A DNA stretch of 64,000 nt, from positions 1,116,001 to 1,180,000 of the forward strand of contig NZ_CP102590.1 in NCBI RefSeq assembly GCF_032818155.1. The letters are read 5' to 3'. Each line of letters opens with the position of its first letter. Position 1 is the first letter of the stretch. The notes beneath the pieces are model-generated. The model was not told the DNA's origin, did no database searches, and saw nothing but the letters and a program-made list of their open reading frames with translations. Shown here in pieces: positions 1 to 64,000 of the stretch. The translations under genes were made by a program, and so were the position numbers. Source of the DNA: Niallia taxi (GTDB lineage: Bacteria > Bacillota > Bacilli > Bacillales > Cytobacillaceae).

Positions 1-828
1 TTGCGTGGACATGCTGTTCAGCAGGAGAAATTAGTGATGAAGTATGCAGAAGAGGAGCATTATTATAAAAGCTTAAGTCAAGCAGTTCAAGCCTTTATTT
101 CGAATCTTGAACTAAAGAAAGAACAGGTACTTGGGATAGGCTTTGCTGTACAGGGGTTAACATCAAACAACGGACAAAATATTACGTATGGAAAAATATT
201 AATTTCAACCGGATTGAATATTGACGTATTTGCACAATATCTTTCATATCCTTGTAGTTTTTTGCATGATGCTAAATGTGCTGCAACGACCGAGCTATGG
301 GTAAGAGATGATATTGGCGATGCTGTCTATTTGTCAATTGGTCCCCATCTTGGTGGAGCGATAATTATTAATGGTCAAATTTACATGGGAAAAGAAGGGC
401 ATAGTGGCACAGTTGAGCATATGACAGTGAATGCTGAGGGTCCTGCCTGCTACTGCGGGAAAAGGGGATGCATGGAAACATATAGCTCTGTTAATGCATT
501 GCTGAAAGAGGAGGAATCATTACCATTCTTCTTTGAAAAAGTTCGTTCAAATGTCCCTTCCTATACAAATAGGTGGGATGCCTTTTTAGAGTATTTAGCC
601 ATTTCCATAAACAATATTCACCTTGTCCTCAATAGAGATTTTATATTAGGAGGACATTTATCGCCTTACTTAACGGAAGAGGATATAGATACTCTACATG
701 AAAAAGTAAATGGAAAAACAGCATTCCCAAGCAATGAAGCATTTATTTTTATAAGTCGTTCTGCCGCAAATGGTGTACCTATGGGTGCAGCTATTCCATT
801 CATACAGACATTTTTGAACAAAATTTAG
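1..828 (+). CDS. ROK-family protein (regulator or sugar kinase), 5' end missing
   Basis: The reading frame is open to the left edge, so the TTG at position 1 is not necessarily the start. The visible 275 residues are the C-terminal two thirds of a ROK protein. The zinc-binding signature CYCGKRGCMETY is intact, and the end GVPMGAAIPFI is typical of the family. The phosphate-binding DxGGT loop and any winged HTH would lie upstream and cannot be seen. The ILGGHLSPYL stretch resembles NagC/XylR-type repressors more than kinases, but this is an inference. A strong terminator follows. Confidence 0.75.
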   Translation: MRGHAVQQEKLVMKYAEEEHYYKSLSQAVQAFISNLELKKEQVLGIGFAVQGLTSNNGQNITYGKILISTGLNIDVFAQYLSYPCSFLHDAKCAATTELWVRDDIGDAVYLSIGPHLGGAIIINGQIYMGKEGHSGTVEHMTVNAEGPACYCGKRGCMETYSSVNALLKEEESLPFFFEKVRSNVPSYTNRWDAFLEYLAISINNIHLVLNRDFILGGHLSPYLTEEDIDTLHEKVNGKTAFPSNEAFIFISRSAANGVPMGAAIPFIQTFLNKI

Positions 829-836
829 AAAAAATC

Positions 837-880
837 AGAAAGCTAGATACTTCACTGTGTCTAGCTTTCTTCCTGCCTGA
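837..880 (+). terminator. Intrinsic terminator after the ROK gene
   Basis: A 14-bp perfect stem (837-850 with 857-870) has a 6-base loop and a short T-rich tail. It closes the ROK transcript. The following stretch up to 1072 has no ORF or structure that I can support. Confidence 0.8.
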
Positions 881-1072
881 TTGCTTAATTTTCTTTGTTT
901 TAATTCCGATTGGTTTAATCTCGGAGTTAACCTTAATATTCACTATTGAGCTTCTTTTGTATATATCCATTTATTTATAGTTTGTTAATTAGTGAGAGAG
1001 TATGAGTAGTATTTTGGGAGGCTGTAAGGGGAATAGAGAATAAAGAAAAATTGTAAACTTTCCAATCCCTAG

Positions 1073-1101
1073 TTGACAGATGGGTAAAATAAGTATAAAT
1101 T
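1073..1101 (+). promoter_or_regulatory. SigA-type promoter of the sulfate transporter operon
   Basis: TTGACA at 1073-1078 and TAAATT at 1096-1101 are separated by 17 bases. Transcription would begin near 1108, about 120 bases before cysP. No S-box (SAM riboswitch) consensus is recognisable in the leader. Confidence 0.6.
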
Positions 1102-1159
1102 ACGAATTAGAAAACTTAATTTTAAAAATTTTATAAAAATGACGCTGATCAGATAACTG

Positions 1160-1202
1160 AAAGCTGCTACTTTTTTCTTAAAAAGTTGGCAGCTTTTTTT
1201 TA
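1160..1202 (+). terminator. Terminator hairpin inside the cysP leader (candidate attenuator)
   Basis: AAAGCTGC (1160-1167) pairs with GCAGCTTT (1189-1196), and ACTTTT (1169-1174) pairs with AAAAGT (1181-1186). A run of T follows. It sits between the promoter at 1073-1101 and the ribosome binding site at 1209-1215. The upstream gene already has its own terminator, so this one probably regulates cysP by premature termination. The antiterminator partner and ligand are unknown. Confidence 0.55.
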
Positions 1203-1226
1203 TAAAAAAAAGGGGGAGCTCTAACT

Positions 1227-2279
1227 ATGAAGAGAAAAAAGAAATCATTTTTTAAAGCAACTGCACTAATATTGGCCGCTTTTGTAACCCTTGCTGGGTG
1301 CAGCAGTTCGGAAAGCAGCGGGGAAAGTTCTGATTCCAAAAAAGTAGAATTATTGAATGTTTCCTATGATCCAACGAGAGAGCTGTATGAAGAATATAAC
1401 AAAGCGTTTGCAGATTATTGGAAAGAGAAAACAGGGCAGGAGGTAACCGTTCAGCAGTCACATGGCGGATCAGGAAAACAAGCACGAGCTGTCATTGATG
1501 GGATTGAAGCAGATGTCGTGACATTGGCTCTAGCTGGAGATATTGATGCGATTGTGAAGGAAAGAGGAATCATTTCAGAGGATTGGCAATCGAAGCTGGA
1601 GAACAATTCCACTCCATACACTTCGACTATCGTATTTTTAGTAAGAAAGGGCAATCCAAAGAATATTCAAGACTGGAATGACTTAATAAAGGACGATGTT
1701 TCGGTCATTACTCCAAATCCAAAAACATCAGGCGGTGCTCGGTGGAATTACCTTGCAGCTTGGGCTTATGCCGACAAACAATTTAATGGAGACGAAACTA
1801 AAATTAAAGATTTTGTGAAAAAGCTATATTCAAATGTAGAGGTTCTTGATTCAGGGGCACGGGATTCTACTAACACATTTGTACAACGGGAGATTGGTGA
1901 TGTATTAATTGCTTGGGAGAACGAAGCGTACTTAGCGATAAATGAATTAGGGAAAGAAAACTTTGAAATTGTCAGCCCATCCTTGAGTATATTAGCAGAG
2001 CCACCAGTTGCTGTAGTTGACGATATTGCTAAGAAAAAGGGAACAACAGAAGTTGCTACAGAGTACTTAAAATATTTATACAGTGAAACAGGACAAGAAA
2101 TTGCAGCGAAGAACTACTATCGTCCTCGTGATAAAGATGTACTGGCAAAATATGCTGACCAATTCGAAGATATTGATTTAGTGACAGTCGATGATGATTT
2201 TGGCGGCTGGACAAAAGCTCAGGAAACACATTTTGCTGATGGAGGAACATTCGACGAAATTTACGTTCCATCAAACTAA
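1227..2279 (+). CDS. cysP: Sulfate/thiosulfate ABC transporter substrate-binding lipoprotein
   Basis: This is the extracytoplasmic receptor that captures sulfate or thiosulfate for the CysTWA importer. The N-terminus has a lipoprotein signal with lipobox LAGC (Cys at about residue 25). Family motifs include [34 protein letters not shown] and [11 protein letters not shown], which line the oxyanion site in Sbp/CysP proteins. At 350 residues it has the usual length. It is first in a four-gene operon, with a stable hairpin between it and the permease genes that may keep the receptor mRNA more abundant. Sulfate versus thiosulfate preference cannot be decided from sequence; Sbp is the alternative name. 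Confidence 0.92.
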
Positions 2280-2286
2280 TCAATGA

Positions 2287-2327
2287 ATCATCATTACCTT
2301 TGTCATTCGTGAAAAGGTAATGATGAT
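2287..2327 (+). other. Intercistronic hairpin between cysP and cysT
   Basis: A perfect 15-bp stem (2287-2301 with 2313-2327) has an 11-base loop and no following T run. It is probably a 3' mRNA stabiliser or partial stop that raises the ratio of binding protein to permease, as is common after ABC receptor genes. Confidence 0.6.
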
Positions 2328-2359
2328 TTACGATTCTTTACAATAAAAGAGGTGAGTAA

Positions 2360-3202
2360 ATGAGGAAAGAAACGAAGCAAAGGAAAGGGAAAAAAAGTAA
2401 TGTTCTTCCTGGTTTTGGCCTTTCATTAGGATATACGATGCTATACATAAGCATCCTTGTTATTTTGCCATTGTTTATGATATTTTTTAACACTACAAAA
2501 ATGGGCTGGAGTGACTTTTGGGATACTGTCCTTGATCCACGCGTCGTTGCTTCTTATAAATTAAGCTTCGGAGCATCATTTACAGCAGCACTAATCAATG
2601 TTGTATTCGGTGTTCTCCTTGCATGGGTGCTTGTTCGGTATCCATTTCCGGGGAAAAGAATTGTGGACGGTCTTGTTGATTTACCTTTCGCTCTACCAAC
2701 AGCGGTTGCTGGGATTGCTTTAACGACTTTGTATGCACCAAATGGATGGATTGGAAGTTTGCTAGGCTTTAAAGTGGCCTTTACGCCTATTGGTGTAACG
2801 ATTGCATTGACATTCATCGGCTTGCCTTTTGTAGTGAGAATGGTTCAGCCGGTTCTGCAAAATCTTGAGCGGGAAGTAGAGGAAGCATCTTCGAGTCTTG
2901 GGGCTTCTAGACTGCAAACCTTTACAAGAGTCATCTTTCCAGAGCTGCTTCCCTCCATTCTTGCTGGTTTCACGTTAGCATTCGCCAGATCTTTAGGAGA
3001 ATATGGATCAGTTGTTTTTATAGCAGGCAATATGCCGATGAAAACGGAGATAACCCCATTGCTGATTATTACAAAGCTAGAACAATACGACTATACGGGG
3101 GCGACGGCAATTGCTTCTGTAATGTTGTTTGTTTCCTTTCTCTTACTTTTCTTTATAAACCTTTTACAGTGGTGGACAAACAGGAATATGACAGCAAATT
3201 AA
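2360..3202 (+). CDS. cysT: Sulfate ABC transporter permease CysT (CysU)
   Basis: This is a membrane subunit of the sulfate/thiosulfate importer. The 280-residue protein has six hydrophobic segments. The EAA loop that contacts the ATPase is seen as [27 protein letters not shown] (split here: [10 protein letters not shown], then the coupling helix). The start ATG follows a GAGGTG ribosome binding site by 6 bases. The gene is followed 16 bases later by the paired permease cysW, giving the usual heterodimer. Confidence 0.92.
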
Positions 3203-3218
3203 GAAAGGAGGAAAACCA

Positions 3219-4094
3219 TTGGCAGGAAATGTACCATTACAACCAAATACAGCACCAGCATCGCAAAAGAAAACGGCTGCCTCAGAGCCGGTGTGGGTGC
3301 GAACTATTTTAATCACCATATCACTTGTTTTTTTAGGATTATTTTTAGTTCTTCCATTAATCACTATTTTCATACAAGCATTTGATCAGGGTGTGAAGGT
3401 CTATCTTGCTGCAATCACGGACCCTGAAGCAATGTCTGCAATTAAGCTGACATTATTAGTTATTGTAATAGCAGTCCCTTTAAATGCCATTTTTGGCGTT
3501 GCTGCAGCATGGGCTGTTTCCAAGTTCCAGTTTAGAGGGAAAAACTTGCTGATTACCATTATCGACCTACCGTTTGCAGTGTCACCGGTTATTGCTGGTT
3601 TAGTGTTTGTTCTGCTGTTCAGTACACACGGCTTGTTTGGGGAATGGCTCTATGCTCACGACATTAAAATAATCTTTGCTGTTCCGGGAATTGTTCTTGC
3701 AACCATTTTTGTAACATTACCATTTGTAGCAAGGGAATTGATTCCATTAATGCAAGCGCAAGGAACATCAGAAGAAGAAGCTTCTCTGACATTAGGTGCA
3801 AATGGCTGGAAAACCTTTTGGTATGTGACCATTCCGAATATAAAATGGGGCTTGTTATATGGAATTATCCTGTGTAATGCAAGAGCCATTGGCGAGTTTG
3901 GCGCAGTATCCGTTGTGTCAGGACATATCAGGGGCTTAACAAATACAATGCCTCTTCATATCGAAATTTTATATGGGGAGTATCAATTTGCAGCAGCCTT
4001 TGCAGTTGCCACATTAATGTCTATTTTAGCCATTATTACACTGATTATAAAAAGTGTGCTGGAGTGGAAAACAAAAAAACAGTTCAGCAATTAA
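3219..4094 (+). CDS. cysW: Sulfate ABC transporter permease CysW
   Basis: This is the second permease of the heterodimer. The start is TTG at 3219, chosen because AAAGGAGG at 3204-3211 lies 7 bases upstream and no ATG is better placed. The 291-residue protein has a variable, hydrophilic N-terminus of about 25 residues, six membrane segments and an EAA motif ([16 protein letters not shown]) near residue 190. The family match to CysW is clear from the surrounding cysP-T-W-A order and the [11 protein letters not shown] motif. Confidence 0.92.
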
Positions 4095-4119
4095 GTAGGA
4101 AGCAAAGGGGTGGTTGGAA

Positions 4120-5193
4120 ATGAGTATTGTCATAAATAATGTTTCAAAATCATTTGGCTCTTTTCAAGCATTACAGGATATAGATTTGGAAATCCAAACA
4201 GGAGAGCTTGTCGCGTTATTAGGGCCGTCCGGATCTGGAAAGACGTCACTGTTAAGAATTATTGCAGGTTTAGAATATGCCGATGAAGGCTCGATCTATT
4301 TTGGCAGTGATGAAATAACAGATATAAGTACAAAAGACAGGAAGGTAGGCTTTGTTTTTCAGCATTATGCATTGTTTCGCCATATGAATGTGTTTGATAA
4401 CATTGCCTATGGTTTGAAGGTAAGACCGAAAAACACAAGACCAGGTAAAAAGGAAATAGAAAAAAAAGTGAATGAGCTCCTTCAGCTAGTGAAATTGGAA
4501 GAATTGGCAAAACGCTATCCTGCTCAGCTGTCAGGTGGGCAAAAGCAGCGTGTAGCTCTTGCCCGTGCTTTGGCTGTAGAACCGAAAGTATTGCTTTTGG
4601 ATGAACCGTTCGGAGCGCTAGATGCAAAGGTCAGGAAGGATTTAAGACGCTGGTTAAGAAATCTTCATGATGAATTTAATATCACGAGCATTTTCGTTAC
4701 ACATGACCAAGAGGAAGCGCTTGATGTCGCGGATAGAATTGTCGTGATGAATGATGGGAGGGTGGAACAAATCGGATCACCTGAGGAGGTGTATGAGCAC
4801 CCGAAAAACCCTTTTGTGTATGATTTCCTTGGAAATGTTAATTTGTTTCATGGCAGACTTGAAAACGGAAAGCTAAGTCAAGGTAAAGCTCAGTTTCCAG
4901 TTCCAGGAGTGCAGCATGAACAGGACCAGAAAGCAGTTGGGTATGTCCGCCCACATGATATAACAATAACAAAAGAGGAAAGTGGTCAGGATTCTATCAA
5001 GGCAACGATTACACATATTCACGTCGTTGGTCCTATTGTTCATATTGAGTTGAAAAGAATTGATAATGACGAGTTTTTAGAAGCAGAAATAACAAAGGAG
5101 CTTTATCGTACACTTGGCTTACAAACTAATAATAATGTATATGTTAAACCAAGTCAGCTGAAGGTGTTTTTTCCTGACGATTACTCTATATGA
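4120..5193 (+). CDS. cysA: Sulfate/thiosulfate ABC transporter ATP-binding protein
   Basis: This ATPase powers the CysTW permease. It has Walker [10 protein letters not shown] (about residue 35), Q-loop, signature [15 protein letters not shown], Walker B VLLLDEP and the switch His (FVTHDQEEA). A C-terminal TOBE-like region follows from about residue 240. The ATG at 4120 is preferred over the in-frame TTG at 4114 because AGGGG (4106-4110) lies 9 bases before it. The resulting 357 residues match the family. It is last in the operon and is followed by a terminator. Confidence 0.92.
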
Positions 5194-5200
5194 TAGGATG

Positions 5201-5225
5201 AAGCTGCATTATGCAGCTTTTTTTT
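5201..5225 (+). terminator. Terminator of the cys operon
   Basis: AAGCTGCAT pairs with ATGCAGCTT with almost no loop, followed by eight T. It ends the cysP-T-W-A transcript. Confidence 0.8.
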
Positions 5226-5313
5226 ATGAAGCCAAACCCTTCCTCCAAAAAATTGCTCGTTACTTGTCTACCATTTTCCAATAGTCTATTCTAAAAAGAA
5301 GGAGCTGTGATAG

Positions 5314-6075
5314 ATGGATAATAATACGAAGTTCAATGGAAAGGCGAAGGTGTATGCAGCATTCCGACCAGACTATCCAGAACAGCTGTTGAATGATTTA
5401 TGCACAGAGTGTGGGCTAAGTATAAATTCAACAGTAGCTGATATTGGGGCAGGAACCGGAATCCTAACAAAACAGCTTTTAGATTTAGGGCTAACCGTGT
5501 TTGCTGTTGAACCAAATGAAGACATGCGGCAAGCTGCGATAAAATTACTAAAAGACTACAAAGGCATTACTTTAGTAAATGGAGCGGCAGAAAACACGAC
5601 GTTACCGCAACATAGTGTTGATCTAGTTACAGCGGCTCAAAGTTTTCATTGGTTTAATGAAGACGAATTTCATAAAGAAAGTCAAAGAATACTTAAAAAG
5701 GATGGGAAAGTCTCTATAATTGCAAATGAACGGGTGAATGAAGCGTCAGTGAACTTGGAAATTGCTGATGTATACAGACGTTATTGTCCAAATTTTAACG
5801 GGTTTTCAAATGGATTGAATGGTTCACAGGAGATTTATGACTCCTTCTTTAATAGAAATTACCATGAAATAGTGTATGATTATCCGCTAAAGTACAATAA
5901 AGCAACTTTTATTGGCAGACATTTATCATCATCATTTTCCTTACAGGAAGGGGATAAGCAGTACCCTCTGCTTGTTGAAGCGTTAGCAGCTTTATTTGAC
6001 AAGTATGGCGAAAACGGACTGTTATCAATACCTAATTTAACAAAATGCAGATACGGCGTAGTTCAGGCAAAATAA
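5314..6075 (+). CDS. Class I SAM-dependent methyltransferase
   Basis: This cytoplasmic methyltransferase has 253 residues. Motif I is VADIGAGTGILTKQL near residue 40, followed by FAVEPNEDM (acidic residue that binds the ribose) and the AAQSFHWFN segment typical of methyltransferase type 11/UbiE-like enzymes. The substrate cannot be predicted. It has its own ribosome binding site (AAGGAGCTGTG) and no partner genes, and lies tail to tail with the HPr-like gene, 11 bases apart. Confidence 0.85.
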   Translation: MDNNTKFNGKAKVYAAFRPDYPEQLLNDLCTECGLSINSTVADIGAGTGILTKQLLDLGLTVFAVEPNEDMRQAAIKLLKDYKGITLVNGAAENTTLPQHSVDLVTAAQSFHWFNEDEFHKESQRILKKDGKVSIIANERVNEASVNLEIADVYRRYCPNFNGFSNGLNGSQEIYDSFFNRNYHEIVYDYPLKYNKATFIGRHLSSSFSLQEGDKQYPLLVEALAALFDKYGENGLLSIPNLTKCRYGVVQAK

Positions 6076-6086
6076 CAAGCAGAAAG

Positions 6087-6362
6087 TCAAGAAATTCTCC
6101 AAGTCTCTATGAGAGCTTTTTCAATTGACTTTATTGCTTGATGTTCATCTACACCATCTGCCCAAATCTTAAAGGTTGTGCCAGGTTTAATTTCCAAAGA
6201 CATGACGTCCATAATCGATGTTGGCGAATTTTTGAGACTAACAGACCGGCCTTTATATTCTAAATGGATGCTGGATTGGAACAAGGAAGCTGTGTTAATT
6301 AATAAGCATGTGGGCCGGGCAAATCCTGTGACGGCAATAATGTTGAATCGCATTTCGGTCAA
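6087..6362 (-). CDS. HPr-like protein lacking the phosphorylatable histidine
   Basis: This 91-residue protein resembles PTS HPr and Crh along its length (for example SSIHLEYKGRSVSLK and IMDVMSLEIKPGTT). Where HPr has G-I-H-A-R-P, this protein reads TGFARP: one residue shorter and without His15. The regulatory serine region is kept as SIMDVMSL, but with about four extra residues (NSPT) just before it. It therefore cannot pass phosphate from enzyme I and may act only as a regulator, as Crh does. The TTG start at 6362 lies 10 bases after GGAGG; the ATG three codons later is an alternative. Confidence 0.7.
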   Translation of the reverse strand: MTEMRFNIIAVTGFARPTCLLINTASLFQSSIHLEYKGRSVSLKNSPTSIMDVMSLEIKPGTTFKIWADGVDEHQAIKSIEKALIETWRIS

Positions 6363-6529
6363 TTTTCTAGTTCCTCCGTTCAGTTATAAATTATTATTTT
6401 CATTATCGTATAGGATGAAAGGAAAGTGATAACCCATTCATCGCAAAAGGTTGCCTATTCCTATCAGGACACTTATCGAATCCGTATAAATCCTTTATAA
6501 TGCAAGTAGTTAAGTGCAAAGGAGACAGT

Positions 6530-7447
6530 ATGACAGTGCAAACGACAAATCAATTGAGTGAATTAGGCAAGCTTGTAGAGCGGTTTACAAAAGAAGAAGG
6601 CTTAAATAAAACAGCTGTGCCATCCTTGTTTTTTATTCGGGAATCACAGGTAACAGAGCCAATACATGCAGTCTTTAAGCCATCGATTTGTATTATTCTT
6701 CAAGGTGAAAAAGAGGTCCTGCTTGCTCAGGATCGCTTTCAGTATGGACCACAGGATTATATTGTTTCATCTGTTCATTTACCTGTTGTTGGGCAAGTAA
6801 TCAAGGCATCTAAAGATGCTCCTTATTTAGCCTTTAAGCTTGAGTTCACACCGAGAGAGATATTTGGCTTGATAAGCGATTCTAACAGCCAATTCGAAAG
6901 AAAGAAGAATATGAATAGAGCCATGTATATTAGCAAGGCAGATCATCCTCTGTTAGATGCGGCAACAAGGCTTGGCCAATTGCTGGAAAAGCCAGAGCAT
7001 ATACAAGTGCTTGCGCCATTATACAAAAAAGAAATCCTGTATATGGTCTTACAAGGTCCGCATGGAGCCATTCTGCGGCAAATGGCGATAGAAGGCAGCC
7101 AAACATATCGAATTAGTGAAGTGATTGACCATATTAAGCTTAATTATGTCAGTGCCTTACGCATAGAAGATCTTGCAGATAAGGCAAACATGAGTGTGGC
7201 AACACTTCATCGTTATTTTAAACAAGTGACAGCAATGAGTCCGATACAATTTCAAAAGAACTTAAGGCTGCAGGAGGCAAGGCGCAGATTACTCGCCGAA
7301 TCTACCGATGCAGCCGAAGTAGCATTTCAAGTTGGATATGAAAGCCCCTCCCAATTCAGCCGTGAGTATTCGAGGATGTTTGGACTTCCGCCAAAAGAAG
7401 ATATAAAGCAGTTAAGAGCGAATCCTGTCCAAAGTAAAAATGCATAA
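6530..7447 (+). CDS. AraC-family transcriptional regulator (AraC_N type)
   Basis: Residues 1-190 match the cupin-like N-terminal ligand domain (PF06719 type: SLFFIRESQVTEP..FKPSICIILQGEKE). Residues 200-300 form the double HTH of AraC proteins (SVATLHRYFKQVTAMSPIQFQKNLRL; SPSQFSREYSRMFG). The ATG at 6530 is chosen because AAAGGAGA lies just before it. The 305 residues match the family. The ligand is unknown. The next gene is a drug efflux pump, but a terminator separates them and the pump has its own TetR-type operator. Confidence 0.88.
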   Translation: MTVQTTNQLSELGKLVERFTKEEGLNKTAVPSLFFIRESQVTEPIHAVFKPSICIILQGEKEVLLAQDRFQYGPQDYIVSSVHLPVVGQVIKASKDAPYLAFKLEFTPREIFGLISDSNSQFERKKNMNRAMYISKADHPLLDAATRLGQLLEKPEHIQVLAPLYKKEILYMVLQGPHGAILRQMAIEGSQTYRISEVIDHIKLNYVSALRIEDLADKANMSVATLHRYFKQVTAMSPIQFQKNLRLQEARRRLLAESTDAAEVAFQVGYESPSQFSREYSRMFGLPPKEDIKQLRANPVQSKNA

Positions 7448-7455
7448 GTCATACT

Positions 7456-7492
7456 AAAAATGTGGGGAATCTATATTCAACCACATTTTTTT
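7456..7492 (+). terminator. Terminator after the AraC-type regulator
   Basis: AAAAATGTGG (7456-7465) pairs with CCACATTTTT (7481-7490), giving a U-rich 3' arm. Confidence 0.75.
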
Positions 7493-7522
7493 GTATTTGC
7501 TTCCCTTTATAGGTAATAATAA

Positions 7523-7570
7523 TTGCCGATAACACTATAATTTGGTATGATAACTAACGACCGGTCGTTA
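7523..7570 (+). promoter_or_regulatory. Efflux pump promoter with perfect TetR-type operator
   Basis: TTGCCG (7523-7528) and TATGAT (7546-7551) are 17 bases apart. A perfect 16-base palindrome, TAACGACCGGTCGTTA, lies at 7555-7570 over the expected transcription start. The ACCGGT centre is typical of TetR/AcrR-family operators. No TetR gene is present in the window, so the repressor would be encoded elsewhere. Confidence 0.7.
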
Positions 7571-7621
7571 AGTTGATCGAGATAAAAATAATGATTTCAT
7601 CATTTAGGGAAGTGAGTTCAC

Positions 7622-8839
7622 ATGCAAAAACCAATTAAGGAACAAAAAATGGTATTAATCATTTTATTAAGTAATCTTTTCATCGTATTTTTAGGAATTG
7701 GTCTAATCATTCCAGTTATGCCATCATTCATGAATATGATGCATATAACAGGAAGTACGATGGGCTATCTTGTTGCTGTATTTGCTTTTGCCCAGTTGAT
7801 TGTGTCTCCGTTTGCAGGCAGATGGGTAGATAGTATTGGCAGAAAGAAGATGATTGTTTTTGGTTTAGTGATATTTGGAATCTCAGAGTTAATTTTCGGT
7901 CTGGGAACCAATGTTTCCGTATTATATATATCAAGGATACTAGGCGGAGTCAGTGCTGCCTTCATTATGCCTGCTGTAACGGCATATGTAGCCGATATTA
8001 CGACAATCCAAGATAGATCAAAAGCGATGGGCTATGTTTCTGCCGCTATCAGCACTGGGTTTATCATTGGACCAGGAGCGGGTGGCTTTATCGCTGATTT
8101 TGGAATTCGCGTGCCGTTTTTCTTCGCAGCAGTGATTGCCTTTTTAGCAGCGTTCAGCTCTGTCTTTATCTTAAAAGAGCCATTATCTAAAAGTGAGCTT
8201 GCTGAACTTGCCGCAAATACACAGAAGTCTAATTTCTTTAAAGACTTGAAGAAATCGACACAACCGATTTATTTAATTGCTTTTATTATTGTCTTTGTCC
8301 TAGCATTTGGTTTATCAGCCTATGAAACAGTATTCAGCTTGTTTTCTGATCATAAGTTTGGCTTTACACCGAAGGATATCGCCACAATAATTACAATCAG
8401 CTCGATATTTGCTGTTATTGTCCAAATTCTTTGGTTCGGTAAATTGGTAAATAAGCTGGGAGAGAAAGCAGTCATCCAGCTTTGCTTAATCATCGGTGCT
8501 GTTTTAGCATTTGTATCAACGGTAATGTCTGGATTTATCGCTGTTTTACTTGTCACCTGCTTTATCTTCCTAGCCTTTGATTTGCTGCGACCAGCATTGA
8601 CGACATTTCTGTCAAAAACTGCCGGGAAACAACAAGGCTTCGTGGCAGGAATGAATTCAACCTACACAAGTTTAGGGACAATTTTTGGACCAGCACTTGG
8701 CGGAATATTATTTGATATAAATATCAATTTTCCATTCCTGTTTGCAGGTGTTGTGATGATTGTTGGCTTGGGTCTTACGATGATATGGAAAGAGAAAGCT
8801 GATGGCGTAGTTTACGACGTTTCGAATAATACTGATTAA
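7622..8839 (+). CDS. MFS multidrug efflux transporter (NorA/Bmr-like)
   Basis: This inner-membrane proton antiporter has 405 residues and 12 predicted helices. Motif A (GRWVDSIGRKKM) lies after helix 2 and motif C (GFIIGPGAGGF) in helix 5, which marks the drug/H+ antiporter branch. The sequence closely resembles NorA, Bmr and Blt. It is a single-gene unit controlled by the operator at 7555-7570 and followed by a terminator. Substrates are probably lipophilic cations or quinolones, by family only. Confidence 0.88.
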   Translation: MQKPIKEQKMVLIILLSNLFIVFLGIGLIIPVMPSFMNMMHITGSTMGYLVAVFAFAQLIVSPFAGRWVDSIGRKKMIVFGLVIFGISELIFGLGTNVSVLYISRILGGVSAAFIMPAVTAYVADITTIQDRSKAMGYVSAAISTGFIIGPGAGGFIADFGIRVPFFFAAVIAFLAAFSSVFILKEPLSKSELAELAANTQKSNFFKDLKKSTQPIYLIAFIIVFVLAFGLSAYETVFSLFSDHKFGFTPKDIATIITISSIFAVIVQILWFGKLVNKLGEKAVIQLCLIIGAVLAFVSTVMSGFIAVLLVTCFIFLAFDLLRPALTTFLSKTAGKQQGFVAGMNSTYTSLGTIFGPALGGILFDININFPFLFAGVVMIVGLGLTMIWKEKADGVVYDVSNNTD

Positions 8840-8840
8840 A

Positions 8841-8868
8841 CCTCCGCTTTTGTAGTGGAGGTTTTTTT
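8841..8868 (+). terminator. Terminator after the NorA-like pump
   Basis: CCTCCGCT pairs with AGTGGAGG over a 5-base loop, followed by seven T. Confidence 0.8.
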
Positions 8869-8940
8869 ATACTTAGAGAATGTAAAAGGAAAGGGCATTG
8901 TGCTTAGTTTTATGTAGTGTACAAATTTAAACGCCGAAAG

Positions 8941-8980
8941 GAGCAGTCTTCATTGCTGAAAATGAGACCTGCTCTTTTTT
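8941..8980 (+). terminator. Second hairpin terminator upstream of the glycan operon
   Basis: GAGCAG (8941-8946) pairs with CTGCTC (8969-8974), extended by TTCATT with AATGA and followed by six T. No gene ends just before it. A weak promoter-like pair (TTGTGC at 8898, TACAAA at 8920) precedes it, so it could end a tiny RNA, act as an attenuator or back up the previous terminator. Confidence 0.5.
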
Positions 8981-9059
8981 CATGGACTAATATTAGATAC
9001 ACTGTAAAATCCATAGAACTTACTTCCAATCTATTGCCCTTAAATGCAGGAGGATTAAA

Positions 9060-9080
9060 ATGAAAGAAAAGCAATTATAA
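9060..9080 (+). CDS. Six-codon leader ORF before the GH38 gene
   Basis: ATG AAA GAA AAG CAA TTA TAA follows AGGAGG (9048-9053) at a spacing of 6 bases. A second mini-ORF (9085-9135, 16 residues, without a clear ribosome binding site) ends in TAATG and so overlaps the GH38 start at 9135. They may couple translation of the leader to the glycosidase operon. Function is not established. Confidence 0.35.
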   Translation: MKEKQL

Positions 9081-9134
9081 TAAAATGGCAGCGTTTTCTT
9101 ATTGCTGGTATATAGAAAGGCGGGTAAAGAATTA

Positions 9135-11840
9135 ATGAAAAAAACGGCGCATATTATCTCCCACACCCATTGGGACAGGGAATGGTACCTGCCTTTTGAA
9201 CAGCATCGTTATTATTTCATAAAATTGATGAATAACCTGTTAGAGCAGTTTAAAAAAGAGGGAAATGCTTTTCAATCATTCCATCTTGATGGCCAGACTG
9301 TTCTGTTGGAGGATTATTTTGCTGTTCATCCGGAAAACCGGGAGGCTGTTACACAATTAATTACAGAAAGAAAGCTGCATATTGGGCCATGGTATGTTCT
9401 GCAGGATGCTTTTTTAACAAGCTCAGAAGCGAATGTCCGTAACCTGCAAATCGGGTTACATGATGTGAAACAGTACGGCCATGTATCAAAACTTGGTTAT
9501 TTCCCTGACACCTTTGGCATTTATGGGCAAGCACCACAGCTATTAAAGCAAGCTGGAATTGACACAGCTGCCTTTGGAAGGGGAGTAAAACCAACAGGCT
9601 TTAATAATATGGTGTCAGATTCTCCAAACTTTGAATCACCATATTCAGAGATGATTTGGAAATCACCAGATGGCTCCAATGTATTGGGTATATTATTTGC
9701 TAATTGGTATTCGAACGGTAATGAAATACCTGTCGATGAAGAGGAAGCAAAAATATACTGGAACCGAAAATTGCAGGATGCCGAAAAGTATGCTTCTACC
9801 AATCAGTTATTGTTTATGAATGGATGTGATCATCAGCCGCTCCAGCATACAATTCCACAGGCCATTAATGCTGCAGCATCTCTTTTTCCTGCGTATACCT
9901 TTAAGCATTCAAGCTTTGAAGAATATATAACAGCCCTAAAAGAAAACCTGCCTGAGCAGCTTCAGGTCATAGATGGTGAATTACGTAATCAAAGGACAGA
10001 TGGATGGTCCACACTTGTTAATACGGCGTCCAGTCGTATTTACTTAAAACAGTGGAATAATCGCTGCCAAACACTGTTGGAAAAGATTGCAGAGCCACTT
10101 GCCGTGATGGACTTTTTAGCAGGGGGGAAATACCCAAGGGAATATTTGCGTTTTATGTGGAAATCATTGATGAAAAATCATCCGCATGACAGTATTTGCG
10201 GCTGCAGTATTGATGAGGTGCACCGTGAGATGGTGACTAGATTCGAAGCAGTATCGCAGATGGGAGAGGTATTTGTGCAGGAGCATGCAGCAAAGCTTGT
10301 TGATAAAGTTGATACCTCAGGCGCACCAGAGGGTGGAATTCCCCTGATTGTTTTGAATACAACAGGATGGGATAAAAACGAAGTTGTTACGAAAACGGTC
10401 GATTTAAAAGTAGTGTATTTTTCAGAAATGCATTTTGAACAAATTCCAGCCTATCTAAACGAGGAAGAAACGACAGCATACAGACTCGTTGATGAAGCTG
10501 GCAATATTATCGAGTGTTTTATGGAAAAACCAGTTGTTGAGTTTGGATATGATTTACCAGATGATAAATTCCGTCAGCCGTATTTTGCCAAGCGAGCAAA
10601 GCTGTCCTTTGTTGCGGAGGATATCCCTGCATTCGGATACAAAACCTTCTATCTTTTTCCAATTGAGCAGTCAGTAGGGGGGATGCAGGAACAAGCTGTT
10701 AATGACGATATGGAAATGGAAAATGAATATGTTCACATCCTCTTTCACGAAGATGGTACATATAATTTAACAGACAAAGCAACAGGAAAGACCTTAACAC
10801 AGCTTGGTATTTACGAGGATACTTGCGATGTTGGCAATGAATATATGTTTAAGGAAGCAAAAAACCATCCTCCGATAACAACAAAGGGTGTCCGAGCCGA
10901 ATTTCGTCTCATGGCACGAACAGCTCTTAGAACAGTGGTTGAATTTACACATACTTTAACAATCCCAGCCTCAGCAGATGAGCAACTAGAAATGGAAAGA
11001 AACAGCTTGATTTGGCATAAGGAAAGGCAAGCAGGCAGATCTTCCGAAACAAAAACCATCACATTAAGGACAACAGTAACGCTTGAAAAGGGAATGAAGG
11101 GTCCAATTTTTAAGCTGATAATTGATAATCAAGCAACAGATCATCGTTTACGTGTTCTTTTTCCAACAAAATTGAAAACGGATACACACTTTGCGGATAG
11201 TATTTTTGAAATTGTATCACGCCCAAATACACCTGATCCAGAATGGGAAAATCCAAGCTTTTGTCATCATCAGCAGCGCTTTGCCAGCATTGCCGATAAC
11301 GAGGTCGGCTTAACCGTCGCAACAGATGGACTTCAGGAATATGAGATTTTACAAGCAGACGGAACAATTGCGGTCACTGTTTTGCGTTCCGTTGCAGAAT
11401 TAGGTGACTGGGGTTATTTCCCGACACCTGAGGCGCAATGTTTAGGTATTCATTCAGCTGAGTGGCAAGTGCTCTTACATGAAAAGGATGTTATAGGAGC
11501 TAATGCATATGTTGATGCGTATCAATATAAGGTTCCTCTTCAGGTTATTCAAACAAATGCACATAAAGGAATATTGCCGAGCGAACATAGATTTGTGAAG
11601 TGGGAGTCAGAGGGTCTTGCGTGGACATCGATGAAATTGGCAGAAGAAAGTGATGATGTAATGCTTCGGTGGTTTAACCCTGCCGCGTCAAGCGTACATC
11701 TTAAAGCATCCTTAGAAACAGCTGCCAATTCCTATAAAAGTACGATTATCGAAGAACAAAGCAATCATTCTAGCAATCAATATATTGTTGCTGGCTATGA
11801 AATTATAACACTCGGCTTTCGAAAAGGAGAGAGACTATGA
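9135..11840 (+). CDS. Alpha-mannosidase, GH38 (MngB-like branch)
   Basis: This is probably a cytoplasmic exo-alpha-mannosidase acting on imported mannosides. It begins with the zinc site HTHWDREW at residues 10-17. The nucleophile Asp lies in GYFPDTFGIYGQAPQLL (about residue 125), and NHPHDSICGCSIDEV (about residue 350) supplies another conserved His-Asp. There is no signal peptide. The ATG at 9135 is preferred over the TTG at 9102, giving 901 residues. It starts a five-gene operon (GH38, GH125, DUF624, GH20, GH38) and overlaps the GH125 gene by 4 bases. The exact linkage is not predictable; 2-O-mannosyl sugars are also possible for this branch. Confidence 0.88.
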   Translation: MKKTAHIISHTHWDREWYLPFEQHRYYFIKLMNNLLEQFKKEGNAFQSFHLDGQTVLLEDYFAVHPENREAVTQLITERKLHIGPWYVLQDAFLTSSEANVRNLQIGLHDVKQYGHVSKLGYFPDTFGIYGQAPQLLKQAGIDTAAFGRGVKPTGFNNMVSDSPNFESPYSEMIWKSPDGSNVLGILFANWYSNGNEIPVDEEEAKIYWNRKLQDAEKYASTNQLLFMNGCDHQPLQHTIPQAINAAASLFPAYTFKHSSFEEYITALKENLPEQLQVIDGELRNQRTDGWSTLVNTASSRIYLKQWNNRCQTLLEKIAEPLAVMDFLAGGKYPREYLRFMWKSLMKNHPHDSICGCSIDEVHREMVTRFEAVSQMGEVFVQEHAAKLVDKVDTSGAPEGGIPLIVLNTTGWDKNEVVTKTVDLKVVYFSEMHFEQIPAYLNEEETTAYRLVDEAGNIIECFMEKPVVEFGYDLPDDKFRQPYFAKRAKLSFVAEDIPAFGYKTFYLFPIEQSVGGMQEQAVNDDMEMENEYVHILFHEDGTYNLTDKATGKTLTQLGIYEDTCDVGNEYMFKEAKNHPPITTKGVRAEFRLMARTALRTVVEFTHTLTIPASADEQLEMERNSLIWHKERQAGRSSETKTITLRTTVTLEKGMKGPIFKLIIDNQATDHRLRVLFPTKLKTDTHFADSIFEIVSRPNTPDPEWENPSFCHHQQRFASIADNEVGLTVATDGLQEYEILQADGTIAVTVLRSVAELGDWGYFPTPEAQCLGIHSAEWQVLLHEKDVIGANAYVDAYQYKVPLQVIQTNAHKGILPSEHRFVKWESEGLAWTSMKLAEESDDVMLRWFNPAASSVHLKASLETAANSYKSTIIEEQSNHSSNQYIVAGYEIITLGFRKGERL

Positions 11841-13168
11841 CAACTGTAATTCCAGAATCATTACAAAAATTAATCCAGCATGTAAAAGATTATTTTCCAG
11901 AGGATGAAAAGCTGCACAATATGTTCGAACAATGCTTTGTTAATACGTATACAACAACATTAAAAAAGCAGGCAGACGGAAAAACCTTTGTCGTAACAGG
12001 AGATATTCCGGCGATGTGGCTAAGAGATTCGGCTGCGCAGGTGCGTCCATACTTGCTTGCAGCTGAAGAGGATGAAGAGCTTGCTGATTTACTCGAAGGT
12101 GTCATTCGTCAGCAATTTGCCTTTATCCTTCATGATCCATATGCAAATGCATTTAATGAAAGCGCAAATGGCAGGGGGCACCAAACAGATCATACCGATA
12201 TGACCCCACATATTTGGGAACGAAAGTACGAAATTGATTCCTTATGTTATCCAATCCAGCTTGCTTATCTATTTTGGAAGTCGACTGGACGTACGGTGTT
12301 TTTAAAGGAAAGCCTCCAGGAAGTGCTCGAAACTGTTATCCGTGTCTGGCGGACTGAGCAGGATCATGAAAATAACTCTGCTTATTTGTTTGAAAGGGCG
12401 GATGTGCGCCAATCCGATACATTAATTCGTCAAGGGAAAGGGGGCCTTGTCGTTCCAACTGGCATGACTTGGAGTGCTTTCCGGCCTAGTGATGATGCCT
12501 GCACATACGGCTACCTCGTGCCAGCAAATATGTTTGCTGCTGTTGTGTTAGGATATGCCGCTGAGATATGTGAAGAGGTGCTGCAAAACGCTTCCTTAAA
12601 AGAAGAATCCTTAAAACTGCAGGAGGAAATCAAAAAGGGAATTGAGCAATATGCAAAATTGGAGCATCCCATTTATGGAGAAATGTATGTGTATGAAACA
12701 GATGGAAAAGGCGGTGTTCATTTAATGGATGATGCCAATGTGCCGAGCTTGCTGGCAGCACCGTATTTAGGTTTCCAGCCATTTAATGACCCTACGTATC
12801 TCAACACAAGAGATTTTCTGTTAAGCAGGGATAATCCATATTATTATGAAGGGAAATTTGCCAATGGCATAGGCAGTCCGCATACACCAGACCACTATAT
12901 TTGGCATATAGCCTTGGCTATTCAAGGAATGACTGCGGTTAGCGAAGAAGAGAAACAGCAAATATTAACAGTATTCAAAAACACAGATGGCGGTACCAAC
13001 TTTATGCATGAAGGCTTTAATGCAGATTGTCCTGAGGAATTTACGAGAGATTGGTTTGCATGGGCTAACACGATGTTCAGCGAATTTGTCCTCAGTTTAA
13101 CAGGAAAAGCCGTTAAAGGAAGTCCCCTGTATCAACATTTGCAACAAAATACTAGTAAGCAGGCATAG
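11837..13168 (+). CDS. Exo-alpha-1,6-mannosidase, GH125
   Basis: GH125 enzymes are inverting, metal-free exo-alpha-1,6-mannosidases first described for N-glycan breakdown. The family signature GDIPAMWLRDSAAQVRPYL is at about residues 54-72, and HTDMTPHIWERKYEIDSL and GSPHTPDHYIWHIALAIQ carry other conserved positions. The length of 443 residues is normal and there is no signal peptide, so it acts inside the cell. The ATGA overlap with the upstream GH38 gene indicates translational coupling. Together GH38 and GH125 would remove the alpha-linked mannoses of high-mannose glycans. Confidence 0.9.
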   Translation: MTTVIPESLQKLIQHVKDYFPEDEKLHNMFEQCFVNTYTTTLKKQADGKTFVVTGDIPAMWLRDSAAQVRPYLLAAEEDEELADLLEGVIRQQFAFILHDPYANAFNESANGRGHQTDHTDMTPHIWERKYEIDSLCYPIQLAYLFWKSTGRTVFLKESLQEVLETVIRVWRTEQDHENNSAYLFERADVRQSDTLIRQGKGGLVVPTGMTWSAFRPSDDACTYGYLVPANMFAAVVLGYAAEICEEVLQNASLKEESLKLQEEIKKGIEQYAKLEHPIYGEMYVYETDGKGGVHLMDDANVPSLLAAPYLGFQPFNDPTYLNTRDFLLSRDNPYYYEGKFANGIGSPHTPDHYIWHIALAIQGMTAVSEEEKQQILTVFKNTDGGTNFMHEGFNADCPEEFTRDWFAWANTMFSEFVLSLTGKAVKGSPLYQHLQQNTSKQA

Positions 13169-13195
13169 GCTGTTGTTTAGAAAGGGTGGTGCCGA

Positions 13196-13819
13196 ATGAA
13201 AAAAGACTCTTGGATGATTGTTGGCTGTGAATGGTTATGGCGGGGTATCTTTGTCAATTTATGCTGGATAGCCTTTACCGCCTTAGGATTAGGGGTTTTA
13301 GGGTTTTTCCCTGCTTCTGTTGCCTTGTTTACGATAGTCCGGAAATGGCTGAGGAAGGAATCGGATTTCCCTGTATGGAAAACGTTTAAGCAAGTGTATG
13401 TGAAGGAGTGGAAGCGAACAAATGGAATAGGCCTTGTTTTTTATAGCATTGGCCTGTTTCTTTATATGGATCTCAGAATTATTGATAGCTTTATGTCCGG
13501 CATGCTTGCAAGCTTTCTCACTATCCTAATATCAATAATGCTGCTGTTTTTATTATTGGTTGTGTGCTATTTCTTTGCCGTCTATGTACATTATGAGCTG
13601 TCCAATAAGGAATATATCAAGCAATCGCTGCTGTTCACGCTAACAAGCTTACCATCAACAATAGGAATTGCTGCAGGCCTTTTTGTGATTAGCAGTCTGA
13701 TAAATCAGATGCCAGGTCTTATCCCGTTTATTTCTGCTGTGGCCCCGGCCTTTTGGATGATGAAGGTTTGTCTCAGCAGATTTGCCTTTTTAGAAAAAAG
13801 GCTACAACAGCAGTATTAA
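13196..13819 (+). CDS. DUF624 membrane protein (YesL-like)
   Basis: This 207-residue protein has about four to five hydrophobic segments. Its start (CEWLWRGIFVNLCWIAFTALG) and the FPASVALFTIVRKW stretch match YesL/DUF624 proteins, which are encoded beside LplB/YtcP-type carbohydrate ABC transporters in many Bacillales and Paenibacillus. The biochemical role is unknown. It lies between GH125 and GH20 genes in the same operon, so it probably assists uptake of glycans. Its 3' end is separate from the GH20 gene once that gene's true start is used. Confidence 0.8.
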   Translation: MKKDSWMIVGCEWLWRGIFVNLCWIAFTALGLGVLGFFPASVALFTIVRKWLRKESDFPVWKTFKQVYVKEWKRTNGIGLVFYSIGLFLYMDLRIIDSFMSGMLASFLTILISIMLLFLLLVVCYFFAVYVHYELSNKEYIKQSLLFTLTSLPSTIGIAAGLFVISSLINQMPGLIPFISAVAPAFWMMKVCLSRFAFLEKRLQQQY

Positions 13820-13854
13820 CCCAAATATCTCTTGGAAGAAAAGGAGGAAATCTT

Positions 13855-15735
13855 GTGGAACTGTTCTTAAAAGGTGATACAGAAAATGTCGCTGCAGGTC
13901 TTGAATACATGGCAAAAAGATTAAAGGTGCAGCTGAGTGCTAATGGTTATCCTATTGAGCTGAAGCAGCAGAAGGGACCGTTAAGGGTTGTCAATAAAAG
14001 TGGTGCTGGTGAAATTTCGTTTGAAAAGCCTATCCATTTTTTTCGAGCATTAGGATTATGGCTGGAAAACTATCAAAAAAGCAAAGAGTTCGACAAACAA
14101 GAGACTCCGCAGTTTACTATGAGCGGTGTCATGCTCGATGCATCGAGAAATGCAGTGCCAACAGTTACCGAGGTGAAAAAGCTGCTGGAGCATATGGCAC
14201 TCATTGGTCTAGATACCCTAATGCTTTATACAGAGGATACATATGAGGTGAAGGAGTATCCTTATTTTGGATATATGCGTGGAAGATACACTCATAAGGA
14301 GCTCAAGGAGTGTGATCAATATGCGGAGAAGCTAGGAATTGACATGATTCCTTGCATTCAAACATTAGGCCATATGCGGGAGGGCATAAAATGGAACTAT
14401 GCTTCCGCGATAAAAGATACGGACGATATTCTCCTTGTTGATGAACCGAAAACCTATGAGTTTCTAGAAAGCTGTCTTAAGGCAGTATCTGAGCCATTTC
14501 GCACGAACCGGATTCATATCGGCATGGATGAGACATTTCAGCTCGGCTTAGGGAAATATTTAGAGAAGCATGGCTATGAACACCATATTGATTTAATGAC
14601 CCGTCATCTCAAGCAGGTTGTAGGGATTACAAATAAGCTTGGTCTAAAGCCAATGATTTGGAGCGATATGTATTTTCCTTTGTTTGCTGATAACAGCCCG
14701 TATATGGATGAGGATGGCAACATACGGAAAGATATTCTAAGGAATATTCCTGACGTGGAATATGTTTATTGGAATTATTACCGCAAGGAGCAGGAAGTGT
14801 ATGAAAAGGATTTTCAAAAGCATAAGCTGCTTGGCACAAAGCCAATCTTTGCTGGAGGGGCATGGACCTGGAACGGACTTGCGCCAAACTACGGCAAGGC
14901 GATTGTAACGACAAATGCCGCACTTGCTGCCTGTAAAAAGGAAGGGATTGATGAAATCTTTGTGACATTATGGGGAGATAATGGGGCAGAAACACCGATT
15001 TCAACTGCTTATCCGCTGCTGCAATTATTTGCCGAGCATACTTACCGCAATGGTGTGACGATGGATGAAGTTGCAGAACGTTTTGCCTTTTGCGGTGAAG
15101 GGAATTTTGAGGATTTTATGAATTTCAAATTATTAGACGAAACACCTGGTGTTATGGAAGATAACTTGAATAGCTCGATGACGTCAAAAGTGCTCCTTTA
15201 TCAAGATATTTTAATAGGTTTATATGATGAGAATATTCGCGGCTTATCTCTTGGAAAGCATTATCAGCGTGTATGGGAAATGCTCAACAAAGTTAAAAAG
15301 AAGAATCCGAACTGGGAGGCTTTATTTAACTTTTATGAACAGCTTGCTGCGGTTTTAGCGGATAAAGCTGAAATTGGAATTCAAGTGAAAGCGGCATATG
15401 AGCAGAAAGATTATGAAGAGATGAAAGCACTACTGCTTACCTTGGATAAAATAAGTGCGAATGTTGACCTGTTAAGACAAAAGCATCGCAGTCTTTGGTT
15501 TCAGGCAAACAAGCCATTTGGCTGGGAAGTAATGGATGTTCGTTATGGCGGTGTTTTGGCTCGAATCGCTTCCGCTAAATTCCGCTTGCAGGAGTGGATT
15601 AATGGGAGAATTTCCTTCATAGAGGAGTTAGAGGAAGTACGACTGAAGCATGAAGGACCATGGGAAATGGCTGATGGAATAGTGGGCGGCAATGTTTATC
15701 ATCGCATTGTCACTGCAGGCAGCTTTTCCATTTAA
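13855..15735 (+). CDS. Beta-N-acetylhexosaminidase-like enzyme, GH20
   Basis: This enzyme probably releases terminal GlcNAc from imported N-glycan fragments. The TIM-barrel starts at about residue 85 (SGVMLDASRNAVPT), and the catalytic Asp-Glu pair is in HIGMDETFQLG (about residue 225). The C-terminal 200 residues look helical. I set the start at GTG 13855, 7 bases after AAGGAGG (13841-13847), instead of an upstream frame extension that would overlap the DUF624 gene. The product is then 626 residues without a signal peptide. It resembles the intracellular GH20C-type enzymes of streptococcal N-glycan loci in context. Confidence 0.82.
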   Translation: MELFLKGDTENVAAGLEYMAKRLKVQLSANGYPIELKQQKGPLRVVNKSGAGEISFEKPIHFFRALGLWLENYQKSKEFDKQETPQFTMSGVMLDASRNAVPTVTEVKKLLEHMALIGLDTLMLYTEDTYEVKEYPYFGYMRGRYTHKELKECDQYAEKLGIDMIPCIQTLGHMREGIKWNYASAIKDTDDILLVDEPKTYEFLESCLKAVSEPFRTNRIHIGMDETFQLGLGKYLEKHGYEHHIDLMTRHLKQVVGITNKLGLKPMIWSDMYFPLFADNSPYMDEDGNIRKDILRNIPDVEYVYWNYYRKEQEVYEKDFQKHKLLGTKPIFAGGAWTWNGLAPNYGKAIVTTNAALAACKKEGIDEIFVTLWGDNGAETPISTAYPLLQLFAEHTYRNGVTMDEVAERFAFCGEGNFEDFMNFKLLDETPGVMEDNLNSSMTSKVLLYQDILIGLYDENIRGLSLGKHYQRVWEMLNKVKKKNPNWEALFNFYEQLAAVLADKAEIGIQVKAAYEQKDYEEMKALLLTLDKISANVDLLRQKHRSLWFQANKPFGWEVMDVRYGGVLARIASAKFRLQEWINGRISFIEELEEVRLKHEGPWEMADGIVGGNVYHRIVTAGSFSI

Positions 15736-15759
15736 TCTTGTGATGTAGGGGTGAAAAAT

Positions 15760-18700
15760 ATGTTTTTAATAGAAAGAAAATTTGAAGAGCGCATAAAGGA
15801 ACTGGCAGGTTACCGCTATAGAAATTTTACAGAAATTACTTCATTTCACATACAGGAGGATAATGGAGAAATAGGTGCCTATCCGCCAACAAGCTATGAA
15901 AGTCAAAATACTATGAAAATCGGTGACTACTGGAAAGGACGCGATCGCTATCTTTGGCTTCATGCAGAGATCGATACTCATTTGCCATATGCCGATCAGC
16001 AGGTGGCAGGTCTCTTTTCCTTTGGAAAAACTGGCGGCGGTAATAATTCCGGCTTTGAATCTTTGTTATTTGTTAATGGCAAACCTTATCAAGGCGTTGA
16101 TTCCAATCATGAAGAGGTACTTTTTGATGAAGAAACAGCAAAAGGACCGATTGAATTAGATTTCCGGCTTTGGTCAGGGCTTGAAGGGGGAGGTGTCCCT
16201 GTTCAAAATGAATTTAAGCTTGAAAGTGCTGGAATCGGTTGGCTAGATCGCCGTGTAGATAACTTATATTACACACTTTTAGCGGCATTTGAGGTGCTAA
16301 CAGAAACAGGTGAATCAGACTCGGCTTATACGATTTTAAAAAAATTGATTTCTGATGCCCTTAAGCAAATTAATTGGACAGAGCCAGGCAGCAATGAGTT
16401 TTACCAGTCTTGTTATACGGCAGACGAAAGTGTTACTGAGGCGCTGCAGACTATATCTAAAACCTCTGATATCACAATCCATACTGTCGGTCATACCCAT
16501 ATTGATGTAGCGTGGCTTTGGCGCTTAAAGAATACGAGGGAGAAATCTGCTCGTTCCTTTTCAACAGTATTGCATTTGATGAAACAGTTCCCTGATTACT
16601 TATTCCTGCAAACACAGCCTCAGCTCTATGACTATCTTAAATGCGATTATCCTGATATTTATGCTCAAATCAAAGAAAGAGTTGCAGAGGGCAAATGGGA
16701 AGCTGGCGGTGCGATGTGGCTGGAGGCAGATTGTAATATTCCGAGCGGAGAATCACTTGTCCGCCAAATTCTCCACGGCAAAAATTATTTCAAAGAAGAG
16801 TTTGGTGTTGACTGTGAATACTTATGGCTGCCAGATGTGTTCGGCTATAGCTGGGCATTGCCGCAGATTTTAATAAAATCGGGTATCAAAACAATGATGA
16901 CGACGAAAATCAGCTGGAATCAGTATAATCGAATGCCACATGATACCTTTTATTGGAAAGGTATGGATGGAACAGAAATTTTAACACATTTCATTACTAC
17001 ACCAGAGCCTTGGAATTCTGCTGACTCTTGGTTTTATACGTATAATGGCTTTATAACAGCGAAAACAGTAAGTGGTGCTTGGAAAGGATACAGAGACAAG
17101 GAATTATCGAAGGACTTGCTTCTTTCCTATGGCTACGGTGATGGTGGCGGCGGCGTTAATCGGCATATGCTGGAAATGCGCAGGCGCTTTGATAAGCTGC
17201 CAGGTATGCCGAATGTGAAAACATCGACAGCAGGAGAATTTTTTGAAAAGCTGCACCAAAATGTTGTTGAATCTGATGGCTATATTCATAAATGGGATGG
17301 TGAGCTATACCTGGAATATCATCGTGGTACCTATACGAGCCAGGCATTTATGAAGCAGATGAATCGGAAATTAGAGCTGTCATACAGACGAGCCGAATTC
17401 CTGACAGCTTGGCTTTCTGAAAGTGGTCAGTGGTACGGAAGGGAAGAGCTTAATGATGGCTGGAAAATCATCTTGCGCAATCAATTTCATGACATTATTC
17501 CTGGCTCCTCCATCCATGAAGTGTATGAGGATGCTAGAGAAGAATACAAAGAAGCGCGAGAGATAGTTCAGAATTTGGAAAGCAGTATTATTGAAAATAA
17601 TATGGTGAAGAATGACCGCTCTGTTGTGTTAGTTAATGCAGCCGGAAGCTTTGGAAAAAGAAATGTAACAGTACCTTCCATTCACGGTGTTAAGGAAGGT
17701 ATTTGGAAAAACAGCAATGGAGACATCTTGCCACAGCAAAAACAAAATAATGGCTGGATGATCGAGGTTAATAACCTGCCATCCTTTGGTGCAATGAACT
17801 TATATTTTGAGGAAAATACAGTTCCGGAGAAAAAATCGAACTTCTCCTATCAAAATCAAAAACTAGAAACACAGTATTATACAGTGGAGTGGAACGAGTA
17901 TGGTCAAATAACGTACTTGTTTGATAAGCAGGCAAATCGTCAAGTGCTTAGCAGTGGTCAAAAGGGAAATGTGCTGCAAATATTTGAGGATAAGCCGCTC
18001 GCCCATGATGCTTGGGATATTGATATCTTTTATCAAGAAAAAATGGAAGAAATCCGTCATTTGGATGTGTTTGAGGTAGTCGAAAATGATGAATTGTCGT
18101 TTGCTATTCATGCGAAGTGGTCCTATCACCATTCTGACATTTCCCAGCACATCGTTTTTTATCACAATGACCGCCGAATTGATTTCGAGACAACGGTAAA
18201 TTGGCATGAAAAGCGCAAATTACTGAAAAGTGCATTCCCTGTTGATATTCGTGCAACAGAGGCAACCTATGATATACAATTTGGCAATGTGAAGCGACCA
18301 ACCCACTGGAATACTAGCTGGGATATGGCTAAATTTGAGACGGTCGGCCATCAGTGGGCAGACCTGTCAGAACCGGATTATGGGGTCAGTCTGCTGAACG
18401 ATTCTAAATATGGCTATGACATTAAAGAAAATACGATGCGAATTACGTTGCTAAAAGCAGCCATACATCCAGATCCCCATGCAGATCAAGGGACACATTC
18501 GTTTGTGTATTCACTCTACCCTCATATTGGTGATTGGCGCGAAGCAAGGATCGTGGAGAAAGCATATGATTTGAACGACCCTGTTAAGGTATTTGCAGGC
18601 ACAGAGACAAAAGAAGCGTCCTTTTTAGAGGTGGATGCCAATCATGTTTGGGTAGATGCGATTAAACCAGCATACGATGGCAATGGAATGATTATTCGTC

Positions 18701-18867
18701 TGCATGAATACGAAGGGCGAAGAGGCAATGTGACACTAAATGTCTTAAAGAACAATTCGTCTTGGGTTGAAACTGATTTGATGGAGGAACCGATTGGAGA
18801 ATATGCTGTTTCTCCTATTAAGTTTGACATCAAGCCATATGAGATTAAAACCATTAGAATTTTATAA
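15760..18867 (+). CDS. Alpha-mannosidase, GH38 (second copy)
   Basis: This is a class II alpha-mannosidase of 1035 residues. An N-terminal beta-rich domain (1-240) precedes the catalytic domain. HTVGHTHIDVAWLWRLK carries the zinc His and Asp, LWLPDVFGYSWALPQIL carries the nucleophile Asp, and NQFHDIIPGSSIHEVYEDA is the conserved late motif. It has no signal peptide. The ATG at 15760 is preferred over the GTG at 15751, which lies on top of the ribosome binding site. It is clearly different from the GH38 at 9135 and close to the one at 41357, so the organism carries at least two GH38 subtypes. Confidence 0.9.
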   Translation: MFLIERKFEERIKELAGYRYRNFTEITSFHIQEDNGEIGAYPPTSYESQNTMKIGDYWKGRDRYLWLHAEIDTHLPYADQQVAGLFSFGKTGGGNNSGFESLLFVNGKPYQGVDSNHEEVLFDEETAKGPIELDFRLWSGLEGGGVPVQNEFKLESAGIGWLDRRVDNLYYTLLAAFEVLTETGESDSAYTILKKLISDALKQINWTEPGSNEFYQSCYTADESVTEALQTISKTSDITIHTVGHTHIDVAWLWRLKNTREKSARSFSTVLHLMKQFPDYLFLQTQPQLYDYLKCDYPDIYAQIKERVAEGKWEAGGAMWLEADCNIPSGESLVRQILHGKNYFKEEFGVDCEYLWLPDVFGYSWALPQILIKSGIKTMMTTKISWNQYNRMPHDTFYWKGMDGTEILTHFITTPEPWNSADSWFYTYNGFITAKTVSGAWKGYRDKELSKDLLLSYGYGDGGGGVNRHMLEMRRRFDKLPGMPNVKTSTAGEFFEKLHQNVVESDGYIHKWDGELYLEYHRGTYTSQAFMKQMNRKLELSYRRAEFLTAWLSESGQWYGREELNDGWKIILRNQFHDIIPGSSIHEVYEDAREEYKEAREIVQNLESSIIENNMVKNDRSVVLVNAAGSFGKRNVTVPSIHGVKEGIWKNSNGDILPQQKQNNGWMIEVNNLPSFGAMNLYFEENTVPEKKSNFSYQNQKLETQYYTVEWNEYGQITYLFDKQANRQVLSSGQKGNVLQIFEDKPLAHDAWDIDIFYQEKMEEIRHLDVFEVVENDELSFAIHAKWSYHHSDISQHIVFYHNDRRIDFETTVNWHEKRKLLKSAFPVDIRATEATYDIQFGNVKRPTHWNTSWDMAKFETVGHQWADLSEPDYGVSLLNDSKYGYDIKENTMRITLLKAAIHPDPHADQGTHSFVYSLYPHIGDWREARIVEKAYDLNDPVKVFAGTETKEASFLEVDANHVWVDAIKPAYDGNGMIIRLHEYEGRRGNVTLNVLKNNSSWVETDLMEEPIGEYAVSPIKFDIKPYEIKTIRIL

Positions 18868-18875
18868 ATGCATAG

Positions 18876-18912
18876 AAATGGCCGGCATGAGCATAAAAGC
18901 CGGCCATTTTTG
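18876..18912 (+). terminator. Terminator of the mannosidase operon
   Basis: AAATGGCCGGC (18876-18886) pairs perfectly with GCCGGCCATTT (18899-18909). It ends the 9135-18867 operon. Confidence 0.85.
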
Positions 18913-18991
18913 TGTTATATTGTCTATTTATTGAATAATTTTTTAAAAATTCTTAGATTTTTGCACTTAATCCTAAATTAGTCAACTATCC

Positions 18992-19036
18992 TTGAAACAA
19001 TTTTCCCTATAAAATAAGATTATGTAAGTGCTTACA
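18992..19036 (+). promoter_or_regulatory. Promoter with cre-like CcpA site for the glycan transporter operon
   Basis: TTGAAA (18992-18997) and TAAGAT (19015-19020) are 17 bases apart. TGTAAGTGCTTACA at 19023-19036 matches the cre consensus TGWAANCGNTWNCA at all fixed positions except the central C. It covers the expected transcription start, a position that gives repression by CcpA when preferred sugars are present. Confidence 0.65.
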
Positions 19037-19059
19037 TTAATAGTGGGGGGAGGGAAAAT

Positions 19060-19989
19060 ATGAAAAGTGTATTAAAAGACCTATATAAAAATCGAATCTG
19101 GCTGCTTATGGTTTTACCAGGAACAATTTGGCTGCTGTTATTTTCCTATCTTCCGATGTTCGGGCAAGTGCTGGCTTTTAAAAAGTTCCGAATAGATCCT
19201 GATGGCTTTTTTGCAAGCGTCATAAACAGTGAATGGGTAGGCTTTGACAACTTTACCTATCTATTCAGTACGAATGATGCTTGGGTTATCACAAGAAATA
19301 CCATACTTTATAATCTTGTCTTTATTGTATTGGGATTAGTGACTGCAGTTGCAACCGCGGTTCTGCTCAATGAGTTAATTAATAAACGGCTGTCAAAGGT
19401 CTACCAGACGTCTATTCTGTTTCCTCATTTTATTTCATGGGTTATCGGCAGTTACTTTGTTTTCACGTTTTTGAGTACAGAGCATGGCTTGTTAAATATG
19501 ATTCTCGGATGGTTTAATGCTGACCCTGTTTCTTGGTATAACGAGTCTAAATATTGGCCGTTTATTCTGGTCATCATGAGCATTTGGAAGGGCGTGGGAT
19601 ACGGAAGTATCGTCTACTTAGCCTCCATTGTCGGGATTGACAAAACATATTATGAGGCAGCAATGATAGATGGTGCTTCGAAATGGAAACAAATAAAACA
19701 TGTTACTTTACCAATGCTTAAGCCGTTAATGATTATCTTAACAATCATGAATATTGGCCGCATTTTTAACTCCGATTTTGGATTGTTTTATCAAGTTCCA
19801 AGAGATTCAGGTTCCTTGTATGGGGTAACAAACGTTATTGATACATTTGTTTACCGAGGACTCATGAATTTAGGGGATATCGGGATGAGTACGGCAGCGG
19901 GTCTTTATCAATCGGCAGTTGGATTTATCCTCGTTATGATTACTAACTACATTGTGCGTAAAGTGGATGAGGAAAGTGCACTGTTTTAA
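19060..19989 (+). CDS. Carbohydrate ABC transporter permease, LplB-type
   Basis: This membrane subunit of an oligosaccharide importer has 309 residues and six helices. It shows the LplB-type start (LMVLPGTIWLLLFSYLPMFG) and the EAA loop AAMIDGASKWKQIKHVTLP. It pairs with the YtcP-type permease that follows. No ATPase gene is in the operon; in Bacillales such systems use a shared MsmX-type ATPase. The neighbouring mannosidases point to N-glycan fragments as substrate. Confidence 0.9.
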   Translation: MKSVLKDLYKNRIWLLMVLPGTIWLLLFSYLPMFGQVLAFKKFRIDPDGFFASVINSEWVGFDNFTYLFSTNDAWVITRNTILYNLVFIVLGLVTAVATAVLLNELINKRLSKVYQTSILFPHFISWVIGSYFVFTFLSTEHGLLNMILGWFNADPVSWYNESKYWPFILVIMSIWKGVGYGSIVYLASIVGIDKTYYEAAMIDGASKWKQIKHVTLPMLKPLMIILTIMNIGRIFNSDFGLFYQVPRDSGSLYGVTNVIDTFVYRGLMNLGDIGMSTAAGLYQSAVGFILVMITNYIVRKVDEESALF

Positions 19990-20008
19990 CATTCATTTCT
20001 TTATGAAG

Positions 20009-20040
20009 GGAGGAAAAGTCGCCCTGCGGCTAAATATATG
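20009..20040 (+). promoter_or_regulatory. Shine-Dalgarno separated from its ATG by a small hairpin
   Basis: GGAGG at 20009-20013 is 24 bases from the only usable ATG (20038). Between them AGTCGC (20017-20022) can pair with GCGGCT (20026-20031) over a 3-base loop. Folding this hairpin would bring the site to about 9 bases from the ATG. No alternative in-frame start codon lies nearer. Confidence 0.5.
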
Positions 20041-21021
20041 CCAAAACTAGACCAAACAGAATCAACGCTTGAAATAGCCTCCACAAAAGGAATAAAAAAG
20101 GGAAAGACTAACTTCTCCAAAAAGTTTCGGGATCCGCATGCTTTGCATCCGGCAGCTAATGCCGTAATTAGTGTACTGCTTGGAATCCTCGCGTTTTCAT
20201 GTGTATTTCCTTTTATATATGTTATTATCATTTCCTTTACAGGAGAGGAAAGTATTGTAAGAAATGGTTTTGAGCTTATTCCAAAGGAATGGAGTATCGA
20301 TGCCTATAGGTATTTATGGGGTATGAAGGAAGCATTATTCCGCTCATATGGTGTTACAATCCTTGTAACCATTTTGGGGACTGTCATCAGTGTATTTATG
20401 ATAACCTTTTATGCCTATGCAATCTCAAGACCTCAATTTAAATATCGAAGATTCTTCACATTTCTTGCTTTTTTCACGATGCTGTTCAGCGGCGGGCTCG
20501 TGCCGACATATATCGTTGTCACACAATTTTTGCATCTAAAGAATTCGATATGGGCTTTGATTTTACCGCTTGCTATGAACGCCTTTTACATTATCATCAT
20601 GAGAACTTTCTTTCTGAAGTCTGTTTCTGAATCGATTTTAGAATCTGCAAGAATGGATGGGGCAAGTGAATGGAGAATATTCTTTCAAATCATCTTCCCA
20701 CTTTCCTTGCCGGGAATTGCCACAATAGCCCTGTTTAGTACACTAGGCTATTGGAATGATTGGTTTACAGCATTGCTGTATATAGATAACCCCAATCTCG
20801 TTCCACTCCAGGCTTTACTCATGAAAATAGAGGCAAACCTTGAATTTATGAGAAAAAATATGGATGTTGCCATCCTGCAGAAAAGTTTATTCGATACGAT
20901 ACCGCAAGAATCAGCCAAAATGGCAATGGTAGTAATCGCCACATTGCCAATTGCAGTCTCCTATCCATTTTTCCAAAAGTACTTTATTAGTGGACTGACA
21001 ATTGGTGGCGTTAAAGAATAA
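20038..21021 (+). CDS. Carbohydrate ABC transporter permease, YtcP-type
   Basis: This is the second permease of the oligosaccharide importer, with 327 residues. A hydrophilic N-terminus of about 40 residues is followed by six helices and the EAA loop ESARMDGASEWRIFFQIIFP. The family-typical end KYFISGLTIGGVKE is present. It is translated from ATG 20038, whose ribosome binding site is unusually distant and bridged by a hairpin. It works with the LplB-type permease and the two lipoproteins downstream. Confidence 0.9.
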   Translation: MPKLDQTESTLEIASTKGIKKGKTNFSKKFRDPHALHPAANAVISVLLGILAFSCVFPFIYVIIISFTGEESIVRNGFELIPKEWSIDAYRYLWGMKEALFRSYGVTILVTILGTVISVFMITFYAYAISRPQFKYRRFFTFLAFFTMLFSGGLVPTYIVVTQFLHLKNSIWALILPLAMNAFYIIIMRTFFLKSVSESILESARMDGASEWRIFFQIIFPLSLPGIATIALFSTLGYWNDWFTALLYIDNPNLVPLQALLMKIEANLEFMRKNMDVAILQKSLFDTIPQESAKMAMVVIATLPIAVSYPFFQKYFISGLTIGGVKE

Positions 21022-21042
21022 TCAAAGAAAGAGGGTAAAGTG

Positions 21043-22497
21043 ATGAAGAAGAAGAAATTAGGTCTTATGCTAGCATCCGTTTTGGCAGCTGGAGCAATTC
21101 TGTCTGCCTGTAGTAAGGACAGTTCTACAGATGGTGGCGGTGCTGATGGTGACAAGCCATATGAAATCAAATGGTATACGATTGGAACACCACAAAAGGA
21201 TACCGATAAAGTTTTTGAAGAAGTAAATAAATATACAAAAGAGAAAATCAACGCTACAGTCAAAATGACGCAAATTGACTGGGGTGATTGGGACCAAAAA
21301 TCACAGGTAATGATTAATTCAGGTGAATCGTTTGATATTATTTTTACAAATGGTACCGCTTACGTTCAAAATGCCCAAAAGGGTGCATTTTTAGCTGTAG
21401 ATGATCTGTTAGAAAAGGAAGGTAAAGCACTTAAAGACGTAATCAATCCTGATTTGCTGGAAGGAAATAAGGTTGACGGAAAACTTTATGGTATCCCTGC
21501 AAACAAAGAGGTTGCCAGACAGGATGTTTATACATTTAACAAACGTCTTGCAGACGAATATGGTTTTGATCTTTCAAAGGTTAAAACATTGCAAGACCTT
21601 GAACCAATGCTGAAAACAATCAAAGAAAATGAATCTGGAATCACACCGATGGCAACATTTAAAGCACCATTACGTTACGACTATGTTGTCAATAATGAAA
21701 TGCCTTTTGCCTTCCCGTTTGAAGGAGACACAGACAAGGTTATTAATCCATTTGATACGGATGATGCGATGCAGCAATATAAAACAATGCGGAAGTACTA
21801 TAAAGCAGGCTACTTAAAAGAAGATGCAGCTACAAGCAAAGACAGCTGGCCGATGGATGTGGAAAACTGGTTTGTCCGTATGGGCGGTTCCCAGCCGTAT
21901 GCTGATTTACTATGGTCACGTTCTGCTAAGTATGAAGTAGTGTCTGTTCCTTCTGAAGAGCCGACAATTATTAATGATTCTGTTTCTGGTTCGATTCAGG
22001 CAATTTCTGCAACATCAAAAAATCCTGAAAAAGCGATGGAGTTTTTAACACTGCTTAATACAGACCCATATCTTCGCAACCTTGTCGATAAAGGAATTGA
22101 AGGAACTCATTACAAAAAGAATGATGACGGCACGATTGAAGATTTGCCGGCACGTATTGACGGTTATAACATGCCATCGTATTCTTTAGGAAATCACTTT
22201 ATCTTAGATTTATATAAAGATGATCCAAAGGATAAATGGGAGAAATTTAAGGAATTTAACGCTTCTGCTGTAAAAGCTCCGTCACTAGGATTTAAGTTTA
22301 ATAGTGATCCAGTGCGCTCAGAGCTTGCGGCGATTACTAATATTTCACAGGAATTTTACCCAGCCTTGGCAACAGGCTCTGTGGACCCAGAAGAATACTT
22401 GCCGAAATTCAATGAAAAATTGAAGGAAGCAGGGTTGGAAAAGGTACTAACAGAAATTCAAAAGCAATTTGATGACTGGAAAGGCTCTCAGCAATAA
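21043..22497 (+). CDS. Oligosaccharide-binding lipoprotein (copy 1)
   Basis: This is the extracellular receptor of the importer, 484 residues long. The lipobox LSAC gives an acylated Cys at about residue 23. It belongs to the LplA/YtcQ-like family 1 solute-binding proteins (KWYTIGTPQKDTDKVFEEVN near the N-terminus). It starts at ATG 21043, not at the GTG one codon upstream. The next gene is a paralogue of identical length, about 80-85% identical by eye. The copies differ at possible ligand positions (TNGTAYVQN here versus TFGNNYVQN; RMGGSQPYAD versus RMGYYQPYAE). Confidence 0.9.
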   Translation: MKKKKLGLMLASVLAAGAILSACSKDSSTDGGGADGDKPYEIKWYTIGTPQKDTDKVFEEVNKYTKEKINATVKMTQIDWGDWDQKSQVMINSGESFDIIFTNGTAYVQNAQKGAFLAVDDLLEKEGKALKDVINPDLLEGNKVDGKLYGIPANKEVARQDVYTFNKRLADEYGFDLSKVKTLQDLEPMLKTIKENESGITPMATFKAPLRYDYVVNNEMPFAFPFEGDTDKVINPFDTDDAMQQYKTMRKYYKAGYLKEDAATSKDSWPMDVENWFVRMGGSQPYADLLWSRSAKYEVVSVPSEEPTIINDSVSGSIQAISATSKNPEKAMEFLTLLNTDPYLRNLVDKGIEGTHYKKNDDGTIEDLPARIDGYNMPSYSLGNHFILDLYKDDPKDKWEKFKEFNASAVKAPSLGFKFNSDPVRSELAAITNISQEFYPALATGSVDPEEYLPKFNEKLKEAGLEKVLTEIQKQFDDWKGSQQ

Positions 22498-22508
22498 GAA
22501 ATATACTT

Positions 22509-22536
22509 CAAGCTGGATTATTCTTTCCAGCTTGAT
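22509..22536 (+). other. Hairpin after the first binding-protein gene
   Basis: TCAAGCTGGA pairs with TCCAGCTTGA across a short loop, with no T run. It is probably an mRNA 3'-end stabiliser for the receptor transcript, not a full terminator. Confidence 0.5.
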
Positions 22537-22561
22537 CTGTATCCATCCATATAGTTATATG

Positions 22562-22620
22562 TCTTCGATCCTTCCTATTGTATAATCCATGAACTGTTAA
22601 CTTGAATAGTGGAGGGATTG
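22562..22620 (+). repeat. Relic of a duplicated kinase leader between the two receptor genes
   Basis: TCTTCGATCCTT (22562) to GAGGGATTG (22612-22620) corresponds to 24244-24303 just upstream of the histidine kinase gene, with nearly the same internal spacing (38 versus 39 bases) and scattered identities. In the second copy GAGGGATTG is the kinase ribosome binding site. Here it is followed by no kinase. It looks like the join of a tandem duplication. Confidence 0.6.
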
Positions 22621-22710
22621 GACTTAAACACCACACTCATCTGTTTTTTTATTACGATAGTTGGATGATTGCTGGCAATAGAAATATTCAATAGGAAGAG
22701 GAGAAGAGTA

Positions 22711-24165
22711 GTGAAGAAAAGAAGATTAAGTCTTATTTTATCAGCGTTTTTGGCAATCGGAACCCTTTTGTCTGCATGCAGTAAAGAAAGCGCTACACAG
22801 AGTGACAACGGTAGCGGAAACCAACCATATGAAATTAAATGGTACACACTTGGAACACCACAAAAAGATACAGAAAAGGTTTTCGAAGAGGTTAACAAGT
22901 ATACGAAGGAAAAAATAAATGCCACAGTCAAAATGACACAAATTGATTGGGGAGACTGGGACCAAAAATTTCAAGTAATGATTAATTCTGGTGAAGAATT
23001 TGATATAATTTTTACATTTGGTAATAATTATGTTCAAAATGCTCAAAAAGGTGCATTCTTAGCTATTGATGATTTGTTAGAAAAGGAAGGGAAGGCCCTT
23101 AAAGACATAATTAATCCTGTCCTTCTGGAAGGGAATATGGTGGACGGAAAACTATATGGTATTCCTGCTAATAAGGAGGTTGCTAAACAAAATGTTTATA
23201 CGTTTAACAAACGCCTTGTGGACAAATATAAGTTTGATCTTTCCAAAGTTAAAACATTGCAGGATCTTGAACCAATGCTGAAAATAATGAAAGAAAATGA
23301 ATCTGCCATTACACCAATAGCAACATTTATGGCACCAGTGCGCTATGACATTGTGTTTAATGGTGAAATGCCTTTTGCCTTCCCATTTGAAGGAAAAACA
23401 GACAAAGTTATTAATCATTTTGAAACAGATGATGCAATGAAGCAATTTAAAACAATGCATGAGTACTATAAAGCCGGCTATTTAAAGGAAGATGCAGCAG
23501 TAAGCAAAGAAAATTGGCCAATGGATGTCGAAAACTGGTTTGTTCGTATGGGCTATTACCAGCCTTATGCCGAGTTATTATGGTCACGTGAAGCAGAGTA
23601 TGAAGTAGTGTCCATTCCTGCCGAACCAGCAGCGATTGTCAATGATTCTGTATCTGGTTCGATTCAGGCAATTTCTGCAACATCAAAAAATCCGCAGAAA
23701 GCAATGGAGTTTTTAACACTGCTTAACACAGATCCGTATCTTCGGAACCTTATTGATAAAGGTATCGAAGGAACACACTACACAAAAAATGAAGACGGTA
23801 CCATTGAAGACTTGCCTGCACGTATTGAAGGCTATAACATCCCGTCCTACACTTTGGGAAACAACTATATACTGGATTTATATAAAGGTGATCCAAAGGA
23901 TAAATGGGATAAATTTGTGGAATTTAATGATTCTGCAGTAAGAGGACCGTCACTTGGCTTCAAATTTACCAGTGATCCTGTACGCTCGGAGCTTGCCGCA
24001 ATTACAAATATTACAAAAGAATTTTACCCAGCCATTGCAACAGGTTCTGTAGACCCTGAAGAATACTTGCCGAAATTTAATAAAAAATTAAAAGAAGCAG
24101 GAGTAGACAAGGTGTTAACAGAAATTCAGAAGCAATTTGATGAGTGGAAAAGCACTCAGAAATAA
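22711..24165 (+). CDS. Oligosaccharide-binding lipoprotein (copy 2)
   Basis: This is a paralogue of the preceding receptor, also 484 residues, with lipobox LSAC. The start is GTG 22711, because AGGAAGAGGAG lies just upstream and the earlier frame extension (from 22669) has no ribosome binding site. Most sequence is shared with copy 1, including the whole C-terminal half. Having two receptors for one permease pair suggests different glycan sizes or forms, or higher capacity. It is followed by the two-component genes. Confidence 0.9.
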   Translation: MKKRRLSLILSAFLAIGTLLSACSKESATQSDNGSGNQPYEIKWYTLGTPQKDTEKVFEEVNKYTKEKINATVKMTQIDWGDWDQKFQVMINSGEEFDIIFTFGNNYVQNAQKGAFLAIDDLLEKEGKALKDIINPVLLEGNMVDGKLYGIPANKEVAKQNVYTFNKRLVDKYKFDLSKVKTLQDLEPMLKIMKENESAITPIATFMAPVRYDIVFNGEMPFAFPFEGKTDKVINHFETDDAMKQFKTMHEYYKAGYLKEDAAVSKENWPMDVENWFVRMGYYQPYAELLWSREAEYEVVSIPAEPAAIVNDSVSGSIQAISATSKNPQKAMEFLTLLNTDPYLRNLIDKGIEGTHYTKNEDGTIEDLPARIEGYNIPSYTLGNNYILDLYKGDPKDKWDKFVEFNDSAVRGPSLGFKFTSDPVRSELAAITNITKEFYPAIATGSVDPEEYLPKFNKKLKEAGVDKVLTEIQKQFDEWKSTQK

Positions 24166-24243
24166 AGGAGAAAATATTAGGCTGAGTAATGGATATTCTG
24201 TTTCCAAACGAATTTATTTGTAACAGCAGAGAAAACATTCTCA

Positions 24244-24303
24244 TCTTCGATCCTTAACCATTTGGATAACTAAAACTGACATCTTAACATAATTGAGGGA
24301 TTG
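24244..24303 (+). repeat. Kinase leader sequence that is also found at 22562
   Basis: This is the intact counterpart of the relic at 22562-22620. It ends with the GAGGGATTG that serves as ribosome binding site for the kinase ATG at 24307. Confidence 0.55.
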
Positions 24304-24306
24304 AAA

Positions 24307-26097
24307 ATGAATTTGAACCAGAATAGCCGCTTTCATGAAAAAATATTTAATAAATTGTTTTTAGCCTCATCTATCACTATTGTTGTAACCGTTATTATAT
24401 TGATTGTAACCATCACTAACTATTATTCTGAAATAATTATCCAGAAGGAAGTTAATGTTACTACAAGAACAATAGAAAGGGTAGAGGATTATTTCTCTGC
24501 CAAAGATTCAGATATAAATAAAGCGATAAGTGATATTTATGTTCAAGGTGATTTAATCGATGATATCTCCTTTGCTCTTCATAATGGCTATGGGAAATAT
24601 TTAGAATACCGCCTTGATCGATTTACAGAGGATCAGTCTTATTTTCCTAGTAATCTTGATACGTATTTTAATGGTTTTTTTAGTCAAGATAGTGATATTA
24701 ACGCCATTAGTTTACGTTCATTAGATAATGCCGGAGTTGAATATTTGCTCATCAATAATTATCTTCGCTGGAATAGTAGTATTAATGAGGAAAAAGCAAC
24801 AGATACCCTGCAGGAAGGGGACACTAACTTAATTGAGGCAGGTCTTCCGAAAGGGCGGATATTAAAGGATACAATCACGAAAAGGGTTGTCATTAATAAT
24901 CCCGTCACATTGGAGAAAATAGGTGAAATCTCCATCTATTATTCTACGGAACATTTAAATAAGATGGTCAAAAGGGATGAAGGAGCACCTGCCTCTTTCT
25001 TTTTAATCGATGCAGAGGGACAAATTATATATTCACATAATGAAGGCGTGCCTCCCGCAATTGTTGATCAACTGCGTCAAGAAACAAATGAAACAAAAAC
25101 AAGTTATAAATCTAAAAAATTTTATATAAATACTGTTGCGAATAAGGGTGACTATACATTCGTCAGCGTCATAACAGATGAAGGCTGGCAAAAGCTATCT
25201 ATTGTTAGAGGAACGATGTGGGTCGTTATCATCCTTCTTATAGTAGCAGCGATTTTAATGTCTTATACGTTTATGCGCAATTATTCGCAGCGTATTAATA
25301 AGATTGTTACAACGATTCGCCAAGTAGAAAAGGGCAACCTGGCTGCACGTGTTCCAGAATCCCAAGATGAAGATGAGTTAGCTCAGATTGCACTAAATAT
25401 TAATACGATGCTAGATGAATTGAATAATTACATTGAACAATTTTACCTGCTTACTATGAAGCAGCAGCAAGCGGAATTAAAAGCACTTCAAGCACAGATT
25501 AACCCCCATTTTTTATTTAATACGCTTGAAGCAATTCGCATGGTTGCAGTCTTGGAGGGCTCCAAGACCTCCAGCAAAATGATCGTCCATTTAGCAAAGC
25601 TATTCCGCTATTCATTGGAATCGAAGGATATTGTACCGTTCTACACCGAAATTGAATATGTCAAACAATATTTAACCTTAATGCAGTTTAAACATCCTGA
25701 TAAGCTGAAGATTCAGTTTCATATTCCAGACGAATTAGAACACACACCTGTTCAAAAGTTAATCCTTCAGCCGATTATAGAAAACTATTTTGTTCATGGC
25801 TTTAAAAAGGATCGTGCCGATAATGAGTTAATTATTTATGCGGTGAATCGTGGAGAAAAAATAGATATATGTATTGAGGATAACGGCAAGGGAATGTCTG
25901 AGGAAGAACTGGCCAACATTGTTCACCATATTAATTGTGAAGAGGGCGATGAAATGAAGTCAATTGGATTGAGGAATATTCATCAGCGTTTGAAAGTAAA
26001 GTACGGAGAGCAGTACGGGCTTTCACTAGAGAGCACTAAAAACACTGGAACAAAGGTCACTTTGTCCATTCCGGTTCAGGGGATTGCCTATGTATAA
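24307..26097 (+). CDS. YesM-family sensor histidine kinase
   Basis: This membrane sensor has 596 residues. It has an N-terminal helix (about 18-42), a large extracellular sensing region, a second helix (about 300-322), HAMP, a His_kinase domain with the phosphorylated His in PHFLFNTLEAIRMVA (about residue 400), and a C-terminal ATPase with the N box PIIENYFVHGF and G box DNGKGMS. The ATG at 24307 is preferred over the TTG at 24301. It overlaps the next gene, its cognate YesN-type regulator. By context it senses N-glycan fragments or the loaded receptor. Confidence 0.92.
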   Translation: MNLNQNSRFHEKIFNKLFLASSITIVVTVIILIVTITNYYSEIIIQKEVNVTTRTIERVEDYFSAKDSDINKAISDIYVQGDLIDDISFALHNGYGKYLEYRLDRFTEDQSYFPSNLDTYFNGFFSQDSDINAISLRSLDNAGVEYLLINNYLRWNSSINEEKATDTLQEGDTNLIEAGLPKGRILKDTITKRVVINNPVTLEKIGEISIYYSTEHLNKMVKRDEGAPASFFLIDAEGQIIYSHNEGVPPAIVDQLRQETNETKTSYKSKKFYINTVANKGDYTFVSVITDEGWQKLSIVRGTMWVVIILLIVAAILMSYTFMRNYSQRINKIVTTIRQVEKGNLAARVPESQDEDELAQIALNINTMLDELNNYIEQFYLLTMKQQQAELKALQAQINPHFLFNTLEAIRMVAVLEGSKTSSKMIVHLAKLFRYSLESKDIVPFYTEIEYVKQYLTLMQFKHPDKLKIQFHIPDELEHTPVQKLILQPIIENYFVHGFKKDRADNELIIYAVNRGEKIDICIEDNGKGMSEEELANIVHHINCEEGDEMKSIGLRNIHQRLKVKYGEQYGLSLESTKNTGTKVTLSIPVQGIAYV

Positions 26098-27595
26098 GGT
26101 GCTGCTTGCGGATGATGAACCGATCATTACTAAAGGACTGTCAGCCATACTCGATTGGGAAGATTACGGATTTGAGATTGTGCATACTGCAGAAAGCGGC
26201 GAGGAAGCACTTTCCTATATTAAACAACATTCTATCGACATTTTAATTTCGGATATATTAATGGGCGAAATGTCGGGTCTTGACCTAATACAAGAGGTGA
26301 AAAGCATTCGGTCTGAGATTAAAAGCATTGTTTTAACAGGCTACCAAGAGTTTGATTATCTTAAACGAGGGCTGTTATTAGGGATTGAAAACTATTTGGT
26401 TAAACCTGTAGATGAAGAGGAATTATTGAAAACGCTTCAAGCGGTGGGGATGAAGTTAAAGGTTGCAATGGCAAACAGCAGGGCTAAGGAATCAACCACA
26501 ATGCTGGATAATACGATGTGGAGCTATTTGACTGGAGAAATAGACAAGCATGATTGTCTGGAGCGATTAGCATTATACAATATTCACTTAAACCAGCCAT
26601 ATTACAATGTGTCTATTTTAAATATTGAACATTATCATCAGCAGGATGTTGTAAATGACATTCGCCACTTCCTTGAAACTAACTACTCTTCTTTATGTTT
26701 TAATAATCCTAATCAGGAAATAGTGATTATTTTTGGCGGTGCAAGTGAGGAAGAACTGATAAATTATAATCAGCGCTTAGTAGAGGACCTGCAGCAAGAA
26801 GATAGAGGGATTGGCTCCTTTTATTTAACAATGGGAAAGCCAGTCCGTTTGATTGATGAATTGGAAGATAGTTTTTCATTAGCAAGAGATTACAGCATGA
26901 TGCAGTTATATTTAGAGCCGAATATACTTATTTCCAATAAACTAACTATTGATCGACAAGAAGAGCTAAAAAAGCAGCAGCAATTAAAAGAAATTATAGT
27001 AAAACGACTCATGAATGCAGAGGAAGAATCATTAGAGCTGATTGACTTATATTTTAAGAATTTAACAGAGAAGAACAATATCATTTCACCTCAAGTGGCG
27101 AAAAAATATACATTTGATTTGATCTCCTATATTCATCACTCCCTGCAAACAGAGGAGCTTTGTTTATATTCAGCTGTTGTGGAACGGATCGTGTATAGTT
27201 CAGATATCAGGCAAATGAAGGATATATTAATGGAATATTGTTATGAGTTGATTCTCACCATTCATGACCATGTTCATTTACGAAGTCCAATTGTTCAAAA
27301 TGTCCTTACATTTATCCATACTCACTTTGACCAAGGCTTGTCCTTAAAGACGCTAGGGCAGCAATTTCATGTGAATGCTATTTACTTAGGACAATTATTT
27401 CAAAAAGAGGTTGGAGTCGTCTTCTCTGAATATATAAATCGGTACCGCTTGGAGAAAGCGAAGGAACTGTTAAAAACAACCCATTATCGAGCAGGAGATA
27501 TTGGCAAAAAAGTAGGGTATTCTGACACAACTTATTTCTATAAGCAATTTAAAAAAATCGTAGGTACAACACCAAGTGAGTGGCGGAAAATTTAA
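26090..27595 (+). CDS. YesN-family response regulator (receiver plus AraC HTH)
   Basis: Residues 1-120 form a receiver with acidic pocket DDE (residues 9-11), the phosphorylated Asp in ILISDILMGEMSG and the conserved Lys in NYLVKPVDEEEL. A middle linker is followed by a C-terminal AraC-type double HTH (about 400-500; FHVNAIYLGQLFQKEVG and YSDTTYFYKQFKKIVG). The ATG at 26090 lies inside the 3' end of the kinase gene (8-base overlap), so translation is coupled. It probably activates the glycan operons. Confidence 0.92.
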   Translation: MYKVLLADDEPIITKGLSAILDWEDYGFEIVHTAESGEEALSYIKQHSIDILISDILMGEMSGLDLIQEVKSIRSEIKSIVLTGYQEFDYLKRGLLLGIENYLVKPVDEEELLKTLQAVGMKLKVAMANSRAKESTTMLDNTMWSYLTGEIDKHDCLERLALYNIHLNQPYYNVSILNIEHYHQQDVVNDIRHFLETNYSSLCFNNPNQEIVIIFGGASEEELINYNQRLVEDLQQEDRGIGSFYLTMGKPVRLIDELEDSFSLARDYSMMQLYLEPNILISNKLTIDRQEELKKQQQLKEIIVKRLMNAEEESLELIDLYFKNLTEKNNIISPQVAKKYTFDLISYIHHSLQTEELCLYSAVVERIVYSSDIRQMKDILMEYCYELILTIHDHVHLRSPIVQNVLTFIHTHFDQGLSLKTLGQQFHVNAIYLGQLFQKEVGVVFSEYINRYRLEKAKELLKTTHYRAGDIGKKVGYSDTTYFYKQFKKIVGTTPSEWRKI

Positions 27596-27611
27596 GAAAG
27601 CGGTGATTATT

Positions 27612-29003
27612 ATGAAAATAGATTATTCTTTTCCTGAAAAGTTTTGGTGGGGAAGTGCAGCATCAGGACCACAAACGGAAGGTGCAGCGCTAATGGATGG
27701 CAGAAAGCAAAGCATTTGGGATTATTGGTACAGCATTGAGCCTGAAAGCTTTCATAATGGTGTCGGTCCTGAGCAGACATCGGATTTTTATCACAGGTTT
27801 AAAGATGATATCCAATTAATGAAAGAAACAGGGCATAACTCCTTTCGCACCTCCATTCAATGGTCACGGTTAATTCCAGACGGAACTGGACAAATAAATG
27901 AGAAAGCGGTTGATTTTTATAATCAAGTTATTGATGAGCTGCTGGCAAATGATATTGAACCGTTTATAAATCTTTACCACTTTGATATGCCAATGTGTAT
28001 GCAGGAAAAAGGCGGCTGGGAATCTCGGGAAGTAATCGATGCTTATGTCCAATATGCGAAAGCCTGCTTTCGTTTATTTGGTGATCGTGTCAAATATTGG
28101 TTCACATTTAATGAACCAATCGTTCCTGTTGAAGCCAGTTATTTATACAATTTGCATTATCCACATATCGTAGATTTCAAACGGGCTGCCGTTGTTGCAC
28201 ATCACACGATTGTTGCACACGCTAGGGCTGTTGAAGCATTTAAGGAATCGAATGCCCTTGGCCAAATCGGTATTATCCTCAACTTAACTCCTTCCTATCC
28301 AAGAAGCGAGGATAAAAAGGACAGAGCTGCCGCCCATATTGCTGATTTATTCTTTAACCGCAGCTTTCTTGACCCTGTCACAAAGGGGGAATACCCTCGT
28401 GAATTAGTTGATATTTTAGCAGACAAAGAGCTGCTTCCAATTGTCGAAGCAGGTGATTTGGAAGTAATTCGTAATAACCCGATTGACCTTTTAGGTGTGA
28501 ACTATTACCAGCCCCGCCGTGTTAAAGCAAAAGAGAACCTAGAGCCGGACAATGTACCGTTTATGCCAGAACATCTTTTTGATCCTTATATTATGCCAGG
28601 GAGAAGGATTAACCCCCACCGTGGCTGGGAAATTGCAGAGGAAGCTGTTTATGATATCATGATTGACCTTCGTGATCATTATCGTAATATCCCCTTTTTT
28701 ATTTCCGAAAATGGCATGGGGGTTGAGGGGGAAGAGAAGTTCCGCAACGAAGAGGGCTATATTGAAGATGAATACCGGATTGAGTTTGTGAAGGAGCACT
28801 TAAAATGGGTACATAAAGGCATACAGGAAGGCGCCAATTGTCTCGGATACCATATATGGACATTCATGGACAACTGGTCTTGGGCAAATGCTTATAAGAA
28901 CCGCTACGGTTTAGTAGAAGTAGATTTGAAGAATGGTAGAAAACGAACTGTAAAGAAATCAGGGAAATGGTATAAGCTGCTGGCAGAGAATAATGGATTT
29001 TAA
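27612..29003 (+). CDS. Glycoside hydrolase family 1 enzyme (beta-glycosidase)
   Basis: This cytoplasmic retaining glycosidase has 463 residues. The acid/base Glu is in TFNEPI (about residue 170) and the nucleophile Glu in ISENGMG (about residue 370). It starts at ATG 27612, 16 bases after the response regulator. GH1 includes beta-glucosidases, phospho-beta-glucosidases and beta-mannosidases. In an N-glycan locus an enzyme for the core Man-beta-1,4-GlcNAc bond is needed, so beta-mannosidase activity is an attractive but unproven guess. Confidence 0.85.
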   Translation: MKIDYSFPEKFWWGSAASGPQTEGAALMDGRKQSIWDYWYSIEPESFHNGVGPEQTSDFYHRFKDDIQLMKETGHNSFRTSIQWSRLIPDGTGQINEKAVDFYNQVIDELLANDIEPFINLYHFDMPMCMQEKGGWESREVIDAYVQYAKACFRLFGDRVKYWFTFNEPIVPVEASYLYNLHYPHIVDFKRAAVVAHHTIVAHARAVEAFKESNALGQIGIILNLTPSYPRSEDKKDRAAAHIADLFFNRSFLDPVTKGEYPRELVDILADKELLPIVEAGDLEVIRNNPIDLLGVNYYQPRRVKAKENLEPDNVPFMPEHLFDPYIMPGRRINPHRGWEIAEEAVYDIMIDLRDHYRNIPFFISENGMGVEGEEKFRNEEGYIEDEYRIEFVKEHLKWVHKGIQEGANCLGYHIWTFMDNWSWANAYKNRYGLVEVDLKNGRKRTVKKSGKWYKLLAENNGF

Positions 29004-29026
29004 ACTGACTGGAGAGTGGTAATCTG

Positions 29027-29923
29027 ATGGAAGCCTTTATGGTAATCGATATTGGCGGCACCTATATCAAGTATGCTGTCATGGATGAAACAGCAAAAAA
29101 ACGGAGAAGCGGCAAACTAGCAACACCTAAGGACGGATTGGACAGCTTCTTGCTGACTGTACAAAAAGTAGTTGAAGAAAATGCTGCTGACTTTAATCTT
29201 CAAGGATTAGCGATAAGCTCTCCAGGTGCAGTCGATGTAAAAACAGGTTTTATTGGCGGAGCAAGTGCAATTCCCTATATACATGGAGTTAACATGACTG
29301 GTCTCATCAAGGAGAGGACCGGACTCGAGACAACGATTGAAAATGACGCAAATTGCGCAGCCTTGGCAGAAGGCTGGTTAGGAGCAGCAAAAGAGGTTGA
29401 TTACTATATTTGTATAGTGATTGGAACAGGCATTGGCGGCAGCATCGTTCTAAACAAATCAATCCTACGCGGTGCTTCCCTTCATGGCGGAGAGTTCGGC
29501 TGCATGATTATGGGCACCTCCTTTAACGAACCGCTGCAAGCGACATGGAGTCTTAACGCTTCAACAAATGCCCTTGTGCAAGCAGTGAAAAATCAACAGT
29601 CACTCAGGAAAGAAACTCTAGGTGGAGAAGACGTATTCAAAATGGCTGAAGAAGGCGACCCAATTGCCCAACAAGCTCTTAGCAACTTTTATAAAAGGCT
29701 CGCAATCGGAATCTACAATTTACAATACGCAATAGATCCAGCGAAAATCCTGATTGGCGGTGGAATCAGTTCCCGTAAGGACGTCATAGCCGGAATTAAC
29801 CACGAATTACAGAAATTACGAAACGATGTTTCTACATTAGAGATAGAAGTAGAAGCATGTCAATTTGGAAATGATGCTAATTTAGTAGGAGCTTTGTTCC
29901 ATTTTTTGAATTCTAAGCATTGA
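29027..29923 (+). CDS. ROK-family sugar kinase
   Basis: This cytoplasmic kinase has 298 residues. The phosphate loop is MVIDIGGTYIKYAV near the N-terminus, the catalytic Asp lies in IENDANCAALAEGW, and VIGTGIGGSIV and ILIGGGISS are conserved. The cysteine-rich zinc motif of most ROK proteins is missing: the region reads HGGEFGCMIMG. The substrate is probably a monosaccharide or disaccharide from the glycan pathway (mannose, glucose or Man-GlcNAc). It is last in the transporter operon, and a terminator follows. Confidence 0.88.
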   Translation: MEAFMVIDIGGTYIKYAVMDETAKKRRSGKLATPKDGLDSFLLTVQKVVEENAADFNLQGLAISSPGAVDVKTGFIGGASAIPYIHGVNMTGLIKERTGLETTIENDANCAALAEGWLGAAKEVDYYICIVIGTGIGGSIVLNKSILRGASLHGGEFGCMIMGTSFNEPLQATWSLNASTNALVQAVKNQQSLRKETLGGEDVFKMAEEGDPIAQQALSNFYKRLAIGIYNLQYAIDPAKILIGGGISSRKDVIAGINHELQKLRNDVSTLEIEVEACQFGNDANLVGALFHFLNSKH

Positions 29924-30017
29924 TTAGAAAAGCGTATAAATATGCTGATAGCATGTAATGGTCTAATGCGAAGGGATTTATTAGGGAATAACTTCAACCT
30001 ATAAATGTGCAAGCTAA

Positions 30018-30046
30018 AACTCACCTTTTATAGGTGGGTTTTTTTA
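30018..30046 (+). terminator. Terminator after the glycan transporter operon
   Basis: AACTCACC pairs with GGTGGGTT, followed by a T run. Because the left arm is preceded by several A, it may also stop transcripts arriving from the opposite strand. Confidence 0.75.
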
Positions 30047-30124
30047 ATAGAATATTAAAATCCGAACAACTAGCGATGAAAGAGGATTCAGATACACACC
30101 AGTTACAGCGCACTTAAATCCTTG

Positions 30125-31420
30125 TTATTCTTGATACGTTATATTCAATAAAACGATGCTCACAATATAGAGTTCTCCCTTAGTCCATTGCTCGTATATC
30201 CCACCATTCTCCTCAACTGCTTTAATAACATTTCTAATTCCCATACCCTCAATCAACCGATTTTTACGAGTTTCGATTTCTGCTGTATTGAAATGGTTGG
30301 ATATTTCAATTGCTAAGTTATTTTTGAAGTAATCTACTTCTAAATTTACTTCCTTCATTTCAATTGATGTTAATCGTTTGCATGCATTAATGGAATTATC
30401 TAATAGATTACCGAATATTGCCACTAGCACATCGTCTTGTAAATTGATTTTTCTTGGCAAAAAGGCTTTAATATTGAATTTTATTCCTTTTGATAGTGCA
30501 TATGTATTTTTTTCATTTAACATGAAGTTCAAGGTATGGTTTTCAGTGAAAATTGTACTGTGTTCCTCTGTCAATGTGGAAAGGGAACGGCGGATGGAAT
30601 TGATAGCATCTTCAACTTCTCCTTTTTGTAGTTTGCTTAAAAGCACCAAATATTGATTTTTTAAATCATGATTAATAGCCTGTATTTCAGTTTGTGATTG
30701 TTTTACTTGATCATAAAATTTCATTTCATTCTCTAGGGTTTTGTTGTGAATGGTAGTTTGTACAAATTTTTCATAGTGATTAGATAAACTCACATAAAGA
30801 TATAGGATGCACAAGTTCATATATACAGTTCCGACAAACATAAGTGGAATTATAATATGAGGAAGGTTTGTTGAGCTTACTTCATTGATGAATGCTACAC
30901 ATAAAGTGAGTATGGATACAGAGGGGATAGAAGTAAGAGCAATTACTTTAAATAAATCTAACTGATGTTTGGACCAACTCCTTTTATAAACTTTAGTTTT
31001 TAAAAGTATAATGCAGATAATTTCAATTATTGTTGAAACGCTGGTGCTTGCTGAAACAAATATTAGATTATAAGATGAAATTTGCTTTAGTGGAAAGAAA
31101 CTAGAGAGAATTAAGTAGGAAAGATATTCACATCCTAATGATACAACTATGAGGACAGATGTCCAAAAAATTGATTTCTTTAAAGGAACATGGTTTTTGA
31201 TACCAACTGTTATTAAGATAGCTATGGTTAGTGCAATATTAATGAAAGGGACAATTTGAAGAGATACAATAAATCGCATTATACTAGAAGTGAGAAATAA
31301 AGCCAGTAATAATATATTTATTTTAGAAATGTACCGTCTTTTAATTTTACCGTAACTGGAGAAAAAATAATTTGCTAGAATAATATTAGCACATAAATTT
31401 AAAATCGTTATTATAATCAT
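30125..31420 (-). CDS. AgrC-like quorum-type sensor histidine kinase (GHKL)
   Basis: This protein has 431 residues. About six to seven N-terminal helices (1-210) are followed by a cytoplasmic part with the His in QAINHDLKNQYLVLL and a GHKL ATPase whose N box is NLLDNSINACKRL. This architecture is that of AgrC/ComD peptide-sensing kinases. It overlaps the upstream LytTR gene by 4 bases (ATGA). No Agr-type signal gene is present, so the peptide encoded across the divergent promoter may be its own signal, as for nisin. Confidence 0.85.
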   Translation of the reverse strand: MIIITILNLCANIILANYFFSSYGKIKRRYISKINILLLALFLTSSIMRFIVSLQIVPFINIALTIAILITVGIKNHVPLKKSIFWTSVLIVVSLGCEYLSYLILSSFFPLKQISSYNLIFVSASTSVSTIIEIICIILLKTKVYKRSWSKHQLDLFKVIALTSIPSVSILTLCVAFINEVSSTNLPHIIIPLMFVGTVYMNLCILYLYVSLSNHYEKFVQTTIHNKTLENEMKFYDQVKQSQTEIQAINHDLKNQYLVLLSKLQKGEVEDAINSIRRSLSTLTEEHSTIFTENHTLNFMLNEKNTYALSKGIKFNIKAFLPRKINLQDDVLVAIFGNLLDNSINACKRLTSIEMKEVNLEVDYFKNNLAIEISNHFNTAEIETRKNRLIEGMGIRNVIKAVEENGGIYEQWTKGELYIVSIVLLNITYQE

Positions 31421-32127
31421 CGGATTTTTTCTCTCAATTTCATCAAGATAGATTTTCTTGCTGCTAACTTATAGTTTTTACTGATAGGAATCCAAATATC
31501 TGGACTTTTGTCCTTATCAAGTGTTAGATAATCATTCCGAATTTCACGAACAAAACGTATATTAATAACGTAAGAATTATGCACTCTAACAAAGTTATCA
31601 TCTAAATTTGCTAGTAAATCTCTAGTTGTCATTATTACGGTGTAATCTTCTTCTAGTGTGTGGATTAATACTTTTCGCATGTTTTTCTCAAAAAACACAA
31701 TTTCTTGAAGAGGAAGTGTATAGTTCACTTTATTAAATTGAAATACGAAGTGTTTCTCATCAATATTAAGGTACTTTATCACCTTATCTAAAACGGGAAA
31801 TAGCTTCTCCTCATTCAAAGGTTTTAAGATATAATCGAATGTATGCAGTTTAAATACTTCCATTGCATAACTATCGAAGCTTGTTATAAAAACAATAGGA
31901 ACTTGGGCGTTTAACTCACGAATCCTACTTGCAATTTCTAAACCAGAACTGTCAGGAAACTCAATATCTAAAATGAATAAATGATAGTTTGATTTTGAAA
32001 GAAATTCTATTAGTTTTATTGGATTATGAAAAACATCAATAGAAAAAGTTGGATTGTATTTTTTAATAAGGGCTTCTGTCTGACTAGTAACCTCAAAAAT
32101 ATCATCGCATATTGCTATGTTTATCAA
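31417..32127 (-). CDS. LytTR-family response regulator
   Basis: This protein has 236 residues: receiver 1-120 with acidic pair DD (about residues 8-9), phospho-Asp in LFILDIEFPDSSG and Lys in YILKPLNEEKL, then a LytTR DNA-binding domain (about 130-235; FVRVHNSYVINIRFVREI). It is the partner of the AgrC-like kinase that follows. It faces away from the RiPP-like operon and probably activates it through the shared 298-base intergenic region. Confidence 0.9.
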   Translation of the reverse strand: MINIAICDDIFEVTSQTEALIKKYNPTFSIDVFHNPIKLIEFLSKSNYHLFILDIEFPDSSGLEIASRIRELNAQVPIVFITSFDSYAMEVFKLHTFDYILKPLNEEKLFPVLDKVIKYLNIDEKHFVFQFNKVNYTLPLQEIVFFEKNMRKVLIHTLEEDYTVIMTTRDLLANLDDNFVRVHNSYVINIRFVREIRNDYLTLDKDKSPDIWIPISKNYKLAARKSILMKLREKIR

Positions 32128-32195
32128 TCAAACCACCTCCGTTAATATTCAATTCCATTTTACCTTCCGTTCATTAAATATAGCAATTAATATTA

Positions 32196-32211
32196 TGTGA
32201 TTAATCTCACA
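32196..32211. promoter_or_regulatory. Fnr-type box proximal to the LytTR gene
   Basis: TGTGA-TTAATC-TCACA is a perfect match to the Bacillus Fnr box TGTGA-N6-TCACA. Its centre is about 41 bases upstream of a plausible start site for the leftward LytTR/AgrC transcript, the usual class II position. Confidence 0.6.
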
Positions 32212-32221
32212 AGTTTATTTA

Positions 32222-32273
32222 TACATGTAAACAACACTAGTTATTACTTATAAATGACCAAACATTACATGTA
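32222..32273. repeat. Two TACATGTA palindromes 44 bases apart
   Basis: TACATGTA occurs at 32222-32229 and 32266-32273, about four helical turns apart, between the two Fnr-type boxes. They could be regulator sites, perhaps of the LytTR protein, though they do not match a LytTR consensus that I know. Confidence 0.3.
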
Positions 32274-32292
32274 GGTTAAAGGGTGAATTACG

Positions 32293-32308
32293 TGTGATAT
32301 CTTTCACA
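32293..32308. promoter_or_regulatory. Fnr-type box proximal to the precursor gene
   Basis: TGTGA-TATCTT-TCACA is a second perfect Fnr-type box, 97 bases from the first. Its centre lies about 92 bases before the start predicted from TTGACG/TTACAA. A start near 32342 would instead give the classic -41.5 position. Confidence 0.6.
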
Positions 32309-32355
32309 TAAGGACAAGGTATTTTTCGTAAATGTATTTTCTTTTAAGAAATCTA

Positions 32356-32386
32356 TTGACGAGCCATAAAATACCTTTGTTACAAA
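32356..32386 (+). promoter_or_regulatory. Candidate promoter of the RiPP-like operon
   Basis: TTGACG (32356-32361) is followed after 18 bases by TTACAA (32380-32385). The -10 element is weak, which fits a promoter needing an activator. Confidence 0.4.
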
Positions 32387-32425
32387 TATACAAATCCTTC
32401 TGTAGAGGATGGGGTGGTGATTTAA

Positions 32426-32491
32426 ATGAAAAAAGTTACAGTTCGTCGTGCGACCAAAGTAGAAGCAACAACGTGGTGGATTATTATCTAA
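32426..32491 (+). CDS. Putative RiPP precursor peptide, 21 residues
   Basis: The gene starts at ATG 32426 after a GGTGGTGA ribosome binding site. The peptide begins MKKVTVRRATK, continues VEA and ends TTWWIII. The basic N-terminal half looks like a leader and the hydrophobic Trp/Ile end like a core. There is no Cys, Ser or C-terminal Asn, so a lanthipeptide or microcin C-like product is unlikely. It is the first gene of an operon with an E1-like enzyme bearing a PqqD-like domain, a metalloprotease and exporters, and it sits directly behind the regulated divergent promoter. I recognise no close homologue; the modification is unknown. Confidence 0.6.
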   Translation: MKKVTVRRATKVEATTWWIII

Positions 32492-32609
32492 TTTAGAAAA
32501 TAGTCCAAAAACTAGCACTAAGTTAGTATATCTGACCTTAATTTTTATTGGGGAGATATTCTTCCTTAGTGTCTTTTTAATCATATGAAATAATTATTGG
32601 AGAGGAAAT

Positions 32610-33746
32610 ATGAAATATAAACAACCACGAGTAAAACCAATCTATCCATTGTATAGGTTAAATGAAAACGAATTTAGAATTGGAGCGCAACTAGGTATTA
32701 CAGCAGAATTTAATGATCCAGAAAAACAAATGTGGGAGTTAGCCAAAAGGTTGGATGGACGCAATCTTAGGGAAGTCATTAATGAAGTTAGAGAATTATT
32801 TCCAGAACTAACTGTAGAAGATATTTTAGAGGGAGTTCAGTTGTTGGATGAAGAAGGTTTTATTGAAGAAACCTTTAAAGATAACGGAAAAAAAGTACCT
32901 GAACGTTACAAACCCAATGTAAATTATTTTAGTAGATTTATTGGAACTGAAAAAAATCGTTATGACATTCAACAAAAAATAAGTAATACAACAATTTTAT
33001 TATTAGGACTTGGAGGCGGAGGTTCAAACATTTTAACTCTTCTTGCTGGATTGGGTCCAAAGAAAGTTATCATCCTCGATTATGATATCGTCGAAGAAGG
33101 AAACTTAGGTAGACAACTATTATATCGGGAAAAGGATATAGGTAAACTTAAAACAGAAGTAGCACTACGAGCTTTAAAAGAAATGAACTCAACAATAGAA
33201 ATAGAAGCACATAATTTAAAAATTACAACCCCAGATGATGTGCTAGCTTTTGCTGAAGGAATAGATTTAGTAATTTGTGCTATTGATGAACCGCCATTCA
33301 TAGCACAAAGAATTGTGAATCAAGCAATAGTCCGTGCTAATTTACCTTGTGTTTTTGGTGCTTCTCAAGTAAGTCGCGGAAGAGTTTATACAGTTATACC
33401 TAAGGTTACAGGCTGTTTCGATTGTCTAAACTTGCAATACAGCATAAATGATCCACAATTTGTTGAACAATTTATAGGTTTTAGAAATATTAATTTTTCC
33501 CCACCAACCGTTGCATATGCACCTGGAATTTACCAGCTGACTGCAGCAATAGTTGATGAAGCAGTTAGAGTTATAACTGGTTATGCCCAACCGAGAAGTT
33601 TAGGAACACAATATGAAATTAATTTTGAAGATGGTTCTTCTTTTACTCATCCTACTTGGAGTAGAAATGAAAAACAATGTCCAACATGTGGGAAGGGGAA
33701 TATTTCTGACTGGGAAATATTCCAATATTATGAGAATAAGAAATAA
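32610..33746 (+). CDS. E1/ThiF-family adenylating enzyme with N-terminal RRE-like domain
   Basis: Residues 1-95 resemble a PqqD-type winged helix used as a RiPP precursor-recognition element (YPLYRLNENEFRIG; LTVEDILEGVQLLDEEGFIE). Residues 120-378 form a complete E1-like domain: nucleotide loop LLLGLGGGGSN (Gly-rich at 133-138), ribose-binding ILDYDIVEEGNLGRQ, VICAIDEP with the catalytic-region Asp, and zinc cysteines C269, C272, C357 and C360. Because the ATP and zinc sites are intact, it probably activates a carboxylate, most simply the C-terminus of the 21-residue peptide, as MccB, ThiF and MoeB do. It is not fused to a YcaO domain and none is nearby. Confidence 0.85.
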   Translation: MKYKQPRVKPIYPLYRLNENEFRIGAQLGITAEFNDPEKQMWELAKRLDGRNLREVINEVRELFPELTVEDILEGVQLLDEEGFIEETFKDNGKKVPERYKPNVNYFSRFIGTEKNRYDIQQKISNTTILLLGLGGGGSNILTLLAGLGPKKVIILDYDIVEEGNLGRQLLYREKDIGKLKTEVALRALKEMNSTIEIEAHNLKITTPDDVLAFAEGIDLVICAIDEPPFIAQRIVNQAIVRANLPCVFGASQVSRGRVYTVIPKVTGCFDCLNLQYSINDPQFVEQFIGFRNINFSPPTVAYAPGIYQLTAAIVDEAVRVITGYAQPRSLGTQYEINFEDGSSFTHPTWSRNEKQCPTCGKGNISDWEIFQYYENKK

Positions 33747-33763
33747 GGAAATGAGGTGAAAGT

Positions 33764-34687
33764 ATGCCAAGCAATATGATTGTAAAACACATAGCTAGTA
33801 GAAATTTAAAAAATGGAAAAGCAGTTATTATTGCTTCCGATTCAATTCCACTCGTTGTTGAAAGTGAAATTGCTGACATGTTAATAGAAGATCCCATGTA
33901 TTTAAATAACTTTAATCAAGATGTGAAATTAATATTTGAACAAAGTGGGTATTTTCAGAAACCTGAAGAAGAAGCGAAAACAATGCCAATAGAACAGACA
34001 ACGACTAGATGGAACTTATATCGCAAGCTATTTTTATTTGTCGGTATACTTTCACTTATTATTATTATTTCTGCTCTTCCTTTTACAGAGGGAATCCCAA
34101 CAGGAAATAAAATATTGGCACAAAATGTGCCCTTTTTTTATACATTACTGTGTGTTCTCCTTGTTGCAGTATTAACCAGTCTCTTACATGAGTATATGCA
34201 CATTTTTTTCTCGCACTCGGGTAAGAGATTAAAAAATATTATTAGGGTACAATTTATAAACTCGACAGCAACCGTTTCAATGTCACATATTTGGGTATGG
34301 TCACTATTTTCCAGATTAATTGCGTTATCAGCTGGTTTAATTTCGGATTTATTTCTATTAGCTATGGTTACAATAACACAAATTTTTATTTCGTATTGGG
34401 TTTTAATAGTGACGTCGGCTGTTTTGTGGGTTCGGATATTATGGCAATTTCGTTTTCAAAAAAAATGTGATGGTCAATTACTCATTCAAACATTGATGGA
34501 CAACCCGTTATTTGGTGATGTGATAGAACTTACTGATAATCCTTTAGAGCAAAGGAAAGAAAAGAATATATTTAGGATACTTAAGACTATAGGTTATACC
34601 ATCAATGCTCTTCTCTTAATATTCTGGTGTTTACCATTTATTTTGAGTATGTATAGATACTTAATTAACTATGTATCTATGAATTAG
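33764..34687 (+). CDS. Membrane zinc metalloprotease (HExxH), leader-processing candidate
   Basis: This protein has 307 residues. A soluble N-terminal part (1-85) is followed by four or more hydrophobic segments. The zinc motif LLHEYMHIFFSH (His142, Glu143, His146) lies in the second one. The arrangement is like the M50-type peptide metalloproteases found with peptide operons such as yydFGHIJ, but overall similarity is low. It lies 17 bases after the E1-like gene. The likely role is to cut the modified peptide during export, or immunity. Confidence 0.65.
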   Translation: MPSNMIVKHIASRNLKNGKAVIIASDSIPLVVESEIADMLIEDPMYLNNFNQDVKLIFEQSGYFQKPEEEAKTMPIEQTTTRWNLYRKLFLFVGILSLIIIISALPFTEGIPTGNKILAQNVPFFYTLLCVLLVAVLTSLLHEYMHIFFSHSGKRLKNIIRVQFINSTATVSMSHIWVWSLFSRLIALSAGLISDLFLLAMVTITQIFISYWVLIVTSAVLWVRILWQFRFQKKCDGQLLIQTLMDNPLFGDVIELTDNPLEQRKEKNIFRILKTIGYTINALLLIFWCLPFILSMYRYLINYVSMN

Positions 34688-34720
34688 CAATTAATAAGTC
34701 AAATATTTATCGAGGTGGTT

Positions 34721-35644
34721 ATGACACAAAAAGATAATAAGTTACAAATAATTTCGCTGAAAAAGGTTTATAAAAAAAATAATATTGTAGCTAATTCTGA
34801 CCTTACAATGTCTTTTAAGGCTGGTGAGGTTATTGCAATAATTGGGCACAATGGTGCTGGGAAATCGACATTATTAAATCAAATTTTAGGATTGGTAAAG
34901 CCAACTTCTGGAGTCATCCAATATGATGGAGTTAATTTTGTTAATAATCCTCAAAAAGCTAGAGCTTGCGTTTCTCTAATGCCTCAATTTCAAGCGCCTT
35001 TAACTGGTGTTACGATGAAACAAGCAATTGAATCGATATTTTTAATTCGTGGTGGAAGAAAAAAAGACATGAAAACAATAACGAATATTCTCATGAAGAA
35101 TCTGCAAATTGAGAATTATGCAGTACATTCGGGGGATAAGCTTTCCGGAGGTTTACAGAGACTAACTTCCTTTGCTATGACGGTAGTTTTTCCATCACCA
35201 ATTTTATTATTTGATGAACCGACAAATGACGTTGATCCAATACGTCGAAAGTTAATCTGGCAATATATGAAAAAACTCGCTTCTAATGGGCATATTGTTA
35301 TTGTAGTATCACATAATTTACTTGAAATAGAGCAGTATGCGGATAGATATATCATGCTAGAAAAGGGACAAATATTAAGAGAATCAGCAATCCTCACGAA
35401 TCCTGCAATATCCGTAAGTATTTTAAGTATTTTTATTCAAGATACGGATGTTTTATGTGAGATACCTATAAATATAGAGGTTAAATATATTGAAAAAGAG
35501 CATAAAGTAGATTTAATTTTAAAACCAGAGCATGTTTTAAGTACATTGGAATGGACCCTGCAACAACTTCGGATAGGGAGGATTTCTAATTATAAACTTT
35601 CTCCTATTTCTCTTGTATATGCTTACGAAGGTCTTAAAACATGA
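34721..35644 (+). CDS. ABC transporter ATP-binding protein (pair 1)
   Basis: This protein has 307 residues. Walker A is GHNGAGKST, the signature LSGGLQRLTSFAM is slightly unusual, Walker B is ILLFDEPTNDV, and the switch His is VVSHNLLE. About 80 extra C-terminal residues follow the ATPase domain. ATG 34721 follows CGAGGTGG. The stop codon overlaps the next gene, an ABC-2 permease, so the two form a transporter. Export of the peptide or self-immunity are both possible. Confidence 0.85.
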   Translation: MTQKDNKLQIISLKKVYKKNNIVANSDLTMSFKAGEVIAIIGHNGAGKSTLLNQILGLVKPTSGVIQYDGVNFVNNPQKARACVSLMPQFQAPLTGVTMKQAIESIFLIRGGRKKDMKTITNILMKNLQIENYAVHSGDKLSGGLQRLTSFAMTVVFPSPILLFDEPTNDVDPIRRKLIWQYMKKLASNGHIVIVVSHNLLEIEQYADRYIMLEKGQILRESAILTNPAISVSILSIFIQDTDVLCEIPINIEVKYIEKEHKVDLILKPEHVLSTLEWTLQQLRIGRISNYKLSPISLVYAYEGLKT

Positions 35645-36393
35645 GAGGAAATCTGATGGTTAATCCGATTTCTAAACAATTAGTAGGTTTGATTCGTTGG
35701 AGTTTATTGCGGCATAAGCATCTTTTAGTTGTTTTTTCGTTTACGCAGATAGTTCTTTCATTAGCGATAGTATACGGATTAGCACTCATGCTTCCAAATC
35801 TAGATGGAGAATCAACTATCTACTTATCTTCTGGATCAATTACATTGGGGATAATAGCTGTTGGTTGTGTTCTATCAGGCCAAATTGTAAATACAGCCAA
35901 GCTAGAAGGAATAATTTATTATCAAAAAACTTTACCAGTCTATCGTTTAAATATTATTTTGGCTGACATTATTATATGGGGATTTGCTTCGATACCAGGA
36001 ATTTTTATGAGCAGCATAGCAGCAATTTTTCGATTTCGATTAAATATTGATGTTTCTTTCCAAAGTTTATTAGTTATAGTTTTGGTGCAAATTAGTATGA
36101 TTTGTATTGGATTTGCCATAGCATATTGGTTTTCGGCAAATACGGTTGCTTTAGTAACTCAAATAATAATGATTGGAGGATTACTTTTTTCGCCCATTTT
36201 GTATCCAACCGATAGATTGCCGAATTGGACAAAGATTATTTACGAAAATTTGCCGTTTGTGCCAGCAAGTAAGCTTATTAGATCGACTTTATTTAACAAT
36301 GGGTCAGTTTCTATTCGGGAAGTAATTGTGGTATCGATCTGGGGAATAGTTACTTTGTTGTTATCATTAATTGCATTGTCGAGGAGAGAGTAA
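35641..36393 (+). CDS. ABC-2 type permease (pair 1)
   Basis: This 250-residue membrane protein has about six helices and an ABC-2 layout (long first loop, LPVYRLNIILADIIIWGF, then ILYPTDRLPNW before the last helices). The ATG at 35641 overlaps the ATPase stop (ATGA). A second ATG at 35656 has a better-spaced GAGAGG and may be the real start. Confidence 0.8.
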   Translation: MRGNLMVNPISKQLVGLIRWSLLRHKHLLVVFSFTQIVLSLAIVYGLALMLPNLDGESTIYLSSGSITLGIIAVGCVLSGQIVNTAKLEGIIYYQKTLPVYRLNIILADIIIWGFASIPGIFMSSIAAIFRFRLNIDVSFQSLLVIVLVQISMICIGFAIAYWFSANTVALVTQIIMIGGLLFSPILYPTDRLPNWTKIIYENLPFVPASKLIRSTLFNNGSVSIREVIVVSIWGIVTLLLSLIALSRRE

Positions 36394-36396
36394 GTA

Positions 36397-37134
36397 ATGG
36401 CTAGAATCAATGTAACAAATTTATACAAGACAATTGAAAACAAAGGGTTGGTGAACAATGCAAATTTAAGGGTTAATAATGGCGAAATTTGTGCAGTAAT
36501 CGGTCCTAACGGAGCAGGGAAAACTTCCTTAATAAAATGTATTTTAGGACTTTTGAAGCAAGATGTTGGAGACATACTTATTAATGAACAGGAAATGACT
36601 GCTATTACACGAAATGACCTATTAAAAGAGATAGGCACAGTTTTACAGTTTCCGGTAATGATCGGAAGATTAACCGTTGAACAAGTTTTTGTTGAGCACT
36701 TTCATTACTATGGAGTAAAAACTACAGGAGTTATGCAAGAGTTATTAAGAAAAGTAGAGTTGCCAGTTTCTATGAACAGCTTAGCTAAAAATCTATCCTT
36801 AGGAATGAAACAACGTTTATTATTATGTTTAGCTTTGGCGCATAAACCAAATATATTGATTCTTGATGAACCTTTTAATGGGCTAGATGTGGATGGAATC
36901 AGGTTAATGAAAGATATTTTAAAAGATTTTGCGGAAATGGGTAATAGCGTCCTTATAACGAGTCATTCACTAAATGAACTTCAGGATATAGCTACAAATG
37001 TAGTGTTTATGAAGAACGGTACTACCACCCATAATCAAAAGATGGAAGAAATTGTCCGGGATTTTGAAGGTGGATTGCTTCAATATTACGAGGAAGCTAA
37101 AACTTTAACTAGTGAGGAGGTAGGTAGGAGATGA
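36397..37134 (+). CDS. ABC transporter ATP-binding protein (pair 2)
   Basis: This protein has 245 residues with Walker A GPNGAGKTSLIKC, signature LSLGMKQRLLLCLALAHKP, Walker B ILILDEPFNGLD and switch His ITSHSL. It is of the short ATPase type found in BcrA-like or lantibiotic-immunity exporters. It overlaps the next permease gene by 4 bases. Confidence 0.85.
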   Translation: MARINVTNLYKTIENKGLVNNANLRVNNGEICAVIGPNGAGKTSLIKCILGLLKQDVGDILINEQEMTAITRNDLLKEIGTVLQFPVMIGRLTVEQVFVEHFHYYGVKTTGVMQELLRKVELPVSMNSLAKNLSLGMKQRLLLCLALAHKPNILILDEPFNGLDVDGIRLMKDILKDFAEMGNSVLITSHSLNELQDIATNVVFMKNGTTTHNQKMEEIVRDFEGGLLQYYEEAKTLTSEEVGRR

Positions 37135-37844
37135 AAATAGACAGTAATTTTGAATGGAGCAAGTTAAAAACTGTTCATAATACTATTTTTTTGATTGCTT
37201 TTTTATCCCAATTGGTATTTTTATTCTTCTTTGCGACGGTTGGACACTTTGAGTCTGGCGATACCTCCAGTAATATATTAAAAAATATTGCGGGAATTGG
37301 TGGTTTAGCGAGTACAATTACAATGTGCATTTTAGCTATTTACGGTGCTACTTTGGTCAATTCCTTTATTATCGAAAATTATATTGGTGAGAATCGTGTT
37401 CGTGTTTATTTATATCCTTATGGTAGAAAAAATTTGTTTTTATTAAAAATAAAAACCTTTGTTTTAACGTTTCTTAAACTTCAGCTATTAGGACTTCTTC
37501 TTTCAGATACCATTTTCTTAATAGGTGAATTTACTTTTCCTATTGTGAACTCTAAAGAAGGAATGTTATCAAATTTATTAATTGCAATAATCAGTTCCAT
37601 AACAAGTGCTTTAATAACTCTAGTAATTATCCTATTGTCTGGTGTAGTTGGCATCCGTTATTCTTCATTACCAGCTACGATTGTTTCAAGTATCGTGCTA
37701 GTTGTGATATTAGGAAATTTAATTGCAATGTCCCTTGCTGCTAAAATATTTCTAAGTCTAATAATAGCGTTAAGTTTAACAGTTCTACTCTATTTTATCA
37801 TTCAATCTGTGGGAGAAAGGATTGAAAATGAGGAAGTTGTATAG
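37131..37844 (+). CDS. ABC-2 type permease (pair 2)
   Basis: This 237-residue protein has six hydrophobic segments, starting with VHNTIFLIAFLSQLVFLFFFA, and a short cytoplasmic end. It is coupled to the preceding ATPase. Having two ATPase-permease pairs in one peptide locus usually means one exports and one protects the producer. Confidence 0.8.
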   Translation: MKIDSNFEWSKLKTVHNTIFLIAFLSQLVFLFFFATVGHFESGDTSSNILKNIAGIGGLASTITMCILAIYGATLVNSFIIENYIGENRVRVYLYPYGRKNLFLLKIKTFVLTFLKLQLLGLLLSDTIFLIGEFTFPIVNSKEGMLSNLLIAIISSITSALITLVIILLSGVVGIRYSSLPATIVSSIVLVVILGNLIAMSLAAKIFLSLIIALSLTVLLYFIIQSVGERIENEEVV

Positions 37845-37912
37845 TTGATTATTATAGAGATAAACCTATAAATTTGTTTACTAATGAGTATTAAAGGAGG
37901 TTTTACTGTAAA

Positions 37913-37951
37913 ATGATTCTCTACAAAATACCTTGTGCATTACTCCAATAG
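37913..37951 (+). CDS. Tiny ORF at the end of the RiPP-like operon (12 residues)
   Basis: An AAAGGAGG site (37893-37900) precedes ATG 37913, which encodes MILYKIPCALLQ. The spacing of 12 bases is longer than ideal. The strength of the site, its location just before the operon terminator and the single Cys are notable, but there is no homology support. It may be a signal peptide gene or chance. Confidence 0.25.
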   Translation: MILYKIPCALLQ

Positions 37952-37971
37952 TTAAACCAATAACCAATTCC

Positions 37972-38000
37972 AGTGTCAGCATAAGCGGACACTTTTTTTA
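37972..38000 (+). terminator. Terminator of the RiPP-like operon
   Basis: AGTGTC (37972-37977) pairs with GACACT (37988-37993), followed by eight T. The remaining bases up to 38263 contain only a weak promoter candidate (TTACAT 38098, TATAGC 38120) for the GH85 gene and no supported gene. Confidence 0.75.
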
Positions 38001-38263
38001 TTCCGCTTCAAGCAAAACTGTTCTTTACTTTAACCAATGAATCTATGCTTTTACCAATAGGATGCTTAGATTAGGACTGCTAAAATAATGGAAGGGCTTA
38101 CATTTTGTTTTGCCTGTTTTATAGCTGGTGTAAACAATATGTGTGAATGGAGGTGAAGCTATCACTCATTCAATCTTAATGGGCAGCTATTGATTACTAC
38201 AGAAAGCAATCCTTCACTTCTTTGTTATTACATACATTCGTTACAAAAAAGGGAGGCAAATGG

Positions 38264-41263
38264 ATGTTTTCGAAATGGGGAAAAACGAAAAAGACGCTAA
38301 TCGTCACGGTTATTATGCTGTTTATGCTGCTGGCAGGCTTGTCTCCGGCTTTGGCTGGGGATACATTGCCATTTACTGGTGACAGTGCAACTGGTTTGAA
38401 TCAGCCTACACAGCATGGATATACGGTGAATCACATTTTAGATTGGACACCAGAGACAGATAAAAACGCTGAAATGCTTAGGTCGAGAGTGCCATTGCAA
38501 GACCGAAATCAAGCGTTTTCTGCTACACAGGCAAACCCGGAGATAAGTGCGGATACGCAAATGTTTAATCTTGCTGGTGATTATGGGAATGCGTTTATGG
38601 ACAGTACGACATATACGAATAAGTTTGGTCAATATACGTTTCCGTACTGGCAATATGTCGATTATTATTCGTATTGGCATGGAACAGCGTCAGCGGATGT
38701 TCCAGATTATTTATATAATCCGAGCCTACCTTGGTATGAAAGATGGTTTGAATTTGGAGCGTTAAATATTCCAAATCCTGCTTATACGAATGCGGCCCAT
38801 AAAAACGGGGTTAAATCACTCGCTGTTATTTTCTTTTCGGATAATGATAGGGGACCACAGACATATTCACAAATGTTTGTTAAAGACAAGGACGGCAATT
38901 TCCCTGTTGCTGAAAAGCTTATTGAAATGGCTGAATACTATGGGTATGATGGCTATTTCTTTAATCAGGAGGAAGCAAGGGCAGGGGTTGCTGTTAAGGA
39001 TATTCCTGTATATAAAGAGTTTTTAAAGGCAATGAAACAAAGCGGCCTATATGTGCAGTGGTACGATTCTGTTGATAATACAACAGGTAAAACAAGATAT
39101 GAAAACGAATTCACGGCTGTCAACAGTCCGTTTGTAAAGGATTCAAAATACGGAGTTTTGACTGACTCCATTTTCTTAAACTATCTTTGGAACAAACAAA
39201 AGCTGGAAAAGTCGAAAGCCCATGCTGAAAGCTTAGGGTTAGATCCTTTGCAAACTGTGTTTGCAGGTGTTGAAGCAGGTGGTGACAGATTTAATAAACA
39301 GCGCAATGATTTACGAAATAATTTGGACAGCAACGGGAAGCCGATGAATAGTATTGCTATGCTTGGATCCGATTTTACTCATCATGCCTTAGATGAAGAT
39401 CTTGGCGGAGAAGATTCAAATCGACGTAACAACAGTGATTACCAATGGATGTCCTTTATTCGTGACCGTGCTTGGTGGAGTGGTCCTAATCTAGACCCAA
39501 CAAACCCAGGCAGAAACGCAGAAGCTAAGCTTGCAGACGTAGCGGCAAAAGGGGATAACTGGGACGGCGTTGCTTCCTATATCGCTGAGCGCAGTGTTAT
39601 TCAAGGCTCCAACTTTGTGTCCAACTTTAATATGGGCCGTGGCTTAGATTACTATGTAAATGGCAAGCTAAGCAATAAAGATGAATGGTCAAATATTAAT
39701 ATTCAAGACATTCCGGTGACATGGCAATGGTGGATGGATACAACTGGAACACCACTGCAGGCAGATTTTGATTTTGGTCCTGATTACAATATTGGAGCAA
39801 GATACAGCTATCAAAAGGTTGGTGCCTTTAATGGCGGCAGCTCGCTTGTTGTGAATGGCTCGTTGGATACAGAAAACCTATTGCATCTTTATAAAACTGA
39901 TTTACAAGTGAAAAAGAGCTCGAAGTTTTCAATTACCTATAACAAACCATCTCAAGATGACTCCTCACTTATGAGTATCGGTTTATTCTTTAAGGATAAA
40001 CCAGAAAAGGCAGTAAAAGTGGAAGTGCCTAATTCCGGTAAAAAGACGAATGGATGGGTAACAGCGAATCTTGATTTGTCCAAATATGCAGGAAAAGAGC
40101 TTGCTGCATTTGGCATCGTATTTGCAAATGGAGAACAGGAAAAGATAGCTGATTATCAGATGAATATCGGGCAAGTGAAAATTAGCGATGGTTCGATTAA
40201 GAAACCGAAGGCTCCGACGGATCTTAAGATAACAGAAGCATTAAGTGACTCGAATGAAATGTATATCGCTTGGAAGCTGGACGATTATGAAAATGTGAAG
40301 CAATACAATGTCTATAACAATGGAGCATATGTGGGCGGAGTTTATGACGAAGTATTTTACATCAAAAACTTGCAGGGATTATCTGGTGATATTTCTCTGA
40401 CAGCTGTGAGCCAAGACGGTCAAGAAAGTGCACCTGCTGTTGTGAAATATGATTTAACAAAAGGTGTGCGTAACATCGAAGCAACTCAAGCAGATAACGG
40501 TGATATGGTCGTGTCATGGCAAAATCCAGACAATGTGGATGGGAAAGTTACCGTAAATATTGCAACAGAGTACGACTATGCAAAGGAAGTTAATAAAACT
40601 GTCACTGTAAAAAAAGGAAAAACAGAGGCGACGCTACCTAATATGCCGCTGAATGGAGATAAATATCTGATTAAGATCAAAATCGGCAGCCAAAACTGGA
40701 TTAGCTATCGCAGTACGTTTTTTGATAAAACGATAGAAGCATATCCGGCTGAAAAGGTCACCATTGATGGAAATTCTGTTAAGTGGGATTTACCAAATAC
40801 GAGAGATTGGCACCATATATATGTTTATGAAAATGGAGAAGCCAAAACATTTGATACGACCTACAGTCAAGGCAAAAAGCCTTATATTGTGCGGGGGCGC
40901 ACACATTTGAAGGAGCTTACCTTCCAAACGAAAGCAACAGACAGCATTCTTGAATTTGTGATAGAGGATTATTCAGGTAATAAGGCAACAACAGTTATCA
41001 GAATGTCGTTAGATGATCTTTACAATAAAATCAATGATTTTGTTGCCAGTGGTGAAATGACTGAGACAGCTGGCAAGCAATTAACAAAAGTCTTGAATGC
41101 TGCAAAGAAGCATTATGAAGAGAATCGTATAAAGCAAGCAGCAATCCAAATGAAGAAATTTAAGGATGAAATAAACAGTAAGAAAATGAAGGGAATGTCA
41201 GACGGCGCAAAAACTACATTAAATGCTAGTGCGGATTATTTCCTAAGAAATATGTCGAAGTAG
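38264..41263 (+). CDS. Secreted endo-beta-N-acetylglucosaminidase, GH85
   Basis: This enzyme cuts between the two core GlcNAc residues of N-glycans outside the cell. A Sec signal peptide (1-31, ending SPALA) precedes the GH85 catalytic domain (about 90-430). Its motif GYDGYFFNQEEARAG carries the Asn and acid/base Glu of the family. Beta-sandwich and FN3-like regions follow (about 520-850; APTDLKITEALSDSNEMYIA). The last 90 residues (LYNKINDFVASGEMTE to the end) resemble a FIMAH domain of Bacillales exoproteins. No LPXTG is seen. The ATG at 38264 follows GGGAGG by 7 bases, giving 999 residues. Confidence 0.9.
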   Translation: MFSKWGKTKKTLIVTVIMLFMLLAGLSPALAGDTLPFTGDSATGLNQPTQHGYTVNHILDWTPETDKNAEMLRSRVPLQDRNQAFSATQANPEISADTQMFNLAGDYGNAFMDSTTYTNKFGQYTFPYWQYVDYYSYWHGTASADVPDYLYNPSLPWYERWFEFGALNIPNPAYTNAAHKNGVKSLAVIFFSDNDRGPQTYSQMFVKDKDGNFPVAEKLIEMAEYYGYDGYFFNQEEARAGVAVKDIPVYKEFLKAMKQSGLYVQWYDSVDNTTGKTRYENEFTAVNSPFVKDSKYGVLTDSIFLNYLWNKQKLEKSKAHAESLGLDPLQTVFAGVEAGGDRFNKQRNDLRNNLDSNGKPMNSIAMLGSDFTHHALDEDLGGEDSNRRNNSDYQWMSFIRDRAWWSGPNLDPTNPGRNAEAKLADVAAKGDNWDGVASYIAERSVIQGSNFVSNFNMGRGLDYYVNGKLSNKDEWSNINIQDIPVTWQWWMDTTGTPLQADFDFGPDYNIGARYSYQKVGAFNGGSSLVVNGSLDTENLLHLYKTDLQVKKSSKFSITYNKPSQDDSSLMSIGLFFKDKPEKAVKVEVPNSGKKTNGWVTANLDLSKYAGKELAAFGIVFANGEQEKIADYQMNIGQVKISDGSIKKPKAPTDLKITEALSDSNEMYIAWKLDDYENVKQYNVYNNGAYVGGVYDEVFYIKNLQGLSGDISLTAVSQDGQESAPAVVKYDLTKGVRNIEATQADNGDMVVSWQNPDNVDGKVTVNIATEYDYAKEVNKTVTVKKGKTEATLPNMPLNGDKYLIKIKIGSQNWISYRSTFFDKTIEAYPAEKVTIDGNSVKWDLPNTRDWHHIYVYENGEAKTFDTTYSQGKKPYIVRGRTHLKELTFQTKATDSILEFVIEDYSGNKATTVIRMSLDDLYNKINDFVASGEMTETAGKQLTKVLNAAKKHYEENRIKQAAIQMKKFKDEINSKKMKGMSDGAKTTLNASADYFLRNMSK

Positions 41264-41282
41264 TAAATAACGTAGGGTTAAG

Positions 41283-41321
41283 GGATGGCAGAAAGATTTG
41301 CTGTTTGCCATCCTCTTTTTT
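41283..41321 (+). terminator. Terminator after the GH85 gene
   Basis: GGATGGCA (41283-41290) pairs with TGCCATCC (41306-41313), followed by a T run. Only 36 bases separate it from the next start, so GH38 and GH3 would depend on read-through or a hidden promoter. Confidence 0.75.
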
Positions 41322-41356
41322 AATTTTTAAGAATACTAGCATCGGAGGGGAAGACA

Positions 41357-44300
41357 TTGTCTTTGGAAAGAATACAGCGATTTATTCAGCATTTAGGGAA
41401 GTTTGAGGTTTTAGAATCGATTCAAGTGGAGGATTGGCAGGCAAAGCGTGGAGTTTATATGGAGCCGGGAAAATATGAATTTAACTCAGATGAAACAGTT
41501 CTTATTAATGAGGGTGATTGGCTAATTGATGCTGGTGCCACGATGTTTTTGGAAAAGGAAGTTTCGATTCCATCCAACTGGAGAAATCGCCCATTCGGTC
41601 TTACGTTTCTTTCCAGTGCAAAGGGGCGCAGGACTCTTCATGAGGGACTCGTTTCTATTAATGGCAAACCACATCACGGAATTGACCGTAACCGCAGCTA
41701 TGTTCCTTTCCCGGAAGATGCGCGGAAATCAGAAAAGATTACTATTCATATAGAATTATATAACTATGCCGGCCAAACACTTGATGAGTTAAATTATCAA
41801 AATGAACCAGCAGAATATGATCCACCATCGTTGACCCTTTTGCAGGGCAGTCTTGATTTAGTAAATGGCGCTGTGCAAAGCCTGCTTGCAACAGTGAAGT
41901 GTTACTATGAAACAGCAAAACTACTACCTGAAGGTAATATAGACAAATCTACAATTATCACCTCTTTGTCAGAGGTGGAACGAAAGATACTGTCCGAAAA
42001 GCCGGCAGCATTAACGGATTTTTCCCTCGTTGCAGAAATAGAAGAAAATTTAATCGAAAGCCTCGCAGATTTGTCTGACAGCACGAACGGACAAATGCTG
42101 ATGGTAGGCCAGTCTCATATTGATTTGGCTTGGCTGTGGCCTGTAAAAGAAGCTATTCGCAAGTGCAGCAGAACCTTCTCAACAATGAGTACACTGCTCG
42201 AGGAGAATCCGAACTTTACTTATGCACAAAGCCAGCCTCAAGCATATGCCTTTGTTAAAGAGCATTATCCTGACATTTATGAAAGAGTGAAAAAGCATAT
42301 TGCCGATGGACGCTGGGAGGTAGTCGGCGGGATGTGGGTGGAGCCTGATTTAAATATGCCATCAGGTGAAGCGTTGGTTCGTCAGCTGCTATATGGAATG
42401 AAGTTTTATAAGGAAGAATTTGGAATTAAACCAAGGATTGAATGGCTTCCAGATACATTTGGCTATTGTGCTTCCTTGCCGCAATTGTTAAAGGGTGCTG
42501 GAATTGACTACTTTATGACCACAAAAATGAATTGGAATGATACCAACCCTTTTCCGTTTGATTTATTTTACTGGGAAGGAATCGATGGGACGAGGATTTT
42601 GTCCTTTTTGAATCATGGCTTAAATGAGTATACCCATCCACAAGAAATCCAAAGCCACTGGGACAGTTACAAGCAAAAAAATGCCCACCCGCATCAAATG
42701 CTGCTTTACGGCCATGGAGATGGCGGCGGTGGAGTTACACAAGAAATGATTGATTATGTTGATCGGTCTGCATCCTTGCCTGGATTACCTTCTGTCGTAA
42801 ACAGTACAGCACATGAATTTTTCGATGGCATAACAGAGAAAAATCCGGCTTTGCCAGCATGGGTTGGTGATATGTATTTAGAGCTTCACCGCGGAACATA
42901 TACAACACATGCCCGCAATAAAAGATGGAATCGTAAAGCAGAGGTTCTTTACCGTGATGCTGAAATTTGGGGAAGCGTTGCTGCAAGCTTTGCAGGTGCA
43001 AACCATGATCCTTCATTGGAGCATGGATGGAAGCTGCTTTTGCTCAATCAATTTCATGATATTATTCCAGGCTCATCTATTCCAGAGGTATATGTTGATT
43101 CGGAGTCTGATTATAAAGAAATTTTTGCATGCGGGGAAAAGGTAAGAAATACAGCTTTACAGGAGCTGGAACAGCAAATTAGCACAGAGGGTGATGGGAT
43201 ACCTGTTGTTGTCTTCAACAGTCTGTCATGGGAGAGGTCTGAAACAGTAAAAATCACCGGAGGATTAGAATTGGCAGGAAAAGGCGCTGTCAATCAGGAT
43301 GGGGAAGTGTTGCCTGCAGATATTAGTCAAATGGAAGATGGGCAATTTGAGCTATCTGTTTATGTTCCAGAAATTCCAGAAATGGGCTATAAGGTCATTT
43401 GGCTTAAGGAGTTGGAAAATATCCAAATAGATAAACAGGAGAAAGCTGTGAGCAATTGGGAAACAGATTATTATCTTGTGGAATGGAACGAGCTTGGAGA
43501 AATTACTCGTCTATATGATAAGAACTTACGGCGTGAGGTAGTGCATGGTGGAGCTTTGGGCAATCAGTTCCAGCTTTTCCATGACAGACCGATGCTGTGG
43601 GATGCATGGGATATCGATCCGAATTTTGCAGAACAGCGCGCAGAAACGGTCAGTCTTTTAGAGCAAAGCAGCACTAAGGGTGCAACGAAGGATATCATTC
43701 GGTTTAAATGGCAGCTTGGCCAATCCATTGTTGAACAAGACATGATTTTATACCACCATAATAAACGAATTGATTTTCAAACGAAAGTCGATTGGCAAGA
43801 ACAGCATAAATTATTAAAGGTTGCTTTTCCAGTCGATGTGATGAGCAGTAAAGCAACATATGAAATCCCGTTTGGAGCTGTAGAACGAGCCACACATACA
43901 AACACAAGCTGGGAGCAAGCGCAGTTTGAAGTATGTGGACATAGGTTTGCCGACCTGTCTGAAGCAGGATATGGTGTCAGCTTGCTGAATGACTGCAAAT
44001 ACGGATATGATGTGAAACAAAATGTTTTGCGTTTATCCTTATTGCGTGCACCGAAATGGCCAGACAAGGGAGCGGATATTGGCCTGCATGAATTCACCTA
44101 CTCCCTTTTCCCGCATGAAGGAGACTGGAGAGAAGCTGAAGTGGTGAAGCAAGGCTATGAACTAAATCATCCTGCACTTGTTATTCAGGCAACAGCACAT
44201 CTTGGAAGTCTTCCAAGTTCGTATTCCTTCATTAAAACAGAGGCTAAACAGACTATCCTTGATACGGTCAAAATGTCTGAGGATGGCAATGGTCTTACGC

Positions 44301-44482
44301 TGAGAATGTACGAATCGAGTGGTGGCAGAGAGCAAATTCACCTATCCTTGGCAGGGCAGGCTGATTCCGCATATGAAACAAATTTGTTGGAAGAGAAACA
44401 AGCAGATATTTCTCTGGAAGGTAATAAGCTGTCGGCAGCATTAAAGCCATATGAAGTAAAAACAATTGTCGTAAACCTGTAG
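41357..44482 (+). CDS. Alpha-mannosidase, GH38 (third copy)
   Basis: This class II alpha-mannosidase has 1041 residues. The zinc motif is VGQSHIDLAWLWPVK, the nucleophile motif EWLPDTFGYCASLPQLL, and the late motif NQFHDIIPGSSIPEVYVD. It is the same subtype as the protein at 15760 but clearly diverged. TTG 41357 follows GGAGGGG by 6 bases. There is no signal peptide. It probably acts on different alpha-mannosyl linkages in the imported glycan. The GH3 gene follows after 39 bases. Confidence 0.88.
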   Translation: MSLERIQRFIQHLGKFEVLESIQVEDWQAKRGVYMEPGKYEFNSDETVLINEGDWLIDAGATMFLEKEVSIPSNWRNRPFGLTFLSSAKGRRTLHEGLVSINGKPHHGIDRNRSYVPFPEDARKSEKITIHIELYNYAGQTLDELNYQNEPAEYDPPSLTLLQGSLDLVNGAVQSLLATVKCYYETAKLLPEGNIDKSTIITSLSEVERKILSEKPAALTDFSLVAEIEENLIESLADLSDSTNGQMLMVGQSHIDLAWLWPVKEAIRKCSRTFSTMSTLLEENPNFTYAQSQPQAYAFVKEHYPDIYERVKKHIADGRWEVVGGMWVEPDLNMPSGEALVRQLLYGMKFYKEEFGIKPRIEWLPDTFGYCASLPQLLKGAGIDYFMTTKMNWNDTNPFPFDLFYWEGIDGTRILSFLNHGLNEYTHPQEIQSHWDSYKQKNAHPHQMLLYGHGDGGGGVTQEMIDYVDRSASLPGLPSVVNSTAHEFFDGITEKNPALPAWVGDMYLELHRGTYTTHARNKRWNRKAEVLYRDAEIWGSVAASFAGANHDPSLEHGWKLLLLNQFHDIIPGSSIPEVYVDSESDYKEIFACGEKVRNTALQELEQQISTEGDGIPVVVFNSLSWERSETVKITGGLELAGKGAVNQDGEVLPADISQMEDGQFELSVYVPEIPEMGYKVIWLKELENIQIDKQEKAVSNWETDYYLVEWNELGEITRLYDKNLRREVVHGGALGNQFQLFHDRPMLWDAWDIDPNFAEQRAETVSLLEQSSTKGATKDIIRFKWQLGQSIVEQDMILYHHNKRIDFQTKVDWQEQHKLLKVAFPVDVMSSKATYEIPFGAVERATHTNTSWEQAQFEVCGHRFADLSEAGYGVSLLNDCKYGYDVKQNVLRLSLLRAPKWPDKGADIGLHEFTYSLFPHEGDWREAEVVKQGYELNHPALVIQATAHLGSLPSSYSFIKTEAKQTILDTVKMSEDGNGLTLRMYESSGGREQIHLSLAGQADSAYETNLLEEKQADISLEGNKLSAALKPYEVKTIVVNL

Positions 44483-44521
44483 TTTATGCAACCAATAAAA
44501 TGATAAGAGTCAGGTGGGGAA

Positions 44522-46804
44522 ATGGTTCATTTTAATCAAGCGCACGAAACGGAAAAAAGCCAAGTTGAAGCATTATTAGCTAAAATGACATTAAAGGAAA
44601 AGGTTGGCCAGGTTAATCAAAAGCTGTATGGCTGGGAGGTCTACGAAAAAACAGACACTGGCTATGTTCTAACGGAAAAGTTTAAAGAACATGTACAGCA
44701 ATGGGATGGAATTGGTGTTCTCTATGGGTTATTCCGTTCTGATCCATGGTCTGCCATTCATTTTGACAATGGCATAACAGTGGAAGCGAGTGCTGAAGTA
44801 GCCAATATGATCCAGCAATATGTTAAGGAAAATACAAGACTAGGCATCCCAGTTCTGCTGTCAGAAGAATGCTCACACGGTCATCAAGGCTTAGATAGTA
44901 TGATAACACCTGTTAATTTAGGGATTGGTGCAACGTGGAATCCAGAGCTGCATGAGAAACTAATGGCAGCTGTTGCAGAGGAAGTCCGTGCAAAAGGTGC
45001 TCATCTTGCACTCGTTTCGACATTGGATATATTGCGTGATCCGCGCTGGGGTAGATCAGAGGAATGCTTTAGTGAGGATCCTTTTCTCGCAGCACAGTTA
45101 ACAGAGGCTGTTGTTAATGGGATGCAAGGGAAGCAAGCTGAGCTGATTCCAGAGGACAAAATGATTGCCGTATTAAAGCACTTCGCTGCACAGGGAAACG
45201 GTGCGGGAGGCAAAAATGCCGCACCAGCTTCCATTGGTGAAAGAGAATTGAGGGAAATTCACTTGCCGCCGATGAGAGCGGCTATCCAATCAGGTGTTCT
45301 CGCCTGCATGGCCGCCTATAATGAAATTGATGGCATACCCTGCCATGCTAACGGTCATCTTCTTCAGCAGATTCTGAGAGAGGAATTAGGATTTAATGGA
45401 GTGGTAATGGCTGACGGCTGTGCACTTGATAATTTAGTTGCCTTAACGGAAAGCAGAGAAAAGGCAGCAGCATTAGCACTTGAAAGTGGTGTAGACATAA
45501 GCCTGTGGGATGATGTGTATCCAGCTTTGGAGGCTGCAGTCGAATTAGGACTTGTTAGTGAGGAAAAGCTTAATGACGCTGTAAGAAGAGTGTTGACACT
45601 TAAATACAAAATGGAGTTGTTTGACAATCCTTTCGTGGAGAAGAACCCACAGAGAAATAAGGAACAGTCAGAAAAAATCAATTTGGAATCAGCTCGACAG
45701 TCGATTGTGCTGTTAAAAAATGATGGTATTCTTCCCTTGAAAAAGGAGCTGAAAAGAATTGCGGTCATTGGCCCGAATGCAGATGCGATGTATAATCAGC
45801 TTGGCGATTATACACCATTTCAAAGAGAAAGCCGAGTCATCACCGTCTTGAAGGGAATCACATCATTGGCAAAAGATGCAGAGGTGGTATATGAACAGGG
45901 CTGCGGCATTCGATCTGATAAGGAGGAAGGATTGGAAAAAGCAGTTCGTCTTGCCAGTAATTCAGATGTTGCTGTTGTTGTTTTAGGCGGTTCAAGTGCA
46001 AGGGATTTTAATGCCCAGTTTGATCTGAACGGTGCAGTTATTAATACAACTGGTGAGGAGGAAATGGACTGCGGCGAAAATGTCGATACTGCCGATTTGG
46101 AGCTTGGTGGTCTGCAGCTTAAGCTTTTGCAAAAGGTAATAGAAACAGGGACACCGGTTGTAGTGGTACTGATTTCTGGCAGACCCCATGCAATTCCTTG
46201 GATTGCAGAGCATGCGCCAGCAATCTTAAGTGCATGGTATCCAGGGCAAATGGGCGGTCAGGCCATCGCGGAGATTTTATTTGGAGAGGTTAACCCGAGC
46301 GGAAGATTACCTGTCTCGATCCCAAGGTCTGCCATGCAGCTGCCTGTTTTTTATAATTATAAGGATGGAGGATATAAAAAGGACCATTATGATATGTCTG
46401 GTGATCCTTTATATCCGTTTGGTTTTGGCCTTTCCTATACAGAATTCGTATATGATAATCTTCAGATTAGTAGAGAGTCAATTGCAGCAGAAACGTTAGC
46501 CGACGGGGAAAAGTTCTGTATATCTGTTAATGTTACAAATATTGGTGATAATAACGGTTATGACGTGCTTCAGCTTTATATAAAAGGGAAGGCTGGAAGC
46601 ATTATTAGGAGAGTGAAGGAATTAAAAGGCTTTAAGAAGGTATGGCTTGCGGCAGGAGAAACAAAAGAAGTTCGCCTTGAGCTAGGAGCAGAGGAGCTGC
46701 AAGTGTTCAGCAGTCACAATACCTACAAGGTGGAACAGGGAGACTTTGAAATAGAAGTTGGAAACCCCGTCAGTAGCTTAGGAGCTGCTTTAAATATCAG
46801 TTGA
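44522..46804 (+). CDS. Glycoside hydrolase family 3 beta-glycosidase
   Basis: This protein has 760 residues: N-terminal TIM barrel, alpha/beta sandwich from about 400, and C-terminal FN3-like domain (about 660-760). The nucleophile Asp is in GFNGVVMADGCALDNL (about residue 298). KHFAAQGNGAGGKNAAP, with YNEIDGIPCH, lines the active site. There is no signal peptide. GH3 covers beta-glucosidase, beta-xylosidase and beta-N-acetylglucosaminidase. The KHFAAQGN loop and length resemble beta-glucosidase/xylosidase types, not NagZ. Its N-glycan role is inferred from its GH38 neighbour. Confidence 0.85.
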   Translation: MVHFNQAHETEKSQVEALLAKMTLKEKVGQVNQKLYGWEVYEKTDTGYVLTEKFKEHVQQWDGIGVLYGLFRSDPWSAIHFDNGITVEASAEVANMIQQYVKENTRLGIPVLLSEECSHGHQGLDSMITPVNLGIGATWNPELHEKLMAAVAEEVRAKGAHLALVSTLDILRDPRWGRSEECFSEDPFLAAQLTEAVVNGMQGKQAELIPEDKMIAVLKHFAAQGNGAGGKNAAPASIGERELREIHLPPMRAAIQSGVLACMAAYNEIDGIPCHANGHLLQQILREELGFNGVVMADGCALDNLVALTESREKAAALALESGVDISLWDDVYPALEAAVELGLVSEEKLNDAVRRVLTLKYKMELFDNPFVEKNPQRNKEQSEKINLESARQSIVLLKNDGILPLKKELKRIAVIGPNADAMYNQLGDYTPFQRESRVITVLKGITSLAKDAEVVYEQGCGIRSDKEEGLEKAVRLASNSDVAVVVLGGSSARDFNAQFDLNGAVINTTGEEEMDCGENVDTADLELGGLQLKLLQKVIETGTPVVVVLISGRPHAIPWIAEHAPAILSAWYPGQMGGQAIAEILFGEVNPSGRLPVSIPRSAMQLPVFYNYKDGGYKKDHYDMSGDPLYPFGFGLSYTEFVYDNLQISRESIAAETLADGEKFCISVNVTNIGDNNGYDVLQLYIKGKAGSIIRRVKELKGFKKVWLAAGETKEVRLELGAEELQVFSSHNTYKVEQGDFEIEVGNPVSSLGAALNIS

Positions 46805-46828
46805 TTCTTGATGTGGACATATTTAGGG

Positions 46829-46855
46829 AGAGGACTAATTTTAGTCCTCTTTTTG
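46829..46855 (+). terminator. Terminator after the GH3 gene
   Basis: AGAGGACTAA pairs with TTAGTCCTCT with almost no loop, followed by five T. Confidence 0.8.
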
Positions 46856-46969
46856 TCTTTTGCTTCAAAGAAAAAGAAGAGGTTTGCTAAGTAGATTTTT
46901 CCTTGATGTAGATGGACTTTCAGAGGATTATAAACTAACTAAATTGCAAGATTTTTCATCTGAAAGCGG

Positions 46970-46998
46970 TTGAATTTAACTAGTGTTTTTGTTATGCT
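46970..46998 (+). promoter_or_regulatory. Promoter of the macrolide-type efflux unit
   Basis: TTGAAT (46970-46975) and TATGCT (46993-46998) are 17 bases apart. The start would be near 47005, about 15 bases before the leader-peptide ribosome binding site. Confidence 0.6.
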
Positions 46999-47032
46999 TA
47001 AAGCAACTTTACAGGAAATGGAGGTTTTCCTT

Positions 47033-47077
47033 TTGACAGCATCCATGAGATTAAGATTCTCACCATTCATTCGTTAA
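47033..47077 (+). CDS. Macrolide-sensing leader peptide (14 residues, MRLR type)
   Basis: A TTG start at 47033 lies 8 bases after GGAGG (47020-47024). The peptide is MTASMRLRFSPFIR. It resembles leaders of inducible macrolide resistance genes such as ErmDL (MTHSMRLRF...) and mef/msr leaders starting MTASMRL. In those, macrolides stall the ribosome at the Arg-Leu-Arg motif. Stalling here would alter folding of the leader RNA and let transcription pass the terminator at 47165-47192. Confidence 0.75.
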   Translation: MTASMRLRFSPFIR

Positions 47078-47113
47078 TTGAATACGTATGAAGCTCTGCC
47101 TATGTTTTAGAGT

Positions 47114-47183
47114 AGGGAATGGTCTGTCTATTTTTAAGGAAGCCTTTATTTGACGGGTAGTTTTAAAGAGGGAATAGTCTGCC
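47114..47183 (+). repeat. Direct repeat in the efflux leader RNA
   Basis: AGGGAATGGTCTGTC (47114-47128) and AGGGAATAGTCTGCC (47169-47183) differ at two positions. The second copy forms part of the terminator, so the first can act as a competing partner in an attenuation switch. Confidence 0.5.
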
Positions 47184-47192
47184 CTCTTTTTT
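47165..47192 (+). terminator. Attenuator terminator before the Mef-like gene
   Basis: AAAGAGGG (47165-47172) pairs with CCCTCTTT (47182-47189) and a T run follows. It is downstream of the leader peptide and upstream of the efflux gene. Confidence 0.7.
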
Positions 47193-47279
47193 GCTGTCTT
47201 TTATTGTTAGGACAGAGCCTTTCTAAGGATGTAGGTGAAGCACCATTTCTAAAAATATAAGATGAAATGAGTGGGGAAT

Positions 47280-48524
47280 ATGAACTTAGTTAATAATCAG
47301 CAAAATGAAACTTGGTTAAGAAACATCGTCCTGTTTTTAAGCAGCCAGACTATTTCGCTTTTTGGATCATCTCTAGTTCAGTATGCGATCATGTGGCATA
47401 TCACATTAACAACAGAATCAGGAATGATGATGACATTGTATATCATCTGTGGCTTTATTCCGACATTTATTCTGTCACCAATCGCAGGAGTTTGGGCAGA
47501 CAGATACAATCGGAAAATCTTGATTGTACTTTCTGATGGGCTTATCGCATTTGCTACATTAATCCTGGCCATTCTTTTTATAATGGGCTTTGATTCAATC
47601 TGGCTCTTGTTTGTTATGGCGGCGATTCGGGCATTTGGGGCGGGAATTCAAACACCTGCTGTTGGTGCCATCTTGCCACAGGTTGTTCCTAAGGAAAAGC
47701 TGACAAAGGTTAATGGAGTGAATGGCAGCATTCAGGCTATCATCATGTTCGTATCACCGATGGTAAGTGCTGCATTATTGGCAACTACAGCCATTGAGAT
47801 TATCTTCTTTATAGATGTCATTACAGCAGCAATAGCAATTGTTACAATGCTTTCCTTTGTAAAAATATCTGTACATGAAAAGGCAGCTGAAAAACAGACA
47901 ACAAGCTATTTTGCCGATTTTAAAGAGGGCTTGAGCTATGTGAACAGCAACAGCTTTTTGAAGTCATTTTTCGTGTTTTTTGCGATTTTCTTTGTGTTAA
48001 TGGCACCTGCTGCATTTTTGACACCGCTCCAGGTTACTCGCAGCTTTGGAAGTGATGTGTGGCGTTTGACAGCAGTTGAACTTGCCTTTTCCATCGGGAT
48101 GATTGCAGGAGGCGGCATCATTGCAGCTTGGGGCGGCTTCCGCAATAAGATCAGCACAATGACTCTTGCAAGTGTCATTATGGGTGTATGCACATTAACT
48201 CTCGGAATTGCGCCGTCATTTTGGTTATATTTAATCTTCATGGGAGTCTTCGGCATTGCGATGCCAATTTTTAACACACCAACTACTGTACTTTTGCAGG
48301 AGAAAATCTCTGAGGAATATTTAGGAAGAGTTTTTGGCGTGTTAGGAATGATCTCTACCTCCATGATGCCAATCGGTATGCTTATTTTCGGTCCACTCGC
48401 AGATATTATTAGAATTGAATGGCTGTTAATAGGCACTGGATTATTCATGCTTGTGCTTACCGTTTTCTTAAGCCGGAATAAGGCACTAATTGAAGCAGGT
48501 GAGCCTGTGGTTACTGAAGCTTAA
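47280..48524 (+). CDS. MFS efflux pump, Mef-like (macrolide type)
   Basis: This membrane antiporter has 414 residues and 12 predicted helices. Motif A is GVWADRYNRKIL, and the start resembles the MFS_3/Mef group (LRNIVLFLSSQTISLFGSSLVQYAIMW, split: LRNIVLFLSSQTISLF then GSSLVQYAIMW). The ATG at 47280 is chosen because the GTG at 47271 lies within the ribosome binding site. The leader peptide and attenuator make macrolide export likely. No msr/mel ABC-F gene follows, unlike streptococcal mef elements. Confidence 0.82.
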   Translation: MNLVNNQQNETWLRNIVLFLSSQTISLFGSSLVQYAIMWHITLTTESGMMMTLYIICGFIPTFILSPIAGVWADRYNRKILIVLSDGLIAFATLILAILFIMGFDSIWLLFVMAAIRAFGAGIQTPAVGAILPQVVPKEKLTKVNGVNGSIQAIIMFVSPMVSAALLATTAIEIIFFIDVITAAIAIVTMLSFVKISVHEKAAEKQTTSYFADFKEGLSYVNSNSFLKSFFVFFAIFFVLMAPAAFLTPLQVTRSFGSDVWRLTAVELAFSIGMIAGGGIIAAWGGFRNKISTMTLASVIMGVCTLTLGIAPSFWLYLIFMGVFGIAMPIFNTPTTVLLQEKISEEYLGRVFGVLGMISTSMMPIGMLIFGPLADIIRIEWLLIGTGLFMLVLTVFLSRNKALIEAGEPVVTEA

Positions 48525-48548
48525 TGAATTCTGACAGTATCCAGTATA

Positions 48549-48579
48549 ATACCCTGCTGTCGTACTGACAGCAGGGTAT
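48549..48579 (+). terminator. Strong hairpin after the Mef-like gene
   Basis: A 13-bp perfect stem (48549-48561 with 48567-48579) has a 5-base loop and only a short T-poor tail. It is probably a terminator or 3' stabiliser. Confidence 0.6.
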
Positions 48580-48624
48580 TAAGGTTGAATAATAAGACAA
48601 TGTTTTGCTAAAAGGAGAAGAGGC

Positions 48625-49163
48625 ATGTCAGTATCTATTGTAGAATTACACCCACACAATCCTGAATGGGAATCCAAATTTGAACGGGAAAAGACAAGGA
48701 TTTTAGAGGCACTAGGCGATAAAACATTAGCAATTGAACATATAGGCAGCACGTCAATTAAAGGATTAGCAGCTAAGCCTATTATTGATATAATGGAGGT
48801 GTTGATAATCTTAACCAAGTAGCTGACTGGATACCATTATTACTCGATATTAAGTACGAATATGTACCTAAACCAGAATGTATAGATAGAAGATTTTTTA
48901 GGAAAGGTCCATGGGGTCAGGGGATTTGTCATCTGCATATTTGTGAACACGACAGTACAGAATGGCAAGATAAATTACTTTTTCGTGATTATCTCCGGTT
49001 TCATCCTGAAGCTGTAAGTGAATATGCTTCACTAAAGGAAGAACTTGCCCATGTACATAAATTAGATCGACATGCTTATACAGAGAGAAAAGGACCTTTT
49101 ATTAGGAGAATTATAGATTTTGCTAGATTAACTGGAGAGAACAAATTAACAAAGGGAATCTAA
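48625..49163 (+). pseudogene. GrpB-family protein gene, frameshifted
   Basis: Codons from ATG 48625 read through IEHIGSTSIKGLAAKPIIDIM, the GrpB/nucleotidyltransferase-like motif, then run out of frame near 48796. The family continues in another frame as GVDNLNQVADWIP and ends in frame at 49161-49163. One missing base in GAGGTG, where GTAGGT would be expected, explains it. Restored length would be about 179 residues, normal for GrpB. It is either a recent loss or a sequencing error. Confidence 0.75.
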
Positions 49164-49195
49164 AGCTTTAAACACTTATCTTTAATAATAAACCA

Positions 49196-49223
49196 AAAAT
49201 GCTCCCGGAACACGGGAGCATTT
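49196..49223. terminator. Bidirectional terminator between GrpB remnant and alkaline phosphatase
   Basis: AAATGCTCCCG pairs with CGGGAGCATTT. The T run on the minus strand serves the phosphatase gene, which ends at 49237. Confidence 0.8.
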
Positions 49224-49236
49224 CTACTATCCTAGC

Positions 49237-50871
49237 TTATTTACCTTTTTTCACGATATTAACAGCTTCTTGTGACACATAAAACTTGCCATTGCTTTGA
49301 ACTGTTACTGTTTTTAGCTCTTTATCCTTGCCTTTGATTGTGACAATATTTTTATTTACTGGGATTTCTGCTGTAGTTTTGCCTTTTTTAACTATTAGAA
49401 CAGGGTTTGTTTTGTCAGATGAATCAATGCTGACTTTTGCTCCAATTTTTTTGAATGCACTTTCTGCTTCCACGAATACCTCTTTATCCACTTTGCCTAA
49501 GCTGAAGCCTAATGCAGTTGCCGAAGATTTTGCAACATCTGTATTTTCGATTAAACCAGTCGGCTTGCCTGGTCCATAAGAATACATGAATAGGTCTTCG
49601 CCTGTATGTCCACCTGTTGTAAAGCCAAGATTTGCGCGGTTTGCAAGCAGCTGAACAAGCGTTTTACTTAAGTTAGTTGAAGAGTTTAATGCTTTCGTTT
49701 CGTCTGCAGTAGGATTAGTAATTCCATATAATGCTGCTACTTCTAAAACATTTGAATTGTCTTTTTTAAGCTGCTTTAATGCACCCTCTAATGTCATTTT
49801 CGCTTCTTTTAATGGATCAATATAAGCAGAAACTGGGGTAGCAGGGTAAGAAGAATTTGTATTTTGGTTACCGATTGAAATTCCGCTGTTCCCATGATCA
49901 GAAACGGCAATAACTAATGTGTTTTTATCTCTTTTCGCAAAAGCTACAGCTTCTTTGACTGCTTCATCAAAAGCTAGTGTATCACTGATCATTCCGATTG
50001 GATCATTTGCATGTGCTGCCCAGTCTGGCTTGCTTCCTTCAACAAATAAGAAGAATCCGTCCTTATCTTTTGAAAGTGTTGAAATACCTTTTTTCGTCAT
50101 TTCTGCAAGAGTTGGTTCTTCCGGATTTGTTTGCGAACGATCCATATCATATGCTAATGCTGCTGGCGCAAAAGTTCCCCATAGCTTGTTTGATTTTGAC
50201 TTCAATAATTCATCACGTGTTTCTATTATGTCATAGCCTTTCTCCTCAATAACATCTACAAGGTTCTCACCGTCTTTACGGTTTTTAGCTTCTAGTGAGT
50301 TTTTCCCGCCGCCTAACACAACATCTATGTTTTGATAGACTTGTTGTTCAGCGATACTGTCATAATCAGTACGATGTGTTACGTGTGAAGAAAAAGCTGC
50401 TGGTGTTGCGTGCTGGATTTCTGATGTAGCAATAATACCAGTTGCTTTGCCTTCAAGCTTGGCCCCTTCCAACACATTTGCAACAGGTTTTAGCGGATCA
50501 TCAGCAAGGGAAGAATCTACTCCCGGTGACGCTATCTTTTCTGGAAGAACGCCGACTAATTTGTCGTTTGATTTATTACCTGTTGCCATCGCTGTTCCAG
50601 CTGGAGCAGAGTCAGTGACAGCCGATTCAGCAGAATATGTACGCACACCACCAGACATGATTTCGTCCATCGCTAGTGGCTCCCCTTTATACCATCTTGC
50701 AAGTGTAGTAGTAGTTGAGCTGACTCCATCCTTGACAAGGACAATAACGTTTTTAGCCTGTTGTGATTCTTTTTTCGCTTCTACTTTCTCATTTGCTGAA
50801 GTATATGCAAACGATCCTAGTGCTAAAGAGCTTGCTAGAGTGATTCCCATAACCTTTTTATTTATTTTCAT
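49237..50871 (-). CDS. Secreted alkaline phosphatase with C-terminal stalk domain
   Basis: This enzyme releases phosphate from monoesters outside the cell. A signal peptide (about 1-28) precedes the PhoA-type domain, with metal-binding Asp in VLVKDGVSS, nucleophile Ser in AVTDSAPAGTAMATG and His motifs HVTHRTDY, SDHGNSG and TTGGHTGEDL. The last 75 residues (EVFVEAESAFKKIGAK onward) resemble the copper amine oxidase N-terminal-like stalk domain of Bacillales exoproteins. ATG 50871 follows AAAGGGG, so the upstream GTG at 50892 is not the start. Length is 544. It is preceded by PhoP boxes. Confidence 0.92.
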   Translation of the reverse strand: MKINKKVMGITLASSLALGSFAYTSANEKVEAKKESQQAKNVIVLVKDGVSSTTTTLARWYKGEPLAMDEIMSGGVRTYSAESAVTDSAPAGTAMATGNKSNDKLVGVLPEKIASPGVDSSLADDPLKPVANVLEGAKLEGKATGIIATSEIQHATPAAFSSHVTHRTDYDSIAEQQVYQNIDVVLGGGKNSLEAKNRKDGENLVDVIEEKGYDIIETRDELLKSKSNKLWGTFAPAALAYDMDRSQTNPEEPTLAEMTKKGISTLSKDKDGFFLFVEGSKPDWAAHANDPIGMISDTLAFDEAVKEAVAFAKRDKNTLVIAVSDHGNSGISIGNQNTNSSYPATPVSAYIDPLKEAKMTLEGALKQLKKDNSNVLEVAALYGITNPTADETKALNSSTNLSKTLVQLLANRANLGFTTGGHTGEDLFMYSYGPGKPTGLIENTDVAKSSATALGFSLGKVDKEVFVEAESAFKKIGAKVSIDSSDKTNPVLIVKKGKTTAEIPVNKNIVTIKGKDKELKTVTVQSNGKFYVSQEAVNIVKKGK

Positions 50872-50977
50872 GTTAACCGTTTCCCCTTTCACTTCTAAAA
50901 GTTAGATATGATTTCTGCTATTTTGACTAGGACTATCTGAATTAGAAAATCACTCCTTTAATAATCAATTGCTTCTT

Positions 50978-51030
50978 AGTATAAAGCGACTAAGTTAATA
51001 GATTGTAAAGAATGTGTAAACATTTGTTAA
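50978..51030 (-). promoter_or_regulatory. PhoP-box promoter of the alkaline phosphatase gene
   Basis: On the minus strand four TTAACA-like repeats (TTAACA, TTACAC, TTTACA, TTAACT) begin at 51030, 51019, 51009 and 50998, spaced 11, 10 and 11 bases. A TATACT -10 lies at 50983-50978. This is the layout of PhoP-activated promoters, so the gene should be induced by phosphate starvation. Confidence 0.8.
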
Positions 51031-51081
51031 TGAAGGGGAAAATAGGAATAATTACTCAAGTGAATGAATACTTCTTCATTT

Positions 51082-51426
51082 TCAGGAAGGAGTTATTTCC
51101 TGGAGGATAATTTCTTTATGTAGCTGCTCCTCACCGGAAAGTGTAATGTTGCCACATAATATACAGATATCTTCCATTCTTTTTATCTGGAAATCACAAG
51201 TGCCGCTGTAAAAAGTTGAATCTGTGCAGAATAAGTTCAAAATTACGTGAAGAATCCCTGACTTGTTTACTAATCCCACAAGCTCTCCATAACAAATGCT
51301 CTTACTATAAAAGCTTGCCGTAACAATGTCATTTTCCTGCGTAAAGTGAAAGATGGCATAATTTAATAATTCCTGTGCTTTTTCATGATGATTAGACAAA
51401 AAAACTTTTCCATTGATGTTTTCCAT
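51082..51426 (-). CDS. Small protein of the misnamed N-acetylglutamate synthase-like family
   Basis: This protein has 114 residues. Its pattern (NGKVFLSN; FHFTQENDIVTASFYSKSI; GELVGLVNKSGILHVILN) resembles short Bacillus proteins annotated as n-acetylglutamate synthase, which lack the GNAT fold of true enzymes. The function is unknown. Start ATG 51426 follows AGGAAGG. It stands alone. Confidence 0.45.
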   Translation of the reverse strand: MENINGKVFLSNHHEKAQELLNYAIFHFTQENDIVTASFYSKSICYGELVGLVNKSGILHVILNLFCTDSTFYSGTCDFQIKRMEDICILCGNITLSGEEQLHKEIILQEITPS

Positions 51427-51514
51427 GTGGGACCCATCCTTCCTATTTTTGACTTAAGAATAAGTTATGGAACGCATTTCAAGTCAATAAGACTTTTAGA
51501 CTTTAAATTTGTGT

Positions 51515-51545
51515 TTGACCTGGTACTCGTTTCATAAATTACAAT
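51515..51545 (+). promoter_or_regulatory. Promoter with LacI-type operator (copy 1)
   Basis: TTGACC (51515-51520) and TACAAT (51540-51545) are 19 bases apart. The spacer contains TGGTACTCGTTTCA (51521-51534), a TGNNAC-NN-GTNNCA palindrome. Nearly the same 14-mer, and the same spacing, precedes the LacI-family gene at 51838. Confidence 0.6.
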
Positions 51546-51577
51546 TTAAGCAAATGATAAGAAGGTGAGGGAACGAT

Positions 51578-51724
51578 ATGCTGGCACTCATTTTACTTTG
51601 CTTCATTATCTTTTGCGGTACTTATGCTTGTATAAAAACATCAGGAGGAACAATTAACGTCACACCAATTGAAACATTTGATGATTATTTCTTAGATTCA
51701 AATACAGCAGCTAACAAAAGATAA
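51578..51724 (+). CDS. Small single-helix membrane protein (48 residues)
   Basis: ATG 51578 follows AAGGTGAGG. The peptide has one N-terminal hydrophobic helix (MLALILLCFIIFCGTYAC) and a short polar tail ending in NTAANKR. I know no family. Its promoter shares an operator with the downstream LacI-type regulator, so it belongs to that regulon. Confidence 0.55.
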   Translation: MLALILLCFIIFCGTYACIKTSGGTINVTPIETFDDYFLDSNTAANKR

Positions 51725-51740
51725 GCAGATCCTTTTGCGC

Positions 51741-51764
51741 AAAGGGCCTTAATGGGCCCTTTTT
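51741..51764 (+). terminator. Terminator after the small membrane protein gene
   Basis: AAAGGGCC pairs with GGGCCCTTT, followed by T residues. Confidence 0.75.
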
Positions 51765-51770
51765 GATGAA

Positions 51771-51801
51771 TTGACCTGGTACCCGTTTCATACGTTAGTA
51801 T
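51771..51801 (+). promoter_or_regulatory. Promoter with LacI-type operator (copy 2)
   Basis: TTGACC (51771-51776) and TAGTAT (51796-51801) are 19 bases apart, with operator TGGTACCCGTTTCA at 51777-51790 in the spacer. It lies 47 bases before the regulator gene, which suggests autoregulation. Confidence 0.6.
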
Positions 51802-51837
51802 CGTAATAAAGTATATTGAAGTAAATAAGGTGAGAAG

Positions 51838-52797
51838 ATGACAAACATTAAGGATTTGGCAAAAATGTCAGGCGTATCTGTCTCGACGGTATCTCGTGTC
51901 TTAAATCACCACCCATATGTAAGTGCTGAAAAGAGAGCAGCTGTTTTGAAAGCGATTGAATGCACCAACTACAACAGAAATATTAATGCCGTTCATTTAA
52001 GCAGGGGAAAAACACAACTTATGGGTGTCGTTCTGCCTTGCACTGATACGCCCTATTTTGCATTGCTGCTTAAAGGGTGTGCTAAAAGAGCTTTAGAAAA
52101 TGATTATAAGCTTGTCTTGTTTCAAACAGATTATGCTGAAGAAAAGGAAATCGAAGCATTACAGATGCTAAAGCAAAAGCAAATTGATTCCTTGATTATT
52201 TGTTCAAGAAAATGTGACTTAGCACTTATCCAAGAACATATACAATATGGAACGATTGTTCTTTGTGAAAAGACTACAGAAAAAAGCCTTCCCTCTGTCT
52301 TTATCGATCATTATGAAATTTTCTTCCAAGCACTAGAGTATTTATATCAAAAGGGACATAAAAAAATTGGTTATAGTGTTGGAAGAAAAACTGGTTCGAA
52401 CAGTTCGCTGCGTGAGCAAGCATATAGGGACTTTTTGAAAAAATATAAGCTTCCATTTTATTCTGATTACATTATGGATGATTGCTTGTATTTCGAGGAC
52501 GGGGAAAAGGTAATGCAGAGGCTGAGAAGCATGGATATTCAACCGACCGCACTTATTATTACTAGTGACCAAGTGGCTGCAGGGATTATGATAGAATGCC
52601 AAAAGAAGGGGATATCCATCCCGGAACAACTTGCAGTGATTGGATTCAATAATGAGCCTATTGCTAAAATGATGAATATTACCACTATTGATATACCGCT
52701 TGTTGAATTAGGGGGAGACTTATTTTTACATGCATATCACGGATATAATTCAAATAAGCAAATCTCTGTTAAGTTAATAGAAAGAGAAACTGTTTAG
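51838..52797 (+). CDS. LacI-family transcriptional regulator
   Basis: This repressor has 319 residues. Its HTH is TNIKDLAKMSGVSVSTVSRV with the hinge helix near residue 50 (AVHLSRGKTQLMGVVLP). A periplasmic-binding-like sugar domain follows (60-319). Effector residues cannot be assigned. It probably binds TGGTACYCGTTTCA before its own gene and before the 48-residue gene. No sugar genes lie beside it, so the inducing sugar is unknown. Confidence 0.9.
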   Translation: MTNIKDLAKMSGVSVSTVSRVLNHHPYVSAEKRAAVLKAIECTNYNRNINAVHLSRGKTQLMGVVLPCTDTPYFALLLKGCAKRALENDYKLVLFQTDYAEEKEIEALQMLKQKQIDSLIICSRKCDLALIQEHIQYGTIVLCEKTTEKSLPSVFIDHYEIFFQALEYLYQKGHKKIGYSVGRKTGSNSSLREQAYRDFLKKYKLPFYSDYIMDDCLYFEDGEKVMQRLRSMDIQPTALIITSDQVAAGIMIECQKKGISIPEQLAVIGFNNEPIAKMMNITTIDIPLVELGGDLFLHAYHGYNSNKQISVKLIERETV

Positions 52798-52830
52798 AAC
52801 TTGAGGATCTGCACATCTTTAAGTTCTTTT
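52796..52830 (+). terminator. Terminator after the LacI-type regulator
   Basis: A 13-bp stem with some G-T pairs (52796-52808 with 52815-52827) is followed by T residues. Confidence 0.65.
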
Positions 52831-52913
52831 CTTTATGTAAAGCTTGCAGGAAAACGAAACTTATTGGCAGAGTAACCGTACATTATATAAAGGGAATAAT
52901 AGAGGTGAAATTG

Positions 52914-53378
52914 ATGAGTGACGACAAACCTTTTAAGCCAGAAACGCTTCGAACAAAAATAATTATTATCATAGCAATCGCCATTATTGCTATCACTGTG
53001 CTAGGGGTGATAACCGCAGGTTACTTCTTTGGTATCATTGGCTTATTTCGGCTGTTGGGTGTTCAATACGATTCCTTTGGTTCCTTATTATGGTTTATTG
53101 GTGGATATTTACTTATAGGAGGAATTGGTGAGCTCTTCACAAATGTCATGCGAATATTAATGCGAAAAGCGCAAAAATGGCGAGAGTCGCAAATCAAAGC
53201 AGTCTTTATTTTCTTATCCTTTCTAGTAAATCTTATTATTATCTCATTTCTAGACAATGTAATGAATTCGATTGAAATGGAGGCAATCACAAGGGTGATA
53301 GTTTCACTCATTTTAGCGCTAGCAGATTATGTGATGGATGCAAATATCGGCAGTAATCAAGAAGAAAAACAAATATGA
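52914..53378 (+). CDS. YrvL-like membrane protein
   Basis: This protein has 154 residues and four predicted helices. It has the YrvL-type pattern GYFFGIIGLFRLLGVQYDSFGSLL (split: GYFFGIIGLFRLL then GVQYDS), and a long last helix. YrvL in Bacillus subtilis is linked to control of SigI. ATG 52914 lies 6 bases after GAGGTG. The role here is unproven. Confidence 0.6.
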   Translation: MSDDKPFKPETLRTKIIIIIAIAIIAITVLGVITAGYFFGIIGLFRLLGVQYDSFGSLLWFIGGYLLIGGIGELFTNVMRILMRKAQKWRESQIKAVFIFLSFLVNLIIISFLDNVMNSIEMEAITRVIVSLILALADYVMDANIGSNQEEKQI

Positions 53379-53460
53379 TACCTGTTCAATTTTTAATTGC
53401 CAACTTCAATCATAATGGACTACAATTAATTGGAATTATATTATATTTTTGGAGGTTATT

Positions 53461-53715
53461 ATGTCAATTAAACAAGTAACTCTCGCTTCTGAATGGAATC
53501 TTATTTTTCATGAAAAATATTCATTATTTGTTGAAATCTAATCTATGCACAAATACAGCATCATTGACGTTGATAATGACTTAATTGCCATTTTTACACT
53601 GGATGATTCATCAGTAGCCTTCCAGCACAGTGTTTATAATTTGCAGCATACAATAGATTTTGCTACTAAAACAATTGATATTAAGCATAAACCGTATGAG
53701 GAAGAGGGAGAATAA
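53461..53715 (+). pseudogene. Small hypothetical gene with an in-frame stop
   Basis: ATG 53461 follows GGAGG and reads 26 codons (MSIKQVTLASEWNLIFH...) to TAA at 53539-53541. The same frame then continues through an ATG at 53545 for 56 more codons to TAA 53713-53715 (HKYSIIDVDNDLIAIFT...). The join suggests a single gene of about 83 residues broken by one nonsense change. Two overlapping-style small genes are the alternative. No family is recognised. Confidence 0.4.
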
Positions 53716-53907
53716 GAATCTCTGTCGTTCTATTAAATTTATATGATTTGTGTTAGCTCCTTTACTAACAGAAGAGGGGCTATTTCTATGAGGTAAAGGT
53801 ATGGGACTCTTAACAAATAAAACGAACTTATCCGCGGAAACAATTCTATTAATATTAACTAGAACTATTGAAATCGGGGTATTTAGAATAGAAAATTGGA
53901 GGAATAC

Positions 53908-54366
53908 ATGGCATTAAAGCACGACTTTTATCTTATTCCCAGAACTACAGATGTCATAAGCTTTTGGCAGTTTACAAGTGATAATAGTAAATATATTGAA
54001 CATATTGCCATGCATGATGATTTAATACTATATATAATAGACACCTTAAAATGGATACCAACAAGAAAACCAGGAATGCGTGTAAAAACCGCTGGATTCG
54101 GAATTAATTATCATGGCGTCACACTGCTGGATAAACACTCAGCAGTTCCTTTAAGAAATATATTTTCGGCATGGCGGGATTTATTTAAAAATGCACCAGA
54201 GAAAATGGAGTTAACAGGTGATTTTGTAGGGGAAGATAATCGAAATGGGGAGTATGAAAGGCTAATCCTGAATCGAGACGAAATAGTTAGACAACTGGAA
54301 AAAGTCATTGCTATGTCCGAGAGGTTGTTGGATGGGGAATATTATATTTATCATTGTGGAGTATGA
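53908..54366 (+). CDS. Hypothetical protein, 152 residues
   Basis: ATG 53908 follows GGAGG by 7 bases (the TTG at 53896 lies inside the ribosome binding site). The protein is soluble, mixed alpha/beta by appearance, with a Trp-rich N-terminal half (FWQFTSDN; WIPTRKPGMRVKTAGFGINY) and a helical C-terminus. The composition resembles small immunity-type or DUF proteins of Bacillus, but I recognise no specific family. Confidence 0.6.
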   Translation: MALKHDFYLIPRTTDVISFWQFTSDNSKYIEHIAMHDDLILYIIDTLKWIPTRKPGMRVKTAGFGINYHGVTLLDKHSAVPLRNIFSAWRDLFKNAPEKMELTGDFVGEDNRNGEYERLILNRDEIVRQLEKVIAMSERLLDGEYYIYHCGV

Positions 54367-54488
54367 CAATAGTAGGAACTAATTAGGTACGATAAATTTG
54401 AACAAAAAAAGTTGCTAGGTATTTAAATAGTCTACCATTTTGCTTTTTATTCTTCTCAAAAATAAAAAACAATCCCATTACAGGATGC

Positions 54489-54863
54489 TCAATCTTTAAG
54501 TATACTATTTTCCATTATTTCATTTTGCATTTTCCTTGTTAACTTCCCAAAAATCAAGTTATAGGAATTACAAATAAGCTTCTGAAGAAATTCCACTGAT
54601 AAATCTGATTCATAATAAACAGTTATCCAATGCGTTTTATTCATATGGTAACCTGGAATGATAATTCCTTTATGAACCTCTTGTAATTCTTCGGACTCAC
54701 CTGGATCACATTTTAATGTTATATATTTTTGGCCGTTTTGATTGGAGCTTAACATGGCAAAAATTTTCCCGCCAATGTGAAAACGGTCTGCGTTCCAATC
54801 TACTTGAAAATCATATGTTGCGCCAAATAAACTTTTACAATATTCCTTTAAGATGTCCTCCAT
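54489..54863 (-). CDS. MmcQ/YjbR-family protein
   Basis: This protein has 124 residues with the CyaY-like fold pattern of YjbR/MmcQ: FQVDWNADRFHIGGKIFAML near residue 20, ITLKCDPGESEELQEVH, then PGYHMNKTHWITVYYE. Members are described as DNA-binding or of unknown role. It is a single gene on the minus strand. Confidence 0.8.
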   Translation of the reverse strand: MEDILKEYCKSLFGATYDFQVDWNADRFHIGGKIFAMLSSNQNGQKYITLKCDPGESEELQEVHKGIIIPGYHMNKTHWITVYYESDLSVEFLQKLICNSYNLIFGKLTRKMQNEIMENSILKD

Positions 54864-54989
54864 ATTAACCCTCCTTTCATTTAATTAAGATGTCTTTTTG
54901 ATATGTAGGAGCAAGCCTTGCATTTTTTGTGAAGTATTATTTCATAACAACCTCTTTTTAAGGAACACTAAACCATGGAGGTGAAGACA

Positions 54990-55121
54990 GTGTCAAACAG
55001 AAAAGCTGATCCATCAACAATTGGTTTAGGTTCTACAGAAGTACAAGGACAAGGTACTACGATGAAAGAGACGGGAAACAGAAAGTCTGATTCCTCAAAC
55101 AAAAAGCAAAAAAAATCCTGA
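54990..55121 (+). CDS. YuzL-like small protein (43 residues)
   Basis: The start is GTG 54990, 6 bases after GGAGGTG. The peptide begins MSNRKADPSTIGLGSTEVQ and ends KKQKKS; it is hydrophilic and lysine-rich. It resembles YuzL-family small proteins of Bacillaceae, which have no known function. A terminator follows at once. Confidence 0.6.
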   Translation: MSNRKADPSTIGLGSTEVQGQGTTMKETGNRKSDSSNKKQKKS

Positions 55122-55141
55122 TTAATGTTAGTAAAGGTAAG

Positions 55142-55169
55142 AACAGGCGGAGAATATTCCGCCTGTTTT
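55142..55169. terminator. Bidirectional terminator
   Basis: AACAGGCGGA pairs with TCCGCCTGTT, with T-rich ends on both strands. It serves the YuzL-like gene and the leftward RsbR paralogue. Confidence 0.75.
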
Positions 55170-55171
55170 AT

Positions 55172-56008
55172 TTATATATTAGCTAGCTTGATTGAATTTG
55201 CGAGGGAGGAATTGACTTCTATATTATCGAATTTCAAACCGAGCTGGATCGCGGTTTGGGCTACTTCTGGACGGATGCCAGAAAGATTTGTTTTCACGCC
55301 AATTAGTGATAATGCCTCAATTAGCTGAAAGATTTGGTGTGCAACCATTGTATCGATGATAACTACACCAGAAAGGTCAAGCAGAAGTCTGTTTACACCT
55401 AGTCGATTACATTGTTCTAAAGTGTTCTCTAGTAAGATTTTTGCGCGTGCAGTGTCTATTTCTCCTACTAATGGTAATAAAGCTGTCTTCTTATTTAACG
55501 CGATAACAGGTGTGCTTAATTCAAGAATTAATTCCTGTTGGGCATGAAGTCTTTTTTCAGAGCTTTTGTTATACTCCTTTGTAAACCATTCAATTACATA
55601 ACCCATCGTGTCTGTGATAATTTGATAAATAGTATGTATTTCATTTACTGAGATGCTGTCTTTATTTTGTTCTATAAAAGCAGTCATTAATTGAAGGTAC
55701 TGATGCTGAGTTCTGTGAAATTCTCGGATAATAAAGTGTATCGGTGTTTGTGCATGTTCCTGATCTTGAGCCACCTTTAAAATCCATTTTTCAAAATCGG
55801 CTAAAAAGCTGTCCTTTTCTTTCGTAAAAACCTCTGCGAAATTTTCATGAAACTCATAGTTCTGTTGCTTCACTTCCTGGATTACTTCTGGGTCATTAGA
55901 TGCATAAACTCCACTTGAATTCGTTTTATCTAAATTTTTATACCAATTTTCTGTGAGCTGCCATGTCTGTTCAACAAAAAACTGATAAAGTTTTTTATTC
56001 GAATACAC
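55172..56008 (-). CDS. RsbR-family stressosome protein (STAS), both Thr sites present
   Basis: An N-terminal non-haem globin-like sensor region (1-155) is followed by a STAS domain (about 165-275). The two regulatory Thr positions of RsbRA are kept as EIDTARA and IIDTMVAH. These proteins form stressosomes with RsbS and control SigB through RsbT. The GTG at 56008, 7 bases after AGGGGG, is favoured over the TTG at 56014. No rsbS or rsbT is nearby. Confidence 0.85.
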   Translation of the reverse strand: MYSNKKLYQFFVEQTWQLTENWYKNLDKTNSSGVYASNDPEVIQEVKQQNYEFHENFAEVFTKEKDSFLADFEKWILKVAQDQEHAQTPIHFIIREFHRTQHQYLQLMTAFIEQNKDSISVNEIHTIYQIITDTMGYVIEWFTKEYNKSSEKRLHAQQELILELSTPVIALNKKTALLPLVGEIDTARAKILLENTLEQCNRLGVNRLLLDLSGVVIIDTMVAHQIFQLIEALSLIGVKTNLSGIRPEVAQTAIQLGLKFDNIEVNSSLANSIKLANI

Positions 56009-56198
56009 TTTCAATCCCCCTGCTGATTATAAGTATTATTTGTCCATACAAATTTTACACTATAAAATGGATTCCGTCTAAGATTCCATCGTACTTTTTA
56101 CTTACGTCTCTATCCTAATACAAAAAAATCCCTCCAAATAAGGTAACTACCACAAATTTAATGATGTCACTCTCTTTAGAGGGGATAATGTTAATTTA

Positions 56199-57020
56199 TT
56201 ATAGGAATGCCTTCAATGTATCTTGAAGTGTACCTCTAGTTTCTGCATCTTTTTCAAAACGAATACCAGCATGAACCATTTTTTTGACGAGTTCTGGTCT
56301 AAGGCCAGTAAGTATTGCTTTACATCCCATCATGGAGATGCCAGCTAATATCTTTTCAAAATAATCAATAACATCCATTTCCATTATCGCAATGCCTGAA
56401 AGGTCGATAATTAATGTTTGTATTCTTGATTCTGCAATATCATTTAATACTTTTTCCTCAATAACTCTAATCCGATAAGAGTCAATTGCGCCAATTAATG
56501 GCAAAACGGAAACAGACTGCTTCACAGGGATAATCGGGACAGATAAATGCTCGACCATTTCTCTTTGCTGGAAGATCATTTCGTCCTTATAGTTTGAATA
56601 GTTAAGGAAAAAGCTGTTTAAAAAGCGATCCATCTTTTCGTTGATGGTTTTCTCTAAAATATAATAATTTTTTCGGTCATTAATGATATCTTTTTGGTCA
56701 TCAAGGATATGGATAAAATGCCAAATCGTTCTCCGAATAGCCTGAACCCATTCCAATTTTAGCTCAAGTGTCAAAGAATGCATCGCCCATGCAATTCCTT
56801 CTTGTTTAGCGAAAGAAACCAATTCTTCCTCTTTATTATCAACAATATAAAAAACCATTAATTTTGCGTTTTTTAATAAATCAATATTTCCCTTATTTAG
56901 TATATCAGAAATTTTTGTTGAGACGTTTACTGCTTCAGAAAGTAATTTATTTTCGAATTGTTCCCCATTTTCGTTAATAAACTGCTTTATTTCTTCCCTA
57001 ATGCTCTCGATTGGATTCAT
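56199..57020 (-). CDS. RsbR-family STAS protein lacking the second Thr
   Basis: This protein has 273 residues: a helical N-terminal domain (1-155) and a STAS domain. The first phosphosite position reads AIDSYRI (Ser) and the second reads IMEMDVID with no Thr or Ser, so kinase RsbT could act on at most one site. It is diverged from the neighbour at 55172 but of the same architecture. ATG 57020 follows AAAGGGG by 8 bases. Confidence 0.8.
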   Translation of the reverse strand: MNPIESIREEIKQFINENGEQFENKLLSEAVNVSTKISDILNKGNIDLLKNAKLMVFYIVDNKEEELVSFAKQEGIAWAMHSLTLELKLEWVQAIRRTIWHFIHILDDQKDIINDRKNYYILEKTINEKMDRFLNSFFLNYSNYKDEMIFQQREMVEHLSVPIIPVKQSVSVLPLIGAIDSYRIRVIEEKVLNDIAESRIQTLIIDLSGIAIMEMDVIDYFEKILAGISMMGCKAILTGLRPELVKKMVHAGIRFEKDAETRGTLQDTLKAFL

Positions 57021-57157
57021 GTCAAATACCCCTTTGGCAAGTAATAAATATATTTCTTTATTATTTATCTTATATTATATAAGTAATGAATATATAAGGG
57101 AAATTTAAAGTTATTATTTGATGAGTCTTAAGGGAAGGGGTAGTAGGATAAGTTCTC

Positions 57158-57193
57158 TATTGTTGTAGCACAATATGTGGAGATACAACAATA
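57158..57193 (+). promoter_or_regulatory. Inverted repeat before the beta-glucoside PTS gene
   Basis: TATTGTTGTA (57158-57167) and TACAACAATA (57184-57193) are perfect inverted arms 16 bases apart, ending 3 bases before the AAGGAAGG ribosome binding site. It could be a repressor operator or an RNA hairpin. No LicT/BglG-type RAT sequence is seen. Confidence 0.5.
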
Positions 57194-57210
57194 TTGGAAG
57201 GAAGGTGTGT

Positions 57211-59139
57211 ATGGTGAAATATGAACAGTTGGCAAAGGATATTATTGCAAATGTTGGAGGTAAAGAAAATGTCAACAGTGTAGTTCATTGCATCACTCGT
57301 TTGCGTTTTAAGCTGAAAGATGAAGGTAAGGCGAATACAGATGTTATTAAGAACATGGAGGGTGTAGTTACCGTTATGAAAAGCGGTGGCCAATATCAAG
57401 TGGTCATTGGAAATCATGTACCTGACGTATACAAAGCGGTAGTGGAGGTAGGCGGGTTTAATAACCAAACCTCTGAAGAAAAACAAGATGAGAAGACTCA
57501 AGGTCTTTTTAATCAATTCATTGATATCATTTCCAGCATCTTTACACCTGTATTAGGAGTGCTGGCAGCAACTGGGATGATTAAAGGGTTTAATGCGTTA
57601 TTTTTAGCATTAGGCTGGCTAGAAACTACGTCAGGAACCTATCAAATATTAAATGCGCTTGGTGATTCTTTATTTTATTTCTTCCCGATATTTTTAGGAT
57701 ATACAGCAAGTAAAAAATTTGGCGGGACTACCTTTATTGGAATGGTAATTGGTGCTTCACTTGTTTACCCGACATTAACAACCTTGTCGACAGGAACTGC
57801 CATTACTACATTATTTTCAGGTACCGTTTTCCAGTCACCAGTATATATAACTTTTTTAGGTATTCCAGTAATATTAATGAGCTATTCATCATCCGTAATA
57901 CCCATTATATTGGCTGCTTACTTTGGGGCAAAGCTGGAGAAGTTCTTCCGAAAGGTAATTCCAGATGTGGTAAAAGCCTTTTTAGTCCCTTTTTTCACCC
58001 TTTTAATAGCAGTGCCGATTACGTTCCTAGTAATTGGACCAATTGCAACATGGGCAGGTGTATTAATTGGACAAGCAACACTTTGGCTATATAATCTTAG
58101 CCCTATTATTGCAGGTGTTTTCGTTGGAGGGCTATGGCAGGTGTTTGTCATATTCGGGCTTCATTGGGGGCTTGTGCCAATTGCGATCAATAACCTGACA
58201 GTAAGTGGATCAGATCCGATCCTTGGTACTATGTTTGCTGCATCCTTTGCGCAAGTCGGTGCAGTACTTGGTGTATGGGTTAGAACTAAGCAGCAAAAAT
58301 ACAAATCATTGAGCATACCGGCGTTTATTTCAGGGATTTTTGGTGTAACAGAGCCGGCTATTTATGGCATTACGCTACCATTAAAGAAACCATTTATTAT
58401 CAGCTGTATTGCCGCAGCTGTCGGCGGTGGAATTCTTGGGTTTGCCAATTCACAAATTTTTATGGTTGGTGGCCTTGGAATTTTTGGAATTCCTACTTAT
58501 ATTGATCCAAAGGCAGGAATAACATTTGGGTTCTGGGGAGCAATCATCGCCATTATTGTCGGATTTATTCTGGCATTCATTCTAACTTACTTATTTGGAA
58601 ACAGTAAAACAGAATCGACAGACACCACTACTGTAAATAACCAGGTAACCAAAGAGGAGCAGGTTCCTGTGCAGTTAGGTGATGAGGTGATTTATAGCCC
58701 AATAAATGGTGCAGTACTATCTTTATCAGAACTGAAGGATGAGGCATTTGCTTCAGGTGCACTGGGTAAAGGTGTAGCGATTGAACCAGCCGAAGGAAAA
58801 GTGTTCTCACCTGTAGATGGTACAGTAACAGCCCTTTTTCCGACCAATCATGCAATAGGCATTACATCTGATAAAGGATCAGAAATTTTGATCCACGTTG
58901 GTATGGATACGGTCGAGCTTAATGGCAAGCATTTTAATGCACATGTTGGCCACGGATCAAGAGTTAAGAAAGGGCAACTGCTAATTGATTTTGACATAAA
59001 TGAGATAAAAACAGCGGGATATGTTGTTTCTACACCTGTTATTGTCACAAATCAAGGGGATTATACAAGCATAACATCAACTGAGCTAAAGCAGGCAAAG
59101 GCGGGAGATCAGTTAATCGAAACAAAAGTAAAGGCTTAA
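57211..59139 (+). CDS. bglP: Beta-glucoside PTS enzyme IIBCA
   Basis: This membrane permease takes up and phosphorylates beta-glucosides. Domain EIIB (about 1-80) has its phospho-Cys in VVHCITRLRF, EIIC (about 100-460) spans the membrane, and EIIA (about 500-640) has the phospho-His in ILIHVGMDTVELNG. The domain order and 642-residue length fit BglP. ATG 57211 is the best start. It forms an operon with the phospho-beta-glucosidase 21 bases downstream. Confidence 0.9.
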   Translation: MVKYEQLAKDIIANVGGKENVNSVVHCITRLRFKLKDEGKANTDVIKNMEGVVTVMKSGGQYQVVIGNHVPDVYKAVVEVGGFNNQTSEEKQDEKTQGLFNQFIDIISSIFTPVLGVLAATGMIKGFNALFLALGWLETTSGTYQILNALGDSLFYFFPIFLGYTASKKFGGTTFIGMVIGASLVYPTLTTLSTGTAITTLFSGTVFQSPVYITFLGIPVILMSYSSSVIPIILAAYFGAKLEKFFRKVIPDVVKAFLVPFFTLLIAVPITFLVIGPIATWAGVLIGQATLWLYNLSPIIAGVFVGGLWQVFVIFGLHWGLVPIAINNLTVSGSDPILGTMFAASFAQVGAVLGVWVRTKQQKYKSLSIPAFISGIFGVTEPAIYGITLPLKKPFIISCIAAAVGGGILGFANSQIFMVGGLGIFGIPTYIDPKAGITFGFWGAIIAIIVGFILAFILTYLFGNSKTESTDTTTVNNQVTKEEQVPVQLGDEVIYSPINGAVLSLSELKDEAFASGALGKGVAIEPAEGKVFSPVDGTVTALFPTNHAIGITSDKGSEILIHVGMDTVELNGKHFNAHVGHGSRVKKGQLLIDFDINEIKTAGYVVSTPVIVTNQGDYTSITSTELKQAKAGDQLIETKVKA

Positions 59140-59142
59140 TAA

Positions 59143-60570
<1,428 letters not shown>

Positions 60571-60574
60571 TTAG

Positions 60575-60611
60575 AAAAGCAGGGCCTTAAAATTTAAGGT
60601 CCTGCTTTTGT
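60575..60611. terminator. Bidirectional terminator after the beta-glucoside operon
   Basis: A stem of about 17 bp (60575-60591 with 60593-60609, one G-T pair) has T-rich ends on both strands. The leftward diguanylate cyclase also ends here. Confidence 0.85.
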
Positions 60612-61724
60612 TTATACTGATGTAAGAATAGGCAGCTGGTTGACTTCATAATTCATACATACTCGGTTTCTTCCAGATCTTTTTGCTTGATACAATGCTT
60701 TATCTGCCTCTTCGATAAGGACACTGACATCATTAGTTGTTTCTGGATAGCTTGCAACACCGATGGAAACGGTAATATTTATTTCTTCGCCAGAGCTTAA
60801 TGTAAAAGGAAATTGTTCTACATTTTTTCTGATTCTTTCACTAATCTCATTTGCTCTTTCAAGAGAACAGTCTAATAAAATGACAGAAAACTCCTCACCG
60901 CCATTCCTGCTGACTATATCAAATGAACGGGTGGAAGAGGAAAGCAGGGCACCTAATTCTTTTAAAACAATATCACCATCACCATGACCATATGTGTCAT
61001 TTATATGCTTGAAAAAATCAATGTCAATATAAAGGAGAGAAAGCTTTTCTTCCTTCTGCCCCACATTATTAGTGAGCGTATTAAAAACCTCATCGAATTT
61101 CCTGACATTATTTAATCCAGTTAAACCATCTGTAGTTGATTCCAGCTTGTACTTATCCAAAAGCAGCTTCGTTTTTCTAAGATATACGAGCATATAAAAC
61201 GCTAATACACCGGCAGAATAGGAGGCAACCCAATAAGTCGGAATCAGCAAAGAAAGTGGTTCCTTAGTATCAACAAGAAAAACCGCGATTACAGACAGCA
61301 AAACATTGTTTGCAGTTAATATGACAGCGATTTTCATCTGAATGCTCATCTTTACTTTAGAAGAAGAAAGTAAAAGTGTAATAACGGAAACAGTAAGGAT
61401 ATAGCATATTGCGATGTAAGAAGCAAAACTAAACCCTATCATCAAACGCCCGACAATAAAAAACAGTAATGCAATAGTAATGGGGGTTATGCCTCCATAG
61501 AATGCAACTAATATAAGTGGGATATGCCTTAAATCAAAAATAGTATCACCTATATCGATGCTGTAAAACATTAATATATCTGAAGAGATACCGGCAACAA
61601 TGCCAGCGTGAATTTTGTATTTTAATTTTGAGCTGCGGTTTAATGGTGTTTTAATTAGCTGTGTGTATAAAAAGATTAATGACGTTAATATCGCAAAGTT
61701 TGCAAATAATTCTTTTAGTATCAT
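60612..61724 (-). CDS. Membrane diguanylate cyclase (GGDEF)
   Basis: This enzyme makes cyclic di-GMP. Six N-terminal helices of the 5TM-5TMR_LYT type (1-195) are followed by a GGDEF domain (about 205-365). The active-site loop is GGEEF and an inhibitory I-site (RSFD) lies five residues before it. LTGLNNVRKFDE and KALYQAKRSGRNRV are also typical. It has 370 residues and no EAL domain. Confidence 0.92.
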   Translation of the reverse strand: MILKELFANFAILTSLIFLYTQLIKTPLNRSSKLKYKIHAGIVAGISSDILMFYSIDIGDTIFDLRHIPLILVAFYGGITPITIALLFFIVGRLMIGFSFASYIAICYILTVSVITLLLSSSKVKMSIQMKIAVILTANNVLLSVIAVFLVDTKEPLSLLIPTYWVASYSAGVLAFYMLVYLRKTKLLLDKYKLESTTDGLTGLNNVRKFDEVFNTLTNNVGQKEEKLSLLYIDIDFFKHINDTYGHGDGDIVLKELGALLSSSTRSFDIVSRNGGEEFSVILLDCSLERANEISERIRKNVEQFPFTLSSGEEINITVSIGVASYPETTNDVSVLIEEADKALYQAKRSGRNRVCMNYEVNQLPILTSV

Positions 61725-61861
61725 AAATATATATCACCATAGATAATTTAACATAATAACATCATCGTGTAACTAGAACTTTTCACCAGTTAAAAGCTAA
61801 GCAGGGCAATAATGAAAAAGTGGGATAACTTTGTTCTCAGAAGATAGCATACACGTTCTAT

Positions 61862-62017
61862 TTAGAAATACTCTTCAGGTAGATCGCTAAGGAAAAGCCC
61901 CTCACTCAAAAGCTTAATATCATTAAATATTTGCTCCTTGATTACTGCGTCATCACAAGTATAGTAATCATCCATTAATCGCTTCAGTTCGTGACATAGT
62001 AGTTCAATTTGAATCAT
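61862..62017 (-). CDS. Small acidic hypothetical protein (51 residues)
   Basis: ATG 62017 follows AGAAAGGAAAA. The peptide is helical and acidic (MIQIELLCHELKRLMDDYY to LSDLPEEYF). The helix length resembles small phosphatase-like Spo0E proteins, but the SQELD signature is absent, so I do not assign it. Confidence 0.5.
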   Translation of the reverse strand: MIQIELLCHELKRLMDDYYTCDDAVIKEQIFNDIKLLSEGLFLSDLPEEYF

Positions 62018-62329
62018 ATGATTTTCCTTTCTAGTAGCAGCTAATAATTATTATGCATGAACAGTATTTGGGATGGAAGGGATTCGACAAAAGAAGTGTT
62101 GAAAGGAATATGTTTTTTCGTTTTTGTGGAGAAATTTAGGCCTATACATTCCAAAAGGAAAGGATACAACTGATAAGCGCTACGATAATAATGTACAGTA
62201 TCATTCTCGTCTAGTTTATAAATGTTACATTCCAACTAATTTATTTTTTGTAATATTATAAAATTTTCTTCGGAAAAGGGAACTTATCATGAAGTTATCC
62301 GTAAAGAAATAATGAATAGGAGAGATGAG

Positions 62330-62491
62330 ATGAATATAGGGCGGATTTTATTAATCATTGGTTTATTAATGTTTTTGGCGGGAATTTATATTTCCTCAAA
62401 TTGGACTGTTTTAGGATCAATTATAGGAATTACTGGTGGACTAGTACTAGGGTTAAGCACTTTTTACTTTATTAAGTCTAGACCAAAATGA
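62330..62491 (+). CDS. Small two-helix membrane protein (53 residues)
   Basis: ATG 62330 follows AGGAGAG. Two hydrophobic segments (RILLIIGLLMFLAGIYI; VLGSIIGITGGLVLG) end in a basic tail SRPK. No family is recognised. A terminator follows. Confidence 0.6.
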   Translation: MNIGRILLIIGLLMFLAGIYISSNWTVLGSIIGITGGLVLGLSTFYFIKSRPK

Positions 62492-62507
62492 CATTTGAAC
62501 TTTATTG

Positions 62508-62528
62508 CTGCCGCTTGGCAGTTTTTTT
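62508..62528 (+). terminator. Terminator after the small membrane protein
   Basis: CTGCC-GCTT-GGCAG is followed by seven T. Confidence 0.8.
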
Positions 62529-62589
62529 GGTATTTGTCTTATTTTTAATAAAACTCTTCTCGATAATGTTTTCTTTATACTCTAAATAA

Positions 62590-62618
62590 AAGGTGCGCTT
62601 CCATTTGAAGCGCACCTT
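62590..62618. terminator. Hairpin at the 3' end of the GH30 gene
   Basis: AAGGTGCGCTTC pairs with GAAGCGCACCTT. On the minus strand it is followed by TTTTATTTA, so it is probably the GH30 terminator. Confidence 0.65.
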
Positions 62619-62673
62619 ATTGTCGGCAATCCCTGTAGCAGACATATTGTATTAGTTTTCTATTTTTCTCTAT

Positions 62674-64000
62674 TTATATATCCCAAGAAAATGTCACGGC
62701 ACTTTTGTTAGGAATGCTATAGGTAAAGAATTTGCCTTCAAAATTAACTTGGAAGCTTTTCTTTTCGTTACTTTGATTCAGTGCGATAAGAACAATGGAT
62801 TTGTCAGGGTTTTGGTAAGCGACAGTTTCTAATGCTCCTGGAAAATTGGTGGAAGAAATGCGTGCAGCTTCCGCTTGAACAAATTTGCTTGCGTGTCCTA
62901 ACGCATAATATTCGGCGTTTTTTTCTACATTGCCAGTAGCTTGATCAATCGTCAGTAAGCCTGTGCAGTTGTTACATCCACCGTTTGTTGGACCATTATT
63001 TTCATCTAAAGCGATATTCCACATAAGGACAGACTTAGCCCAGTTGCGAGGACCTTCAATAATAAGATTGGACATTTGCCAGCTGAAATTATCCGCAAAA
63101 TTTTCACTCCATTTACCTGAGCTGCACTCTGTTAAATAGATTTGCTTTGTTGGAAAGTTCTCATGAACCTGTGACATAGCAGCTGGTTCTCCTTCATAGC
63201 AATGAAAGGCGAAACCGTCTAAATATTCGGTGGCAATATCAGTCTGAGAAAGAGAGTTTATATAGTCTCTTGCGCCATGCCAGTTATGATCATAACCAAT
63301 GATTTTAGTTTTAATATTATGCTCTTGAAAAGCAGGTCCTAAATACTCTCCAATAAACCTCGCCTGCTCCTCTGCACCCATGCTCATAGATGGATAATTC
63401 TCTGAAGTGAATTCTGGTTCATTTTGCAAGGTTATAGCTGATATGTTAACACCGTTGTTTTTATATGCTTGAATGTAACGGACAAAGTAGTCTGCATATG
63501 CTTCATACACTTTGTCATCCGTATAGTCCAAATACCAGCCGTTGAGTGTTTTTTCGCCAAATTTCATCCATGCAGGCGCAGTCCAAGGTGTACCGATAAT
63601 CTTCATACCCTGTTTTACGGCAAGTATTTCCTGCAGGCTTTTAATGACATTCCTGTCTTTTTCAATGGAAAAATCCTTCAGATCATAATCTGTTTCATCC
63701 TTTGTATCATCGTACGTATAGCTGCTTGGATATCCATTTTCATCTACGGAGAAATCAGATGCACCGATTGTATGTCTAATAGTTGAAAGATTAATACCTT
63801 TACTTGTAAATAAGTCTTCATACATAGAAGTTCTATCAGCAGAATTCATGTTTTGAAACAAATATGCAGAAGAGCCTGTGACAGCTGCTCCAAAGCCATC
63901 CATTTCCTGATAAGCAGTATTTGGGTCAATCGTTATAGACAAGGGAGGGGAGGAATCACTGTTTGAAAGGTACAAGGACTCTTTTTTCTCCAGTAAGTCC
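62674..64000 (-). CDS. GH30 glycoside hydrolase, 5' end outside the window
   Basis: The frame is open to the right edge; at least eight further codons precede the TTG at 63975, so the start and any signal peptide are missing. The visible part has TIM-barrel and beta-sandwich parts: GFGAAVTGSSAY near the start, acid/base Glu in LQNEPEF, nucleophile Glu in YLTECSSGKW and a C-terminal beta domain (FPGALETVAYQNPDKSIVLI). GH30 enzymes include glucosylceramidases and beta-1,6-glucanases. The GIDP-like and WTAPAWMK motifs suggest the glucosidase/glucanase group. Confidence 0.85.
   Translation of the reverse strand, partial: DLLEKKESLYLSNSDSSPPLSITIDPNTAYQEMDGFGAAVTGSSAYLFQNMNSADRTSMYEDLFTSKGINLSTIRHTIGASDFSVDENGYPSSYTYDDTKDETDYDLKDFSIEKDRNVIKSLQEILAVKQGMKIIGTPWTAPAWMKFGEKTLNGWYLDYTDDKVYEAYADYFVRYIQAYKNNGVNISAITLQNEPEFTSENYPSMSMGAEEQARFIGEYLGPAFQEHNIKTKIIGYDHNWHGARDYINSLSQTDIATEYLDGFAFHCYEGEPAAMSQVHENFPTKQIYLTECSSGKWSENFADNFSWQMSNLIIEGPRNWAKSVLMWNIALDENNGPTNGGCNNCTGLLTIDQATGNVEKNAEYYALGHASKFVQAEAARISSTNFPGALETVAYQNPDKSIVLIALNQSNEKKSFQVNFEGKFFTYSIPNKSAVTFSWDI

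Follow-up and report, generated by a model that had tools for sequence, protein, structure and literature searches.

A probable enterofaecin-type (WWIII) RiPP cluster in Niallia taxi and the ring that its RRE-ThiF enzyme may close

The window, a 64,000-nucleotide stretch of the Niallia taxi contig NZ_CP102590.1 (positions 1,116,001 to 1,180,000; coordinates below are those of the window), carries a 21-residue peptide gene, an E1/ThiF gene, a gene for a membrane HExxH protein, two ABC pairs and a divergent AgrC-like/LytTR system, and all the parts listed in an initial annotation were located. On the reverse strand, Pfam and transmembrane prediction identify an AgrC-like sensor kinase (30125..31420; GHKL, PF14501; seven predicted transmembrane segments), and Pfam identifies a LytTR response regulator (31417..32127; PF00072 and PF04397). 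All remaining features are on the forward strand. A direct repeat with a 21-bp period, ATTAC-N16-ATTAC (32243..32268), is a candidate binding site for the LytTR regulator given its recurrence in related loci; it lies upstream of the precursor gene (32426..32491), recognized from the open reading frame list, its counterparts and its codon pattern, which encodes the 21-residue peptide MKKVTVRRATKVEATTWWIII with a VRRA-containing leader and a core ending in WWIII. Between this gene and that of the enzyme, folding predicts an RNA hairpin followed by CUUUUUA (32515..32572), a candidate attenuator. The enzyme itself (32610..33746) is an RRE-ThiF (E1-like) peptide adenylyltransferase and a probable EnfB orthologue according to Pfam, alignment and an AlphaFold2 model.

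Downstream lies a membrane HExxH metalloprotease (33764..34687), probably the leader peptidase and, by alignment, a distant relative of YydH/LiaK. Its gene and motif are as first annotated, and the HExxH residues H142, E143 and H146 are invariant in 10/10 aligned proteases, but its identity as a protease is otherwise backed by a profile match far under the cut-off: the protein has no Pfam match at E 0.1, and a fold search returned no match at E 0.001 with a model of pLDDT 79.6 in which two stretches fall under 50. ABC transporter ATPase 1 (34715..35644) and its partner, ABC-2 permease 1 (35641..36393; PF01061), were assigned from Pfam and relatives, the ATPase with a probable role in export. 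ATPase 2 (36397..37134) is probably devoted to immunity, its top NCBIfam match being the lantibiotic-protection ATPase TIGR03740 (162 bits against a cut-off of 310), and its membrane partner (37131..37844) has five predicted transmembrane segments. Both pairs are thus present, but the description of the two as ABC-2 pairs holds less well for the second permease, which has no match in Pfam or NCBIfam.

The locus was compared with ten relatives, giving a set of 11 loci whose E1 enzymes are 52-100% identical. The order peptide, E1, protease, ATPase 1 and permease 1 is kept in 8/10 relatives, counting the broken copies L050 and L052, the exceptions being L051, which has no protease, and L058, which has no precursor. 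Judging from this conservation, the 21-residue open reading frame is not a chance one, because a counterpart of 20-21 residues ending in Trp-x-x-x occupies the equivalent position upstream of the E1 gene in 9/11 loci, the window included; of the two others, one is a decayed copy and none was found in the second. The initial annotation had named homologous loci without a small upstream open reading frame as evidence against its reading, and this is not what the comparison returned. Against each of six 21-residue counterparts of the family, the frame of the window gene is unchanged and third codon positions account for 7-12 of the 13-18 differences, the residue being also altered in 6-7 codons. 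The relatives' precursors end in WWIVI, WWIVF, WWIII, WWIIV, RWIII or LWVVF. Trp at position n-3 is found in 9/9 precursors and Trp at n-4 in 7/9, a count that is partly circular, as the way it ends was part of the reason for picking the L051 peptide from several small open reading frames, and any L058 precursor lacking Trp would have escaped detection; IndA-like peptides were left out of this support because the pattern used to search for them itself fixes the register. In the leader, the window has VRRA, with Arg replacing the Lys of the VRKA present in L047, L048, L049 and L052.

Homologues of the kinase (28-36% identical) and of the regulator (34-50% identical) occur in the same six of the ten related loci, while L005, L006 and L057 have no linked kinase or regulator. 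These two genes are divergent and upstream in the window, whereas they are downstream in L047-L050 and L052. The 21-bp-period repeat upstream of the precursor is present in 6/7 loci with a linked kinase/regulator and in 0/3 tested loci without one. The hairpin between the precursor and E1 genes was recovered in 9/9 loci folded (z -2.94 in the window) and is followed by a U-run in seven of them, the two lacking it being L005 and L006. Together with the Trp register and an active-site signature described below, the repeat and the hairpin are new observations in this class.

The E1 enzyme matches the ThiF domain with 178 bits, and the question arises as to whether it could be a cofactor enzyme of the ThiF/MoeB type or an anti-phage E1-E2 enzyme lying beside an accidental small open reading frame, as the ThiF match itself and PADLOC E1-E2 matches (the best at 48 bits, and over the E1 core only) might suggest. 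In the AlphaFold2 model (pLDDT 91.4), the alignment with MccB covers residues 4-362 and that with PaaA residues 9-352, while ThiF and MoeB structures align only from about residue 93 onward; among the 50 PDB matches listed, only MccB and PaaA also align with the RRE-like N-terminal domain, whose predicted leader-binding region spans about residues 1-90. The PqqD/RRE-like character first attributed to this N-terminus is therefore borne out by fold, but not by profile, as Pfam gives no PqqD match even at E up to 10. In the E1 tree, the clade of the window enzyme has 100/100 support and contains none of the three other ThiF-family enzymes of the genome, so that the clustering with cofactor ThiF/MoeB that would have spoken against the initial annotation is not seen; the deep branching of this tree lacks resolution. 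Considering also the conserved precursor and the lack of any E2 or deubiquitinase domain in the eight locus proteins, a cofactor or E1-E2 defence enzyme is extremely improbable and can be discarded on the basis of the tree, the fold alignment and the PADLOC coverage. Cysteines C269, C272, C357 and C360 are invariant. Residues R167, K180 and D225 of EnfB correspond by alignment to R168, K181 and D226 in the window enzyme and keep the EnfB numbering in L049; they are not specific to the enterofaecin type, because they are common to the wider E1 family (28/28 aligned E1s).

The initial annotation regarded the locus as undescribed and outside any recognized class; this does not stand, as the locus matches the enterofaecin or WWIII-type RiPPs (EnfA-EnfB; Wang 2024, ACS Omega) described in a review (PMC12250964). 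Because precursor length, the WWIII end and the cluster make-up agree with the account given there, the locus is very probably an enterofaecin-type RiPP cluster with C-terminal activation of its precursor, an assignment that leaves the later steps aside. By that account, enterofaecin likewise has a 21-residue precursor with a WWI[IV]I end, an RRE-ThiF enzyme with equal ATP/Mg residues, and four transporter genes with regulators; its leader carries (V/I)RKA rather than VRRA, and the parts of the review drawn on here make no mention of an HExxH protease, which the window has. The wider proposal is supported, namely that this RiPP locus combines a short precursor with an RRE-E1 enzyme acting on it, a protease, an exporter and an ABC pair that probably confers immunity. 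While the review reports the class for Enterococcus and Streptococcus, the window comes from another group of Bacilli, and enterofaecin-type clusters now extend to a further Bacilli order and to clostridia. A family described in PMC13381572 (Nat Commun 2026) is a different one, with no occurrence of ThiF in its text. In comparison, MccB (microcin C7) and PaaA (pantocin A) have a similar fold over nearly the whole E1 chain, N-terminal domain included, but act on other precursors, yield other products and share 21-24% identity in structural alignment; a microcin C-type precursor, with its Asn end (seven residues in E. coli), does not match the 21-residue peptide ending in WWIII. Epipeptide systems (YydH/LiaK) have the distantly related HExxH membrane protease in common with the window, which differs from them in having an E1 enzyme. 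Epipeptide clusters carry a radical SAM epimerase; there is no radical SAM enzyme among the eight locus proteins.

In the proposed mechanism, the RRE-like domain would grip the leader at the V-R-R-A region and the enzyme would use ATP to adenylate the C-terminal carboxylate of Ile21, which a nucleophile within the precursor would attack with loss of water to close a C-terminal ring. Its chemistry can be approached through the ind cluster (IndA-IndF; PMC12150305), whose RRE-ThiF enzyme IndF forms a Trp-indole amide and in which IndA ends in NWYFI, the ring joining Trp to the C-terminal Ile. Trp at n-3 and the C-terminal Ile are likewise found in the window, whereas IndA is longer and acidic, and the ind cluster has one transporter and an M16 zinc protease; the HExxH protein of the locus gives no match to that family in Pfam at E 0.1. 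Because Trp at n-3, the register of IndF, is kept throughout while Trp at n-4 varies, an indole reading can be proposed for the window, and a Trp18-Ile21 indolylamide appears slightly more likely than the Ile19 imide reported for EnfB. E227, P229, S252, Q253 and S255 are invariant in eight WWIII E1s, recur in IndF and are seldom found in 18 other E1s, the signature columns having been chosen after the alignment was viewed; when each of the 18 is substituted for IndF, none shares more than two signature columns in residues 220-262, and L018, which equals IndF with seven shared columns in all, has most of them elsewhere. L058, a clade member without a Trp-x-x-x precursor that was left out of the eight, differs at P229, Q253 and S255.

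The imide, in which the Ile21 carboxyl joins the Ile19 backbone nitrogen and Trp18 only positions the substrate, is a distinct possibility, if short of probable: the review states that MS and NMR confirmed it for EnfB and gives Trp17 and Trp18 a role in binding and activity (PMC12250964), and Y228 and K256 of IndF, thought to activate the indole, are F230 and R258 in the window enzyme, the two E1s being about 25% identical. The Trp register and the active-site residues common to IndF argue for the indolylamide instead, and the authors of PMC12150305 call for further NMR on the exact enterofaecin structure. EnfB also amidates with available amines in vitro (PMC12250964), which raises the question as to whether an outside amine captures the activated C-terminus in cells, by amidation or conjugation and with no cyclization; this is improbable, as that reaction required an available primary amine and the shared gene set, compared for the window's eight proteins, has no gene resembling an amine supplier. 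If the indolylamide is correct, the WWIII and ind families would, low though their identity is, have one active-site signature for indole acylation in common, D-E-P-P-[FY] ... S-Q-x-S-x-G-[RK]. The natural variants with Arg or Leu at the position of the first Trp are informative as to which of the two Trp residues is important.

For the later steps and the biological role, we infer from gene content and the repeat that the HExxH protease would then remove the leader, ABC pair 1 export the short ring peptide and pair 2 protect the producer, while the AgrC-like kinase would sense the product and the LytTR regulator activate the operon via the 21-bp repeat, making the peptide its own inducer. The product may instead be purely a bacteriocin, with a kinase that senses something else and no autoinduction, as the loci without linked kinase/regulator and the resemblance of ATPase 2 to lantibiotic-protection ATPases would allow; this is conceivable but on balance doubtful, considering that the repeat co-occurs with the linked pair and that AgrB has no Pfam match among the eight locus proteins (small open reading frames in the window were listed for 32100-32640 and 37100-38300, so a separate pheromone gene may lie elsewhere). 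The full proposal, that WWIII peptides are Trp18-N1 to Ile21 indolylamide macrocycles that induce their own synthesis via the linked AgrC-like/LytTR pair, is put forward tentatively. Were it true, they would constitute a cyclic-peptide quorum signal whose ring is closed by an E1 enzyme in place of AgrB; autoinduction would by itself give an E1-type enzyme the part taken by AgrB in staphylococcal signalling, a role of AgrB also mentioned in the review (PMC12250964).

As for mobile elements, none of 50,697 phage records holds an E1 relative at E 1e-20, and none was confirmed in four candidate stretches of viral contigs. Among plasmids, 31 records hold an E1 relative at the same threshold, three of which were inspected; all are under 60% identity, so there is no close plasmid copy among them. 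The enzyme matches phrog_19840 over nearly its full length, which indicates that virus-borne E1 relatives exist.

The cluster consists of a kinase and a regulator gene on the minus strand (30125-32127), divergent from an operon on the plus strand whose genes all run in one direction from the precursor to the last permease (32426-37844). The 21-codon gene is the first of this row and the E1 gene starts 118 bases further on; the E1 gene, that of the membrane HExxH protein and both ATPase/permease pairs then follow one another with overlaps or with gaps of less than 30 bases. The G+C content of this 7.7-kb island is 31.8% versus 37.9% for the whole window, below that of every one of 113 sliding windows of the same size, and this low value suggests an older foreign origin. 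On either side (24301-44482), genes for a sensor kinase, an AraC-type regulator and GH1, ROK, GH85 and GH38 proteins look like an N-glycan-use locus.

No E1 match was found at E 1e-40 in any of 12 congeners. Four of these hold the GH85 gene (loci L075-L078, compared with window 29924-38221), and in all four the cluster is absent between the ROK and GH85 genes; the gap is short, except in genome G006, where about 1.9 kb of other sequence is found. The junction retains the final 30 codons of the kinase in genome G002 (29 residues identical) and the final 15 in G006 (14 identical). Because these 3' remnants sit at the junction as a deletion scar, the cluster was probably present in the ancestor of these congeners and later deleted, rather than newly inserted in the window.

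At E 1e-40, the E1 is matched in six of the 101 relatives and in 28 of the 398 members of the class (own genome counted in both), all 29-40% identical save for the own genome and G146, which belongs to the window's class and a different order. At E 1e-50, the order of G146 had matches in 6 of its 395 members and that of genome G840 in 3 of 392, and a genome-contig scan gave two matches, Falcatimonas sp. and Acetivibrio ethanolgignens. The close set was defined by an E1 at least 52% identical to that of the window and comprises 11 loci (the window, L005, L006, L047-L052, L057 and L058). A 20-21-residue ORF with a Trp-x-x-x end lies at the same position in nine of them, window included, the least similar peptide being that of L051, which was picked from several small ORFs partly by its ending. 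When the window gene is compared with the other six full 21-mers one by one, third codon positions differ more often than first or second ones. Two copies are broken: L050 (genome G539) has lost the precursor core and carries an in-frame stop in its E1 gene, and the E1 reading frame of L052 is disrupted close to its start. In L058, the locus of the second E1 of genome G857, no Trp-x-x-x ORF was found at the precursor position; a WWIII-clade E1, a protease and an ABC pair are still there.

Two competing ring bonds can be considered for the product. IndF of Streptococcus pneumoniae is described as the enzyme that joins the Trp indole nitrogen to the C-terminal Ile of NWYFI (PMC12150305), and Trp18 of the window peptide is as far from the C-terminus as the Trp of IndA. 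Trp occupies n-3 in 9/9 precursors (eight distinct), and the residue preceding it varies (Arg in L048, Leu in L051). Q167, K179 and T298 of IndF are Q169, K181 and T300 in the window E1 (the last being T or S within the group), whereas Y228 and K256 are replaced by F230 and R258, which counts against a simple transfer of the IndF mechanism. Five residues near, in sequence, the Mg-binding Asp or R258 (E227, P229, S252, Q253 and S255) are invariant in the eight WWIII E1s having a Trp-x-x-x precursor and also found in IndF; they are rare among 18 other E1s, and the precursors found for those have no n-3 Trp. These signature columns were selected post hoc; when each of the 18 E1s was substituted for IndF, at most two shared residues were obtained within 220-262, and L018, a distant locus, equals IndF in total shared columns (seven). 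The L058 E1, outside the eight, has P229, Q253 and S255 altered and, like IndF, Tyr at residue 230. The alternative, an Ile19 imide, is the product reported for enterofaecin in a review (PMC12250964), a structure that the authors of the IndF paper treat as unsettled (PMC12150305). On balance, the Trp18 indolylamide is slightly favoured as the window product. Of the 247 genomes scanned for NWYFI codons, all from G146's genus, eight matched, five of them with IndA-like peptides (three distinct); as this published precursor is present in its genus, G146 is probably a Streptococcus. Since the window belongs to a different order from G146, its source is probably no lactic acid bacterium.

In the protease, H142, E143 and H146 are invariant in 10/10 aligned sequences, four of which match the NCBIfam YydH/LiaK epipeptide protease model (best E 5e-10); the window protein reaches 19.9 bits where the cut-off is 225, and no protease match was found in L051. 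ABC pair 1 is matched in all ten relatives. Pair 2 is fully matched downstream in L047, L049 (permease in part), L050 and L052, matched by part of an ATPase in L048, weakly matched (27%) in L057 and L058, and not matched in L051; in L005 (both genes) and L006 (ATPase) its counterparts precede the precursor. This pattern fits export for pair 1 and immunity for pair 2.

A direct repeat, [AG]TTAC-N16-[AG]T[TG]AC, has its first half-site 126-183 bases ahead of the precursor in the window, L047, L048, L049, L050 and L052, six loci that are not fully independent since the L049 and L050 letters are identical. The pattern, derived from these same sequences, is present in 6/7 loci having a linked kinase/regulator, the exception being L051 with a regulator of 34% identity. 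Of three tested loci that lack such a pair (L005, L006 and L057, the last over 269 bases), none has it. It matches three times in the 64-kb window, twice elsewhere than at the operon; shuffled windows gave a mean of 0.56 matches and 1/100 reached three. A 21-bp period suits LytTR sites. All nine folded loci have a predicted hairpin separating the precursor gene from the E1 gene, with z <= -2.2 in eight and -1.1 in L051, followed 3' by a U-run in seven (none in L005 and L006); it may act as an attenuator holding the precursor in excess.

The clostridial copy (L005, 3525-15842) has a relaxase gene on one side and a Tn916-type integrase gene on the other, and is probably carried by a mobile element; a CAAX-type protease gene follows its ABC pair. 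The window E1 (32610-33746) matches phrog_19840 over almost its full length (E 4e-45), so related enzymes are carried by viruses or prophages. In open-access full text, the name enterofaecin turned up in two papers. Enterofaecin is described in the review for Enterococcus and Streptococcus (PMC12250964), and ThiF genes of S. thermophilus are reported to adjoin rgg regulators (PMC12445099). The IndF study gives a set of 27,400 RRE-ThiF proteins (PMC12150305), which very likely already included relatives of the window E1; hence, no claim is made that this group is first seen here.

The distant set (L008-L041 minus L013) holds 33 loci with E1s 29-40% identical. In 24 of them, upstream ORFs of 18-24 residues share a leader pattern (MKIxxKKxExxxxT-like) and have cores unrelated to each other (AVAA, PYGG, PYYT, LRPGT). 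L029 carries eight copies and L011 carries five; the opposite-strand control gave 2/33, one of which, L036, is itself precursor-like. These loci are read as a broad RRE-ThiF family with short precursors.
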